Shown here: positions 1 through 64,000 of the stretch, in pieces
How the letters are laid out: every line of letters starts with the position of its first letter
How positions within the stretch are numbered: the first letter of the stretch is position 1
Source of the DNA: Anthracocystis setariae
Taxonomy: Eukaryota; Basidiomycota; Ustilaginomycetes; Ustilaginales; Ustilaginaceae
Assembly: GCA_928724745.1 (NCBI GenBank)
Contig: CAKMXJ010000011.1
Location: 186,001-250,000 of the forward strand
Reading direction: 5' to 3'
Length of the DNA stretch: 64,000 nt
Position numbers and translations under genes: made by a program
Notes under the pieces: model-generated
Database searches by the model: none
The model's input: only the letters and a program-made list of their open reading frames with translations
Told to the model about the DNA's origin: nothing

Positions 1-1
1 T

Positions 2-3000
2 GCCGTGTCCAACTCGGCTGCTACTTTGTTCAATTCCTATACTCACCAGGGTGACGACGATCTGCAACACGATGGAGCTTTCAACAAAGGAAACCACTCA
101 GGAGATGGCGACGGCTCCTACAATTCCTTGACCAACCCTGGTAGCAACGACAACCAGTATGATGGTTCCAACAATACTGGTTCCTACACGGGCAACTTCG
201 ACGGCTCGGGCAACACGAACAACGACAATGCAGGCAGCGTCGACGACTTTGACGGCTTCGACAATGTAGGCAACCACACGGGCAACCATGCTGGTTCCAA
301 CAACACCAAGACTGACAACGATAACCAAGATGGCTCGTACAATCTTGGCAACTACGACGGAAATTACGTCGGTTCGTACGACAACGGTGCAAATTCCGGT
401 GGGGGAGATGGGTCGAACAACACTGGCAACTACCTGGGAAACTTTGCCGGCGTCCACGACAACGGAGACAGCGATGGCTACAGCGATGGCTACAAGAATA
501 GCGGAAACGGTACCGGTAACTTTGCAGGCTCCTACGACAACGGTACCAGATCAGGCTTTCAAGATGGCTCCTACAACAAGGCCAACAACAGTGGTAACTA
601 TGATGGGTTCTCCGATGTTGGTGATGACAGCGGTTTCCTAGACGGAGATGGCAATAACGGAACCACGTTGGGCAACGAAGCCGGGTCGTACGATCACGGC
701 CAGAACTCTGGCACCGAAGACGGAAACCAAAACGTTGGTAACTTCACCGGAAATTACGCCGGCTTCCTTGACACTGGTGACAGCTCAGGTAACTATGACG
801 GCGACCAGAACATCGGCCACAACGACAGCAATTACGTTGGCATTTTCGACAACGGTGTCAGCTCTGGTTCTAATGATGGAGTATCGAACATCGGCAACAA
901 TACCGCCAATTACGCTGGTTCGTACGACAATGGAACCAACTCCGGTCAATACGACGGCCAATATAACAACGGTGACAACACAAGCAATGATGCTGGCACC
1001 AACGATATAGGTGACATTTCCGGTCTGCACGACGGCGTCAACAATACTGGCAATGGGTCTGCAAACTTTGCTGGCTTCGGTGACCTAGGTCACGATTCCG
1101 GTGACTACGATGGTCAGTACAATGTTGGCAACAACATCAGCAACTATGCTGGTTCCTATGATATCGGCAACTTTACTGGTAACAACGATGGCTACAACAA
1201 TTCAGGCAACGATGTTGGCAACTATGTTGGCTACAGTGACTATGGAAACGGTGCCGGTGACACCAACGGCGAAGGCAATGTTGGCAACAACACCGGCAAC
1301 TTTGCCGGTTCGTTTGACAGTGGCGATCGCAGTGGTACCAACGACGGTGATTCGAACAAAGGTTCTGACACTGGAAACTATGCGGGTTCCTACGACAACG
1401 GAACGTACTCCGGTGAAACCGATGGCGAACACAACGTCGGTGACCACACGGGCGACGGGTCTGGCTCGTTTGATGTCGGTTTCGATTCCGGTACCGACGA
1501 TGGTTCGGAGAATACGGGCAATTACACCGGAAACGATGCTGGATCACACGACGTAGGATTTGGTTCTGCCCAAGGTGACGGTCGCAAAAATATCGGCAAC
1601 GACACCGGCAATCATGCTGGTTCGTACGACTTTGGCGCAGGCTCCGGTAACTACGATGGCTACGGCGATCAGGGTAACGACTCCGGAAACTACGCTGGCT
1701 CGTACGACAACGGAACGCAATCTGGACTTCTGGATGGCGAGAACAATGTTGGTAACAAGACGGGCAATAACGATGGTTCCTACGATGTCGGTGACTCGAG
1801 CGGTTTCTTCGATGGTACGGAAAATACGGGCAACGATGATGGAAACCGTGATGGATCGCACGACATTGGCAGCGCCACTGGAAACTACGATGGTTACAAC
1901 GACTTTGGTAATTACTCTGGCAACGACGACGGCTCGTTAGACTTTGGCAATTCCACTGGAGTCAGCGATGGAAACACTGATGTTGGCAGCCATAGTGGGA
2001 ACAGCGATGGAACGGATGATGTTGGCAACTACAGTGGCACGTATGACGGCAGTAGCAACCACGGAAATGATACGGGCAACCTGGACGGCACGTACGATAC
2101 TGGAGATTACAGTGGCAACAACGATGCCATGCACGACACTGGCAACCACTCTGGCGATCGCGACGGTACGGGCAACTTGGGCAACTACACCGGTTCAAAT
2201 GATGGCTCGAACAACTATGGAAACCACACTGGAAACTTTGATGGCTTCGGCAACTTTGGCAACAGCACCGGTGACGACAATGGAAACAGTAACGTCGGCA
2301 ACAAGGATGGCCAGTACGATGGAACGTTCGACACTGGCAGTGTGACCGGAGACCACAATGGCAACAGCAACACGGCTAGCCACTCTGGTGATCTGGATGG
2401 TTACATGAACACTGGAAACCAGACCGGTGACTACAACGGCGACAGCAACACTGCCGAGAATGATGGCAGTCACGATGGCAGCAGGAATGTCGGTGACGAT
2501 TCCGGTAGCCACAATGGAAACGACAACAGCGCCAAGGAATCGGGTAACGATGATGGTAGCCAGAACACCGGAACCGATGTAGGCAATCAGAATGGTAACA
2601 GCAATGCTGGCAAGTATTCCGGTGACCAGGATGGCAGCTACAACAACGGCACTGATGTTGGCAACCACAACGGCAACCACGACGCTGGCAAGTACTCCGG
2701 TATCGTTGATGGCAGCAGCAACAACGGTACGCAGGTCGGTAACAACAATGGTAACAACAATTCGGGCAAGTACGATGGCATCTACGATGGCTCGTACAAC
2801 GTCGGCGTCAAGACTGGCGACAACAATGGTGACAACAATGTCGGTCAGGATGATGCAGTCTTTGACGGAAGCAACAACGTTGGAAACTCGACGGGTAACC
2901 ATGATGGCGGCTCCAACCAGGGCAATTCCGATGGTAACAACGATGGATCTAGCAATGTTGGAAACAATATCGGAAACGATGATGGCGAATTCAACATTGG

Positions 3001-3079
3001 CAATGATGACGGCAACGATGATGGCTCCAATAACTTCGGCTCTGATATCGGTAACGATGTCGGGTCTGGTAACAACTGA
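2..3079 (+). CDS. Giant Gly/Asn/Asp 13-residue repeat protein (5' end outside window)
   Basis: The frame is open from the first base of the window and the earliest in-window start-like codon is GTG, so the true start lies upstream and this is the 3' part of a longer gene. The visible 1,025 residues are almost entirely a tandem repeat with a 13-residue unit, roughly [A/D]-G-x-x-[D/N]-x-G-x-x-x-G-x-x. Units commonly pair into a 26-residue super-unit (an AGSYDNG-type half followed by a DGxxNxG-type half). About 75-80 units are present. Composition is extreme: Gly, Asn, Asp, Ser, Thr and Tyr dominate, Lys/Arg are rare, and I see no Cys. The protein should be very acidic and polar. It ends GSDIGNDVGSGNN with no hydrophobic or GPI-type tail. 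A solenoid or beta-roll fold, calcium binding or an extracellular matrix/surface role are possible, but the family is not recognised. Whether it is secreted cannot be judged without the N-terminus. Confidence 0.75.
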   Translation, partial: AVSNSAATLFNSYTHQGDDDLQHDGAFNKGNHSGDGDGSYNSLTNPGSNDNQYDGSNNTGSYTGNFDGSGNTNNDNAGSVDDFDGFDNVGNHTGNHAGSNNTKTDNDNQDGSYNLGNYDGNYVGSYDNGANSGGGDGSNNTGNYLGNFAGVHDNGDSDGYSDGYKNSGNGTGNFAGSYDNGTRSGFQDGSYNKANNSGNYDGFSDVGDDSGFLDGDGNNGTTLGNEAGSYDHGQNSGTEDGNQNVGNFTGNYAGFLDTGDSSGNYDGDQNIGHNDSNYVGIFDNGVSSGSNDGVSNIGNNTANYAGSYDNGTNSGQYDGQYNNGDNTSNDAGTNDIGDISGLHDGVNNTGNGSANFAGFGDLGHDSGDYDGQYNVGNNISNYAGSYDIGNFTGNNDGYNNSGNDVGNYVGYSDYGNGAGDTNGEGNVGNNTGNFAGSFDSGDRSGTNDGDSNKGSDTGNYAGSYDNGTYSGETDGEHNVGDHTGDGSGSFDVGFDSGTDDGSENTGNYTGNDAGSHDVGFGSAQGDGRKNIGNDTGNHAGSYDFGAGSGNYDGYGDQGNDSGNYAGSYDNGTQSGLLDGENNVGNKTGNNDGSYDVGDSSGFFDGTENTGNDDGNRDGSHDIGSATGNYDGYNDFGNYSGNDDGSLDFGNSTGVSDGNTDVGSHSGNSDGTDDVGNYSGTYDGSSNHGNDTGNLDGTYDTGDYSGNNDAMHDTGNHSGDRDGTGNLGNYTGSNDGSNNYGNHTGNFDGFGNFGNSTGDDNGNSNVGNKDGQYDGTFDTGSVTGDHNGNSNTASHSGDLDGYMNTGNQTGDYNGDSNTAENDGSHDGSRNVGDDSGSHNGNDNSAKESGNDDGSQNTGTDVGNQNGNSNAGKYSGDQDGSYNNGTDVGNHNGNHDAGKYSGIVDGSSNNGTQVGNNNGNNNSGKYDGIYDGSYNVGVKTGDNNGDNNVGQDDAVFDGSNNVGNSTGNHDGGSNQGNSDGNNDGSSNVGNNIGNDDGEFNIGNDDGNDDGSNNFGSDIGNDVGSGNN

Positions 3080-3942
3080 TCCGATCTGATCATGTTGTAC
3101 AAGTATCCAGTACATGAAGGTTGGGGGGTTGCATTTGGGCCTCGGATGCACGGTGGCATCTTTGAAGGCCCACTTGGCAAAACATAGCGGCAGGTCCTCT
3201 CTGTTGAACCCCTCCTCGTACTCCTCTCGTAATCTTTTCGCTCTTTACTTCACTCTCAACACTCTTTTTCTTTCTTCTTGAAAGCTAGTTCGGTCGATCG
3301 ACGCATAGCTTCTTGCCACTGTCATTACATTTCTACGGTTTACACAAGTCTCGCGGTGAATAGAGAGACCTGAACCGGCATGTGTGACCGGCTCATCCGG
3401 TCAATAATTCTCTACATAACCGACCGTGACAGTTTGTTGCAATACATTCGTTTCAGCGCTTCAAGTGTGATAAGTCTTCGCCAGACTATGTTTGTGGTAA
3501 CGTTTCAAAGGCTAGGCTTGTGTTGGGATTGAGTATCCGCAAGAATTGGGGAGGGGGGTTTAGTGCTAGAGCTGTGTTGAGAATTGCACGAATCGTATCA
3601 TATGCTTTATGGCCGGGGTTGTTTTTCAATTTTCCACGCACGTCCCAGCAACGGGATAAGGCTACTTCCTCACCATCAACATGATCCTTTCTCAGAACAG
3701 ACAGGGCAAGCACAATCAATCTCACCCGCACAGCAAACAGAGGGTGAAGGGGGGGGGGGATTCATTCTTTCATTCCAATCCAAGTAGCCGAAACACATGA
3801 TGGTTCCTCCTCGATCAAAGGGGGGAGTCTCCAATCGTCAGGTCGAGGTTCTTTTTTTCTTCCTTTTTTATGGGGGGCATCGTGTTGAACATTTGCTGGA
3901 GCAACATGATGAGAGATTCAAACTCGTTCGACCGAGGCGAAG
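3080..3942. other. Intergenic region, no gene seen
   Basis: This lies between the repeat protein and the 3' end of the small secreted-protein gene, so the two genes converge. It holds pyrimidine-rich stretches, a poly-G run near 3750 and poly-T runs near 3850-3870. Only short, unconvincing reading frames occur. It probably contains the 3' untranslated regions of both genes. Confidence 0.5.
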
Positions 3943-4590
3943 CTAGCAGTGAGGGGAAGGCCAGAAGCAGCCCAATTTGGAAACGGGGATTTCTGTAGCC
4001 TTGGCGTTGTATTTTCCATCACTGACGGCGGTGGGCATGGTGGAGCCAAGAGAGAACCCATCGTAAAGATTTACGGGGGTAGGCTGAGCGAAGCCAAGAG
4101 AGGCTTCACCGTCGGCACGGAGAAAAGGTCCATCCTGACGGCGGAAAGGTCCATCGTAAAGGCCTAGGGGGGTAGGCTCGTAAAGGCCTACGGGGGTAGG
4201 CTGAGCAGAGCCAAGAGAGGCTTCACCGTCGGCACGGAGAAAAGGTCCATCCTGACGGCGGAAAGGTCCATCGTAAAGGCTGACAGGGGTAGGCTGAGCG
4301 GAGCCAAGAGAAACAGCATCAGCTACAGGGGTGGGCAGGATGGAGGCAGGATCGAACCGGGCCTCACCAAGGCCAAGAGAGGCTCCGCTCGGGGGGAATG
4401 CGGACAGAATCCTTGGGGTTTCGATGGCCTTTGCCATGGGTTCGTAAAGCAGAGATGCGGGGTCGTCACCGAGTGCGGCTTTGGCGTTGTAGGGGATTAC
4501 TACGGGCGTGCCGGACTGCTTGGAGACATAAACTGGAGTGGCCGAGACGGCAGAGATCGCAGCAACGGTGGCGAGGATGGTGAACTTCAT
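3943..4590 (-). CDS. Small secreted repeat protein with Kex2-type sites
   Basis: This is a 215-residue protein with an N-terminal signal peptide (MKFTILATVAAISAVSA, likely cut before TPVYVS). The mature part carries two copies of a repeat containing SLGSAQPTPV, then LYDGPFRR, then QDGPFLRADGEA; in DNA the duplication has a period of 117 bp (39 codons) and is nearly identical. Each copy has a dibasic RR that could be cut by the Golgi protease Kex2, releasing peptides that begin QDGPFLR. Only two cysteines remain in the mature protein, both in the C-terminal octapeptide CFWPSPHC, which could form a small disulfide loop. The layout fits Kex2-processed repeat precursors found in many fungi, or a small secreted effector. 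No known family is recognised. Pheromone-like or surface functions are speculation. Confidence 0.72.
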   Translation of the reverse strand: MKFTILATVAAISAVSATPVYVSKQSGTPVVIPYNAKAALGDDPASLLYEPMAKAIETPRILSAFPPSGASLGLGEARFDPASILPTPVADAVSLGSAQPTPVSLYDGPFRRQDGPFLRADGEASLGSAQPTPVGLYEPTPLGLYDGPFRRQDGPFLRADGEASLGFAQPTPVNLYDGFSLGSTMPTAVSDGKYNAKATEIPVSKLGCFWPSPHC

Positions 4591-4638
4591 CTTGAGCAGA
4601 GGGTTTCTTTGGGGATGGTAGCTTGGCGGTATTGATAT

Positions 4639-4690
4639 TGTGTATTGATAGTGTGTATTGATAGTGTGTATTGATAGTGTGTATTGATAG
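4639..4690. repeat. 13-bp tandem repeat, 4 copies
   Basis: Four perfect copies of TGTGTATTGATAG lie head to tail about 50 bp upstream of the start of the secreted repeat protein, within its likely promoter or 5' leader. A role in its expression is possible but not shown by the sequence. Confidence 0.8.
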
Positions 4691-5673
4691 TGTGTGAAGT
4701 TTGAGGGGTAAGGTATCGACTGAACTTGGGGGGTTTAAGTATCTGTCAAGATCCGGGACAAGCTAGCATGGTTCATAGTGCTCGAGCTAGCATGTCGAAG
4801 CAGCACGATGTAGCTTGCTAGGTGGAATGGGAGCTGCTCCAAGTTCAAGAGGGAGCCTCGTTGGGGGGTATCTACCATTCTATGGCGGCATATCACTCTA
4901 CGATTCAGACTCATAGTGTCGGCGTAAGCGCCGAACAGCACTGCCTAGGAGTCTCCGGTCATACCGCACCTGTGGGTCTTGTATTCCCAGTGACATGGAA
5001 CACGTCAAAGTGTGCCGAAGATGGAGAAGCTGTTCCTGATCACGATTCCTTCCTTCCGTGCCTTGCATACCGATCCGAGCTGATCGCGTAAGTAGCCGCA
5101 ATCTAATCTAATGGGCATGTCAAATCCAGCCTGCTGATGGCGATGTCAAATTAACTTGAACCATTTCACACACCGCAACTGCCATCTCGTTTCACATTCA
5201 GATATGCAACCTTTGCACCCCACCACCCACCACCCACCACTCAACCGCCAAACCAAATATATGTGAGACACACCCCAACCCTCAACCCCTCATGCCGAAA
5301 TCCGAGTCGACAGGAACAAACTTCGTGGATCCGAACCCCAAAAGCTGTGCTCTCCCTGCCGTTGGGATCATTTGATGACGCCCCGCACACCGCCTCACGC
5401 CTGGCTGACGGCATTCCAAAATCTGACACCAATTACAGAAATGCCAGCCAACTCCAGCCGAATTCACCGCCCCTTTCGTCCCGACCAAGACCGAACGCCT
5501 CCAGGAGCTTGGATCTAATCACACAAGCTGGAACAACAAAGTCGGTTTTAGAAGATACAATGCATTGGATACGATTGACAAAGACTTCTTTCATGACCAT
5601 TACCTCAAAAGCTGGTTGGACGTCGCAGACGTCGCAGATAGTTGCGATGATGAAATACATGTTCTGACGACAA
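4691..5673. other. Intergenic region, no gene seen
   Basis: The stretch between the secreted-protein promoter and the nit2 stop codon has only short reading frames without recognisable domains. A short CACCCACCACCCACCACC-type microsatellite lies near 5220-5240. It should hold the promoter of the secreted protein and the 3' untranslated region of nit2. Confidence 0.45.
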
Positions 5674-8600
5674 CTACTTCCTCTGACGTTTCATCTCGAT
5701 CTTCGTCGACGAAAGGCCAGTGCTGCCAGGCGAAGACACGGGTGGAGTTGGTGCAGGAGCGATCGGTACGTTGCCTGTTCGAATTCCAGCCACCGATCCG
5801 GCGGTATTGGTTCTTGCCCGAGCAGCAGCGACTGAAGACGAACCACCGACGCCGTTCTTGCCTGGGAGCCCGCCAGGTCCATCGTTCGGGGCAATGTGAG
5901 CTTGAACGCCTCCACTGCCACCAACCGAGTTACGACCCCGTGCATCAGAACGCTGGGAGCCACTTGCGCGGTTCCGCTTCTTAATCACATCTGTTTTGAG
6001 CGACAACGGGCGCACTACACCGTGAAGTTTCAGGAACAGACCGCATGCGTTGCAGAGCGGCTGTCCTTCGGGATCACGCCGCCACAATGGAGTCTTAGTC
6101 GTATGACAGTTGGAACACACGGTGGGCGGATCGGCCGTAGCCATCGAGCTCGCGGACGGCAAGTCCTTGAGATTGACGCCAGAGCCGGAAGGACCTGCAC
6201 CTGGACCAGAAGCGGGTCGGGTGACCCCATTTTGTCCGCTAGGCAATGTACCTGCACTCGACATGGGCCCTGCCTTTTTACCTCTGGATGTCTCGCTGAG
6301 CGCCGCAGCCTTCTGAATGGCCTGCATGCTTGGCGAGGCGTTGGATCGCGAAGAAGCGGCAGCGCTGTTCTCTGGCGCAATTGGCTGCTCCCGACGGAAG
6401 CTTGCCGTCAGAGGTGATGGGTGGTACTGAGGTTGTTGTCCATTGGGGGAGGTTGCGTTCGAGGGTCCACTGCTTGTCGGGCTGTATGTCCAGTTCGAAG
6501 AAGCTTCGTCGCCGGAATTGGCAAGGTTGCTCAAGGAGCCGGCCATCGCATCCATGGCGCCGCCCCCAAATACCTGGTTCGGGTTGATATGCGTAAATGA
6601 GGGCTGCGGGCCACCCATGCCGACATCAGAGTTGTAAAACATGTTCATGATTGCCTCGAGGTCTGAAGAGCTTTGGCCCCCCGGTTGCATGCCGGCATTC
6701 AAGACGTTGCCGGTTGCCCCCACCTGGGCAACGGGTGAGGCTCCAGATCCACTACCTAATGCAGTCTGTGGTGTCGCGGCTTGAGATGCGAGCGACTCGA
6801 GCAAGTTGTCGAAGTCTGTCGTCACCTCGTTGCCACGACTCAGCGAGCCGATGGGTCCATGCTGTTGGTCGAGTCCAGCTGGTTGCGGTACAGCGAAGTC
6901 AAACGAAGTGGTAGGCAAGTTGGACAGGAACGAAGTGTGAGTGCCACGGGCACCGAGTGATGCAATGTTGCGCGACAAGCCTGCAGCAATGCGCTGGTCT
7001 GTGGTGATCGGCATTTGCAACTGGGGTCTAGCCGGCGATAACTCGTCTCGGAAAGGACGTTTGCGGTTGTTCATCGCCTCAGCTGCCAGTTGATCTCGGC
7101 GTGGGCCCCTTGACATGCTCCTTTCCCTCACCTTGTGGTCGAAACTGGTCTTGCGAACCAGTCGAGGCAGGAAGCCGTACTCGGGATGCTGGTTGGCGGC
7201 GATTCCGATAAAGTCGCCGATACCTGGAATACTGTCGAGTGTCGAGAAAGGAGCGCCGAAGCTATTTGCAGCACCGATCGAGGCCATATCGAGACTCGCT
7301 TTCTTATCTTCGGCCGCTTTCGAAGAGGCAGCTTGAGCCACCGTCCAGTCGTCGAGATCGGCACCAAACAGGTCTGTATGGGCAGCCTGACGAAAAGCTG
7401 TCTGAATCTGAGCCTTACGAACAGCGCTAGCGGAGCGTTGCGAATTGCCAGCTGCCCTGGATCCGACATCGAAGCTGGCACCATCCAGAGGACCGGCAGT
7501 GCCTGACATTTGAAGCCCAGAAGGTTGACCGGACCTAAGCAAGTCGGCGAGATCGTCCGTATCGAGAGCGCTGTCGAATGCACCAAAGGAGTTGGTACCA
7601 TCGAATGCGGTTAAATCGGCAAAACTGAAGGTGCCTCCAGCGTGGGGCGCGGATCGACTGAACATGTTGGAGCCGTCCATGTTGCCTTCGTCATCGATTG
7701 TGTCAAGACGCATAGGGGCACGAGATCGAGAGCGACTGGCGGTGCGCCAATCGACGTCCATAGCACTGACGGAGCGCGAGCGCGAACGACTTTTGCTCTT
7801 CATCCTCCAATCGACAATGTCGACTGCGCCTGCAGGAGTTGCTGTGCTCTCAGGCGTCCTAGGGCTGCGCCCGCGACGTCCGCGCTCCTCCTCTTCTTGC
7901 TGAATGACTTCAGCAAATCGTGCCTTGCCTTTGGCAGCACGCGGAAGCGGTTCTGCAGGCTCGAGTCCTCCAGGCTGGATGGAGGTAAAGCCACCCCCGA
8001 AGGCAGCTGTGTCTCCAGGAAAAGAACCGCTGCTTCTGCGAGAACCCCCTGCAGACTTGGCGGAGAGCGATGGTGAATGGTGTGCGCTGGTCGTGTGGCT
8101 CCTGCTTTCGACCGATTGCGATTGCAGAGCTTGCTTGGCTTCTAACGCTTCCTGTTCCTTCTTTTTGCGTAGTGTCATGGCCATCATCCTCCACGTAAGA
8201 TTCTCCATGCGAGCGCCGTTGGGGAGCTGAGTTCGCTGCTTTGCATACATCTTCCATACCTGAGTAGCGAGGGGATCCTTCTTAGCCATCTCATCGGGAT
8301 CCAGCTCTCCGTCATCCGCTCCATCCTCGGCACCTGCAGAGCCTCGACGGCTCATGGCGAGTTGGGTAGCATCGATGCCAAAGTCATCAGGCACACCAGT
8401 ACTTTGACGGGAGCGGGTATCTGCTGTGGATTGTCGGCTAAGTCGGCCAGTTGAATGTGCTGAGGGAGTCACGTTCTGAGCTGCTCCTTGATGAGCGGCG
8501 GATGCTGTTACTCCGGGGCCGGCAAAGAAACCTGCGTAATCGGCGGTCATAGCTTCAGGTGACAAAAGAGTCTCCGATGAGCCTCGATAGTTGCTGAACT

Positions 8601-9813
8601 GCGAAGATTGCGGCTGGGATATTTGCAGCACTTGCGGTGGTGGTGGTGGTGGTGGTTGTTGTTGTTGTTGTTGTTGTTGTTGTTGCTGCTGTGGTCGTCC
8701 TGGTTGTCCCGATTGTTGCTGTTGCTGGAGTTGCTGTTGAAATTGTTGCATCTGTGGATGAAAAGATGGCTGGAAGCCCGACGGAGGCATCATGGGAGAT
8801 TGCTGGGGCACGTATGAGTTCTGTGGCGTAGCCGCGTAGGCAAGACCGGCTTGATTGACCCATGATCCTGGTGTAGCTGCGCTGCCAACGTTAGCCATGA
8901 CTGAAGGCTCAAAGCCGTTGACAGAGCCGGGATGAGGGTTGAGCGAAGAGCTGTAGCCTGCCCCTGGCTGATTTGGGTCCGAGGGCTGCCTTGGAGGGTG
9001 ACCGGATGTCATTCCAATTGGATGGGACGCACCGCCTCGGGAGGGAGAAGAGGCTCGCGAAGGGCCTGCACTGGGAGCAGCAGAGTGCGGATTAGTGCCA
9101 TAACCGCTTGTCGTGCGGCTGTGGCTGCGAGAGATGTGCGAGCCAAAGGGCTGCATTTGGGCAGCCGCAGCTCCGAAGCTGCTTTGATGGGGAAAAGAGG
9201 GTCGTATTACCGATTCAGAGCCGGGGGCGCCGCCAAAGTTGAAGGGGGAGCTTGGGCCGGCAAAGGCAGGTGATGGTAATGCGGACCCGCTTGGGGTATG
9301 AGCATTGCTGTGATTGGACTGCTGCTCGTTCTCCATCTGCTGACGCGCCAGATGCTGTTGCATTGCCTGGGAGAGCAGCGACATCTGGGGCATGGAGGGT
9401 GCCTGCGACATGGTGGCAGTGTGGGAAATGCGGCTGTTGCCGGAGCCGATACCGGAGGTTATATGCTGGCTGTCAGTCCAAGGTGGTGTGGGCGCCTTTT
9501 TCTCACTGGAGTCGTAGTAGGATAGAGGCGCGCGTCTGGACGTGTCGGCGAAGACGGAGTGCGGCTGCGTGGCTTTGGTGATTTCGGGTAGATGCGATGG
9601 AGGAACGCGATCGAGACTGCGATCTTGTGACAGAATGCGTGCGGCGGAATGGCCGTCCATGCGCCGACGGTGGTCAAGCTGATTGTCTTTTGTCAGAGCC
9701 GTGAAGATGTTGCTAATGATCAGATGCTTTGCTGAATGCGAGTCTTCTGAGAGTGGAATTGCAGTGCCGGATTGGGGAGGAGTGGCAGGTAAAGCGGCAG
9801 CGATCGGAGGCAT
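5674..9813 (-). CDS. nit2: GATA zinc-finger nitrogen regulator, Nit2/AreA type
   Basis: This is a transcription factor expected to activate genes for use of poor nitrogen sources by binding GATA sites. The start chosen is the first ATG (MPPIAAALP), giving 1,379 residues; the frame extends upstream only through a TTG codon to a stop. Near the C-terminus (about residues 1230-1282) is one GATA finger, C-x2-C-x17-C-x2-C, containing [15 protein letters not shown] and [19 protein letters not shown], followed by a basic tail KKRNR. In the middle, the segment [25 protein letters not shown] matches the conserved AreA region (DUF1752). The N-terminal half is low complexity, with Gln and Pro runs coded around 8640-8760. 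Length and layout fit AreA/Nit2 rather than short GATA proteins such as white-collar or SreA types, which have other domains or two fingers. Two Tc1-like remnants lie upstream, the nearer one about 850 bp from the ATG. Confidence 0.9.
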
Positions 9814-10660
9814 CGTAAAGAAGCGAGTGAAGTCGTTTGGTATCCACGAGGCGAGCAAGAGGGTTCGAGTAGATCGAGTTGGCCGATGGTCAGTGGCGAC
9901 GACAGAACCGAAAGATGACGAAGGCAAGCACAATGCGTGATTAGTATGATGAGCCTAGGTGCGTTTGACGGTTTGTGGTGACGGGACTGTGGCAGAACAA
10001 TGCCGGAGGAAGTGGTGATGACAGGATGCAGGATGGACGGAGTGGGGGAAGAGCGCTAACTAGGTCTGAACAAGCTGTGCTTACCTTTGCGTTACGAAGA
10101 GCTGATCGATCGATAGTATAATAGGAGCAGGAATGCGAGGCAGCAGCAAGTGGCGAACAGGTGACGGCGGAACAGACGATACAAGTGGCTGAGCGTTGCG
10201 ACCGAGGCAGGAGGGATGTGGTGTGATAGTGGCGGAACAGCGGTGAAATCGAGTCAGATGAATCGCTGGGTGGGGAGAGATGAACAAAGACGGTGAAGCT
10301 GCGACAGCGTCAACTAGATGGGCCGGAGCCTGCCGGGCTGTTACTATAGCCAGTTGCTGTACCGGCGAAAAGGGTTGAAGCTGGGTGCGCGAACAGAGGG
10401 ATGGACCGTTCGGAAGCGGAGAACAACCGTCGTTGAAAAAGAAAGACTTGCAGGCAGAGGCAAGGCTGCCATTCTACTCAGAAAGGAGCGGGGGAGAGCA
10501 GCATACCAGCACTCACACTTACGGTGACGCTCAGGTGCACTTCGAAAAGTTGATTTGGTGCTTGACCAACAGTCACCCCGCCGCCAGCCAGAAGAAGCAG
10601 AAACGACAGCGACGCAATTTCGAGGCAAAATGCAAGGAAGATTAAAATCATATATTATTA
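9814..10660. promoter_or_regulatory. nit2 upstream region
   Basis: This is the sequence between the nit2 ATG and the first transposon copy. On the minus strand it shows a consensus-like donor (GGTAAGC near 10083) followed by a long AG-poor stretch up to the ATG, so a leader intron is possible. Individual regulatory sites are not assigned. Confidence 0.4.
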
Positions 10661-11430
10661 TACACCTTTTTTCAATCAAGTTCGGTATGCCGGCGTACGG
10701 AATTCGGAATAAGCGAGCTTGTTCGAACTGCTTGTTCGGTATTGTCCAAGTGTTTCGGTGTAGCGTGTCAGACAAAATCGATAAAGCTGAGGATCGAATT
10801 CGGTATCCGAACGGTGTCTGAGTGAGAGTTGTCCTCACCGTAGCTTCCAAGACACATCCTCCTCGCCATCGCTGCTAACCACTACCACCATACCACGTTC
10901 TTGTACTGTATCATAGCTTCACATCGCAATGGTACGTCATAACAGAACTGTAAGCAACGTGTAACGCTCATCGAGTTCCTGCCTCCATACTCGCCGTGGC
11001 TGAACATCGCCGAGAACGTCTTCTCGAAGGTCAAGCCTGTAGTCACACGTCACGACGCCGCTACCGCCATCCAGCGTTTCGGTCTCTGAACTGTACTGTA
11101 TTGCACTGTAGCGCTCATCGTCACACGTAATCGCAATCGTAGCTGTCTTGTCATCGTTTCCATTGCCAAACCATCATCTCAAGTACAGTAACAACGCTAA
11201 AGACAGTGATCAAGGAACTACTTGGTTACCGAACACGCTTGTTATACCGAACTTGTAAGCAAGCATTACCGAACTTGATGTGTATCTTACCGAAAAGCAT
11301 ACTTGATACCGAACAACTGTACCGAAAAGCATACATGCTACCGAACAACTGTATCGAATAGCAGTGTAGTTACCAAACTTGTTATCGAAGTTGACAGTCC
11401 GAATTCCGAACTTGATCGAAAAAAGGTGTA
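10661..11430. mobile_element. Tc1/mariner-type element remnant, copy 1
   Basis: This 770-bp element is bounded by TA dinucleotides and inverted ends. The left end reads CACCTTTTTTCAATCAAGTT; the right end, reverse-complemented, reads CACCTTTTTTCGATCAAGTT, one mismatch. Both subterminal regions are rich in a CCGAAC/GTTCGG word. A plus-strand fragment inside matches the C-terminal catalytic part of Tc1-type DDE transposases, but there is no full transposase frame. The element is therefore non-autonomous. A second copy of identical length lies 1,307 bp downstream in the same orientation. Confidence 0.85.
10967..11089 (+). pseudogene. Transposase 3' fragment (DDE_3), copy 1
   Basis: The frame from 10967 to the stop at 11089 encodes LIEFLPPYSPWLNIAENVFS and then KVKPVVTRHDAATA. 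The LPPYSPxLNxxEN..FSKxK pattern is the hallmark around the last catalytic acid of Tc1/mariner (DDE_3) transposases. An in-frame stop lies just upstream (near 10940), and the rest of the transposase is missing, so this is a remnant and not a working gene. Confidence 0.75.
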
Positions 11431-11967
11431 ATTATAAGATTTCACGGTACGAAAGCGTGTGAAATGAACCAACACGCAGAGACGAAGTGCCGAAGAAAAG
11501 AAATCATTTGGCAATTTTAAAGTGGTAGGCTACGCAAAGTCAACGGTAAACTTTCCGACTGTCCATTCGTTCGCATTGCAACGCCACACAACACAACGCA
11601 TCGTAGCGCAACGCAACGAAGCGTAACATGCACACATGCAGCTCCAAACTGCGAACCGATGTCATGGAGTGAAAGTAGTATCGCACAGTGTTTGCATCAA
11701 ACCTCCCAACCTCAAGCGTCAAATCCGTTCCACCCGAAACCATCTTCTTGGAATCGCTCCTGCCATCGTTTAGAGAATGAGAGAACGCCAAGGTGCTGCA
11801 TGGAAATAATGTGTCTGGCCAGCATCGTTACAATTCATAAGGTATTGTACTATACTGTACAGTCTGTCCTGTACTCAACACGGGTCGGGAAAATATGTAT
11901 TCATCTATCCGGAAACAATCTTGAATTTGAAACCGAAGCATGTCCAAGCAGCTGCACAGTGCCACAA
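11431..11967. other. Spacer between the two Tc1-like copies
   Basis: This is 537 bp of non-repeated sequence with no convincing reading frame. Near 11580-11625 there is an imperfect CAACGCA/AACGCAAC-rich stretch, and near 11840-11875 several TACTGTAC-type words. Confidence 0.4.
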
Positions 11968-12737
11968 TACACCTTTTTTCAATCAAGTTCGGTATGCCGG
12001 CGTACGGAATTCGGAATAAGCGAGCTTGTTCGAACTGCTTGTTCGGTATTGTCCAAGTGTTTCGGTGTAGCGTGTCAGACAAAATCGATAAAGCTGAGGA
12101 TCGAATTCGGTATCCGAACGGTGTCTGAGTGAGAGTTGTCCTCACCGTAGCTTCCAAGACACATCCTCCTCGCCATCGCTGCTAACCACTACCACCATAC
12201 CACGTTCTTGTACTGTATCATAGCTTCACATCGCAATGGTACGTCATAACAGAACTGTAAGCAACGTGTAACGCTCATCGAGTTCCTGCCTCCATACTCG
12301 CCGTGGCTGAACATCGCCGAGAACGTCTTCTTGAAGGTCAAGCCTGTAGTCACACGTCACGACGCCGCTACCGCCATCCAGCGTTTCGGTCTCTGAACTG
12401 TACTGTATTGCACTGTAGCGCTCATCGTCACACGTAATCGCAATCGTAGCTGTCTTGTCATCGTTTCCATTGCCAAACCATCATCTCAAGTACAGTAACA
12501 ACGCTAAAGACAGTGATCAAGGAACTACTTGGTTACCGAACACGCTTGTTATACCAAACTTGTAAGCAAGCATTACCGAACTTGATGTGTATCTTACCGA
12601 AAAGCATACTTGATACCGAACAACTGTACCGAAAAGCATACATGCTACCGAACAACTGTATCGAATAGCAGTGTAGTTACCGAACTTGTTATCGAAGTTG
12701 ACAGTCCGAATTCCGAACTTGATCGAAAAAAGGTGTA
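11968..12737. mobile_element. Tc1/mariner-type element remnant, copy 2
   Basis: This is the second 770-bp copy, in the same orientation, again with TA at both ends and the same inverted ends. By eye it differs from copy 1 at only about three positions (for example TCG to TTG in the transposase fragment), so the two copies are recent relative to the decay of the coding region. Flanking bases outside the TA differ between copies, which supports two insertions rather than a local segmental duplication. Confidence 0.85.
12274..12396 (+). pseudogene. Transposase 3' fragment (DDE_3), copy 2
   Basis: This has the same remnant frame as in copy 1, with LPPYSPWLNIAENVF followed by LKVK in place of SKVK. 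It is not functional as it stands. Confidence 0.72.
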
Positions 12738-15284
12738 TTATAATGCGAAGAATCCACCCACAAACATAAATTCAGATCGATTGTGGAAGCTACAGAACTG
12801 TATACAGTCGTCATGCAACTCGAGGGTCCAAGCGCAGCGGTAGTTTGGACACCACACCGCAGTCAAACTCGTGAGATCGAACGGACACTGTTAGCTTGCC
12901 ATCCAGCCCTGTCGATCCAAATCCATCAGCGCTAGGTACTTGTAGCCAAGCTAGCTTCGTTGAGTCTAGGGTGGAACGCCGTCGTCGACTCTACAAGTGT
13001 CACTACTGGACAGGACGAAACAGAACAGAACAGAACGAAGAGATGCAAAGTATCTGGCGCTGGCGACAACGACCATACCCTACTACGCCGTCCAACGAGT
13101 CTGTGGTCAGTGTTGGCCGTTGTTCTCAAAAGGGTGGATGGAGGCGTTGAGAGTGGTCGCTCAGGAAGGGTCTCTGCTCATGTGCCGCCTTGGAACCAGA
13201 TTCACGGGTCGAGTCTAAATCCGCACTGGCCATCGGCCCAGTCTCGGTTGTGCCCACTGCGTAGATTCGACGGGCAGAGCAGAAAACACCCAATTCACAT
13301 GACAAAAAATAAATTATAAAACTATGATCTGGTACTGTAGACTGTCGCTTAAGCTTGATTTTCCGACGATTTCTCAGGCTCCAGAGTCACAGTCAGTGTA
13401 CCCACGCTTTTCGGACTACACCGGCATATACAACAAGAACGGCCTGAACATGCATGCCCTTTTCCCTTCTCATTCTACATGTGCTTCCAAGCTTCAATCC
13501 TCTGGTCGGATCAGCCGACAGCTTCTGCAAGAATGCAGACGAGCGCATGTCTGTGAGAAACGCGCGACTCTGTTGCATGTCTACCGGACCGGCGCTGGCT
13601 CGCCATCCGACGTTGCTGTTCAGTACTGTACTTAACTGCTTTTATTCAATGCGAAGAACCTACCTTGTATAAGCCACTGACATCTTCCATCTTCCATTGT
13701 CCTAGATCCTGGTTCATGCCACGCCAGCTCGTCATTGTCCACGGATCCGATATCGTTGGCGCACGTTGGCGGTAGCGCGTGACACACCATCGCTGCGGCT
13801 ATATCGATCAGTTCCGAACCAACGCCGTAGTCGAGAAACAAAGCCGTTTTAGCGACTTTGGCTAGAGACGACATCGCTGCAGGTACAAGTACGTGATGCA
13901 ATCTCCATGTGGTTGTGCTGACCAGCCAGTCGACACATGGACCGCGCTAGAGATGAAGTCAATGTCATTCAAGCTAAGGCGGCAAACCCTTCCAGAGTGC
14001 AGCGATTCGATCCTGACGACCCTGCACTCAGATCGGACGAACCGCAAGATTTTCAATCCACATGCATTAATCGCTCTGTTCTATTCTACTGTACTGTGCT
14101 GTAGTTCTCTTGCGCTCTCCAGCCAACCTTGTGTGAGCCGGGCAAACTACTTGTTCTTGCAGGTGGCTTTTCTCGCCTATCCACTCTCTCTTTTGTTGGA
14201 GGTGCCGAGACGGTGTTTACTGATCAAATTCATCTTGCTGATTGGTCTACGCTGATGAGATGGCCCACGGCTTCGGCAGATGCGCCATTTGCGCTGTCAG
14301 CGAGTGCAGCCAAATCAAGGATGTGTTTCTGTCTCGCCTTGCCTGTCATGGACCGTTCCTGTTTCGCTACCTCTGATCTGACTTTCAGCACCGAACTTAC
14401 AGAGAGTCGAATCTTGGCGTTGCTCCAATACAGTCCACATCACCGTCGCTCCTTAGTTATTCCCACCTAACCGAGTTCAGACGCCAATGACCATCGTGAC
14501 CCTCCATTGTTCGCCTTTGCATTTCCGGGCTTGGCCGAAGCTTTCATTTGTTGTGACCCTTGGGCTGGTATCGATCAATGCACCGTGATACCCGGCCATT
14601 TCATGCCATGATCAAGGACGGTACATCTAAACTGCATCGTCAAACTACATCACAAGAACGACGGCACAATTCGACAATCAATCGTGATGCGATGACAAGT
14701 CTGTAAGCCGTACGTCTTTCTTCGGCTGTAAGGCGTGGTTGAATTCGTCCTGTGTCAGCATCTGACATCGATCTACTGGAGCGGCAACAGCCATGGCGAT
14801 GACGGCTCACACACTGCACTGACGGTATGGTTCAGACAGGGTCCAGAGACGGCTCGCACGTCAAGCTGCAGCTTTTGCTTCCGACATACGCGACGGCCGG
14901 AGAAATAGTTGTGCTCAAATCTAATTGGCTCGATAACAAATTAGCTTTCCACCCACGCGCAATAGATAAGCAAGTTCGACGCACTTGTCGACGACACACT
15001 TTTCGGCCAATTCTCAATTGGGGTCCAAACCGGTTTGACCGAGGATGCTGCTGAATACTCTACCACAGCACAAAATCACCGACCCCTGCCCAAGCTTCCA
15101 TCCCATCGGCGATCCAGTCAGAACCCCATCCTCACGATCATGCAACACCATCATCAAGCGGGAGTGAAAGCAACCCAGGAGACTGTTCGAAACTACTATC
15201 ATTAGAAGAAAATGAAATCTATGTGCCAACTGATCAGATACAGTAGTAAAAACCCGTCCAACTCCAAAACTCTATCCGCCTACT
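12738..15284. other. Long intergenic region, no supported gene
   Basis: These 2.5 kb lie between the second transposon copy and the EF3 stop codon. Open frames are short (at most about 120 codons), overlap on both strands and show no domain or signal that I recognise. Several TACTGTA/TGTACTGTA words occur (13330, 13623, 14090). An ncRNA cannot be excluded by eye. Confidence 0.45.
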
Positions 15285-18200
15285 CTACTCGTCATCGGTG
15301 TCGGGCTCGCGCTCACCACCGTAGGTAAGCCATCGACTCAGACGCAAACGACGTCGCTCCTCCTGTGCTTTCTTTTCGTTACGAGTGAGCTTCTTCTTGC
15401 CCTTCTTGGCCTTGAACTTGGTCATGTCCTGATCCGCTTCATCGCCCGAGCCAGCAGGTGTAGGCGCAGCCGACGAGACGGGCGTGCCCGCCTTGGACGC
15501 CAGACGCGACGCCACAGTGCTGCCCGGCAAAGGCGTACCAGGCACCGAAGCGCCAGGTGTCGAAGCATTCTCCATCTCGTCCAAGAACGCCCCCTCTGCA
15601 ATCGAACCCTTGTTCCTTGAAGTGATCTTACCACCCTCGACGTTCCAGATCTCGGGGCAGAGCGCACCGACGAACTCCATGTTGTGCGAGATGATCACCA
15701 CCGCACCTGCCCAGTCACGAATCGCAGTAGCAAGACCACCAAGTGCGTCCCGGTCCAAGTAGTTGGTAGGCTCATCCAACACCAAAACCTGCGGGTTGTT
15801 CCACATGGCGGCAGCAAGAACCACCTTGACCTTCTGACCACCCGAGTAGCCACCCACAGCGTGGTGCTGAGCGATCTCACCCTGCAAACCGACCGCCTCG
15901 AGATGCTGACGGATCAGCTTGACGCTGATCTCTCGCGAACCGGCACCTTCACGCGAAGCCTCGAAATCGTCAAACTGCTGCACCAGCTTGCTGAAGCCGA
16001 GTTCGAGCAGACGCTCGCGTGGGATCCAAGAGTTGTGCTTGTGCTCGTAGCCAACCCACTTGATCTCGTACTGGTACGACTTTTTCAGCTTCTGTCGACC
16101 CACAATGTACTCGACCTTGCGCGACTCGCCCGTAGTCGACTTGATCGGCGTTTCCATCTGCGCCTTCTCCTCGTCCGTCATCTTACGCGATGCTTTCTCG
16201 GTCATCTCTCGATCGTGACCGTCCTGGTAACGCCATGCGATGTATTCGACCGCCGTCTTCTCGAGATGCTGCTCGAGATGGTGGAAAGCGTGCTGCGCCA
16301 TCATGGCAATACGCAAGTTGGGATGCTTCTCCACCTTACCGGTCTGAGGAACCACCTCACCCGTGAGGACCTTGATGAGCGTACTCTTACCAGCACCGTT
16401 GGGACCGAGCACACCAACACGGCTCGAAAGGCTGATGGCGCAAGAAGTGTCGTTGAGCGAAGGCTTGCTCATGCCCGGGTAGGTGAAGGTGCAATTGGAC
16501 ATCTTGAGAATGGTACGCGTGCTGGATCGGACACCCATAAGCGAACCGGGAGGCGGGAAAGAGAACTTGACGGTGGTAGCGGCGAGCGAGTAGTAAGCCT
16601 TGGCCTCGGGCTTGGTCTTGACAAAGTCCGAGAGGTTACCCTTGTAGTATCGCAGCTTCTTCTTTTCGTAGTGGATGATGTCCGTGCAGACGTTGTCGAG
16701 GAACCCAGAGTCGTGCGAGACGGTGACGACGGTGATCTGATTGTTGGTGACTAGGAAGTTCTCCAACCATGCGATCGACTGGACGTCCAAGTGGTTTGTG
16801 GGTTCATCAAGCAAGTAGACCACCGCGTCGGAAAGCATGGCGCGAGCAAGCTCGAGCTTCATCTTCCAACCACCAGAGAGCGAAGCCACGGGGTTCTGCT
16901 GTTTCTCATCGTCGAATCCGACTTCGCGAAGCTTCTCGGCGACCTCCTCGCGCGACTTGCCGACAAGCTTTTTGTCGTTGGCGATAAAGTCAATGATAGG
17001 CGTGTTTCCATCCTCGCCTTGAAGACTGTGCTCGACCATGAGGGTTCGCACCTCATCCTGCGAAGGGTAGCCCTCGACCTTGCCATCACGCATGGCCTTG
17101 AGCAGCGTCGACTTACCACTACCGTTGGCAGCCACAATACCGTAGCGGTGGCCACGGTAGAGCTTAAGGGTGGTGTGGTTGAGCAAGAGAAGACCACCGT
17201 AGGCGAGCGAGAACTCGGTACGGCAGAGACACTCGCCGGCCTCATCGTCATCCTCCTCTTCAGAGTTACCGAAACGAGCCTTGTCGAGCTCGATGTAGGT
17301 CTTGCGGAGATCGGCGGTAGCGATCTTGGCAGACTCGGCGTCTTTGCAGATTCGGCGAAGATAAGGGAGAACGTAGACGTCGTCCCATGCGCTGGCGTGA
17401 AGAACACGCTTGTTGGCAAGACGTACAATGGTTCTGGAGAGATATTCGAGGCCGGTAAGAGCAAACGCGTCGCTTTTGAGGTTGGCGTGCTCCTCGGGGA
17501 CGTGAGGCTGAACCGCGGCGATAATGGCGTCGAACGCAGCACCACGCTGCTGCTCGAAGACTTTCTTGGGATCTTCGGTAGCAGCACTTGCATCGACAGC
17601 CGCAGTGGCAGCAGTGAGAGTATCGAGGGCGCTCTTGGCGTGCTCGCGAACCTCGGGGAAGGAAGCACCCTTCTCGATACGCTCAACACCGGGAGTGAGT
17701 TCGGGCAAGAATTTGACAGCCTCGTGTGGGTCACGAACGAGCTTGCAAAGGTTGTCAACGACGACGACGGCCTGTCGCTGAACGTTCTGGCTACGCTCGT
17801 TGAGTGCACGGGCAAGCAGAGGAACCATGACGGCGAGCGCCGGGCCAGTGACTTCGGCGACAAAAGTGGTGCCGGAAAGCTTCTTGATGCATTCGGGCAC
17901 AGCGTCGGGCTGAGCCATGCAGCCGACAAGATCGGGAATGAAGGGCTTGATGTCCTTGTTGTCAAGGCAGGCCTCGCAGACCTTGATGGCGGTCTTTCTT
18001 GCCTGCTTGGAGATCTCTGCCTTGGTCTCGTGCATGGCCTTGGTAAGGTACGGGATGAGCTCTACGAGTTGATCACCGATCTGCTCGCTGGCGGAGCCAC
18101 TGAGACGGCCGAGGAGCTTGAGAGCACCTACCTTGGCCTGCCATTTTGCGCTACCGGAGCCAAGCACTTCGTAGAGAGCAGCAAGGAATTCGGGAGCAGC

Positions 18201-18578
18201 CTCGGGTGGGATGAGCGAAAGAAGCGAGCCAGCAGCGGTTTCGGCAGCTTGACGAACGACGTCACCCTTGTCGGCGTACAGCTCAAGGATGGATGGGAGG
18301 GTCCAAAGAAGCCATGGCTCGGCACCGAGAGGGCTGGGAGCATTCTTACCGCCTACCTTGGTGAAGATGGCATCCAGACCGATAGCGGCCGCCTCACGCT
18401 CGTAACCGCTCTTCTTGTTTTTGGAAGCCTTGATGAGGTTGTCGAGGATACCTTGAGATTGAAGGACGCGAAGACCGTTCTGGTTTACGTATTCGGCAAG
18501 CTGCTCTGCAGCAACGTAGCACTCCTCAGCGGAGGGTGCCTTGTAAAGGGCTTCGAGGGCCTGTGTTCCGCTGGACAT
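15285..18578 (-). CDS. tef3: Translation elongation factor 3 (ABC-F ATPase)
   Basis: EF3 is a fungal cytosolic ATPase that acts on the ribosome in each elongation cycle, assisting release of E-site tRNA. The 1,097-residue frame starts with MSSGTQALEALYK and has the full family layout. HEAT-like repeats occupy about residues 1-420. The first ABC domain has Walker A ANGSGKST near 485 and signature LSGGWKMKLELARA. The second ABC domain has Walker A GPNGAGKST near 728 and signature YSGGQKV near 913, with the EF3-specific chromodomain-like insertion (about 825-865, KWVGYEHKHNSWIP) between the two. Both Walker B/LLDEPTNHLD and VLDEPTNYLD motifs are present. The tail is Lys-rich, as expected for ribosome binding. 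It is slightly longer than the yeast protein (about 1,044). It appears intact and single-exon. Confidence 0.96.
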   Translation of the reverse strand: MSSGTQALEALYKAPSAEECYVAAEQLAEYVNQNGLRVLQSQGILDNLIKASKNKKSGYEREAAAIGLDAIFTKVGGKNAPSPLGAEPWLLWTLPSILELYADKGDVVRQAAETAAGSLLSLIPPEAAPEFLAALYEVLGSGSAKWQAKVGALKLLGRLSGSASEQIGDQLVELIPYLTKAMHETKAEISKQARKTAIKVCEACLDNKDIKPFIPDLVGCMAQPDAVPECIKKLSGTTFVAEVTGPALAVMVPLLARALNERSQNVQRQAVVVVDNLCKLVRDPHEAVKFLPELTPGVERIEKGASFPEVREHAKSALDTLTAATAAVDASAATEDPKKVFEQQRGAAFDAIIAAVQPHVPEEHANLKSDAFALTGLEYLSRTIVRLANKRVLHASAWDDVYVLPYLRRICKDAESAKIATADLRKTYIELDKARFGNSEEEDDDEAGECLCRTEFSLAYGGLLLLNHTTLKLYRGHRYGIVAANGSGKSTLLKAMRDGKVEGYPSQDEVRTLMVEHSLQGEDGNTPIIDFIANDKKLVGKSREEVAEKLREVGFDDEKQQNPVASLSGGWKMKLELARAMLSDAVVYLLDEPTNHLDVQSIAWLENFLVTNNQITVVTVSHDSGFLDNVCTDIIHYEKKKLRYYKGNLSDFVKTKPEAKAYYSLAATTVKFSFPPPGSLMGVRSSTRTILKMSNCTFTYPGMSKPSLNDTSCAISLSSRVGVLGPNGAGKSTLIKVLTGEVVPQTGKVEKHPNLRIAMMAQHAFHHLEQHLEKTAVEYIAWRYQDGHDREMTEKASRKMTDEEKAQMETPIKSTTGESRKVEYIVGRQKLKKSYQYEIKWVGYEHKHNSWIPRERLLELGFSKLVQQFDDFEASREGAGSREISVKLIRQHLEAVGLQGEIAQHHAVGGYSGGQKVKVVLAAAMWNNPQVLVLDEPTNYLDRDALGGLATAIRDWAGAVVIISHNMEFVGALCPEIWNVEGGKITSRNKGSIAEGAFLDEMENASTPGASVPGTPLPGSTVASRLASKAGTPVSSAAPTPAGSGDEADQDMTKFKAKKGKKKLTRNEKKAQEERRRLRLSRWLTYGGEREPDTDDE

Positions 18579-19182
18579 GGGGTTTTCTTTGAGTGGTTTT
18601 GGGAGGTGGACTAGATCGGAAAGTGCGAGATTAAAAGGGGGTATCGAGAAGACGAAGCAGCGTTCCTAGATGTGGGAGGCGTGCGTTATCAATGCCAAGC
18701 GACTTTTAGTCTGGAAAGTAGCGAAGAATCGGGGACAAGAGTGGTGGTGGTAATAATCGTAACAGCCGGAAATGCGACGGGAAGAAGTTCCGTCTAGAGA
18801 GTGGTGGCGAAGCTATGGACAGGGGAGGTGTCGATAGACGCAGATGGAGGAAGGGAGGGAGGTGATGAAGATGGGTTGAGCGTCTTGGGTAAAAATCCAG
18901 CTTCAGGTCTGGAAGATGAAATCGACCCAACCTGTCGCTAGGCGCTGATCTGTATACTGTATCACCGTATGTGTGTGCATTTATAATACCGCATTGTACC
19001 TAGAGTACAAAGTCTGTGCTTGCTCTTGCTTGCTCTGTAACGATAGCCGCTTGGCACGGGCAACAAGAAATTTTCGAACGACAGGAAATTTTGCGATCTG
19101 TGTTGAACTTCTTCTTCTGAAAAATGTGAGCTGTTGTTGGCTGCAGCTGCACACACTATCCTCGGTACAAGACCCACACGTT

Positions 19183-19213
<31 letters not shown>

Positions 19214-20113
19214 CTAATTTCTCGGATTTCGCGAATTCGTGAGAATTTCAAGTCAAAAGCTGAAAGGCTGCCTGCTGTGTCGTGGAATGGCAAGTGCAAG
19301 TAAGAGGCCGCAAGTCTCACTCTCACACACTACTGACAGGCGTCGCAGATTCCGACCTGCGAGCATGTGCTCCGCATTTTCAGGGTCCAGATCCATCACT
19401 GCATACGCTGGAACTATCACTGATTCCATTTGTCCTGCTCAGCAATAGTCGTCCTAGGAACAAAGGAGAGTGAGTTACCTCATGCTGAATCTGGACTGGA
19501 CGAGCAATTGCTTCAAACTCGTTCAGACGAGCCAATCTGTCGCCAAGCTGAACCAGTCGGATTCCAAGGGAGCGTGGCCCGATATCAGAAATCAAATCGT
19601 TCCCGATATTGAATCAGATCGGCACGCGACGCGACTGGAAATCGAGACCCTGCGCTTCTCCCTCCACCTTTGCTCTCTCTCTCTCTCTCTCTCTTGCTTG
19701 GGTCGGAAGCAAGCCGAAAGTGTTGGTCTTCATTTCACTGAAGAGCGGCTGTATGCAGTGAGTGAAGCAGAAGTACTGTAGCAGCGAGCTTCAACGGTAA
19801 AGTTAAGCTCAGCAGTTTGCTTTCTTTGCTCTCTCTCTACGCCTCCTTTCGAACTCGAATCCTGCTTGCATCGACCATCGCCTCCAAAGTTTGAAAGCCT
19901 CAACCCTAGCAGCAAGGCGCTTCCACGCCTCCCGACACGATCGGCGCAATTCCGTGCAGCCAAGACAGAACTTTTTCGCATTGACGATGTACTGCTGAAT
20001 CCACATCTCTGCGCACTTGTCGCAACCTTGGAAGCGATCACAATGTACGATTCGCTGTTCTCGTGAGCCAACTCAGCTGTCGGCCACTCCTTCACAGCAA
20101 ACACTTCTTCGCC
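18579..20113. promoter_or_regulatory. Divergent upstream region of EF3 and the Sfi1-like gene
   Basis: EF3 runs leftward and the Sfi1-like gene rightward, so this 1.5 kb holds both promoters. It contains a 28-nt poly-T run (19186-19213) and a CT microsatellite at about 19674-19692. No convincing coding region is seen. Specific promoter elements are not assigned. Confidence 0.5.
19186..19213. repeat. Poly-T tract, 28 nt
   Basis: An uninterrupted run of 28 T lies in the EF3/Sfi1 divergent region. It could be a nucleosome-depleting dA:dT promoter tract or the poly-A scar of a retroposed sequence. Confidence 0.9.
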
Positions 20114-23100
20114 ATGATTCGTGGCAGTCCAAATGGCACAGACCTATATGGCTCTCGTTCGGACCATCACCGATCTTGCCTACCGACAGCCATGCGGACC
20201 TCGACCTCCAATCCCGGCTTGGAACAGCTACGTCGTAACTTGCAAGACATACACCTACGCGAATCCATGCATCGACCCTACTACCCCTCGCCCCTCTCGC
20301 AGTCTCCATTGCAGGCGTCCATCTCCTCAACATCTCAAACAGCAGCGTCGATTGCCAGTTCGTCTCGCACTACATTAACCACCTCAACCACTCCACCTTC
20401 TTCCTCCTCCCACTTCTCCATCAATCAGGCGTTCAAGGCTCTCACCGATGATGATGTTGCATTCTTCGACCAGATCGTCTCCACCCTGCCGCCCCGCGCT
20501 GCCGACTTCTCGCAGCTCAAGGCGGCGTACACTGCGCATCTACCGGAGGAGCTCCACAGAAGGTACAGCAAAGCAGCGACATCGCGTGGCGACAGTCAGA
20601 TGGACTGGGATGCCCACCTATGGTCCATCTTGCTCAGCCTCGTCAAAGTGAGAGGCAACAACTGGCGAGAACGATGGGATTCCGTCCGCCTTGCATTCGG
20701 CTTGGATCCCCACAGCGGCGATGAAACAGACAATAGCGCAGCTACGCAAAGCACCAATATCAGCAGCTCAACTCAGCAAGAATCGGATCTGGATTCGGAC
20801 GCATCTTCTCAACCACCGCCACAAACCACAAGAGTCATCACAAGGTCACAAGTAGACCTCACGCCCCGATCAACTCGCTTTCGAGACAATGTTCTTCCTG
20901 TTCGTGCGAGTTTAGGCTTACCGAGATCTAGCAGTCCAGTTTCAAGACCGAACATTGGCCACATCCAGTCACTACACGCTTCTTCGCTAGGGTTGGATGA
21001 GGCTACGCCCAGAAGAACATCCCACGTCAACGATCCTATCTCTGCAATCCAAGCTCGTCTCAGTCGTCTCTTGGAGCCGGATGAGCACGAGGACAACAGC
21101 AGCGACACTGACTCGCCGAATTCAATCTCATCGAGACCAGCCTACGACCTAGAAGAGGACCCAGCTCGCAATCATGGTCTGTTTCTGCCGATCGACGCCA
21201 AACGGCGCTTTGACGAGCTGGTTCGCTCGTCGCAATTCGAGAGAACCCGGATGCGAGAGACCCAACAACAGATGCAGGAGCGGCAAGAAGAAGAGCGATA
21301 CAGCGAGCAGCTCGAAGCTGCGGATCGTTGGCGAGCCCGAAATCTACTTGGCATGTGTCTGGCGTGGTGGATTTCACTGGCTCGGCAACAGCTCGAAAAG
21401 AGTCAGAATGCTGCCGCAGCAAGCGACCATGTTACTATCATCAAGGCTTGGGAGCGATGGCGCCAACAAACGGAGAAGAGTCTGGAAGGTAGGAGGATCG
21501 GCGAGAGGACGGACCGAGTTCGATGCATGCTCACTGCCTTTCGGCGCTGGAAGCGTCTCGCTAGCACTGTGGTTGAGCGCAAGGAGGAGCTAAAGAAAGA
21601 GGCGATGCGTGCAGCGTACAACCAAACTTCGTCAAGTGTCAAGAAAAGGTTACTAAACCATGCGTTCGGTATCTGGAACGAGCGGTATTCGATTCGGATC
21701 GCAGACGAGGTTCGACGTCGACATCTCCAGGCTGGCGCATTTGCTCTTTGGCAGATGCGTTGCTCTCACACGCAGCAATTGAAGACATGCGAGAGGATCG
21801 TCGCGATCAAGCACAACCATTCCGTTCTGACAAATGCGTGGGATCGATGGGTAGACCGTGCTGACCAGGTCAAAGCTGTGAACCAATTTCAACACCATCA
21901 CAACCGTCTTTTGGCGCTGGATATGCTTCATGCCTGGCGAAAGGCAACGATGCTGTCAAAGCTCTCGCAGGCATTTGCTGAGCGCAGGCTCAAGCTCGCT
22001 GCGCTAGACGGCTGGAAGCAGGCCCTGGAGCAACGAAGGCTTCGTCGCAAACACCAAGCTCTTGCCGGACGATGGCGAGCTCGGCGACTGAAACAGAATA
22101 CACTGTCCCACTGGCGTCATCGTAATCAGGGCGTTCTCGAGATGCAGCAGCTGGCAGACAAGATCCATAGCGCCAATCGGCAGGATCAGGTATATTCGTT
22201 GTTCCATCGGTGGCAAGTGAAAGCACGGGTGCGACTGCTTGAACGCGTGCGTGCCGTGGGTATCCTGGAACGCTCGTTCAATCGGTGGAAGCAACGCCAC
22301 AGCACGTTGATGTCGAGTCTGCAACAGCGCGAGTCGATCTTGTTACAACGACGGAGTCAAGTTACGGCTTCGGCTTGTCTGCAACGATGGTGGCAGCTTA
22401 CTCGACAGATCCAGGCGCGAGAGGCGGAGGCGGAGGCGCGTCGGAACGAGGTCGTTTGCAATGACTACTTTGTCGCGTGGCGCAATCGGCATCTGCAGCA
22501 ACGGTTGTTGCGCGGAAAGGCGGCAGAGGTGTCCGACTTTTTCACAGCGCGATCGAATTTCCATCGCTGGCGTGGGCGGTTGCGGGAGCGTCGAGCTGAT
22601 GCGAAAGAGGCGGTTCACGACCGTCGTCTTGTCGAGCAGGTGTTTGAGATCTGGCGAGCGCGGGCGGCCAAGCAGCGTCGACTTGCAGGTCTCTTGCATC
22701 AATGGGTCGCACGCAAGGATGAAGCAATGGCGCGAGCGTATTTGAATCAGTGGGTGGCCAAGATCATCCAAGTGCGCAGTCGCGAACTCGAGGTGGTGGA
22801 GGAACGAAAGCGCAAAATGGTTCGAGTTGCATTTTATGCGTGGATCGAAGCGTGTTTGCGCCACGACGATCTTCTCGCTCTGATGAACAGCTATATCGAT
22901 GTCAAGGAGGAGGAGCGTAAGAGGAGTGCTTTCGGCCATTGGTTGACGCTGGCTCGCGAGACTAGGAAGAGGAGGGAGCAGGCCGAGTCGTTCCAACTTG
23001 CTGCGGGGAGGAGGCTGGTGGCGAGGAGTCTGGAGATTTGGAGGGATAGGGTGCGGGAGAGGGCGTTGGGGATGCACGAGTACGAGATGCTGATGCGACG

Positions 23101-23587
23101 ACAACGGTTGGCGATGCAGTGGGCTTTAGACACGTGGCAGGCCAAGACAAGAGTGTTGCCAGCGGTACGCATGCGCAACATGGCGCTCAAACGCACAGCT
23201 TTCGGTAGGTGGACGACGAACCTCCCGCTGGCCAAGGCGGTGCGGTTCGAAAGGGCAGGCAAGCTGCAGCGTGCGTGGGCGGTGTGGATGGATCGATGGC
23301 GGGCAAGGAAGCAGCTGCGTGCGGCTACGCGGTTTGGTGCCGGGAGTATCAGTATGCAGAGGTTGAGGACGCTGTCGGCGGCAGCAAATAGGTCGTCGTC
23401 GCCTTCAGTGCCAAGCTCTTCATCGCCGATACGTCTAGCAGCCCTACTGCCGCCTGCGGAGCACATGATGGACTCGCCATCGACGAGAACGAGACGATCA
23501 GCAAAGTACGTCCAGCGAGAGGAGGAGAAGGATAGGACTCATCAAGTAAGTGGAAGCGCTCAGTCTCGTCGACAAGTCCAGAAATGA
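20114..23587 (+). CDS. sfi1: Sfi1-like centrin-binding spindle pole protein
   Basis: The first in-frame ATG (MIRGSPNGTDLY) gives 1,157 residues; the frame itself opens at a GTG 51 bp earlier. The N-terminal third is Ser/Thr-rich and disordered. From about residue 400 to 1090 there is a long series of helical repeats with the Sfi1 pattern, hydrophobic-x2-W-x2-[R/K] about every 30-35 residues, for example FHRWQVKA, FNRWKQR, LQRWWQL, FEIWRARA and FGRWTTN. In yeast and animals such repeats each bind a centrin/Cdc31 molecule and form the filament of the spindle pole body half-bridge, needed for its duplication. Low sequence conservation outside the repeat pattern is usual for this family. It converges with trs120, with 71 bp between the stop codons. 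Confidence 0.85.
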   Translation: MIRGSPNGTDLYGSRSDHHRSCLPTAMRTSTSNPGLEQLRRNLQDIHLRESMHRPYYPSPLSQSPLQASISSTSQTAASIASSSRTTLTTSTTPPSSSSHFSINQAFKALTDDDVAFFDQIVSTLPPRAADFSQLKAAYTAHLPEELHRRYSKAATSRGDSQMDWDAHLWSILLSLVKVRGNNWRERWDSVRLAFGLDPHSGDETDNSAATQSTNISSSTQQESDLDSDASSQPPPQTTRVITRSQVDLTPRSTRFRDNVLPVRASLGLPRSSSPVSRPNIGHIQSLHASSLGLDEATPRRTSHVNDPISAIQARLSRLLEPDEHEDNSSDTDSPNSISSRPAYDLEEDPARNHGLFLPIDAKRRFDELVRSSQFERTRMRETQQQMQERQEEERYSEQLEAADRWRARNLLGMCLAWWISLARQQLEKSQNAAAASDHVTIIKAWERWRQQTEKSLEGRRIGERTDRVRCMLTAFRRWKRLASTVVERKEELKKEAMRAAYNQTSSSVKKRLLNHAFGIWNERYSIRIADEVRRRHLQAGAFALWQMRCSHTQQLKTCERIVAIKHNHSVLTNAWDRWVDRADQVKAVNQFQHHHNRLLALDMLHAWRKATMLSKLSQAFAERRLKLAALDGWKQALEQRRLRRKHQALAGRWRARRLKQNTLSHWRHRNQGVLEMQQLADKIHSANRQDQVYSLFHRWQVKARVRLLERVRAVGILERSFNRWKQRHSTLMSSLQQRESILLQRRSQVTASACLQRWWQLTRQIQAREAEAEARRNEVVCNDYFVAWRNRHLQQRLLRGKAAEVSDFFTARSNFHRWRGRLRERRADAKEAVHDRRLVEQVFEIWRARAAKQRRLAGLLHQWVARKDEAMARAYLNQWVAKIIQVRSRELEVVEERKRKMVRVAFYAWIEACLRHDDLLALMNSYIDVKEEERKRSAFGHWLTLARETRKRREQAESFQLAAGRRLVARSLEIWRDRVRERALGMHEYEMLMRRQRLAMQWALDTWQAKTRVLPAVRMRNMALKRTAFGRWTTNLPLAKAVRFERAGKLQRAWAVWMDRWRARKQLRAATRFGAGSISMQRLRTLSAAANRSSSPSVPSSSSPIRLAALLPPAEHMMDSPSTRTRRSAKYVQREEEKDRTHQVSGSAQSRRQVQK

Positions 23588-23658
23588 AGTGTTCCTTCCA
23601 CAGCCACAGACATGATTGCAAACGAGAGCGAGAATTGAGGAGGGTCGACGTGCGGATG

Positions 23659-26600
23659 TTAGACAGCAGGAGCGACCGAGACGGTATGCATGGTACTTAC
23701 GAACTCGACCCTGTCGTCGACACGTGCAGCCACCACCTCATCTACAGTGACCAAAAACCCGAACCTTCCTGGGGATAAGAACGTAACCCTCCATTTGACC
23801 TCCTTCTCCTCCCCTCTCTCCAGACCCCTTTCGAGCCCCTTCTTGCATGCGGTCAAAGTGCCATCGCTGATGATCACCGAGTCGATCAAACCGACATCGT
23901 TGGCTGCCCCAGCAGCAGGCCCAACGGGCACGAGTCGGATGAGCGGTTGAATGCGTCTGGGCAGTCGGTTTGTGATCTTGGCTACAACTGTGGTGAAGGT
24001 CTCGGCAACCACCGGTTCGCCTTGATTGAATGTCAATTCGAGCTTGATCGCGTCTTTCTCGAGACAGCCCAATCCGAAATCGTCCAAAGTCAACCCTCCG
24101 CCGGAACTGACCCCGCGCAGGATGATACTTCCACTTCTAATGCCCTCCTCTATGCCTTGTGGAACTCCGGAGATGAAAGGCGGGGAAGAATCGGAAGACG
24201 GTAGAGTCCTCCATGCACCACGCAGGCGTTTGAAAAGCGCCTCGCGGTACCAAAACTGCTTCCTGATTCGTCTATCTTCCTCGGGCGAGAGGGTGACCTT
24301 GGAAACGATGAATTGTCGGCTGGCAGCCTCAGTCCAGATCGACGGGATGGCCGGGAAGCTGGCCCCATTTTCCTGGTCCGCCGTGTCGGTTGAGGCGCTG
24401 ACCGGCTTGCCAGTGCGTGGATCGAGCTCGATACGTGGCTGCGGGAGGACGACTTTGGTGGTGCTCCCTGCGCGTAACATGCGGTAAAAGACGAGAGGAG
24501 CCACGCCACCCGTGTTGAGACTGAACTGCAGTAAAACATCCTCCCTGTGGACGTTAAACACGTCGAGACTCACGAGGCAGTATTCAGAATCGTCGAGCTC
24601 CTCTTCGGGTTGCACTTGCACTGCCTCGGCTTCGCCTCCCACTTCCGCTTTCACGTCGTCTCCAATTTGACCTGGCGCAGACGCAGAGGTCTTCCAAAGA
24701 GAAGACAGCGCGTCAGAAGAAGTAAGACACTCTTCCGTCAGTCTCGTCGCCTCGGCTGGCCTCAGCGGAGCTACCTTCAATCCGCTCACTACCACTACAG
24801 GATGAACCGTGATCCCAAAAGGCACATCGACCTTCCTCACCGAGAACTTTCCCCCTCCAAGCCCACTCTGCAGCCGCTCTTTATCGACATATCCATACTC
24901 CACCGTCACCATCGCCTCGGTGCATCCCGCCTTGCCCCGCACTTCGATCGGCACCACGCTGCTCTGCCCAGGCTCGATCCTGATCTCTCTGATCACACTC
25001 GACGACAACGAAGAGAGCACGGTCTGATGCACCAAATCCCACTCGACCTCGTAAACGTCTTGCGGGAGCAGCTCTGCTTCGGTCAGGGCTCGTTTTGCTG
25101 TCTCGCTCGCATCATCCCTAAACGACAGCCGGACGTAGTTCACCTCCATGGTGGAAGAAAGGTTGACCAGTTCGAGATGGATGGTCTCGGTCTCTCCCTC
25201 GTACATGTCAAGGCCGCCGAGCGGTTCGAGCTCGGGACAGAACGCACCTATCAACGGCTGTGCGGGCACGATAGGGACTGTCAGCCATTTCCCACCTTCA
25301 ATGCCGGTCGGAGCAACGGAGCCGAATTTCTGCTTGATGACTGAACTCCTCGCCTCGAGACCCGAGACCTTGAGACGTACTTTGCGATCGTCGTTCTCGG
25401 CCGCCTGTTTCCTCCGCATTTTCGAGTTGTCCTCGTCGTAAATGGGCAGCAAGAAGGTCTCAGACTCGGTGCATCCGCCAGCGAGAGTGAGCGTGACGCC
25501 CTTGACCAGCATCGTTCCGAGCTCCCTCGCTGTTGCGGCCAGACGGACGGTCTGGAACGAGAGCGACGGAATGGAGACTCTCTCGACTTCCTCAGTTTCA
25601 AAACCTGCTCCCTCACCGACCAGCTTGACGCTGTCGATATGCAAATCGACCGCAAAAGGATTCTGCAGCGTCGCCATCACGTAGATCTTTTCCCCCTGGA
25701 CCCCAACCAACTTGCCCTTCCCGCCCGCTACGGCTCCACCGTGATTCCAGAAGAACGGATTGTTGAGCCCCGCCTCGCCTTGCTCTCCCTCGGTTTCCCC
25801 TTCGGTTGTGTTCTCGAGCAGCTTGACATCGCGCTCGAAGGTCAGTCGGTCGTCGTGAAGCGGGACAAGTTCGAGACTGCAGAGCGGCTCGGGCGGGCCC
25901 CAGTACTTGACAGACAATTCCTGGGCTCCAGCCCATCGCGCAGACTGGATGCTGCGCTGCATGCCAATCATGAGCTCTCTCTGCTCCTCGGCGTCGAGCG
26001 AGGCGTAAAAATCGCGCAGGAGAATGGCTGAGAAGAATGCCATCCCCACATATTCAGCTAGCAGTTCTGCGATTGAGATGGTTTCTTTGAGCAGCGCAAT
26101 CTGCTGTTCCTTCCACCCGAAGGAGGCTTCGTTGGCCCTTTCGAGCCGACTCGAGAGCGGCACCTGCGAATGGGGAGGCGTCTTCCATTCCTCCCCATCA
26201 CCCAAAGCGGGCGAAGTGTAGGCACTCCTCAGCCCTTCCGATGCTTTGGACAAAATGTGGTAGTGAGGGATGTTTTGCAGGGGATCGACTTCGACATGGA
26301 TTCCGTACGTCTCACAAATCTGCATCGCCAGCACCAACACTGCCTCGGGGCCTCGACTAAGGCAGTCGTGAGTAGTTTGCGCAACTATGTTGCCCACCAA
26401 CTCGTGCGCCTCCTTTCCGAAATGCTGCTGCTGGAGGATCGGTAGCGAGGCTGTGGTGGGTGCTTTGGTGTTGAGCCTCTTGGCCTTGACCAGCAGGGCG
26501 ACAATGGTGCTCTGCAGATGCCGCAGCAGATGTGCTTCGCGCCGCGAGAAGCCGATACAGCCAAAGATGGCGGTGAGCGTGCCAAGAAGTGTGATCTGGT

Positions 26601-28491
26601 CCGTGGGCTTCAGTGCGACGATCGAATGTGTGAGTGCGGAAGACGCGGCAGCAGCGATCTCGTGCCGAGCAATCCCTGATTCTGCCGTCATGTGCAGATA
26701 CATGGCATTCGTCGGCTTGTTCTCAGCCAGGCTCGGCGGTACTCCACCATACACGAGTTGGTCAAAACACTCGCCATTCCAGCCTCCACTGGCCCATACT
26801 GCCAGGAGGAACCTAGCATACTGCGCACATGCTCCGGCATGGATCAACGGATGCGTATAGTCCCTGGGCGAGTCGTTGGTGACCGACTTGGCTGGCTCGA
26901 GGAGGACACTGGGTGGAGCCAAACATTTGGAGTAGATAACAATGGCGATTGTGTAGGCTTCCGCGATCTCTCCCCAACTCTGCTTGGCGTGAGGGCGAGC
27001 GATGCCGTCTTTCTCTTTATCCTTGTCCTTGTCTTTGGCATCTTTGGTCCATGGGAGGTCGAAGCACGGTGCTTTCTCTAGCACGACGCCTCCCATCCTT
27101 GATGCCAGGACTCTAGCAACGGAGAAGCCCTCGAGCGCGCTCGCGAACCACACAGCGTCCTGACCCCCCGCCAGCGCCCGCTCTTTGCCCAGCGCAGTGA
27201 GCGCGGCCGCATAATTTTCGAGCGCATCCCATAGGTTTCCGGAGAGAAGATGGAGATCTGCTTTGACCTTGGCGTACCTGCCTGTCCCCATCGGGCCAGC
27301 ACCAACGGCGGAAGTGACCCTTTTGGTTGACTTTTTGTTCACGTTTGCGGCGAGGATCTTGCTCCGTGTCGAGTTCTCCGAAGTGGGCGAAGCAGTTTTG
27401 GGCGAGCCCGAGCCGAGATCAAACGGTTGTGACCCACCGCCGATTGCGCTCGAAGGGCGTGACGAAGTTGGTGTTGACATACCTGTACTTTCGCCAGAGC
27501 TGCTGAAGGCGTTGAAGAGGCTCGAAGCTCTGCTCGCTGCGGCCGTGGCAGCTGTGTTGGTCTTGCTCAGCCAGGAGCCAGTTGAAGCTGAAGAGGAGTT
27601 GGTGGAGGATCGATTGGGTGTGATTCCATCTAGAGTTTCTCTCGGCGTTTCGAGCGGCGTACCTTCTAGACCTGTAACAATGCTGTCTAGCCCGTCAAGA
27701 ATATTGGCCACTAGCTCGGAAAGGAGCGTCTTGAGGTAGAACCGAACGTCCTTTCCATCTTTGCGGACGGCAGGGAAGATGATCAGGCCTCCATCTCTAT
27801 GTCCCGAGAATCCTGGTGAGTCGCCGAGTGTTGGCGTCTGAGGAGATGGCGGCGCCTTCAGATTGTCCGCTTTGCCGTTGTCCGCACTGGTGAGACCTTG
27901 TTCCGTATGCGCTTGCGAAAGAGGCGAGCTCGGTCTCTGTTTGTCCGCATTTACCTTTGCTGCGATGACGTCTTTGATCGAGCTCAAGTCGACCGTCTCA
28001 GGTCTCCTTGCTCCTGAATCAAACCCGAACACCCTATGCACGAGCGCTCCCGGATGCAACTCGCGCAACGCTCCTGGCGCACTCTCCAGCTCCACCCTCT
28101 GCACAGCATTGTTCGTGTAGGTCGCGAGCCCCAAAGCGCCGAGTACCTGGCGGTGCATGTTGAATGGCGCTAAGAATGCATGATCTGGATCATAGCTCGT
28201 GACGAAAGAAAGGTGGACTTCGCCGGTTTGTAGGATGGGAGAGGGGGAGCTGGAGCTGGAGCTGGAGGCGGTGGATGCGGCGGCAGCGCGGCGTCTCGCA
28301 GCGCAGGAGGCGGGGAGGTCAGCTAAGCGAATAGTTTCAAAAGAGCGAATGTAGTCGCACCACTTGGCAAAGTCTATCTCGGAGATATCACCGACGGGGG
28401 CGAGAAGGATACGGAGCTTAGCATGGTCGATGAAGCTGCGGCCACCGATGGGTGACGGGGTAGGGGCAGCCGGATGGTGTTGAGAAGCCAT
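23659..28491 (-). CDS. trs120: TRAPPII complex subunit Trs120 (TRAPPC9)
   Basis: This is a 1,610-residue protein starting MASQHHPAAP. The N-terminal segment FIDHAKLRILLAPVGDIS followed by FAKWCDYIRSFETIRLADLP is the characteristic Trs120 start. Helical alpha-solenoid-like regions follow (about 380-830), and the C-terminal half is rich in beta-strand, Ig-like segments (about 850-1600), as in TRAPPC9. TRAPPII is a guanine-nucleotide exchange complex for Ypt31/Rab11 at the late Golgi; Trs120 is one of its TRAPPII-specific subunits. Ser/Thr-rich inserts (for example around 290-370) and a short Lys/Asp run KDKDKDKEKD near 480 are likely disordered lineage insertions. The length exceeds the yeast protein (about 1,289), and no frameshift is seen. 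Confidence 0.9.
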   Translation of the reverse strand: MASQHHPAAPTPSPIGGRSFIDHAKLRILLAPVGDISEIDFAKWCDYIRSFETIRLADLPASCAARRRAAAASTASSSSSSSPSPILQTGEVHLSFVTSYDPDHAFLAPFNMHRQVLGALGLATYTNNAVQRVELESAPGALRELHPGALVHRVFGFDSGARRPETVDLSSIKDVIAAKVNADKQRPSSPLSQAHTEQGLTSADNGKADNLKAPPSPQTPTLGDSPGFSGHRDGGLIIFPAVRKDGKDVRFYLKTLLSELVANILDGLDSIVTGLEGTPLETPRETLDGITPNRSSTNSSSASTGSWLSKTNTAATAAASRASSLFNAFSSSGESTGMSTPTSSRPSSAIGGGSQPFDLGSGSPKTASPTSENSTRSKILAANVNKKSTKRVTSAVGAGPMGTGRYAKVKADLHLLSGNLWDALENYAAALTALGKERALAGGQDAVWFASALEGFSVARVLASRMGGVVLEKAPCFDLPWTKDAKDKDKDKEKDGIARPHAKQSWGEIAEAYTIAIVIYSKCLAPPSVLLEPAKSVTNDSPRDYTHPLIHAGACAQYARFLLAVWASGGWNGECFDQLVYGGVPPSLAENKPTNAMYLHMTAESGIARHEIAAAASSALTHSIVALKPTDQITLLGTLTAIFGCIGFSRREAHLLRHLQSTIVALLVKAKRLNTKAPTTASLPILQQQHFGKEAHELVGNIVAQTTHDCLSRGPEAVLVLAMQICETYGIHVEVDPLQNIPHYHILSKASEGLRSAYTSPALGDGEEWKTPPHSQVPLSSRLERANEASFGWKEQQIALLKETISIAELLAEYVGMAFFSAILLRDFYASLDAEEQRELMIGMQRSIQSARWAGAQELSVKYWGPPEPLCSLELVPLHDDRLTFERDVKLLENTTEGETEGEQGEAGLNNPFFWNHGGAVAGGKGKLVGVQGEKIYVMATLQNPFAVDLHIDSVKLVGEGAGFETEEVERVSIPSLSFQTVRLAATARELGTMLVKGVTLTLAGGCTESETFLLPIYDEDNSKMRRKQAAENDDRKVRLKVSGLEARSSVIKQKFGSVAPTGIEGGKWLTVPIVPAQPLIGAFCPELEPLGGLDMYEGETETIHLELVNLSSTMEVNYVRLSFRDDASETAKRALTEAELLPQDVYEVEWDLVHQTVLSSLSSSVIREIRIEPGQSSVVPIEVRGKAGCTEAMVTVEYGYVDKERLQSGLGGGKFSVRKVDVPFGITVHPVVVVSGLKVAPLRPAEATRLTEECLTSSDALSSLWKTSASAPGQIGDDVKAEVGGEAEAVQVQPEEELDDSEYCLVSLDVFNVHREDVLLQFSLNTGGVAPLVFYRMLRAGSTTKVVLPQPRIELDPRTGKPVSASTDTADQENGASFPAIPSIWTEAASRQFIVSKVTLSPEEDRRIRKQFWYREALFKRLRGAWRTLPSSDSSPPFISGVPQGIEEGIRSGSIILRGVSSGGGLTLDDFGLGCLEKDAIKLELTFNQGEPVVAETFTTVVAKITNRLPRRIQPLIRLVPVGPAAGAANDVGLIDSVIISDGTLTACKKGLERGLERGEEKEVKWRVTFLSPGRFGFLVTVDEVVAARVDDRVEFVSTMHTVSVAPAV

Positions 28492-28882
28492 GCTGAGGGC
28501 TCAGCTCAGCTCCACGAGACGGTGAGCTCGGATTCGGTGTGGAGCTGGTGAAATCAGGGCTGAAGTGTGACTGGTCGCAGGTGATGGTGAGTTGAAGAAG
28601 AAGAAAAGGAGGAGGACATGGGACATGTTGAGGCGTGTGTGGAGTGTGTGGAGCAAATTCGATGAACCGTGCGGCCCATTTTTCTGCTTGTTAGATTCCT
28701 CTTTTGCGCCTCTAGACACCGCTGCCACTGACTCGAATTCCTTGTCCCTCAAGTTGGTCTCACTCGGCTCAGTTTACGGCTCATTCAGCTGGACTGTAAT
28801 CACACCTTGCCTTGGTGACACCGTCTTGCACGCATGTAAGATTAGAGAGGTGACTAGGCTATAGAATGCTATTGTACAGAAT
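28492..28882. promoter_or_regulatory. trs120 upstream region
   Basis: These 391 bp lie between the trs120 ATG and the stop of the RMND1-like gene, both on the minus strand. It should contain the trs120 promoter and the 3' end of the neighbouring transcript. A pyrimidine-rich tract (minus strand, near 28590-28615) is typical of fungal promoters. Confidence 0.4.
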
Positions 28883-30439
28883 TTAAACGAGATGAGGCTT
28901 CGCCTCGCTCGGTACCACGGTCACGCCGCCATCCAGCGGTACGGGCGGCGGCTGCAAGCTTGTGCTGGGCAGGAAATAGCCGGCCATTGCGTTCCACCAA
29001 TTGGCGACACCCTCGGAAGTGGGTACCCATCCGTGACCCACCAAAGCCATGCCAGCCTCGAACGCAATCAAGCCAATGATGATGAGCTCCATCCTATGTG
29101 TCGTCTTCTCGGTCAACAATGCCCTGATTACACCCAGTAGATTTTCGCAGTGATCAAGCTTCTCATTGAGCGTCTCGAACCTCTGTCCGATATCAAGGTT
29201 GTGGCAGATGGTTCTGTAGTGATCCTCCATCTTGGAATTTTCCCAATAAACCTCGGGTTCGTCGTAGAAATTGTCGCGGTCGAGGTTGGCGGTCTGTCGG
29301 AGACGCAGGAGGGTTCCGGTGTGTTTGATTGTGGTGGTACGCGAGAGGGGGACGGAGCCAGTGGACTCGAGTTGGGAAGGTAGTGAGGTGAGTGTGGAGA
29401 GGAATCGGGAGAGGACGACTTCTTGAACCGAGAGACGGGCGGAGCGCGCAAGTCCTTGGGAGAAGGCGAGACGAGCAAGGATCGGCGTCCATTCGCTGCC
29501 GAAGGATGTGTAGGGTGTCGAGCTTGACATGGTCGACGGGGATGGAGAGGATTGGTGGGATTCTTGGTCCGACTCCAAGGCTGTCTCATCGGCGAAGGAA
29601 TCGCTTTCAGCGTCGAGCGATTTGGGAGGTTGACCGATGACGATGATGTCGCCCTGAACACGAGTTGGTTGGGAGGAAGCGTAGAGATAGTCCATCGCTT
29701 CGTCTCCGATCTGGGGATACCGTCCAAGTTCGACCTTGATTTTCGAATCGCGACCTTGAATTACGCTGCGGAGGAAGCGTTGACTTTGCTCCTGGTCGAG
29801 GCCCCACGTGACATAGGAGCCTGAGCGGAAGATGAAGACCTCTCCCCTGCCGGCTGAGACGCCATCGCCTGCTGAGCCTGAAGCCGATGTCGAGCTTCCG
29901 GAAGAAGGGATGGGCCATTGAGGGATGTGAATCACCTCGTTGTCCTCGAAGATCTGATAATTGGGTGGCAACCTGCCGGACGTGATGAGTTCGTTGAAGG
30001 AATACGTGTTGGCAGTGGCCCACGCATACACTTGACCAGTTGTTGGCTCGGGCAGCGTCTGTCGCAAAGCTTTGGAAGCTTGGGCCTTGGCTCGAGCCGA
30101 TGCAGTCTTGGTAGGAGCTACATTGTTCTTGCGCGACATGGCCTTGACAATCTGTGGAGGCAAGTTAAGGGTGATGGAACCACCGCCTGCAGTCCCCTTG
30201 TTGGGAGGATTGTACGAGATCGAGACTGGTTTGGAAGCTGTCGAGGAAGCTGAGGAGGAGGAGGACACAGTGCTGCGAGCCGGGGGCGTAGATTCGGAAG
30301 CTTCCAGTTTTTGTGCCGACTCATCGTTGCGAGCTCGGATGGTGGCCGATGACGAGATCAACCTTGACGTAGGCGCACAAGATAAAGCGCGAACTCTCGT
30401 TGCCGTCCTGACAGAGGAAAAGCAAGCTGAACGCAGCAT
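28883..30439 (-). CDS. RMND1/Mrx10-like mitochondrial protein (DUF155)
   Basis: The start chosen is the internal ATG of MLRSACFSSVRTATRVRALS, because it gives a good Arg/Ser-rich mitochondrial presequence; a longer frame opens at 30547. The protein is 518 residues. The DUF155 (RMD1/RMND1) domain spans roughly 130-440, with VYAWATANTYSFNEL, FIFRSGSYVTWGL and YWENSKMEDHYRTICHNLDI. A hydrophobic segment near the C-terminus (MELIIIGLIAFEAGMALVGH, about 445-465) fits the inner-membrane anchor seen in the family. Human RMND1 and yeast Mrx10 associate with mitochondrial translation. The Rmd1/Sif cytosolic branch of the family is an alternative, but the presequence favours the mitochondrial branch. 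Confidence 0.85.
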   Translation of the reverse strand: MLRSACFSSVRTATRVRALSCAPTSRLISSSATIRARNDESAQKLEASESTPPARSTVSSSSSASSTASKPVSISYNPPNKGTAGGGSITLNLPPQIVKAMSRKNNVAPTKTASARAKAQASKALRQTLPEPTTGQVYAWATANTYSFNELITSGRLPPNYQIFEDNEVIHIPQWPIPSSGSSTSASGSAGDGVSAGRGEVFIFRSGSYVTWGLDQEQSQRFLRSVIQGRDSKIKVELGRYPQIGDEAMDYLYASSQPTRVQGDIIVIGQPPKSLDAESDSFADETALESDQESHQSSPSPSTMSSSTPYTSFGSEWTPILARLAFSQGLARSARLSVQEVVLSRFLSTLTSLPSQLESTGSVPLSRTTTIKHTGTLLRLRQTANLDRDNFYDEPEVYWENSKMEDHYRTICHNLDIGQRFETLNEKLDHCENLLGVIRALLTEKTTHRMELIIIGLIAFEAGMALVGHGWVPTSEGVANWWNAMAGYFLPSTSLQPPPVPLDGGVTVVPSEAKPHLV

Positions 30440-31052
30440 TCTGACGGCGGTGCGGTGCGGATCAAGTGAAGAGCCGGTAGGGAAGTAAGGACGTTGGAAG
30501 CAAGAAAAAAAAAGCTGAGCTGCCAAGTTCCGGTTACGTCGATTCACATTTTTACCGAATTCCGAACGAGACAGAGCAGAAGTGGAGAAGAGGAGGGTTA
30601 TCTGCTATCTCCCGATCTGAAAAACGAGCACCGCCAAAAATCGAGGCATCGTCAAGCCGAACGGGAAACCCGCGTTTCCTTCTGTTTAGGCCGACCGGGA
30701 AGCACAGCCCGAGTGAGCCAAAGCGTGGGTGGCTGGCCTCGGCCCAACCGACGTTGTCGAGTACAGTAAGAGGCGACGTAGTATTAATAAGGCAGTGAAA
30801 AGTAGTGTGTTGGTGTGGAGCAACCGAGGCTCCAAGGCTGCAAGGCCGCATCTCGATTCCACGCCATCGGACCATCCTGTCTCAGAACAACATCATACCC
30901 GCCTAACATTTCATTTGGCCCATCCATTCGGCGTCACCGACTCGCAACCACCTGACGAGCGGCATGCGGTCGTAACCGCGCGTGCTACATCTTCTTTGTC
31001 TTCCACGCTCTCGGATCGATCCCTCAGTGCTAGCAGCGCCTATCGGTCAGAG
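30440..31052. promoter_or_regulatory. Divergent promoter region, RMND1-like / akr1
   Basis: The two genes point away from each other, so both promoters lie here. The akr1 frame extends upstream into this region only through a GTG codon at 30729, without an ATG, and is treated as non-coding. Confidence 0.45.
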
Positions 31053-33584
31053 ATGGCAGCGCCCGGCACACCTCACAGCTCTTCGGCAGCAACCCAAGCC
31101 ATCGCGATCGAAACGCGATCTGATGCTCTTTTCTCCGCAAACAGCCTTTCACCTACATCCAAAGCGCACCTCTCCTCGCCTCTCAATGGCAACGCTTCGC
31201 TCGACACTCCCATCGGTGGTGCAAGTGGCCATGCGTTCTCCAGCAGAGGTTCCAGTCGAGCCAACACGCCTGGGCCCGATCACATGCCACTCAACATACA
31301 CACCGCATCCCAACGCGGCGATCTTCCCGCCATCATGCGTCTCGTCGACTCTGGCAGGGCAACAGTCCATGACAGAGACCACGACAACATCACGCCGCTG
31401 CATTGGGCCGCCATCAATGCGCAGCTCGCCACCTGTCGTTACCTCCTGGATCATGGAGCCGAAGTGGACGCACTCGGAGGCGATTTGGTCGCCAGTCCCT
31501 TGCAATGGGCTGCGAGGAATGGACACGTCTACGTCATGGAGCTCTTATGTGCAAGGGGCGCTGACCCCACCATCACCGACTCTCAAGGCTTCAATGCACT
31601 GCATCTTACAGTACACTCGAGTGCCGTCATGCCGCTCGTATACATGCTCCAACAACCTTCACTAAGCTCGCCGCAAGGTCTCGACTCGACCGATTCCCAA
31701 GGCCATACAGCGCTGATGTGGGCCGCGTACCAGGGTGATGCCATCTCTGTCGATATTCTTCTCAAACACGGCTCCGATGTGCACAAACGCGACGGGGCAG
31801 GCTTGACCGCCATGCATTGGGCCGTTGTCAAAGGCAACAGGCTCTGTATCCGCCTTCTCGCTGACGCCAAAGCCGATCTTTTGGCGAAAGAAGATTCAGG
31901 CAAGACGCCGAGGGACATGGCCGTCGAGCTCAAGTCCATCGGCGCTTACAGGAAGGCGTTGGCCGACATTGGAATCGAAGAGGACGGCAGAAGGAAACAG
32001 GGGACTTTTGGAGGTAGCTTTGACCGTACAGCCAAACTGGCCATCATGTTCGTCCCCTTTGTTGCATTAGGTATCATCTTCGCTACCTTCGCAAGCCTAC
32101 CTTGGTACACAGCTACGCCTTTCGCCGCGGCCGAATTCTTTGGCATGCATCACATTGTCACTCGCGTCATCCTCGATCCGCAGGAGCACGACTTCCTGCA
32201 GAGGTCCAACTACTTTCTCTCCATTGTCTCGGGCTCGATCGCCTGGGTCGGGTGGGAATGGGCGAGAAAGCTCGCAACCAACACGCCCGGATATGCTTCC
32301 AACAACCTTTTCTTCGCGCTCACCCTCCTGTTATGCTGTTGGAACCTCTTCCGCTCCGCGACCCTCTCGCCTGGATATGCACCTCTTGCTCCGTCTCCGT
32401 TGCATCGCAAAGAGATCGTCACGCAGCTCGCTCAACAGGGTCGACTCAACGGGCAAAGCTTCTGTGTTTCGTGCATGGCACGCAAGCCCATCCGCTCCAA
32501 ACACTGCAAACTCTGCCGTCGCTGCGTAGCGCGCCACGACCATCACTGTCCCTGGGTGGCCAACTGCGTCGGCGTCAACAATCATCGCCAATTCATCATC
32601 TTCATCTTCTCTCTTGTCCTGGGCATTTTGCAGTTCCTCTACCTCACCGGCATCTACTTTTCCATCAACGCTCCGCCCTACGATCCTTTGCCGGATTCGA
32701 GCTTCGACACGTGCCAGTTGCCGGTGCGCTTGCTTTGCACGGCGACGACGCACGATGCGTTTTTGTTGGGCGTGGCGTGCTGGGCGGCGTTGCAGTTGAG
32801 TTGGACGGTGATTCTGGTGGTGGCGCAGTCGTGGCAGGTGGCACGTCAGATGACGACGTTCGAGGTGAGCAATCTTGGCCGGTTCGGCTGGATGGGCGGA
32901 AAAGGAGGCCAGAGTTATGCGGGCCAAACGAGCATGTTGGCCCAACATTCGGCACAGAGACAACCTGGTGGTGGGCTAGGTGCTCAAGATCGTTTGTTGG
33001 GTGTTCAAAAACAGCAGCAGCATCAGCAGCAGGGGGGAGGCGAGATCGACGTGAATATTGACGACGCGATGACGACGGGAGGTGGAGGGGGACATAGTCA
33101 TTCGGGCTCACATTCGCATTCGAGCGGAGCGATGGTTAAAAAGCTGTTTGCTGCTTCGGGCGGGTGGTTGCTTTCCGTGGTTGGACTGGATCTGTATACG
33201 AGAGGAAAGGGTGGGGAGGGACTGAAACGAGCTAGTGCGGCTGGCAATCCGTTTGATCAGGGATGGATTGCGAATTGCAAGGACTTCTGGTCCAAAGGTC
33301 AAGATCTCGACGTCGATTACCTTACGTTGTACGATTTGCCCGGAGAGATGAGTTCGGGCCATTGCGATGTCGGTTCCTGGCTCATCGATGCGGTCAGTAA
33401 GGGCAAGCATGGAAGGACGGGTGGTGACGGTTACTCTCTGATCCGAAATCATCCAGATGCCGCCGATGATGATGATCACAACGATGATGACGATGGCAAC
33501 AATCAAGCTGGCACGAAAACTTGGAGCATGTGGAACAACCTCAAACCCCCCACCACTTCCACCAACAGCTCGTTGCCCAAATAG
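31053..33584 (+). CDS. akr1: Ankyrin-repeat DHHC palmitoyltransferase Akr1
   Basis: The first in-frame ATG ([10 protein letters not shown]) gives 843 residues. About residues 85-295 hold five to six ankyrin repeats (for example [20 protein letters not shown] and [20 protein letters not shown]). Transmembrane segments follow, then the cysteine-rich catalytic domain with C-x2-C-x3[18 protein letters not shown], the DHHC cysteine being near residue 498, then two more membrane segments. The enzyme transfers palmitate from acyl-CoA to cysteines of membrane proteins; yeast Akr1 acts at the Golgi/endosome on casein kinases Yck1/2. Yeast Akr1 has DHYC, while this one has the canonical DHHC. The C-terminal tail is Gln/Gly/His-rich and Asp-rich. 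It converges with the beta-adaptin gene, with 58 bp between the stops. Confidence 0.92.
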
Positions 33585-33642
33585 ACGAACAAATGCACAT
33601 ACAGTACCAAGATGAACGCAAGTTAGAACCTTGATATTGCGT

Positions 33643-35763
33643 TTAGGTATGCAACGAAGATTGACTGATGGGTACGGGGGCATCTGGCTGATAGTTTGCC
33701 GTTGAGGAACCGAAGTGATCACCGAGCATAGCGTATGGATCTACCTCCTCTCCGTCCTCGGCCACCTGCGCTTCTTCCGCCAGGGATGTTTGGTTTGCGA
33801 CCACTACTGCCTCGCCCTCCTCTTTCTGGGTGAGTTCTTTGTCATGACGTGTACTTGCCTCGGCGGCGGGGGCGGGGGCGGGGGCGATGTTTGTGGTAAG
33901 GATAGGAGCCCTAACGACGGGCTTGGAATACAAATGAGCCGACGCATACCTCCTTGCACTCTCATCGAGCGCTGGGGAATCTGGAACGTACCTGGCCTTT
34001 GAATTCCTAATAAACGTCTGGGGCTGTCTGTGAAAGATGCTGGCCAAACTTGCACCATGAAGAAGCAACTGGTCGAGAAGCTGTCTATCCATCCGATCTG
34101 TTTCGGTCGAAATGGCCGGCTTAGTGCCCAACACAACCTCCCTCGCCGCCTCTGGATCGGTGGAGAGCAAACGCCAGTACATAAACCCACGATCGCGCAG
34201 ATCCGGATTCTCCACCTCCTCAGTCGCCCACTTGAGCACCTTGGGCACCAACTCCCCACCCGCGCTCGGTCGCTTTAAGAACAACTTGACCGTGGCAGTC
34301 AACAAGGCCAACTGCACCTCCACCGGCTCCTCCAAGAACGTGTACAGGAAATCCTCGAGCAGCTCATCCGAGTTCTCAATTCGATCCGCATACTGCCCGA
34401 TGATCCAGATCATGGCCGCCTTGGCCTCGCTTTCGTCCAAATTGTCCAGATTGTCGCACAGCGTCGAGATGACACTCTCGTACCGGTTCGGGTACTTGCG
34501 GAAGATGTCTTTGATCACCACGATCGCTTCCTGCACGACGTAGTTGACCTTGGTCTGGATCAACGAGAGCAGAGCCTGGATGCATCGATCCGCACTGGAT
34601 TCGATTTTGATCGCCAACCGTCCGATGCTGCGCACCGCTTTGCGCGCGAAATCCACATCCACCTCGGACGCGTATTCGCGCAGCTCGGCCAAGACCTGCT
34701 CTACATTCCTCTCGTTGCAAAGCCGGTAGATGATTTCGAGCTTGGCCATCTTGACGTAGATGGGATCGTTGTACTTGCAGAAAAACACCTTGACTTCCTT
34801 CTGCAACACCAAGGGACGTCGTTGGATGACGAGCAGAATGTTTCGGAGCGCAACGTACTGCACCTCTGGCCCGGATGAGAGCAACGTCACCAGCGGAGGA
34901 GAAAGCTTGCGACAGAGCGACTCCTTGAACTCGGCACTGGCAATGTAGTTCATAAGGTAGAGGATGACCTTGGTTGCTGTGAGAACCACGGCAGAGTTGG
35001 CGTGTTGCAGTCGGACCGCGATGCGCTCTGCGAGGATCTCGGCATCGGTGAAGGTGGATGGGACAAAGAACATAAGCGCTTCCAAGATGTAGGTCTGACC
35101 CCACTCGGAGCACTCTGCCAGGGCGGCTACGAGTTTCGAGGCGATGGTGAGGTTGAGTTTGAGCTGAATGTTGTCGGAGCGTTCCGAGATTTCGACGAGC
35201 GCTGCTACTGCATTTGCGACGACGGTGGGGTTGGCATCGGCGAGGAGGTCTCTGAGCATGCTGATGAACGAGTGCTTTTCGATGAGACGCTTGTCGTGCA
35301 TGTAGAGTTTTGCGACGCAGATGGCGGCGGTCTTGCGAACGTAGGGATCGGCATCCTTGAGCGAATGGCGCAGCGGGTCGATGAGAGCGGCGAGGACGGA
35401 GGGAACTTGGATATAGGACATGGTGCGGATGGCGAGTGCGCGGATGAGCGGGTTGCGGTCGTTGCAATCCGACAGAAAGCCCGGGATGGCGTTGGGGACG
35501 AGATCGGGTTTGGAGCGGGCATAGTTGATGAGGTAGAGATACACCATCTTTTTGATCTCGAGCACTTGGATGTTCATGCACTGGACGACATCTGGGAAGA
35601 GCGCAGACATGTCATTGCCCATGGTTGCATTGGCAATGATCTTTTTGAGCACCGTCTTCTTGCGCACCCAGCCCTTGTCCTTCTTGTCGGCATTGAGTTC
35701 GAGACGGAGCTCATCCACCTTGCCGCGCTGGAAAAATTTGGCATCTTTGCCTGAGTCAGCCAT
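33643..35763 (-). CDS. apl2: Beta-adaptin (AP-1 or AP-2 complex beta subunit)
   Basis: The ATG at MADSGKDAKFFQRGKVDEL matches the usual beta-adaptin N-terminus; the open frame extends 55 codons upstream but without family similarity. The protein is 706 residues. The armadillo-type trunk covers about 1-590, with LKKIIANATMGNDMSALFPD and RNPLIRALAIRTMSYI. A Pro/Ala-rich linker follows and the protein ends soon after (PDAPVPISQSSLHT). The appendage (ear) domain of animal beta-adaptins is absent, as in yeast Apl2 and Apl1. No obvious clathrin box of the LLNLD type is seen. It would act in clathrin-coat cargo selection at the trans-Golgi (AP-1) or plasma membrane (AP-2). AP-1 (Apl2) is favoured but cannot be separated from AP-2 by eye. 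Confidence 0.88.
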   Translation of the reverse strand: MADSGKDAKFFQRGKVDELRLELNADKKDKGWVRKKTVLKKIIANATMGNDMSALFPDVVQCMNIQVLEIKKMVYLYLINYARSKPDLVPNAIPGFLSDCNDRNPLIRALAIRTMSYIQVPSVLAALIDPLRHSLKDADPYVRKTAAICVAKLYMHDKRLIEKHSFISMLRDLLADANPTVVANAVAALVEISERSDNIQLKLNLTIASKLVAALAECSEWGQTYILEALMFFVPSTFTDAEILAERIAVRLQHANSAVVLTATKVILYLMNYIASAEFKESLCRKLSPPLVTLLSSGPEVQYVALRNILLVIQRRPLVLQKEVKVFFCKYNDPIYVKMAKLEIIYRLCNERNVEQVLAELREYASEVDVDFARKAVRSIGRLAIKIESSADRCIQALLSLIQTKVNYVVQEAIVVIKDIFRKYPNRYESVISTLCDNLDNLDESEAKAAMIWIIGQYADRIENSDELLEDFLYTFLEEPVEVQLALLTATVKLFLKRPSAGGELVPKVLKWATEEVENPDLRDRGFMYWRLLSTDPEAAREVVLGTKPAISTETDRMDRQLLDQLLLHGASLASIFHRQPQTFIRNSKARYVPDSPALDESARRYASAHLYSKPVVRAPILTTNIAPAPAPAAEASTRHDKELTQKEEGEAVVVANQTSLAEEAQVAEDGEEVDPYAMLGDHFGSSTANYQPDAPVPISQSSLHT

Positions 35764-36668
35764 GACGAGCGGCTGATGGCGGTGTAGGTTGGGGTTGCAG
35801 TTATTGACCCAATACGTTGTTGGATTCTTGGAGACGGCCGATGATGCTGGGTGGAAGCGCAAGAACGAAGGAATTGGCAGAGCCGAAACCAGAAGCGACA
35901 AGAATAGAAAGGAGATCGAAAGAGACACAAAAGGAAAGGGCGGACAAAGGGAAAGGGGATAAAAGTGATGGCGAGTGGAGGAGGGGCTCCTGGAAGAAAG
36001 GGAGGATGTGCACGACGTGCGTTAGCGTACGGCACAGCTCATGCGCGCAGCATTTTCTGGACTGTCTTGTATGGACTCACACTTAAGAGTGTCACTGTGT
36101 GGAGGCACCTTTTTTGTCGTGAGGCGCGTGCTTTGTCTGCGTCGTGCGTGGCCAATGCGTCATGTCGGTTGTATCCCGCCGATGTTACAATGAACAGTAT
36201 ATAAAATCTTTCTTTCTGAATATTCATGTATAAATATATCAGTGTAACAACAGATAATGACCATGCACTCTGCATCTTGACATCTTTGCTCGCCACTGTC
36301 AAGTCTTGGGTCCTTCTCTCAACCCTCTGCCTCTTTGGTGAAACCCCCCCCCCCAACAAAGGACACATTGCAACATCCCACCCCTGATTCTTACAACATA
36401 CCAAACTTCGTTACCAACACAGTCTCAAGGAATCTCCCCTCGCCTGCACGTCGTTACTGTATTTCTTGCTTCCTTTCAACTCGAACGACTCGCACATTTT
36501 TCTTTTCTTCCGCTTTGCAAGCACGCTGTTCATGAATTCGTATTGCCATTGAAGCGCAGACATTGTCACAGAAAAGGTGCACCATTCCGATGAGTGTCGG
36601 CGGGCTCGCTACATGATCTACTAAACCGAGGGGGTTGGTCCCCATATCACTGGACTGCACTGAAGCGA
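35764..36668. other. Intergenic region between apl2 start and esterase stop
   Basis: It contains the apl2 promoter (right of 35763) and the esterase 3' region. An AT-rich patch lies at about 36185-36250 (TATATAAAATC, ATAAATATAT), which may include a TATA-like element or a poly-A signal. No supported gene is present. Confidence 0.4.
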
Positions 36669-38888
36669 CTAATACGCGTTGTTGAGCAACTGATAAGTGA
36701 GTCGTCCATTGTCGTAGAAGAAGTCGCAGATCTCACGTTCAGGGATGGCACCGTGGGTGATACCGTTAGGAGCCGAAAGATACTGCGTCTTCTGTTCGGT
36801 CTCGGACAAGAGAGGCTGTTCGAATGCTTGCCAGGGATTGTCCGCCTGGACCTTCTGCGTGTATGTGTAGCTCCTTCCCCTCGACCTCAAGTAACCGTTA
36901 GTCGGGTCGGGACTACCATTCCTGACAAACGCACTGAACGCATCCACAGTGTACGTGACAAAATCATGGTACTGTTGGCTCAGCGTGATGTTCTGGTACG
37001 AGAAACTGCCCCAGACGTTCATAATGTCGTCGCCATGGCAAACCTCTACACCGGTACCCTCTGGTGTGCAGATCGGAGGCTCGCCGACGTAGTCAGGATA
37101 GCCCGATCCTGTCTGGTACAGATACACTTGTGGGAATTGGCCAGTATGCTGAGCCATGTCCATGATCCGTTGAGTCGGGCATGTGAAATAGTTGTACGTA
37201 AACGCGTCCGAAACCGTCTGACGAACCGAATCATTGTTGCTGGCATCCAGATTGAAAAAGCCCGACTGTTCGACCTTGGCGATGAACTCAGCAGGGTACA
37301 GCGTAGCGAGTGCCTTTTCAAGCGCAGGCTGCACATTCGGCAACGTCTCGTTAAGCAGCGAGTAGACAAACAAGCTTCCTTCGCCCGAAGTGGTACCGAG
37401 CAGGACGGGCACCTTGTTGGGAATCGTACCGTTGCCCGCCAGGAAGAAGAACTGGTCGTCAATCAAGTCATCCGGAGTCGGCAGGAATGGCTCGATGGAA
37501 GCCGAGAACAAGCTCGAGTCGGCGATCTTGGAAATCACTCCCGTAATCGTACCGGTGGCATTCTTGAATGCAGACCCCTGAACGAACACCGAAGGGTCGC
37601 TGATCTTCTGCAGACAGTCGACCATGGACGGACCACTGGTCGTGCAATTCAAGCTGGCAGCAACAGCGGGAGTGACAAACTCGGACTGCACCGAGCGCTT
37701 GAGCCACGGTACCCAGGGGTTCGAGAGCATGAAAGCGCGATTGTAGAGTCCGACGGTTTTGGAACTTGCGATGAGCGCCGAAATGCTCTGCGAACCAGCC
37801 GACTGGCCACCGATGGTGATCTGATCAGGATCACCACCAAACGCAGCAATGTGCTCCTTAACCCACTTGAGAGCAAGCATCTGATCGCTAAGACCAGCGT
37901 TACCAGGCAGATCCGTACCCGAAGCGAGCCAGCCCAGCGCACCAAGACGGTAGTTGATACTGACGACGACAATGTCGGAACGTGAAGCAAGATTTCCACC
38001 GTCATACTCATGAAGGGCATTGCGGCCACTGGTGAAGGCACCTCCATAAATGGTCACGAGCACCGGCTTGAGCTTTTCCTTTGCACACGAACCTAGCGAC
38101 GTGGTGAAGATGTTGAGGTTGAGACAGTCTTCGCCGATCGGCATGGGGCCTGCTTTACTAAACGACTGGTAACAGGCGTTGCCATACTTGGTAGCATCGA
38201 GCATCTTGTTGCCGGTGTAGGGGGTCGAGTGCATGAAACGCTTGTTGCCAACGGGAGCATCACCGAATGGAATACCCAAGAACCTGAACGAGCGACGGTC
38301 ACGATAACCGGTCAGCGTATAGTCGCCAGCCTGGAGCGAGATGCGCGTATCGGCTCCAAGGGTGGTTGCATTGAAGTTGGCGTATGGATTAGCACGAGGA
38401 ACAATGGCGGGGGCGACATTGTGGGTGCAGAGAACACCGAGCATCTCGCCCTGGGAGTAGGGACGGGTAGCAGTTCGGCTAGCCTTGTAGGCAACGATGC
38501 CGCTGTTGCCGCCGTCGAGCCAGTAGGTGTCGAACCAGCCGATGGTGCCAGCAAAGCGGAGATAGTTGAACTGATCAATGAGATCCGAACCGATGCCTCC
38601 CTGGAGCGAAGAGTCGAAGGGAAAGAGCTTCTCGCCGAGATTCTCGCACGCTTGGGCGGCATTGTCGGCGGAGACGACCTTCTTGAGGAGCAGAGCACCA
38701 GTGGAAGGGCCGTTGGTCAGGTCGTTCTGGTAAAGGATGTGGATGTCGCCGACATCCGCCTGGTTGACTGCAGCGCTGCTACTAGGAGCACTGTCGCGCT
38801 GAGAAACGAAGGGAACGGCGTTTGCGATTTGAGATCCTAAAGCGAGGACGCCAATGAGGCCGCCTAGAGCGGTAGAGAAGGCCTTCAT
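36669..38888 (-). CDS. Secreted type-B carboxylesterase/lipase
   Basis: This is a 739-residue protein with a signal peptide (MKAFSTALGGLIGVLALGSQIANA). The alpha/beta-hydrolase domain of the carboxylesterase/cholinesterase family starts near residue 180. The nucleophile is Ser363 in GGQSAGSQS (many relatives have GESAG). A probable acid Glu lies in TTSGEGSLF and the His in EVCHGDDIMNVW. The oxyanion region reads YGGAF instead of the common HGGG/HGGA. EDCLNLNIF is also typical. About 150 residues between the signal peptide and the esterase fold (including CENLGEKLFPFDS and MLGVLCTHNVAP) form an extra N-terminal region of unknown role. It probably hydrolyses extracellular esters; the substrate cannot be read from the sequence. 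Confidence 0.88.
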   Translation of the reverse strand: MKAFSTALGGLIGVLALGSQIANAVPFVSQRDSAPSSSAAVNQADVGDIHILYQNDLTNGPSTGALLLKKVVSADNAAQACENLGEKLFPFDSSLQGGIGSDLIDQFNYLRFAGTIGWFDTYWLDGGNSGIVAYKASRTATRPYSQGEMLGVLCTHNVAPAIVPRANPYANFNATTLGADTRISLQAGDYTLTGYRDRRSFRFLGIPFGDAPVGNKRFMHSTPYTGNKMLDATKYGNACYQSFSKAGPMPIGEDCLNLNIFTTSLGSCAKEKLKPVLVTIYGGAFTSGRNALHEYDGGNLASRSDIVVVSINYRLGALGWLASGTDLPGNAGLSDQMLALKWVKEHIAAFGGDPDQITIGGQSAGSQSISALIASSKTVGLYNRAFMLSNPWVPWLKRSVQSEFVTPAVAASLNCTTSGPSMVDCLQKISDPSVFVQGSAFKNATGTITGVISKIADSSLFSASIEPFLPTPDDLIDDQFFFLAGNGTIPNKVPVLLGTTSGEGSLFVYSLLNETLPNVQPALEKALATLYPAEFIAKVEQSGFFNLDASNNDSVRQTVSDAFTYNYFTCPTQRIMDMAQHTGQFPQVYLYQTGSGYPDYVGEPPICTPEGTGVEVCHGDDIMNVWGSFSYQNITLSQQYHDFVTYTVDAFSAFVRNGSPDPTNGYLRSRGRSYTYTQKVQADNPWQAFEQPLLSETEQKTQYLSAPNGITHGAIPEREICDFFYDNGRLTYQLLNNAY

Positions 38889-40201
38889 GCTTGTTTGACT
38901 ATTCTGAAGAGCCGAAACGGTGGCGAGTGCGGCCTGGTAGCAAGGAAAGGGGTTGGTGGGTGGGGGTTACGATGGCGTACAGATAGATGCTCGTCAGGCG
39001 TGCGATACAAGAGCCAAGGATTCGATGCGGAATGACCAAAAGATTGAACTGCTTACCAACACCAACGATGTGATGAAACGGCCGATGAAGGAGGTGGGCT
39101 GCCTGATACTGGGAGGGCTGTAGCAGCAGATGGTGTGTTCCGGTTGGTAAAAAGTGGGCGAGGGTGGCGAAAGGTCGGGAGGTGAATTGCAGACGTTAAT
39201 GAGTGGCGTCGGTGGACCTCACAGCTTCCTCGCAATGAAGACCGATGGAGTATGCAGCCAGAAGATGAGGAGGGTGTGAAGAACAGAACGCCAAGTCCAG
39301 AGAAGGGGGAATGAGACGAGGGAAGGCGAAGTGGGATAAGATGGGTAGATATTTAACAGGATACGGATGCTGTTCGGTAGGGAGTTGCCAGGCATAGGGG
39401 CCTATCTCGTTGGATGCAAATGAGCATAGCCATATAGGAGCGAGGCGTAGCGGGAGACGCGGTTTGAATTAGGCAAGCATGCCATCGAGTCAAGCTGCTC
39501 TGTGTGACAGGAACATGTGCCGCGGAGCTATAAGAGATTGATTCAGATGACAAGACTGCATATGCATCTGATCGGTGTACTGTAGCATCAAGCGAAGCAA
39601 GCTGCAGCAGCATGTCAGGAAGAAGTGGACGGGGTCCGTGCCACTGAGGTTTGCATTCGAGGCCATTGTATTATAATAATATTCTGGTAAGGGTCCAAGG
39701 GAAGCGGAGCACTTGTCCAACAGTGGAACACAACGTTCAATAAGGTTCAAATCCAATACGGCAACTGTCTGCGAATTGTCGCATCAAATTCGATTCTCTC
39801 GATCTGTTGATTCTGTCCCGCGGCAACTGGACGATTGGGAGCAGGCATCGAGCAACACGAGAGGGGCCAAGTGACCAGCAAACATGTCATATCCAGTGAA
39901 TTACCGTCGTCGGTGGGTTGATGAAGCGGTTCAAGAGATCGGAGCTACAGTAGGCAAGGTCAAATAGGAGATGTCAGTAGTGCAACGTTTGGTTCAGACG
40001 TGTGGGTTCAAACAAATTCGGAGCGCCTCCTTCCTTACCCACAATCGACTGCATGCTGTACTGTACAGTACTGTACGCCGTTCAGCATAGCAACTGCATG
40101 TACTGTACAACACCCACTCCGATTCACATTTTGCAGGTGAATTTGAGGTTTGGTTGGACCGCGGGACCAGGCTTTGCAGGTGCCGGCCTTGATGGGGAAT
40201 A

Positions 40202-40234
<33 letters not shown>

Positions 40235-41389
40235 ACTCTTCCATGGGGGGTCCAAGTAGAAGTTGACGTCGTCTCCCCTTTTTTTGCCGCAATGGTGTCA
40301 ACTTTAGTTCAGTAGGTCTCTTGGAACCAGGTGCTTTCCATGTGTTCGACATTGAACATTCTAATTCATGGCACTGGCGAATGGAAGTGGGCGCGTGGGA
40401 ACATAAGAGGCTTGTCCGACTGGCTGGCACTACAGTAACCATAGTGACTCGGCCAGCGCTGCGACTAGAGCCTAGATGGATGGTGGTATATGATGCCGGC
40501 TTTGCATCAGGAGTGGCCGCCGGTGTCAAGCCAGGACCGGAACCGGTTGTTGGCAACCGGCAGCAGCAACGTACTTTGTATAAGCGATGATGAAAAGGAC
40601 ATACTTGATGATGGACCTCGTTTGGTCTCTGTAGGACGCTTGCTTCAGAATAATGCGGGGAAAAAAAGCTTGTTGTTGAGTACAGTTGTTGGTGCCGGTT
40701 GATCTGCGATTTGCAACCGTATATCGGCCTTTGCTCGGTCCCAGCTTGCGAATCCTACATCGATGGCAAGCTGGTGACAAGCAGTGGGTAGTACTGTAAG
40801 ATAGCCATGGCTGTGCTGTACATTCCCACTGACATGATGGGGTCATGGGGTGAAGCTGCCTTCTCGGAACTCTGTCCACCGCAAAAAAACCAATTCCCCG
40901 CACTTTGCAGCCACCCCTTTTTTTTTCACTTCTCTCCCACTTCCGCGGATTTTCACAGGCTGGACCGAACAATTTTTCGTAACGTGCCACGGCTCGCTCA
41001 CAGGTTACAGTAGACTGCATCCTGCCGGCAGCCTCGATATACTGTCTGTCATGTTTCGTCTGGGCAGCTCACATACCACCAGAAGAGCACTTGGCACAAG
41101 CGCAAATTCATCCTGCCGCCGGATCAAGCCACGTGGCGTCGGACTTTGAAACCGAATAAGATTTGACACGATCGGGACCCGATAAGAGAAGAGGACCTTC
41201 GACGATCGGCCCTGTCAGCTTTTCAGCTCTCTGCCTCTCAGTCAAGAGACTCTTCTGGCGCTCAGAGGAACCGAAAACAAGCAAGCAAGATATGGCATTC
41301 GAGGGTATATGAGACACGATTTGGGATGAGGTTCTAATTACGCAAACATGACTCCTAGCCCTTAGCTTGAAACAGTGCGCCCAACTCGC
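38889..41389. other. Long intergenic region, no supported gene
   Basis: These 2.5 kb hold the esterase promoter on the left and the 3' side of the next minus-strand gene on the right. Features are the 30-nt poly-A run, clustered GTACTGTAC-type palindromes near 40058-40105, and a short poly-T at about 40915-40928. Reading frames are short and overlapping. Confidence 0.45.
40203..40232. repeat. Poly-A tract, 30 nt
   Basis: An uninterrupted run of 30 A is the longest homopolymer in the window. It may be a microsatellite or a retroposition scar; no target duplication was recognised around it. Confidence 0.9.
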
Positions 41390-42106
41390 TCAGAAGAACG
41401 AGATGCTCGAAACACCACCCGTACCACCTGGAACGCGAACACGACGAGTGGGTCGGAATCCGTTGTTCATCACTGCATCGTTTCGTACGCCCTCGTAAAC
41501 GCCCGGCTTGTCGCCACTGACGTCGTCGTAGAAATGCGACTCGTTGGATGCCGGAACATTGCCGCTAGCCACACGTCGTGGTGCAGCCGCACCAAGCGGC
41601 TCGAAACCTTGATCGGCAGCGGCAGCGGCAGCGGCAGGTGCAGTTGCTCGCTCCTCGTCGTCGTCGGCGTCGCTGCCGAACAGAGCAGTTACTTGTGCCG
41701 AACCTCCTCCGGGAAGCTGTCGCACCTTGCGACTCGGGCGGAACACATCACCGGAGCTGGTGTAAACGATGTTGTCGGCAGCTTGAGCCGGAGCGGCATC
41801 CGAGCAAGGTGCGGCGGCTCGCGTCATCTGTTGAGCGGGGGCGGCAGCGGTAGCAACATGGGCTGTAGTCGACGGGCCTGCGTGGTCGGACATGGTGAGC
41901 TTGCCGATGGTAGCGTACTTGGGCAGCTTGGAAAGCTCAGTAAAGTTGGGTCCGACGTGAACGTTGTGCTGCTTGAGGAATGAGACAAAGTCCTCCTTGG
42001 TGAAGACGATATGGTGCTTCTGGGGCAGGCAGCCCAAGTGGTACGCCCAGTCCTTGGGGTTGGAGTTCTCCTTGTCAAAGTTAGGGTTGGGCGTGAACGA
42101 AGCCAT
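41390..42106 (-). CDS. Small unknown protein with two RPxRxVR-PGG motifs
   Basis: This is a 238-residue protein starting MASFTPNPNFDKENSNP. The N-terminal part (about 20-75: WAYHLGCLPQKHHIVFTKED) looks folded; a disordered Ala-rich middle follows. Two related motifs are conserved in form: FRPSRKVRQLPGGGSAQVTALFG (about 125-147, here given in part) and a C-terminal FRPTRRVRVPGGTGGVSSIS ending in SFF. The R-x-V-R-x-PGG-x-S pattern resembles the short motif of Jupiter/HN1 (JPT) microtubule-associated proteins. That similarity is only by eye and covers few residues. There is no signal peptide or membrane segment. Function unknown. Confidence 0.7.
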   Translation of the reverse strand: MASFTPNPNFDKENSNPKDWAYHLGCLPQKHHIVFTKEDFVSFLKQHNVHVGPNFTELSKLPKYATIGKLTMSDHAGPSTTAHVATAAAPAQQMTRAAAPCSDAAPAQAADNIVYTSSGDVFRPSRKVRQLPGGGSAQVTALFGSDADDDEERATAPAAAAAAADQGFEPLGAAAPRRVASGNVPASNESHFYDDVSGDKPGVYEGVRNDAVMNNGFRPTRRVRVPGGTGGVSSISFF

Positions 42107-44020
42107 GATTGCTTTGAGGTCCTAAGATGCTGATCGTGACGGTTTATAGCGGTGGTGCAGGTGAGTCGTCAAGGAGCAAAATATCTGACTCTTCTGTCTC
42201 TGTTTGCGGGTGTGTGTTTTGTGCTTCCTTGGGGACGGCACCGTTGGTGTGTCTGGCTGAACAGAGGCAGTTGAGCACAAAGTGTTGTTCTGCAAAGCTG
42301 AAAAGAGTCAGCGCACATTTCTCGACAAAGTGCGTGTGTGTGTGTGTGTGTTTTTTTTCTTGTTGTTGAGCTAGATTGGCCAAGGGAGCGCGTCGCACGC
42401 GTCGCACGTTTGTTGTATTCGCACGCTCTAACAATCTGCTTGTTTTCAGGCCATCTTTCTCTAACTCATTTTCATTGTTTGGCTTTAAAACTGACAATTG
42501 GAGAAATGAACCTTCTTGTTCTCCGCTCACTTGCCACCATCGAGTCGTCCAACCACATACAATCCAGTACAGTACAGTACATGCTTGTTCTGCTCTGGTG
42601 ACGAAAACGTCGGCGAACGGCTCCTGTCTGATGCACCCGCAGGAAGCATCGTGGATTGAGTCTTAACTGATACTGTACTGAACTGTACTGCACTGTACAG
42701 AAGAACGAGAGCAAGCCGATTGTCAACGAATATGGTTTCGGCTCCCAAGCCAACCCAACACATTCTCATTCCGTCCACGCTGATACTGTACAGATACATC
42801 ATAGTTCTGACTCGAGTTGGATGATTATGGAGGAATGCTTTTTTTGTCGCACTGAAGCAGCGAGAGCGAGCGGTGCATGCGTTGACAAAATTAATAACCC
42901 ACTCCAAGATCACATCGGATCCCTCCCGAAAGCCAGCGGCGAGGCGTGGCAAAAGAGGCCCATGCCTTTTTGCCCATGCAGCGCATATGCTTACAGTCCA
43001 AGCGCCAACTTGATCTGGTGTGACACACTGTGATCTGGCTTGGCTTCTTCTTGTGCATGATGGATGGTTCTGTATGCATACAGTACTGCAGATGCATCGA
43101 GGCTGACAGAGGCGCGTGCGCACCAAATCATCTTGGACCTCGAGCGGCGCTGCCGGATTCGAGTGCCACATCGACTCGGGCCCACTGCACCTACAGTACA
43201 TCGACTGTATGTACAGTACTGTCAAGTCCAACTCAATTCCAGTTCGATTTACATCACCTGTACTGTATATGGAGGCACCTACTGGCACTGTCCTGCATTA
43301 TGCGCCCTACTGTAGGTACTGTAGCTGCATTTCTTCTGCGTTCGCTCCGCCTCTCGCTCGGGTCGATCGACTTTCGCGTATTACAGTAGCCGCCTTTCAC
43401 CTTTCACCTTTCGTCTTTCACAACGATGCAGGAGATAAACGATCAAACGCATACAAGCTCAGTCAGTAGCCGCGCCATGACTGAACTGTATTGACTCTGC
43501 GCTTGTTCTCCATACATTGGGTTTTGCTATGCTAGCTTCTACTGTAACTCCAGCGCTACAGGTTTGGCTTGGCGCACCGCAACTCAAACCCAAAAAGGAG
43601 AGCCTGTCTCCTCATTCGTCGTTCTATGCACCAGCAGGGATGACTTCAATCTCGTCGTGTTATAAGCCCGCTCAACATCCCTTTGAGCCGCCCACACTCC
43701 ATCAATTTTCTTCCGCTCCAGTGGATCAAGCTCGCTGCCATTCCAGTCCTTTCTTGGCCGTGCTTTTGCGCATCCGCCTCACCCTCCTTTGAGCTTGATT
43801 GCTCCCAGCACCCCGAGACCCTCCTTTCCGCGCATAGCACCCACCCACTCTCAGACGATAAAAGCGCATCGAAGCCGCCGCTCATATCCTCTTTTTCGCT
43901 CGATTCACGCTTCCGCAACGCCTTCATTTTGTTTCGCCGCGTCGGGGCGGTACAACGGCTTTGCAGCTTTCACCCACACTTGCACCCGACCCAATCTCCC
44001 GTGACATCTACTGCAAGTGC
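42107..44020. other. Divergent intergenic region, no supported gene
   Basis: It separates two divergently transcribed genes and so should hold both promoters. It carries a GT microsatellite (42334-42351) followed by poly-T. There is a high density of TACTGTA/GTACAG palindromic words at 42565-42700 and 43060-43330. Short frames on both strands share no domain. Confidence 0.45.
42334..42351. repeat. (GT)n microsatellite
   Basis: Nine GT units followed directly by a T run lie upstream of the small PGG-motif gene. Confidence 0.85.
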
Positions 44021-45889
44021 ATGTCAACCTCTTTCCTGACGTCCACAGCCATGTTGCACCACCTTCCATCATCGATCCACAAGGATCCCTTCCATTTCTC
44101 TTCAAGCAGTCCAGAAAGGCTGACGACCAGCTCTTTCGTCGCCACACGTCCCAAACCAAATATCCTCAAATCATCCAACTCACAGCACTACACTTCGTTG
44201 CGCAGCACCGCTCAGCTCATTGCTTTCCAATCGCCCCCGAGCAACAGATCAGCGAACGCCAACTCGAACGCATCGAGTCTGCTCTATCTTCGCTCCATCG
44301 ACAGCCTCTATACGTCTCTTGAGGCTGCTGACAGGAGTCCAAGGTGCTCATCCAAGCCTCACACTTCTCAGGATCGAAAATCGCCTTTTCCCACCATGGT
44401 CAAATCGAAGCCATATGCTGTCAAAGCGCTTGCGATCAATGCCGAACTGGCTTCAGCCAAGAGAGTGAGCTGTGTCAAGCGAGCAGCTACAGCTCCAGGC
44501 AAGAGGCACAAAAACGTCGTCGATGCTGCCAAGCATCACAACAAGGCAGTCAACAGCCCTCCCACCTTTTCTGCTCTATCCAACAAATCAAGGCCTTCAT
44601 CTCAATCGGCCTCCCTTCCATTCTTGTCTGCGCCTCCAGCGCCCAGGCCAGCCCCAACTCAGCTGATCCCGCAAATTCCAAAGATCATAATACGCTCTCC
44701 TACCCCGGAGCCAGAGCAGCCACTGGAGCAACTGTTGGCTGAAGTGAAAAAGCGAGGCAAAAAAGGCGATCATAACGAGCCCTTGTATCAAGACCCTCTG
44801 TTAGTTGGACTCCACGCTGATCTGCAGAAAGCTGCACTGGGCATCGACGAGATTCTCAGCAAATACTTTGACCTCTGCCAAAGGGCTGTGCCAATCAGCA
44901 TCGAGCTTCTGCGCTACCTGGCTTCGTCGGTGTGTCTCCTCTATTCCTTTGTAGAGGATATCAACTCGGAGCTCGGCATCGCCAAGGCACGAGGGATCAG
45001 TAGTTACCTATTCCAATATCTGGTCACAGGCTTCTTCCATCTGCTCGATGATCCACTCGCGCCCTACCACTCCGCTTCTAGCCTGGCTTTGCTAACTGTC
45101 AAAATCCTTCAAGACATTGACAAAGCTATCGTGACCTGCTGTTCCGCTCTCAACATATCGAGTCAGGTGCCGAACAGCTTCAGCCATGGCAAGCTCTTCT
45201 CGAACGTGCTCAAAGATGAGTTCAACAAGATCCTAGAGCGAGGGTACGCTTTAACAGATTGGCACAACAAGCTCGACCTTCCTGGCAAAGGTCACTGCAT
45301 CTTCCAGAATTTTGCAGGTGATAATGTCTCAGACGACAGTGCCCCAGCATCTCGGCCTGCAGTGATCACAAGGGAGGAGCGGGATAGGCTTCGCAAAGCA
45401 TGGGCTAGAGAAGGCCACGAGAACGATCGATTTGTCGGCATCGATGTGGTCAGATTGATGGGCGAATTGGCACTTGAAAACGTCATCGAAGTCGGAGTGG
45501 TGGCCAAATGGCTGGAAAGATTTTTCACCCAGACGGTCTATCCCAACATCCCTTCTGCCTGGGAGGTCGAATGCGGGTGTGCGCTGCTCATCACAGTCGG
45601 ACCTATGCTCGACAGACAGGCGCATGCAGGTGAAATTTCAGCAAACGGAAAACACCAAGCAGCCAAGCAGGTGTCCTCGGCGAATGAGTCGAGCATCGAG
45701 CTAGGGAACCAGGACGGTTCAGTGGTTCTACGCAGCGTGATGGACAGAATCAAGTTTTTGATTGTCGAGGGAGATATCAGCGAGTCGGCACGCGAATGGC
45801 TCACCCAGGTACAGTCTCTTCGCGAACAGGGTTGGCAGCGAAAACACAATTCTGACTCGACCCTGGAGGAGGATTGCCTCGAAGACTAA
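44021..45889 (+). CDS. Unrecognised helical protein
   Basis: The longest ATG-initiated frame encodes 622 residues (MSTSFLTSTAMLHH). A second in-frame ATG at 44396 (MVKSKPYAVKALA) sits in a good CACCATGG context and would give 497 residues; the first 125 residues are Ser/Asn-rich and may not be translated. The N-terminal part is basic (KRVSCVKRAATAPGKRHKN) and could include a nuclear signal. From about 250 to 600 (long numbering) the protein is mostly predicted helix, with DLQKAALGIDEILSKYFDLC and ISIELLRYLASSVCLLYSF. No known domain, signal peptide or catalytic motif is recognised. Low-complexity Pro/Ser linkers suggest an intracellular regulatory or scaffold protein. No function is assigned. 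Confidence 0.65.
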   Translation: MSTSFLTSTAMLHHLPSSIHKDPFHFSSSSPERLTTSSFVATRPKPNILKSSNSQHYTSLRSTAQLIAFQSPPSNRSANANSNASSLLYLRSIDSLYTSLEAADRSPRCSSKPHTSQDRKSPFPTMVKSKPYAVKALAINAELASAKRVSCVKRAATAPGKRHKNVVDAAKHHNKAVNSPPTFSALSNKSRPSSQSASLPFLSAPPAPRPAPTQLIPQIPKIIIRSPTPEPEQPLEQLLAEVKKRGKKGDHNEPLYQDPLLVGLHADLQKAALGIDEILSKYFDLCQRAVPISIELLRYLASSVCLLYSFVEDINSELGIAKARGISSYLFQYLVTGFFHLLDDPLAPYHSASSLALLTVKILQDIDKAIVTCCSALNISSQVPNSFSHGKLFSNVLKDEFNKILERGYALTDWHNKLDLPGKGHCIFQNFAGDNVSDDSAPASRPAVITREERDRLRKAWAREGHENDRFVGIDVVRLMGELALENVIEVGVVAKWLERFFTQTVYPNIPSAWEVECGCALLITVGPMLDRQAHAGEISANGKHQAAKQVSSANESSIELGNQDGSVVLRSVMDRIKFLIVEGDISESAREWLTQVQSLREQGWQRKHNSDSTLEEDCLED

Positions 45890-46411
45890 CTCTATGTAGA
45901 GTAGTACAACATCGTTTCGAATTCCTCTGTCTTAGTAATGCTGCCACTTGCCGCAACATCATACGACGCCTTCATGCCATGTCATGTCATGTCATGCCTC
46001 GCTGAGCCTGTCTGTCCTGTAAAGCTCGATGGATGGGATATTAATCGTGTCAGACAGAGTGCAGAGTGATAGGAAACCCTCGCCGTGATGAGCGAGAAAA
46101 GGGCGTTTGAGGACTGCAACACCATATGAGCCATCACGGCGACCTAAAAATGCGAATCTGCATGTGCGATCCTGAAAAAGCAACAAACCAGTATCGAAAA
46201 AGTCCGGAGGCTAAATTCGCGGAACCGAGAAAATTGAGAAGCTTGGCACAAAATGCCGGGGTTTTTTTTTTTTTGGAAGCTCAAGTCGAGACACTCACTT
46301 TCTCCACCTTGCCTCAACATCGTCATCTTCTCGACATTCCTCAGCTTTACGTTCACGCCCGCACCATCGATTCAGGTCCATCACCGCATCAGAGGCGCAC
46401 CAACCATATCC
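45890..46411. other. Intergenic region upstream of bS21m
   Basis: Two same-strand genes are separated by about 520 bp. A 5-bp tandem repeat of CATGT-type words lies near 45976-45995 and a poly-T run at 46262-46274. A longer frame of the bS21m gene opens at an ATG at 46253 but lacks a sensible presequence. Confidence 0.4.
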
Positions 46412-47020
46412 ATGTCCTCGTTGCTACGAAGCGCGGTTGCGCGCCCCTTGCGAGCAGCTCTGCCGGCGGCCACCACTGCTTTCCTCCGCACCGCGTTGGC
46501 TGGTCCATCAAGCGAGATGAGTCTGCTCTGTCGATCGTTTGCATCGACATCTCTGCGCTCTGCTGACGGTTCCTCTTTCAAATCCTCCTCCTCACCTGCG
46601 TCATCCGCTGCATCGACATACTCTGCCATCCTCGACTCGCTCACAGACTCCTACGAGAAAACCACAAAAGGAAGCTCGCGTCTCTCGCGCCCGTCGGATG
46701 GCCGACGTGGATACGTCGAGGATCTCGAGGCCGAGTGGGCCTCGCGTGCAGTCTACGGAGAAGCATCGTGGCCAGCAACGCCTTTTTCTGGACGAAGCGT
46801 CCGAGTCACCCCTCAGACAGATGCATCAAGAGCCTATGCACAACTCTCGGTGCTATTGAGGAGGAACAATGTCAGGCAGGAGCTCAGACTGCAGCAGAGG
46901 TACGAAAAACCGAATCAGGAGAGAAGGAGAAAGAAGAGCGAAAGGCATAGGAGGAGGTTCGCCGATATGGTCAGGAAAAAGGTTCAGCTCGTTATGGCCA
47001 TCAAGGCTCGTGGCGCTTAA
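46412..47020 (+). CDS. mrp21: Mitochondrial ribosomal protein bS21m (Mrp21)
   Basis: The ATG at MSSLLRSAVARPLRAALPAA gives a 202-residue protein with a clear Arg/Ala-rich mitochondrial presequence, which is why it is preferred to the upstream ATG at 46253. The C-terminal 75 residues match the bS21 family: GRSVRVTPQTDASRAYAQLS, LLRRNNVRQELRLQQRYEKP and a strongly basic tail ERRRKKSERHRRRFADMVRK. bS21m is a component of the small mitoribosomal subunit. The middle is Ser-rich and probably disordered. Fungal Mrp21 proteins of about 180-200 residues are usual. Confidence 0.85.
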   Translation: MSSLLRSAVARPLRAALPAATTAFLRTALAGPSSEMSLLCRSFASTSLRSADGSSFKSSSSPASSAASTYSAILDSLTDSYEKTTKGSSRLSRPSDGRRGYVEDLEAEWASRAVYGEASWPATPFSGRSVRVTPQTDASRAYAQLSVLLRRNNVRQELRLQQRYEKPNQERRRKKSERHRRRFADMVRKKVQLVMAIKARGA

Positions 47021-47723
47021 GTGGATCAGGTGGATAGTTGACGTAAGCAAGATTTCCCCTCCTTTTTTTTTCCCGAGCAAGCTGTCAACACAAGTAACAA
47101 CCAAACCAGGCGACGGAATCTTGTTGTTCCTATCTGTTCCATGAACTTTACTTGTACTTTCATAGCCAATCTCTCCTCACGCTCGAATAGAGTTTTCTTT
47201 CACCCACTCGATCGGTCGTTGCAGTTGCGTGAACAAAGCGTGGATTTGCATTCCGGAGCAGCATGCAACTCGAGGACACCAGGAGTGGTTTGCATGGATA
47301 CCAAGGCTCGTCTAATCTCGGACAGTCGGTTCCGGATGGCGTCACTGTTGCTGTTGGGCATTGTCTGCGATGGTATCACGATTCGTGGCTTACCAGGCCG
47401 AGATTGTCAATGAATGACAAAATGAAAGCGGAATATGCGGGCTGGATGACTTTGAACGTCGGCTACTTCATTCCGTTTATGAATGCCTGTGGGTTTGGAC
47501 GACGGGCTCTCGAAGTACGAGCTTTTCTCCTTCCGTTGATGAAAATAGAAAGGCTCCGGTCCATGAACCAAGGCTGCAACAATCAAGCCTCCAGTCCGGG
47601 AATGGGCCGGGGCTTTACAACGAACAGGCAGGCTGCTCGTCCCACCACTATATTACAAGACAGCTACTGGGAAGTGCAGTAACGTCGATACCAGAGTCAT
47701 CTTCTGCGTTTGCTACACTTATC
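47021..47723. other. Intergenic region, no supported gene
   Basis: These 700 bp lie between bS21m and the membrane-protein gene on the same strand. One 139-codon frame (47263-47682) has no recognisable feature and is not called. Confidence 0.4.
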
Positions 47724-48806
47724 ATGTCGGCCAACATCTCGTTTCTGGACACGCACATCACGGCTGCACTGATCGGCGTGGTGATTGGAGATATCCTATC
47801 ATTCATGGCGTTTGATATCCGTCTGATCGGAGCCATGATCCAACTACGGCGAGTTCGACCGATGCCTTTTGCCTACCTCCTCTCCCGCTATACCATGGCC
47901 ATCGGTCTCACCGCACTTGCCTCGCTCACCATCCCAGAAATCACCACCCACAGCGCTCAGCGCTCCTGCGCACTGCACTGGCTACGTACCCTACTTCTCC
48001 CCTTGATCCTCACTTCGACCTCGGCCGTCCTTGGCTTCCGCGCACTCGTCCTGCACTTTGACCAACCCAAACTCATCACCACCCTCATCCACACCCTCCT
48101 CGCACTGGAACTATTCGGCGGAATCACAGTGCTCTCCCTCGCAACAACCGAAGCGGACAACACCTCGATGAACGGTCGAACGGAAATCGTACCGCAAGCT
48201 TGGATCTGTGCGCCAGTGGCGATCGCCATGTTGATCGATGCGATCTTTACGCTGCTCGTAGTGGTGCCCATTGTGCATCGCGATGGATGTCCGCCGAAAG
48301 GGCAAGTGGTGCACATGCTGTTGTCGGACGCTTTGTTCTTCGGTGCCTTCTCCATCGTCGTCAAGGCGATCGCGATCGGGACGACGTTGCATTTCGCAGC
48401 GAACGGAACAAATACTTACCTGGCTATCCGAATGGAAGGAGTGGCAAGTACTGTATTTGCATGTCGGCTGTTTCGTGGTCAGGAGTCTTTCCTAAAGGAT
48501 CACAGGGATAGAAAGGCTCAGCCCCGCTTGGAGACTATCGAGACAGACGAAGATATGCAGCCAGGGGGAGTGCATGTGGGAGATGGAGGAAACAACAAGT
48601 CGGTGGAAGCAACGAACTGGAAGGCCAGAATCACACTCACCGACGGCGTAGAAGGGCTGGAACTTCCCAAGACTGCTGACCCATCGTTGTCCAAAAAACA
48701 GCAGCAGCAGGAGCAACAAGACGTTGGTCAGCAACGCGAAAAGTCGAGGAAGGACTATGACCAGCTGATCAGAGCGAGGCTTCGTGCTGCATATCTTGCG
48801 GCGTGA
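47724..48806 (+). CDS. Polytopic membrane protein, unknown
   Basis: This 360-residue protein (MSANISFLDTHITAALIGVV) has about six to seven hydrophobic helices in the first 245 residues, for example AALIGVVIGDILSFMAF, LLPLILTSTSAVLGFRAL, LIHTLLALELFGGITVL, ICAPVAIAMLIDAIFTLLVVV and LFFGAFSIVVKAIAIGTTL. A hydrophilic C-terminal tail of about 110 residues contains a short Gln run. The layout, with short loops and a cytosolic tail, resembles the many uncharacterised seven-helix proteins of basidiomycetes. No transporter or receptor signature is recognised, and function is unknown. Confidence 0.75.
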   Translation: MSANISFLDTHITAALIGVVIGDILSFMAFDIRLIGAMIQLRRVRPMPFAYLLSRYTMAIGLTALASLTIPEITTHSAQRSCALHWLRTLLLPLILTSTSAVLGFRALVLHFDQPKLITTLIHTLLALELFGGITVLSLATTEADNTSMNGRTEIVPQAWICAPVAIAMLIDAIFTLLVVVPIVHRDGCPPKGQVVHMLLSDALFFGAFSIVVKAIAIGTTLHFAANGTNTYLAIRMEGVASTVFACRLFRGQESFLKDHRDRKAQPRLETIETDEDMQPGGVHVGDGGNNKSVEATNWKARITLTDGVEGLELPKTADPSLSKKQQQQEQQDVGQQREKSRKDYDQLIRARLRAAYLAA

Positions 48807-49138
48807 CTTCAAATCTTCCCAGGTACCCGACACTTCTTAGTGTATGGCTGTAGTGGATCGCACCCTAGTGTGTGTGTTCCGATGGGGATCAAAGGGTGAG
48901 GATGTGTAGCGATGGAGATTCGTTGTCGATCAGGATCGGGAAAGTCAAGCGAGCCAACCTCGTCTCGATCCGATCCGAACGTAGCCGCAGGTTGTGATTT
49001 GGCCTGATTCGGACCGCGCTCGGTCAGACATCGTTTGTGCAATGTGCGAGTACCGCAGTAGTTACCCCCGCAGACGACATCGGCATCATCGTATTGGTGC
49101 TGGCGAGGCAGCTTAATTTTTTTTTTTTTTTGGCACAG
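48807..49138. other. Intergenic region before the LTR element
   Basis: No gene is seen. A poly-T run (about 49117-49131) lies immediately left of the miniature LTR element, separated only by GGCACAG, which includes the target duplication CACAG. Confidence 0.4.
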
Positions 49139-49343
49139 TGTCACACGTGCACAGCTTTGCATGCGATGTGTGATAGTGAAGGTAGTAGTGGATTCCAAAG
49201 AAGAGAGATCCGGCAATGACCTTGACTATATATACATGAGGAGTGAGGGGTGAGGAGCGAGGAGTGAGGAGTGAGCGGTAGGGCCAGCCACGGAATGTGC
49301 TTGGCAGACGCTGACTAAGCGTTAGTCACGTGCACACGTGACA
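49139..49343 (-). repeat. LTR, left copy (3' LTR in minus orientation)
   Basis: This 205-bp repeat starts TGTCACACGTGCACAG and ends CACACGTGACA. From GGATTCC at about 49192 to its end (about 152 bp) it appears identical to the right copy, while the first 50-60 bp differ at several positions. An inner inverted repeat GTCACGTG-CA-CACGTGAC and a TGACTAA-GCG-TTAGTCA hairpin lie near its right end, which would be the U3 start. Confidence 0.85.
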
Positions 49344-49512
49344 CTGCCCCCCCTAAGAAAAGCAGCTACGCTGCGAAGAAGAAGGAGAGAGCGGGGAACT
49401 GGGGAAGACGAGAGTCTGGAGAACTAGCGTTCAAGCAGAGCCAAAGTGAGGCTGACAGGCGTGCCAGGCGTCCAAGATGAGAAGGTCAGGCATGGCGGAT
49501 GTAGCCGGAGGT

Positions 49513-49585
49513 GATGAGCTTGACGGAGTGTATGCGGGTTGGTGAAGTGAGCGTGATGAGCTTGACCGGGTGTATGCGGATTTGA
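49513..49585. repeat. Imperfect tandem duplication inside the LTR element
   Basis: Two imperfect copies of a roughly 36-bp unit beginning GATGAGCTTGAC and containing GTGTATGCGG lie in the interior of the element. No coding function is seen. Confidence 0.7.
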
Positions 49586-49666
49586 AGGTAAGCTTGTCGA
49601 GAGGAACAATTGAGAGGATTGCGAGAAGAGCAGTAGTAACGCGGAAGTGTTGACAGAAGCTACCAA

Positions 49667-49873
49667 TGTCACACGATGCACAGCTTGTATGCAGTATGTG
49701 AATAGTAAAGGTAGTGTGTGGATTCCAAAGAAGAGAGATCCGGCAATGACCTTGACTATATATACATGAGGAGTGAGGGGTGAGGAGCGAGGAGTGAGGA
49801 GTGAGCGGTAGGGCCAGCCACGGAATGTGCTTGGCAGACGCTGACTAAGCGTTAGTCACGTGCACACGTGACA
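49667..49873 (-). repeat. LTR, right copy (5' LTR in minus orientation)
   Basis: This 207-bp repeat starts TGTCACACGATGCACAG and ends CACACGTGACA, followed by the target duplication CACAG. On the minus strand, a TATA-like TGTATATATAG lies roughly two thirds of the way from U3 to the LTR end, fitting a promoter that would drive transcription leftward. Confidence 0.85.
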
Positions 49874-52800
49874 CACAGGCACAGAAGTACAAATTTCCGA
49901 CAGGGCGTCAGCTCAGGAAAGGCAAGCAGTTCGGCATCTCGGCACGACCACTTAATCGTTTTATTTGCATAGGTTTTTCTCTTTTTGATTCCATGGTCGG
50001 TGTTTTGGTGTTGAGTGTGAAGAAGATGATGCATGAGATCATGCTTGTCGGTGAGGGACACACAGGACAGGACGAGAGATGCGCCGATGTGGAATGATGA
50101 CCAAGCGGGACGGAGTCATAAGCCAATGGCGGGGCGCGTAGACAAACCGGCGGCCTGGCCAAGCCTAAGCCGCAGAATAAATCACTGGGCTGTACCTGAT
50201 TGACCGAAGACCACGAAAAGGTCTTAACCCTGAACCCTGGAAAAGGCTCTGCACCCACCGAGTCGACCTTGAGACCAACTTCAGCATCTGATAGAGAAGT
50301 GGTACAGTACATGGCTCGGTCGTGGATGTATTTCATGCGTGCCTGTTGCTGCTAGCGTGGCAGCAGTTGCTGTGATTGTGGTAGCTTACAATAATGTTTT
50401 CGATCCACGGCTTATCTTGCATGGGCTTACAAGCGACCGTGCTTGATGTCATTTACGCTCTGAACTCGGCCAGCCAAATCCTCCCTCTCTCTCTACGTGG
50501 CGATTGCATCACGGTCACCGAGCAGCTTGGTAAGGGATATGGGACTGTCGCAAGTCCGGCGACGACAGCATCGCAGCGATCCGATCATCGCAGCTGCTGG
50601 TGGTGCATGCTTCGGTCGCATGGTCCGAAATGGCCCGAAAGCTCAAAGGTGCCTTTGTTTGGGTTCCTATCCGTGTGAGCGAAAAAGGGAGTGGAAGGAT
50701 TCAGGACGAAAGACAGAGTTTGGTGCATTCATGATGATGAATGCGTGACAATCTGATCTGATAGACGGACGGAGTGATTGTTCGGAGGAGACGAGCTGTT
50801 TGGCCCAGAACAGGCGGCTGTTGCAGCGGTAAAAAGGCTTGACTGGACGGTTCGGACCAAGCGGGCCCGATTCCGCGCATACGATTGAGTGAAAGAGTGA
50901 TACACCAGTGAACTCATTGATTGGCGATTGGCGAATGACAGCTGAAAGCTACTGTCTGCATCCTTGGGTCAAGGGGGGAAGGGTCTCCTTGTTCGAGTTG
51001 TCGGATTGGCTGCTTAAGGTTGCCTTCCCGAGGTGGGATGCGAACTGTCGGAAATGCGAGGTTTTGAATGCAGCTAGCAGATGCAGCCTTGCAGCTCAGC
51101 TGCACAGTTGGCGTTGGCATGTTATCTCTCCGAAAAAAAAATCCACCACTGCCGAGTCTACAGCTGGCAGCTGTGTCAAGCAGAGTCTACCGTTGCGACA
51201 GGATTTGGTGTAGCTAGAGTGTACGATCTGGCATCTCACGAGGCTGCTGGCAACAAGCTGATTTGCGAAAGACCCCCTTTTTGGAAAGCCTAACGACACA
51301 TACAGTAGACAGCGGCTGAAAGCCATCGCGGTCTACGGAAACGGTTTCAAGCGCCAAAAAAAAAAAAAAAAAAGGTTCTGGCGCTTTCCGAACATACATC
51401 TCGACGTCGGATTTGAAACATGCTGGGACCTGACCCTCAGCCCAGCAAGTGGGAATTGCTGTCAGGTTTGTTTCAAAGAAGCAGCGGTTGATCAAAACGA
51501 TCAGGAGTGGGTCGGACTGCAGTCATAAAGTACATCCGTCTCAGTTTGACCTATCGAGAAGGCGAGTGAGTGTCCTTCGATTCCAGCAGGTGGCCTCTGA
51601 TCGACTTGCATCAACCGCAAACTACAGTACAGACCGAGCATCAGCGGAGCTGCAAGACCCAACACTTTAGCGCGGGCTTGGCTTGGCTCGGCTCGCGTGC
51701 CCAGCTCGCTTGAATGCGTGAGCAAATATGCTGGAGGCCAAGATGCTGCAGACATATCGAAATCAGAAGTGCAAGACAGCCAATACACTGTAACAATGAT
51801 GAACGGTCGAGGGCGAATCAAGCATCCGTCCTCAAGCAACGACACTTTGATTCAATTGCAGACTACGTAGCTAGCTGTGCTGATTGAACTTTTCAGTGGT
51901 CTCGATGAACGGTGCTAGCACAGAGCGGACCTGCGTTGAGCCCAAATTCACGCTCGTACCTGGAAGTGGTGCTTTATTATAAGTCTGGTAGGCCTCATGC
52001 GACGTTGAGTTGCATTATAATTATTATTTCATTATTATTTTACTATTATTTATATTTTATATTTTCTGATTTTGTTTTCTTGCCCAAAAAAAAAGGCACG
52101 TCGGGCATCCAGTCCGAAAATTTCCACGGTCGATGGACGGTTAGAGCAATGTCTGGTACCGACCCACTCTTCGCTTTCGCAGAGAGACAACCGAGATGCA
52201 AGATGCATGGCAGCAGACAACTAGACCACAGTGTCGGTACGGTGCGGTACGGTGCGGTGCGGTGCAGTGCAGTGCAGTACTGGACTGCACAATACTTGAC
52301 ATACAGTGGGTACTGTAGATGGCTCAAATCGGCATTCGATTGCGACATGGCAAGCTGAGCTCAACTCTGGAGAGCAGCACACTACTGAAATGCACTGAAA
52401 TGCACAATAATAATCATATCAATCCGAGTATGTACAGTATGAGCCAAGAAAAGGGAGAGGAAGAGGGAAGACGAGGATAGGATGGATTTCAGAATTACGA
52501 AACGACAAGAAGGGCCAAGTTCAGTCTCCTACCGCGTGCCCTCGCCTTGTCTCCCCTGGCCTGGCCATGCCATGCCTTGCCATGCCTTGCCTTGCCTTGG
52601 TCTGCCTTGGCCCTGGGCCCTGATCTCGCCTTCCGGGATTTGCACGCATCCTCGCCCCTTCGCTTCCCTGCCCATTGTCGTGGCTTTACATTGTCCGTGC
52701 CCTTCCTCGCCGACATACCGACCTCAATCACCAATTTTAATTACACACGTTTAGGTTCTCCCGCGCTGCTTTCTGGGCCTACCTCATTACCATCCTTTCC

Positions 52801-53490
52801 ATCCCCTCTTCTTGTTTCCGACATCCCTGCTTTCTCGCTGCCAGACTTGCTCGACTTCATTTGCGTGCGGCCCTCATCGAGACGGTCACATCCAACCGCT
52901 CCGCACATTCTTGCACTCCGTTCTCGGAGCCACAATCTTGACGCCACTTTTGCACGCTGTACTGGGCCGGTGTCTACATCATCTCATCTCTATTCCATTC
53001 GTGGTAACTTTACGCTTACCGGAACCACGTTGGCTTCTCAAGACAGCGCTGGTCTGCTTGCAATTTGCGCACCACTTGACACGGGACCGTTGCGACCGCA
53101 ACTTGACTCGCCACGACCAGTCCGTTTCTCAGCTCCTCGATCCTATTTCCAGGCCCCTGCCGTGAATACTTTGTAGATGGCAACTCTACTTGCTCGAGCT
53201 TCGTTCTCTGCAGTGTAGACGACTCCCTTGGCCAGGCATTCAACGATTATCCTCGCAGTTGGGAGTTGGGAATGCAAACTCCACCAACTCAATCGAAACG
53301 TGGTCCTCCCTCTTGGCACGGCTGCAATCACCTATAAGAAAAATATCATCTCTCATCTCTCACCGCATCTTGTTTCCCATTCAGCCCGCATACGCTCCTG
53401 TCGACTCAACGACGACAGATTTGGACCTCTATTCCTGGACTACGAGCACTGAGCAGCATCCCACCATATCGCACCGCTCCCTCCATCACA
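49874..53490. other. Long intergenic region upstream of the Zn2Cys6 gene
   Basis: These 3.6 kb have no supported gene. Features are a poly-A run near 51356-51374, an AT-rich island (about 52012-52080) and dense GTACTG/GGTGCGGTGCAGTGCAG words near 52235-52320. A tract of CCATG/CCTTG five-base repeats at about 52562-52610 and a pyrimidine-rich leader directly before the ATG at 53491 are also present. Large upstream regions with long leaders are common for fungal regulators. Confidence 0.45.
52562..52610. repeat. Pentanucleotide repeat (CCATG/CCTTG)
   Basis: Tandem CCATG and CCTTG words (GCCATGCCATGCCTTGCCAT and onward) form a degenerate 5-bp satellite in the region upstream of the Zn2Cys6 factor. 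Confidence 0.75.
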
Positions 53491-56400
53491 ATGAGCGACT
53501 CACTCGGTTCCAATATCTTGAATGACGCTGCAGCGCCCACTCCGGGCAGCTCCTCCGGCACTCCGGGTAGCAGAGGAACCAAGCGCAAAGACTCGGGTCA
53601 GATCGACATGGTGCCCAAGAACGAATTCAGCCCGATTCACGATAGCCCTGTCAACTACAACAGCGATGCCAACAATGGCAAAGACCCCAATTCGACTGCC
53701 AGATCCACTCCTGGCTCGGCCGAAAAGCCCAGCGGCAAGCGTATCAAGACCGCACGCGCCTGCGACTCTTGCCGTCGCAAAAAGATCCGCTGCGACGTCA
53801 TCGACGATGGCGGTCCGCCCATGGGCTCGGTCAACAATGGTAATGGTGGTCTCGTTTGTGCGCACTGCAGGCAGTACGGCTTCGAGTGCACCTTCTTCCT
53901 TCCCATCACCGAGACGCGCTTCAAGAAAAAGTACCAGCGAGAAGCCGAAGAGGCCGCCGCTGCTGCAGCCGCCGTCGCAGCTGCCTCGGGTGCCAACGGA
54001 GTACCAACTCAATTCTCTATGCATGCCGCCAATTTTGGTGTCACTCATCCTGCCTATCCCAACATGATGGTGGCTCAGCCGTTCATGGGCGCTCTTCACA
54101 ACCCAGCCGGCTTCCACGCCATGCAGACCAACCTCGCGCAACAGCAAGCTTGGGGCACTCGCGTCATGCCGCAACACATTCAGAGCTCTCACTTGCTACG
54201 AGCAAACCCACAGCAACAGCAACAGCAACAGCAGCATCCGCATTCGCAATCGGACGTCGATGGACCCCAGCAGCATCAGATACAAACATCGCGTTCGGCT
54301 TCTGCCCTTCCCCATGTACAGCAGCGAAGAAGCCCATCGCGCACGCCTCCGCCGGATACCCGCGTGCTTGGTCCCACCTCCATCGCTTACATCGTCCACT
54401 CCACCGCTTTCATTCCAGGCGCCGCCATCGAGGCTCACGACATCAAGCACAACCAGACCTTTGAGGTGGGCGCAAGTGGTGATGGTATCATCCGATTCCA
54501 CCGTGCCAAGAAGCTCACTAATTCTGCCTCTGAAGACGAGAAGAATGACTCTTTGTCCGCGGATGCTGAAGACGAGGAAGTCACACGCATACCTGACTCG
54601 ATCAAGGGCCGTCTGGCTGGCGATGTGGCCGAAAAGTTGGTCAACACCTACTTTGAGAAGATTGCCACTCTTTTTCCTGTCGTCACCAAGTCGGAGTTCC
54701 TGCATCTCTCGCCTACGCCGCCCCTGCTACTCTATGCTATCTGCGGAGTTGCTGCACTCAGCCGTGAGGTACCCAAGGAGGTGCTCGGCGCTGTCAAGAT
54801 GACCATCAACGCCCTTTTCCGTGAGAACGACTTTCTCTCGTCGTCCAACTCGGTCACAGTGCGCGCTCTTCTCGTCATGTCGCTCCATGCCGACCTGCAC
54901 GGACCTGCCGCGCTGCAGAGTGGAACACGGTGCTGGAACCGTACTGGCGCTGCCATTCGCATGGCTCAGGATCTTGGGCTGCACCGCGATGCCAGCGGCA
55001 AGGACGAACTCGCACACGACACCTTTTTCTTGGAGCAAAAGCGAAGGATTTGGGGATGCTGTGTCACTGCCGATCGCCTTCAGAGTATCTCATTGGGCCA
55101 TCCCATGGTGATCGACTTGACCGATTGCGATGTGCGCTTGCCGTCTCCTTACGAGATCTTGCGATCTTCCAGTGATCTGCCTTCCGACCCTACAACGGAC
55201 CGACCCTTTGCATACAATACCGAGATGCTCAAGCTTACCATCCTCTTTGGTCGAGTCATGAAGACCATCTACAGCCCAACAGGTCTTATGAACGCTACGG
55301 ACGACGAGATCCTTAGCTTGCTGCGCGACATTGATGCATGGAAAGCAGCTCTTCCTTCCGAGCTCGTCTTTGCCGGGCCGGATTCGAAGGCGCCAGCCGG
55401 TATCCTCCACGTCGGCTTCGCTTGCCTCATGATGCTCTTCTTCCGCGTTTTCATGCGTATCTCGTACATCTGCCCGACGCACCTCAAGTTCAGTCTTACG
55501 ATCGAGAGGATGAGCTCGCTGATTCAGTATTCGACCGAGGCCATCTCGTGGGTAGAGAAGAACGACTTCTACCTCGATACCATGCAGATTGTTTCGTACT
55601 GTCTTGTTTCATGTGCAACTGTGCAGTATCACGCGTTTGTCCGTCGAGGCGACCAGAATGCGCAGGCGCAGCTCCGCAAGCTCAACGAGATCATGGCTCG
55701 CTACCGGCGCGAGAACCACGAGCCGGATGACATCAGCATGCGCGGCAAAGCCGCCAGTGTCATTTCGCTGCTCTGCGACAGTGCTGTGGGCGTCTATGCC
55801 AACACGCCATCCAATGGCACGCTCAATCCAACGGCAGGTGTGACCAACCGCAAGTCGCGCGAAAACGTGTGCGGCATCGTCTTCAAGCCCGATCCTACGC
55901 GACCTGGTGGCGGTGTGTACGTGGCTGCCGAACAGAAACACGTGCTGCGCGACTTGCCCAAGGGCACCATCATCATGTCAGAGACGCAAGACGGTAGCCG
56001 CGTGCCCGCTCTTGTGCGAACGGGCAACGACCAGAACGGAGGCTGGCAGACCTACGAGCAGTACCGTGCCGCGCTTGGCTTGTCGACCAACAAGGACGCT
56101 ACCGACCAGTTTGCCGTTGCGCTGGCTAACGGCGGATTCGCCATGCTCAACAGCGTCAACAGTACGGCATTCTCTTCCGGTCAGGGCACCCCCACAACGT
56201 CGCAGGCAGCAGTTGCTTCGGGCCTCAATAGCAGTGCCAGCGTGGCTTCCTCTTCGGCAGCGCCTGCGACCAGCGGCACTGTCAGCGATTCATTGAGCTC
56301 TGATGCGCTACTCAATCTGACTCACCTTGGCGGCGAAGTGTGGCAGGACGCCGAGGGTCGGCCTGTCACTCGCTCTGGCACACGACTGCTGACTATGGTG

Positions 56401-56891
56401 CCTGTGCCACCCAATGCGATCAGCGCCAGCAATGCGTTCCTGGACTCGAATTTGGCGACGTTCGCCAACGCGTCGGAAGCCGGCAACAGTGACAGCAGCG
56501 CGGCGCCGACCAATGCCAGCAATTATCTGGGCAACATGTCGAACTTGGGCTTTGGTGGCAACGGCGGGACGCAATTGTCGGTGGCCAAGAACGCCATCAT
56601 ACCAACGGATCCGAACTTTAACTTTAACCCGCATCTCAACAATGCGTACTGGGCACCGGCCGAGTTTGTTTTCGATGCGAACAGCACGAGTGGAGCAGGC
56701 TCGGGGTCGAACAATGGCGTGGGTCTGTTTGCGTCGCGCGTCGATCCCAACATGCTAGATGGCATCCCAGGCGCACCGCTCGACTTTGCCAATTGGGACG
56801 CTTACTTTAGTCGCATGAACAATCAGGCGTCTGGCGAAAGTGCCAGTGGAGATGGCTCAACGCAGCAGAATAATCATGGCGCTCAACAACG

Positions 56892-56948
<57 letters not shown>

Positions 56949-57030
56949 ATACTCGAACGGTGATGGAACGGGGTTTGCAAATACGACGTTTGGCATTGAA
57001 GCTCAGATGATGGACGCTGGTCGATTCTAG
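53491..57030 (+). CDS. Zn2Cys6 fungal transcription factor
   Basis: This is a 1,179-residue protein starting MSDSLGSNILND. The binuclear zinc cluster uses Cys91, 94, 101, 123, 126 and 133 (C-x2-C-x6-C-x21-C-x2-C-x6-C), with RACDSCRRKKIRCDV and CAHCRQYGFECTFFLPITET. The basic residues between the first three cysteines fit DNA contacts. The central fungal transcription-factor homology domain spans about 380-720, with KSEFLHLSPTPPLLLYAICG and RIWGCCVTADRLQSISLGHP. Gln tracts occur near residues 235-245 and in the C-terminus (about 1135-1155). The C-terminal third is Ser/Ala/Asn-rich, a likely activation region. The long x21 loop is outside the common range for this family. Regulon and close orthologue are not identified. 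Confidence 0.88.
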
Positions 57031-57167
57031 GCGCGCCCACCTTTTCACTTAGACAAGCCGTGCCAGAGATGCAGCTAAATTCATTTTATTTATTGTTCAT
57101 GAAATGGAGGTCGTTGAAAGGTCAGAAGAAGAGAGAGTTGCTGTGTATGCACGGGGGCGGGGGGGGG

Positions 57168-58147
57168 TTAGAGGGTATTTTTGATATCGCGAACTAGACG
57201 TTTGGTACCTTTGACGAGTTGTTGGACTCGATGGAAGTTGGGGGATGGATTTTGCTTGGTATGGCAAGCGCATTTGCAATTATTGTGTATACCGACTGTT
57301 GAGTCGGTGCAGTTGCAAGTGCACGATGAAGAGGCTGTTGTTGTTAACTGTATTGTCGAGTTGCAGCAATGGTGGTGGTTTGGGTTGGTGTGGTAGAGAC
57401 GGCAGGGATGGTCTGGGATGCGTTGCATGGCTGATATGCTCGGGTTGGATGAGAATGGTTCGCCAGTGGCTGTGTATTGTATAACCGGTAGGGTGGATGC
57501 TCGTTTTGCTTTGGGGTGGGTGTGGGTGGTGGTGGTGGTGGTGGTGAGGTTGGGGGTTGTTGAAGTTCGAGTGATGGTAGTGTCCCGTCCGAAGACGGCA
57601 GTGGAAATGGTAGCCAACAACGTGTCAGATGCAGCAGAGTCTTTGATAGGTGACTCTGCTATGGGAGGGTCAGTTTCGGTCTTGTTCGGGTCGGCAGTTG
57701 AAGAGATGGCCGAAACAGCAACTGAGCCAAGCCCCATGACGGCACTGCCGAGCAAGCTTAGCCCCGAATAGATCAGGGTCGCAGGCGACGCAGCTTGCTC
57801 AGATGGCGTCGGGGGTAGCGGCAATTCTTGGGGATTGTTGTTGGATTGCTGGATGGATGCCATTGTAGCAGCGTTAGCTTCGAGACCGAGTTGCGGTCGA
57901 AGTAGTGCTGCTTTGACGGATGAGGGAGGTGGAGGTGAGGGTGAGGATGCAGTTCTGGCTCGCTGGGTAGGCGATGGCGTGGGATCCTTCGATATGGGGG
58001 CTACATTAACGAAAGAATCAGCGAGAAAAGGATGGGATGCGTCAGCCAAAGATCGTTTCATACAGCAATACGTTCGGTCCTATACTTACCAGGAGGTCCC
58101 CATAGCAGCACCGATGTGCTACTCGCCAGGTCTGTGATCCGACTCAT
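57168..58147 (-). CDS. Cys/His-rich unknown protein, two exons
   Basis: Joined from exon 1 (58147-58090) and exon 2 (58000-57168). The intron (58089-58001) has GTAAGT at the donor and TTAATGTAG at the acceptor, and the splice preserves frame across GPP|APISKDP. The protein is 296 residues and starts MSRITDLASSTSVLLWGPP. It has a Pro/Ser-rich N-terminus, a hydrophobic Gly/Ala-rich segment (LIYSGLSLLGSAVMGLGSVA) and a Thr-rich middle. The C-terminal region contains nine cysteines and many histidines (HPCRLYH, HHHCC, SCTCNC, NNCKCACH), which could bind metal. It ends with a basic helix (VQQLVKGTKRLVRDIKNTL). No family is recognised. The unspliced frame beginning MKRSLADASH reads through the intron and is considered wrong. 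Confidence 0.68.
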
Positions 58148-58765
58148 CCTAAGCAATGAGCTGTTCGACCGAATCAAGTCTTGGTCATGTGTGAGATCGA
58201 GAGAGAGAGAGATCGAGAGAGATCACTGAGCTTCCGAGTGCATTAAAAGGCTTGTCAATGTCAAGACGTTGCAGTGAGATGCTTGCGGTAATGTAGCGAG
58301 GTTATAATAAGCACAGCAGGTGGGTGTTGGTGTGTTGGTCTCGCCGAATCCATTGAACCCCTATGCACTATGACGGAGTGTGACGCCTTAACGCGGCTCC
58401 AACACCAAACAATTGTGTGTGATAGCAGAGCTTAACAACTTTATACCGCTAAATTGTCAGGCTGTTGTCAAGATGAGCGCAGAGTGTGGAGGTGCCAAGA
58501 TGTTATTATTTTGGTACCTTTTTACCGGTTGCAGCTTCAGTATGCGTTCCCCCACGTTTTCCATTCGGATTCTGACTGAGCCAACAACTCGCCTCTCGCC
58601 TCTCGCTCCTCCCCTTTCCTCTCCCCACCAGCATTGATCGTCACCATCTGCAACACCCTTTCAGCGGCGTATCAACCGCTATCCAGGCGCTAGCCATGTC
58701 ATCGAGGTGAACACAACCCAGCGCATCAATCATACTCTGGGCTCCGCTCCGACCAGCGTTCCACC
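58148..58765. promoter_or_regulatory. Divergent promoter region
   Basis: It lies between the leftward Cys/His-rich gene and the rightward TMEM184-like gene. It contains a GA microsatellite (about 58198-58222). A tiny upstream open frame ATG-TCA-TCG-AGG-TGA at 58696 lies 70 bp before the TMEM184-like start and may be within its leader. Confidence 0.45.
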
Positions 58766-61267
58766 ATGCCTCTCCTCAGGGCGACAGAGCTGCCGTTGCA
58801 GTTTGCTACGACGGTGCTTGCCAAGGATCCGACAGGCAAAGGTCCCGAGGGAAGCGGCTCAGGTCGATCCCTTCCTACACCTCTCCTCGTTGTCTCTACT
58901 CTTTCTGCCCTCTTTGCAACCGTGTTTTCCTTCTTCCTCATCTGGAAGCATCTCAAAAACTACCGCAAACCTACGCTTCAGCGCTATGTTGTCCGCCTTC
59001 TCCTCATGGTTCCCATCTACTCGATCGCTTCGGTCATCTCGCTCTACTCGCTCGAGCTTGCCGACATCATCGACCTCTTCCGCGACCTCTACGAGGCCTT
59101 TGTCATCTACTGTTTCTTCAACCTCCTCATCGAGTACCTAGGTGGAGAACGAAGCTTGATCGTGCTCCTCCACGGCAGGCAACCTCAAGAACACCTGTTT
59201 CCCGCCAACATCTTCTTGCATGATATGGATGCCTCCGACCCATACACCTTTCTCGCTCTCAAAAGAGGCGTGCTGCAGTACGTCCAAGTCAAACCCGTCC
59301 TCGCGGTGGCAACGCTCTTGCTCAAAGCAGCAGGCAAATACCAAGAAGGCAAAATCTCGCCTACCAACGGATACACTTGGGTCTCGTTCACCTACAACGT
59401 CTCTGTCTTCCTCTCCCTCTACTGCCTTGGCATGTTCTGGAAGTGTCTCAACGATGATCTCAAGCCGTTCCGCGTCACATCCAAATTCCTCTGCATCAAG
59501 GGCATCATCTTCTTTTCCTTCTGGCAAGGGCTGGGCATCTCGATCCTCGTCGCTGCCGGCATCGTCAACAAGGTCGGCCCCGTGTACGATCCCGAGTACA
59601 TCTCGATGGCGATTCAGGATTTCATGATCTGTTTGGAAATGCCCATCTTTGCTCTGGCACATGCGTATGCCTTCTCGCATACCGACTACATCGATCCCTT
59701 TGCGCACTATGCTGCTCGTCTGCCCGTCTACTATGCGCTTCGCGACTGCATCGGTATGTACGATGTGTTTTCAGACAGTCTCACTACGGTGAGGGGTACA
59801 GGTTATGCCTATCAGACGTTCGAGCCGAGCGAGGGCGTCGTTCACCAGCCGCTGGCGCGCCAACGTAGGTCTAAGGCTGGCTTGCGTTACACGCAAGGTG
59901 GCAAAGGCAAGTATTGGTTGCCTCAGCGTGGAACGGGCGATATACGCGATGCAACGCGTGGTGCACGACATCAAGGACCGCTTAAGAAACTTCGCAGATA
60001 CATCAACGATAAGCGCATGCAGCTTGAAGGTCATGCCCCGCTGACCCCGCAGGAGGCGGATGAGATTGTACATCAACATCCCGACTTGGCCCACCACCAC
60101 GACGATGATGGCGGAGGAACTTCGGAGAACAGTCCGCTTCTACGCCATCCCAAAGATGCGGCGAGAAGTGCGGTTCGTCATGCGGGTGAGGGCCTCGACT
60201 TTTTCGCCGAGAGACAGCTCGATTCCGACGAGGAGGCCGAGGATTTGAGGTTTGACGATCCGGATTCCGACGAGGAGGATGCGTATCAGCGGTCGAGGAC
60301 GTTGCATTTTGGCGATTATGCCTATCCGAACATCGACATCAATCGCGAGCGCGTTAGGGATGAGAGATGGCAGCACGATGACGAGATTGTGCATCGGCGG
60401 AGGAGGAAGGGGACCATCTCGAAGAGGGGTGCAGAGGAGGAGGTGGGGAGGGGGAGCAAGGGCAAGGCGCATGATAGGCGGGATGGTCTTCGAGATGGAG
60501 ATGGTGCAAGTGGGAGTTTGGAGAGTTGCGGATCTCGTGGTGAGGTGGTGGGAGTGAAGGGGAAGGCGAAACGCAAAGCGAGTCAGGGTGAGGCGAGTCG
60601 AGTGTCCAAGTCGCCCAAGAGTAGCGCCAAGAAGGATGCAAAGGAGCCTAGCAAGGGGGTTGAGGACGGTGCATCGCCGTGGCTTTCGTGGGATCGTGAG
60701 TCTGCTTCTACTTCAAGTCCGTCGAAGGTGGATGGTGAGGATAGGGGGAATGGGATTAAGGAGGCTGACGGTGCAAATTCCGAGGCGGAGGGGAAGGAGG
60801 CTGACCCGTATGGTGCAGTTGATTTGGTCGTAGAGGATTATAAAGCCGAAGAGCGCGAGCGGTTGCTCGAACGACGTCGGGGCGATCCAGCTTTGAGAGC
60901 GGGCAAAGGTACGCGAATCTTTCGCAAACAGTACCAAGCTTCACCTACAACCTCGAACGCATCCACTCCACTCAACGAAACCCCTCCACACGTAGTCAAC
61001 AGGGACGCATCTACAACAACCGCGCTCAACCCACCCGCGTCAACCGCCACCGCGGTCACCGTCAACAAGCAAGGCAAAGAGAAGCGTGACAACAAGGTCA
61101 GCGTGCAACTCGAGGATTCAAATCCACCAACAACCGATCCAATGGATAGGTTGGTCAGCAAGAGGATCGATGTGGATGATAACCACGATTTCATGCACGG
61201 CAAATCGATCTCCCCGCTCCGCTCGAATGAGACGATAGACGAGGATGGCGCGAATCCGTGGGCTTGA
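58766..61267 (+). CDS. TMEM184/Hfl1-type membrane protein (organic solute transporter Ost-alpha family)
   Basis: The ATG lies in a CCACCATGC context and the protein is 833 residues. About residues 35-335 form the seven-helix DUF300/Ost-alpha domain: HLKNYRKPTLQRYVVRLLLM, YEAFVIYCFFNLLIEYLGGE, GVLQYVQVKPVLAVATLLLK and FWQGLGISILVAAGIV. The remaining 500 residues are a hydrophilic tail rich in Asp/Glu, Arg/Lys and Ser, likely cytosolic. Fission yeast Hfl1, of the same family, is a vacuolar membrane protein that recruits Atg8 through its tail. A role at the vacuole/endosome is inferred from that relative only. The length of the tail varies widely in fungi. It converges with eIF1A. Confidence 0.88.
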   Translation: MPLLRATELPLQFATTVLAKDPTGKGPEGSGSGRSLPTPLLVVSTLSALFATVFSFFLIWKHLKNYRKPTLQRYVVRLLLMVPIYSIASVISLYSLELADIIDLFRDLYEAFVIYCFFNLLIEYLGGERSLIVLLHGRQPQEHLFPANIFLHDMDASDPYTFLALKRGVLQYVQVKPVLAVATLLLKAAGKYQEGKISPTNGYTWVSFTYNVSVFLSLYCLGMFWKCLNDDLKPFRVTSKFLCIKGIIFFSFWQGLGISILVAAGIVNKVGPVYDPEYISMAIQDFMICLEMPIFALAHAYAFSHTDYIDPFAHYAARLPVYYALRDCIGMYDVFSDSLTTVRGTGYAYQTFEPSEGVVHQPLARQRRSKAGLRYTQGGKGKYWLPQRGTGDIRDATRGARHQGPLKKLRRYINDKRMQLEGHAPLTPQEADEIVHQHPDLAHHHDDDGGGTSENSPLLRHPKDAARSAVRHAGEGLDFFAERQLDSDEEAEDLRFDDPDSDEEDAYQRSRTLHFGDYAYPNIDINRERVRDERWQHDDEIVHRRRRKGTISKRGAEEEVGRGSKGKAHDRRDGLRDGDGASGSLESCGSRGEVVGVKGKAKRKASQGEASRVSKSPKSSAKKDAKEPSKGVEDGASPWLSWDRESASTSSPSKVDGEDRGNGIKEADGANSEAEGKEADPYGAVDLVVEDYKAEERERLLERRRGDPALRAGKGTRIFRKQYQASPTTSNASTPLNETPPHVVNRDASTTTALNPPASTATAVTVNKQGKEKRDNKVSVQLEDSNPPTTDPMDRLVSKRIDVDDNHDFMHGKSISPLRSNETIDEDGANPWA

Positions 61268-61696
61268 TACAGTGCAATGCCAAGCCAACTTAGCAGTAGG
61301 TTTCAGATGTGTGACTTATAGCCGTGTTGTGCCGAAAAATCAGTTCTTTTTTGGGGGGGTTGAAAGGAGAGGGATGTGTATGGTACAACGTAAAGGTGGA
61401 GTGTGTGCTTGTACATGCGAGGAGGAGGAGGAGGAGGAGGAAAGGATGGTTGCGGCGAGGGTTGGCATTGGATTGCTGCGGGTGATGGTTGGGTGCAAGA
61501 AGCAGCGGGGCTGAGCAAATGTGCGATTGGATAGCTGAAGCCTGGTGAGGTTAGCAACGAGTCCAAGAGGAACTGCCGAGTGCGGAAACCAGAGCTGCGC
61601 CATGCAGAAGCCGAAGCAACAGAACCGCTGCGACGCAACGCACCAATGTGAATCCACCCTCTTGCTTCCTTTTGCAACGGATGCTAAGCAGCAGTT
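61268..61696. other. Convergent 3' region
   Basis: The stop codons of the TMEM184-like gene and eIF1A face each other across 429 bp. A (GAG)n run lies at about 61420-61441. No gene is seen. Confidence 0.45.
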
Positions 61697-62261
61697 TTAA
61701 AGATCATCCAGGTCGTCATCGTCGTCGCTGTCCTCTTGATCATCATCGCTACCCTCCTGGAATTCGACATCGCCGCCCTCGTCCTCGCCGAAAGTGTCGG
61801 TCTCGTTGATCTTGGCCGACTCTGGCAATTCGCCCTGCTGCTTCAACGCACGAGCCTCATCGGCGTTGTACTTCTGAATCACATCCGCCTTGCCATCCTG
61901 GAAGTCTCGGAGCGAAATCAGGATGATGTCACCCTGGTTGATCCACACCTTCTTGCGCAGCTTGCCGCGAATGTGTGCAAGACGCTTCTCGCCGTCAAAG
62001 CATTGTGCTTCCAATCGACCGTTACCGAGCATCTTCAAAACCTGAGCGTACTCTGCGCGACATCAAGGGGGAAGGGAAAGAGTAAAAGGGGGGTTGTGAT
62101 GGGGTCAGTATGAGCGAGGTTATGTTGGGAGTCATTCGTTGGAGTGGATTGAGAGGGTGCGTACCTTGGCCTTCCTCCTTGAGAACGAGCTCGCGCTTGT
62201 CACCGACATCGTTCTTTCCACGACGACGGTTTTTGCCTCCCTTTCCTTTGTTCTTGGGCAT
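61697..62261 (-). CDS. tif11: Translation initiation factor eIF1A, two exons
   Basis: Joined from exon 1 (62261-62165) and exon 2 (62052-61697), giving 150 residues, the usual size. Exon 1 encodes [20 protein letters not shown] through KEEGQ; the donor is GTACGC and the acceptor CGCGCAG. The junction restores the family motif [20 protein letters not shown]. The OB-fold core follows ([36 protein letters not shown]), then the C-terminal acidic tail ending in Asp repeats and DLDDL, which contacts eIF5B in known orthologues. eIF1A binds the A site of the 40S subunit and supports scanning and start-codon selection. Without the splice the second exon would start at an internal Met (KMLGNG) and lose the basic N-terminal tail. 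Confidence 0.95.
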
Positions 62262-63124
62262 CGTGTTTGGATCGTATGGGGTAAAGTTGATATGGTGGCA
62301 AGAAGGAGAAAGTGGTTGAGCTGCGATTTTTAGAAATGGCGCTCCAAGGTGCAGCAGAGTGTAGCGCTTGCTGCCTGCGTACGGATACAGCTTTGACGAT
62401 CGTGCTTTGCTCGCTGCACCGCACTGCACTGCACTGTACACTTTTGCTGTTGTAGTGAATTCAAAAAAAAATGCGTCATGTCATTTCACAAGCGGTTAGA
62501 GTCACAGTTACACTACTCTTGCAATTCGAATTGCAAGAAGATCTTGCCTAACACCATCCACAGCTGCGTCAATCTGAGCTTTTGGCAGCCAAAGAGAAAG
62601 AAATTTTGAGACAGCCAAGCTCTGCGGTATAGAACACAAGAAAAGACCCTTTCAGTACTTTGGCTAAAAACAGAGTTGTCGTCGACTGAGCCCATTCAAA
62701 AAAGAAAATCAGAGTAATAATAATGAAACAACGTGAGAAAAGCGACCTAACACCTCATAAATTTCGTGTGCGAGCAAAAGGTGCACGCTGACGTGGTAAC
62801 AGAGAAGAGGGTCACTTCAGGTTGCTTCTTCGGCAGCAACTCGTTTCTTGAAACAAACAACACAGCACAGGCCAGCACATCAACCTCTCACAATAATTGA
62901 GTTGCCATCTCGCACCATCATCTTGAGCAATCACTCCTCACTACAATCGGTGTCCTCGACTATATCGAGCTAATCAGATCTTTCCCACATCCTGGACACA
63001 AGCATCGACTTTCTGCACCACGTTCTTTTGGCAAAGGTACCACAGCAAGCACGGAACGCTACTGAGCTTAGCTAGCATTCAAACGTATCATCATCGATTC
63101 CCTCGGACTACGTCACAAAAACCA
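62262..63124. promoter_or_regulatory. Divergent promoter region, tif11 / yif1
   Basis: It carries both promoters. Near its middle is a perfect 22-bp palindrome (62517-62538). Directly upstream of tif11 there are CACTGCACTGCACTGTACAC words at about 62420-62441. The yif1 leader is pyrimidine/A-rich. No additional gene is seen. Confidence 0.5.
62517..62538. repeat. Perfect 22-bp palindrome
   Basis: The core CTTGCAATTCGAATTGCAAG is its own reverse complement, and one further base on each side (T, A) also matches. It sits about 255 bp from the tif11 ATG and 590 bp from the yif1 ATG. It could be a site for a dimeric DNA-binding protein. Confidence 0.85.
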
Positions 63125-64000
63125 ATGTACTCACCACAAGACGGATACTCATCGCGGTCGCCGCCGCCGCTTCAACATCCGATTCCCACACATCCTCCCT
63201 TCAAGGTCCCTGATCCGCCCATCTCGCCCAACCCTGTCCCGCAAGCTTCTGTCACCGATCCACACATCTCGTCCGCCAACCGTCGAGGTGGTCCTGCCGC
63301 CAGCCTTCAAGCTGTTGCCGCAGGAGGATACCAGCGCTTTTCATCTCCGCCTATCCAGTCTCCTCCAAGCCAGCCCTACTCTTCGTACAGTGCGCAACCC
63401 GGCGCTACCCACCAGGGTTACTTTGCCGGCGGTGCAGGCGCATCTGCAACTCAGCAGCAGCCGTGGGGAGGAGGCTTCCCCAACTTTGGTGGTGCGGGTG
63501 GACCTCAGCTTATGAACGATGCCACCGCTCAGATGGGCGTGCAGTTCGGTCAACACATGGCAGCAGTGGGAGGCGAATACGTTCAAAAGAATTTCAACGC
63601 CCTCCTTCCCATGCCTGTGCTCAAGCACTACTTCAATGTCTCCAACTCGTATGTGCTTCACAAGCTTCGCATCGTTCTGTTCCCCTGGCGTCATAAACCC
63701 TGGTCTCGTGCACACCGTCACTCGTCCGGTGGCGTCGGTGCGGGCAACAGCGTCTCGTCTGCCTACTCGGATGCACCTACTGCGGTCAAAACCGCCGCTT
63801 CGGGCGCCGACGGCTACCTTGCCCCCCGAGATGATGTCAACTCGCCTGACCTCTACATCCCTACCATGGCGTTCGTCACTTACATCATTCTCACCTCGGT
63901 GATTCTCGGCTTGGAATCGCGCTTCCACCCGGAAGTGCTTGGCCTACGCGCGTCTCGCGCACTCGCCATTATCCTGGTCGAACTCGCCGCGATCAAGTTT
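63125..64000 (+). CDS. yif1: Yif1-family Golgi membrane protein (3' end outside window)
   Basis: The frame starts at MYSPQDGYSSRSPPP and stays open to the window edge (292 codons). The first 130 residues are Pro/Gly/Gln-rich and disordered. The conserved Yif1 block follows: MNDATAQMGVQFGQHMAAVG, VQKNFNALLPMPVLKHYFNV and SNSYVLHKLRIVLFPW. A linker leads to DLYIPTMAFVTYIILTSVIL, the first membrane helix. Yif1 works with Yip1 and Ypt/Rab GTPases in vesicle transport between ER and Golgi. The missing part should contain the remaining membrane helices. The insertion between FPW and DLYIPTM (about 45 residues, Ser/Gly-rich) looks longer than in most relatives. Confidence 0.9.
   Translation, partial: MYSPQDGYSSRSPPPLQHPIPTHPPFKVPDPPISPNPVPQASVTDPHISSANRRGGPAASLQAVAAGGYQRFSSPPIQSPPSQPYSSYSAQPGATHQGYFAGGAGASATQQQPWGGGFPNFGGAGGPQLMNDATAQMGVQFGQHMAAVGGEYVQKNFNALLPMPVLKHYFNVSNSYVLHKLRIVLFPWRHKPWSRAHRHSSGGVGAGNSVSSAYSDAPTAVKTAASGADGYLAPRDDVNSPDLYIPTMAFVTYIILTSVILGLESRFHPEVLGLRASRALAIILVELAAIKF

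Follow-up and report, generated by a model that had tools for sequence, protein, structure and literature searches.

A probable TRIM-like miniature Ty3/gypsy element with unequal LTRs, and its larger relatives, in the genome of Anthracocystis setariae

How does a long terminal repeat (LTR) retrotransposon with no coding interior arise and move in a fungal genome, and why would its two LTRs differ from each other? Both questions are raised by a mini-element on the minus strand of the stretch of Anthracocystis setariae DNA analyzed here (64 kb; hereafter the window), which covers 735 bp at 49139-49873, with LTRs of 205 and 207 bp around a 323-bp interior (49344-49666; Table 1). A preliminary description, made from the sequence alone, had placed a miniature LTR element with 5-bp CACAG flanks at 49134..49878, and we found these coordinates exact to the base and both flanks in place. 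The other signals that it listed are also present: the G-rich purine tract before the 3' LTR in the minus orientation is AGGGGGGGCAG, the TGG one base inside the 5' LTR is seen on the minus strand as TTGG (one base, then TGG), the motif in the LTR is TATATATA, found in both repeats, and the interior is non-coding, the longest ATG-initiated open reading frame (ORF) within the mini-element having 23 aa. Its account of LTRs of about 205 bp with TGTCAC...GTGACA ends holds for the ends and lengths of both repeats, but the pair are not equal copies, their overall identity being 95%. Homology between them stops at the borders rather than running past them: of the 20 bases compared on either side, just 5 and 8 agree. 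A chance repeat, already judged unlikely from the sequence alone, is ruled out by these sharp borders and by the at least 40 scored places across the genome that match the mini-element. Likewise, the plus-strand orientation is ruled out, since the primer-binding site (PBS) and polypurine tract (PPT) are placed right on the minus strand only (by eye).

Table 1. Features of the mini-element in window coordinates
Feature	Position	Strand	Remark
Target-site duplication CACAG, left copy	49134..49138	.	sequence
Target-site duplication CACAG, right copy	49874..49878	.	sequence
3' LTR (left repeat), 205 bp; type A in U3, type B at the R-U5 end	49139..49343	-	
5' LTR (right repeat), 207 bp, type A throughout	49667..49873	-	
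TATATATA in 3' LTR, from LTR position 110	49227..49234	-	
TATATATA in 5' LTR, predicted promoter, from LTR position 110	49757..49764	-	
Type-B tract, U5 end of 3' LTR	49139..49187	-	17/17 informative sites match L031; coordinates by arithmetic
A-to-B switch interval, 3' LTR (LTR positions 131-156)	49188..49213	-	bracketed with L031; coordinates by arithmetic
Polypurine tract AGGGGGGGCAG, directly before 3' LTR	49344..49354	-	
3' end block common to larger gypsy elements	49344..49390	-	91-95% over 36-46 bp, 7 other places
Interior tail, like 3' region of several larger elements, though not of every one	49384..49481	-	shuffle scores
20-codon ORF starting ATGCCTGAC	49431..49493	-	
Leader segment like larger elements' 5' leaders	49482..49606	-	best L028, L024, L026, L020
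Two 30-bp direct repeats, 90% alike, 42-bp spacing, in leader	49511..49582	-	
First 58 bp of interior	49609..49666	-	86% like leader of C7:523288 gypsy-like element
Primer-binding site TGGTAGCTTCTGTC	49652..49665	-	complementary to tRNA-Met end + CCA

Searching the 21.5-Mb assembly (36 contigs), we found that the mini-element matches at least 40 places, itself once (40 of 52 candidates scored). Sorted by hand, the 40 scored places comprise the mini-element itself, 10 unpaired LTRs that resemble it closely (the two types called A and B here), eight LTR pairs (16 places), and 13 other partnerless LTRs. Exact 5-bp target-site duplications (TSDs) flank all eight pairs. Among the 10 solo LTRs of types A and B, exact 5-bp flanking repeats are found in six (one of them only C), and the remainder show a 6-bp repeat in one, a single mismatch in two, and a repeat offset by 2 bases in L031 (by eye). 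Types A and B together count 10 unpaired LTRs and one two-LTR element, against 13 unpaired and eight two-LTR for the other type (hand count over the at least 40 places), a solo-LTR excess that is suggestive only. The 5' LTR of the mini-element has 100% identity to a solo LTR on contig C32; no type-A LTR was found on a large element, the LTRs of the five full-length copies described below being about 80-84% like those of the mini-element. Two features of the LTR copies are of separate interest. The first 44 bp of U3 (49300-49343, 49830-49873) are nearly invariant among the aligned copies, with L023 deviating most, and the rest of U3 varies; this start contains two dyads, GTCACGTG-TG-CACGTGAC and TGACTAA-CGC-TTAGTCA, which are possibly regulator or integrase sites. 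Moreover, four single LTRs on four contigs (L100, L101, L102, and L103) have the left flank ccaaat in common, and three of them the right flank tgcacg, so they are probably located in a larger repeat.

The PBS points to the primer with which such an element would be copied. TGGTAGCTTCTGTC pairs over 14 nt with the end of tRNA-Met(cat), made up of the final 11 bases encoded by two gene copies and the CCA that is added to tRNAs after transcription. Both gene copies, L098 (C2:567835) and L099 (C36:108313), have the T-loop ATCGAAA, a mark of the initiator tRNA, and since the two sites fold as a tRNA-Met cloverleaf, the primer tRNA predicted from these sequences is the initiator tRNA-Met; it answers to TGGTAGCTTC, whose tRNA the preliminary description had proposed to identify. 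In both genes, the anticodon is followed by an intron of 41-42 nt. The tRNA family search of the genome returned at least 61 matches (62 of 611 candidates scored). A first tRNA-end pattern had no matches in 30 tRNA loci, but it required TTC at the T-loop and so cannot fit an initiator tRNA. When broadened and allowed one mismatch, the pattern hit 26 forward and 27 reverse sites, compared to 49 and 57 in the control, and is weak alone. The cloverleaf was read at two sites of this wider pattern, its four exact sites being left aside. A dense cluster of A+T-rich tRNAs marks contig C24, which is probably the mitochondrial genome. A pattern joining LTR end and PBS found 24 sites with at most three mismatches (control, 0 and 1). 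Because eight of these 24 places (C1:197314, C4:463620, C6:19807, C6:184787, C7:523331, C7:537728, C8:240549, and C17:589620) have other LTR ends, GTGTAACA or GTCTGACA, and no PPT block of the mini-element's family, several gypsy-like families in this genome seem to share one primer tRNA.

The preliminary description had called for a larger element with the same PBS and PPT, and 15 such elements were found, eight of them with a similar LTR. A pattern of PPT plus LTR start has 16 sites with at most three mismatches (control, 0 and 0), 15 besides the mini-element, and all 16 have an upstream PBS on the same strand, at 5.1-5.2 kb in nine cases and 12-37 kb in six; the mini-element, at 0.3 kb, is the sole pair under 5 kb. 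Each of the 15 larger pairs encloses matches to the coding region of one copy, L018 (by hand), often in pieces and with identity down to 66%, and the LTRs of the seven elements outside the similar eight were either not fetched or below scoring. The mini-element therefore shares PBS, PPT, and flanking blocks with 15 coding Ty3/gypsy elements and its LTR with eight, and we presume from this shared sequence that larger Ty3/gypsy elements of the same genome are its helpers. Five copies (L018-L022) measure 5.57-5.62 kb and have LTRs of 183-195 bp that differ within each pair at 0-1 sites, exact 5-bp TSDs, and open frames of 400-442 aa and 1,176-1,238 aa (starts ATG, GTG, or TTG). In L018, the one copy scanned, pieces of pol match Pfam families for protease, reverse transcriptase, RNase H, H2C2 integrase, and a Tf2-1-like SH3 domain, in an order that we take to be that of Ty3/gypsy; no Pfam family matched its gag piece, and the integrase catalytic core is absent from the matches as well. 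Elements at C14:529904-543799, C2:1332963-1348355, and C2:1131395-1168957 (L024-L029) likewise show exact TSDs and 0-1 differences between their paired LTRs, and span 14-38 kb with a coding region interrupted by inserts of about 8-17 kb. Another three PBS-PPT pairs extend over 12-21 kb.

The interior of the mini-element appears to combine two gypsy pieces, a leader that extends as far as a gag-like ATG and, attached to it, 3' sequence, with the coding region absent. Its leader segment scores against the leaders of L028, L024, L026, and L020 at a level that none of 500 dinucleotide shuffles reach, and two of 500 reach for L021; the corresponding counts are 20, 17, and 98 of 500 for L022, L019, and L018. 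The end of the leader, ATGCCTGAC, corresponds to ATGCCCGAC at the presumed gag start in L018, L020, L021, L024, and L028, that is, in five of the eight large-element leaders aligned, the others deviating or stopping too early. Similarly, the tail reaches scores against the 3' regions of L019, L021, L022, and L025 that none of 300 shuffles attain (one for L020, four for L018), and is unsupported for those of L027 and L029 (243 and 77 of 300). Against the whole loci L018-L022, in that order, 18, 0, 1, 4, and 0 of 100 shuffles reach the score of the tail. The interior is also a mosaic: its first 58 bp are like the C7 element at C7:523288 (L010), which carries LTR ends unlike those of the mini-element and to which the leader segment shows no such likeness (276 of 500 shuffles reach its score), and the next part is like the C14 and C2 elements. 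Template switching is thus suggested. The genome search proposed in the preliminary description for LTR and interior was borne out for the LTR, with further copies found, but not for a second full short copy: the nine matches to the interior are itself and eight to the interior ends alone, most of it is single-copy, and the mini-element is the only short form found.

As the preliminary description held, the structure is TRIM-like, every TRIM character that we checked being present except multiplicity. TRIM elements of plants and the harvester ant are described as shorter than 1 kb, with LTRs of about 100-350 bp, a non-coding interior, PBS, and PPT, all as in the mini-element, and for those of plants the likeness extends to 5-bp TSDs and a Met-tRNA PBS (PMC3532108); TRIMs are listed for bivalves and Echinococcus as well. 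However, plant and ant TRIMs are reported to form families of many copies, for most of which no large relative is known, whereas the mini-element is single-copy and has large relatives in its genome. For plants, a known large relative is given for 11 of 289 TRIM subfamilies, four of these with full coding capacity (PMC4717578). Because only its ends recur elsewhere, we call the mini-element TRIM-like and not a TRIM family. The earlier remark that such elements are less often described in fungi needs qualifying, as fungal TRIMs have been annotated in Cochliobolus heterostrophus (nine; seven related to Copia, two to Gypsy), three of five Boletales genomes, and Zymoseptoria tritici (one family) (PMC4112212, PMC5689174, PMC10652580), and these are short non-autonomous LTR elements like the one described here, as far as their reported counts and classes go. 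Among the titles and abstract openings of the literature matches listed, in which subscription journals are thinly covered, none concerns a TRIM in smut fungi. In elements of the Helenus/Ajax/Cassandra type the LTR is described as containing a small-RNA gene, 5S- or tRNA-like (PMC10886601), whereas no Rfam family scores above its gathering threshold anywhere in the 64-kb window, and an RNA-gene origin of the mini-element LTR is ruled out by this lack of a match. The kind of element is therefore already known, also in fungi, and the interest of this one lies in its unequal LTRs and in having large relatives at hand. For most plant TRIMs no large relative has been identified, which leaves their origin and means of movement open; here, related copies with long frames stand in the same small (21.5-Mb) fungal genome, and birth, trans-mobilization, and RNA co-packaging of mini-elements would become testable in a tractable fungus.

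Taking the copying signals, the interior, and the LTRs as a whole, we consider it probable that the mini-element is a non-autonomous, TRIM-like miniature Ty3/gypsy LTR retrotransposon that was inserted in its short form, a reverse-transcription jump having removed its coding region and a template switch having given it a 3' LTR of types A and B. Under such a mechanism, RNA polymerase II would transcribe it from the TATA box in the LTR, and the larger relatives would supply the Gag and Pol that package and copy the mini RNA. The initiator tRNA-Met would serve as primer at the PBS, and the G-rich tract as the start of the plus strand, as the shared signals suggest. Most likely, the coding sequence from the gag start to the 3' untranslated region (UTR) would have been lost in a reverse-transcription jump. 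Template switching in R would have supplied the 3' LTR with the R-U5 end of a type-B RNA packaged alongside, gene conversion being about equally likely for this step. That integrase inserted the element with a 5-bp duplication is shown by CACAG. Alternatively, a full-length type-A gypsy element may have inserted at this site and had its coding region deleted in place later, so that the short form never moved. We regard this as unlikely, even though the short form was found once, just one of the 16 PBS-PPT pairs is under 5 kb, and 10 other type-A/B LTR places among the at least 40 scored stand without a listed partner LTR. Against deletion in place speak the extent of the loss, which begins near the first gag codons, reaches the 3' UTR, and spares the copying signals and little else, and the interior mosaic, which suggests template switching. 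The main weakness of the reading in which the short form moved is that it has a single copy to go on.

The LTRs themselves point to a further event. In textbook reverse transcription, an element receives two identical LTRs, so the difference between types A and B requires an extra step. The pair is identical over 156 bp on the U3 side, and all differences fall in the last ~50 bp, at the U5 end. Set against L031, a solo LTR of type B, the 3' LTR agrees with type A at 31 informative sites and from there on with type B at 17, changing once, between LTR positions 130 and 157. The other type-B solos give much the same picture: 30 A and 17 B sites by L030, with one A within the B run; 34 A and 16 B by L033 and 30 A and 16 B by L032, each with one site of neither kind; and the last A site at 145 by L033 and 153 by L032. 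The switch lies some 14-39 bp below the end of TATATATA, the TATA box, where transcription and hence R would be expected to start, R being placed from the TATA box alone. It could also be that the altered LTR is the 5' one.

Could reads from other LTR copies merely have been merged into one LTR by the assembly? LTRs are repeats, but the left flank anchors the type-B end and the mostly single-copy interior anchors the type-A U3, over ~50-130 bases each, and a matching TSD stands on the outer LTR ends, which makes an artefact highly improbable. A far stronger contender is gene conversion after insertion, with an unlinked LTR copy as donor for one LTR end. We give it a nearly even chance; it would explain the asymmetry only and is compatible with our main reading of the element. 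The four type-B solo LTRs (L030-L033) are possible donors, the TSDs would remain intact as observed, and gene conversion of LTRs is reported to be common in plants, where 25% of LTR pairs contain regions that may have been converted (PMC7251063). Length is a weak argument against it: the tracts reported in that study were mostly 100-1000 bp compared to ~50 bp here, but tracts below 50 bp had been excluded. Also against it, the tract reaches the outer LTR end and has its inner edge close to the expected start of R, and no such tract occurs in the eight other LTR pairs, each of which shows at most one difference (seven further large elements left out). The position of the switch slightly favors template switching over gene conversion. 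Tentatively, the mini-element may preserve a single reverse-transcription event, in one cell, on two RNAs packaged together, that of a type-A mini-element and that of a type-B relative: minus-strand strong-stop DNA made on the type-B RNA would have jumped in R to the type-A RNA to yield the A/B 3' LTR, and the A/A 5' LTR would derive from the type-A molecule, either by intermolecular second-strand transfer or because copying ran on into its own U5. We hold this detailed scenario to be possible rather than likely; if true, fungal mini-elements would be born and kept variable through dimer packaging with full-length relatives.

Parallels to template switching in R have been described in other systems. 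Hybrid LTRs with U3 and R/U5 from different parents, mostly attributed to the first template switch in R, are reported for Onsen of Arabidopsis (PMC5668417), and two unequal LTRs per insertion for HIV-1 proviruses, for which strong-stop transfer between co-packaged templates has been proposed (PMC9278108). However, Onsen copies are coding elements from an induced burst, whereas the mini-element is one natural copy with one plain and one hybrid LTR, and the asymmetry in HIV-1 is a deletion, whereas here it is a swap of U5 type. Unequal LTRs of this kind also caution against dating insertions by LTR divergence: an identity of 95% hints at age, whereas 156 bp free of differences hint at a recent event.

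One protein encoded in the window shares 69-73% identity with proteins named from Kalmanozyma, Pseudozyma hubeiensis, Ustilago, Sporisorium, and Melanopsichium, so that its host probably belongs to the Ustilaginales. A run of 15 T at 49117-49131 ends two bases before the mini-element, and an ORF at 47724-48806 lies ~330 bp before it. Among the neighboring ORFs, 46253-47020 matches ribosomal protein S21, 53491-57030 a Zn2Cys6 fungal transcription factor, and 58766-61267 an Ost-alpha-type transporter.
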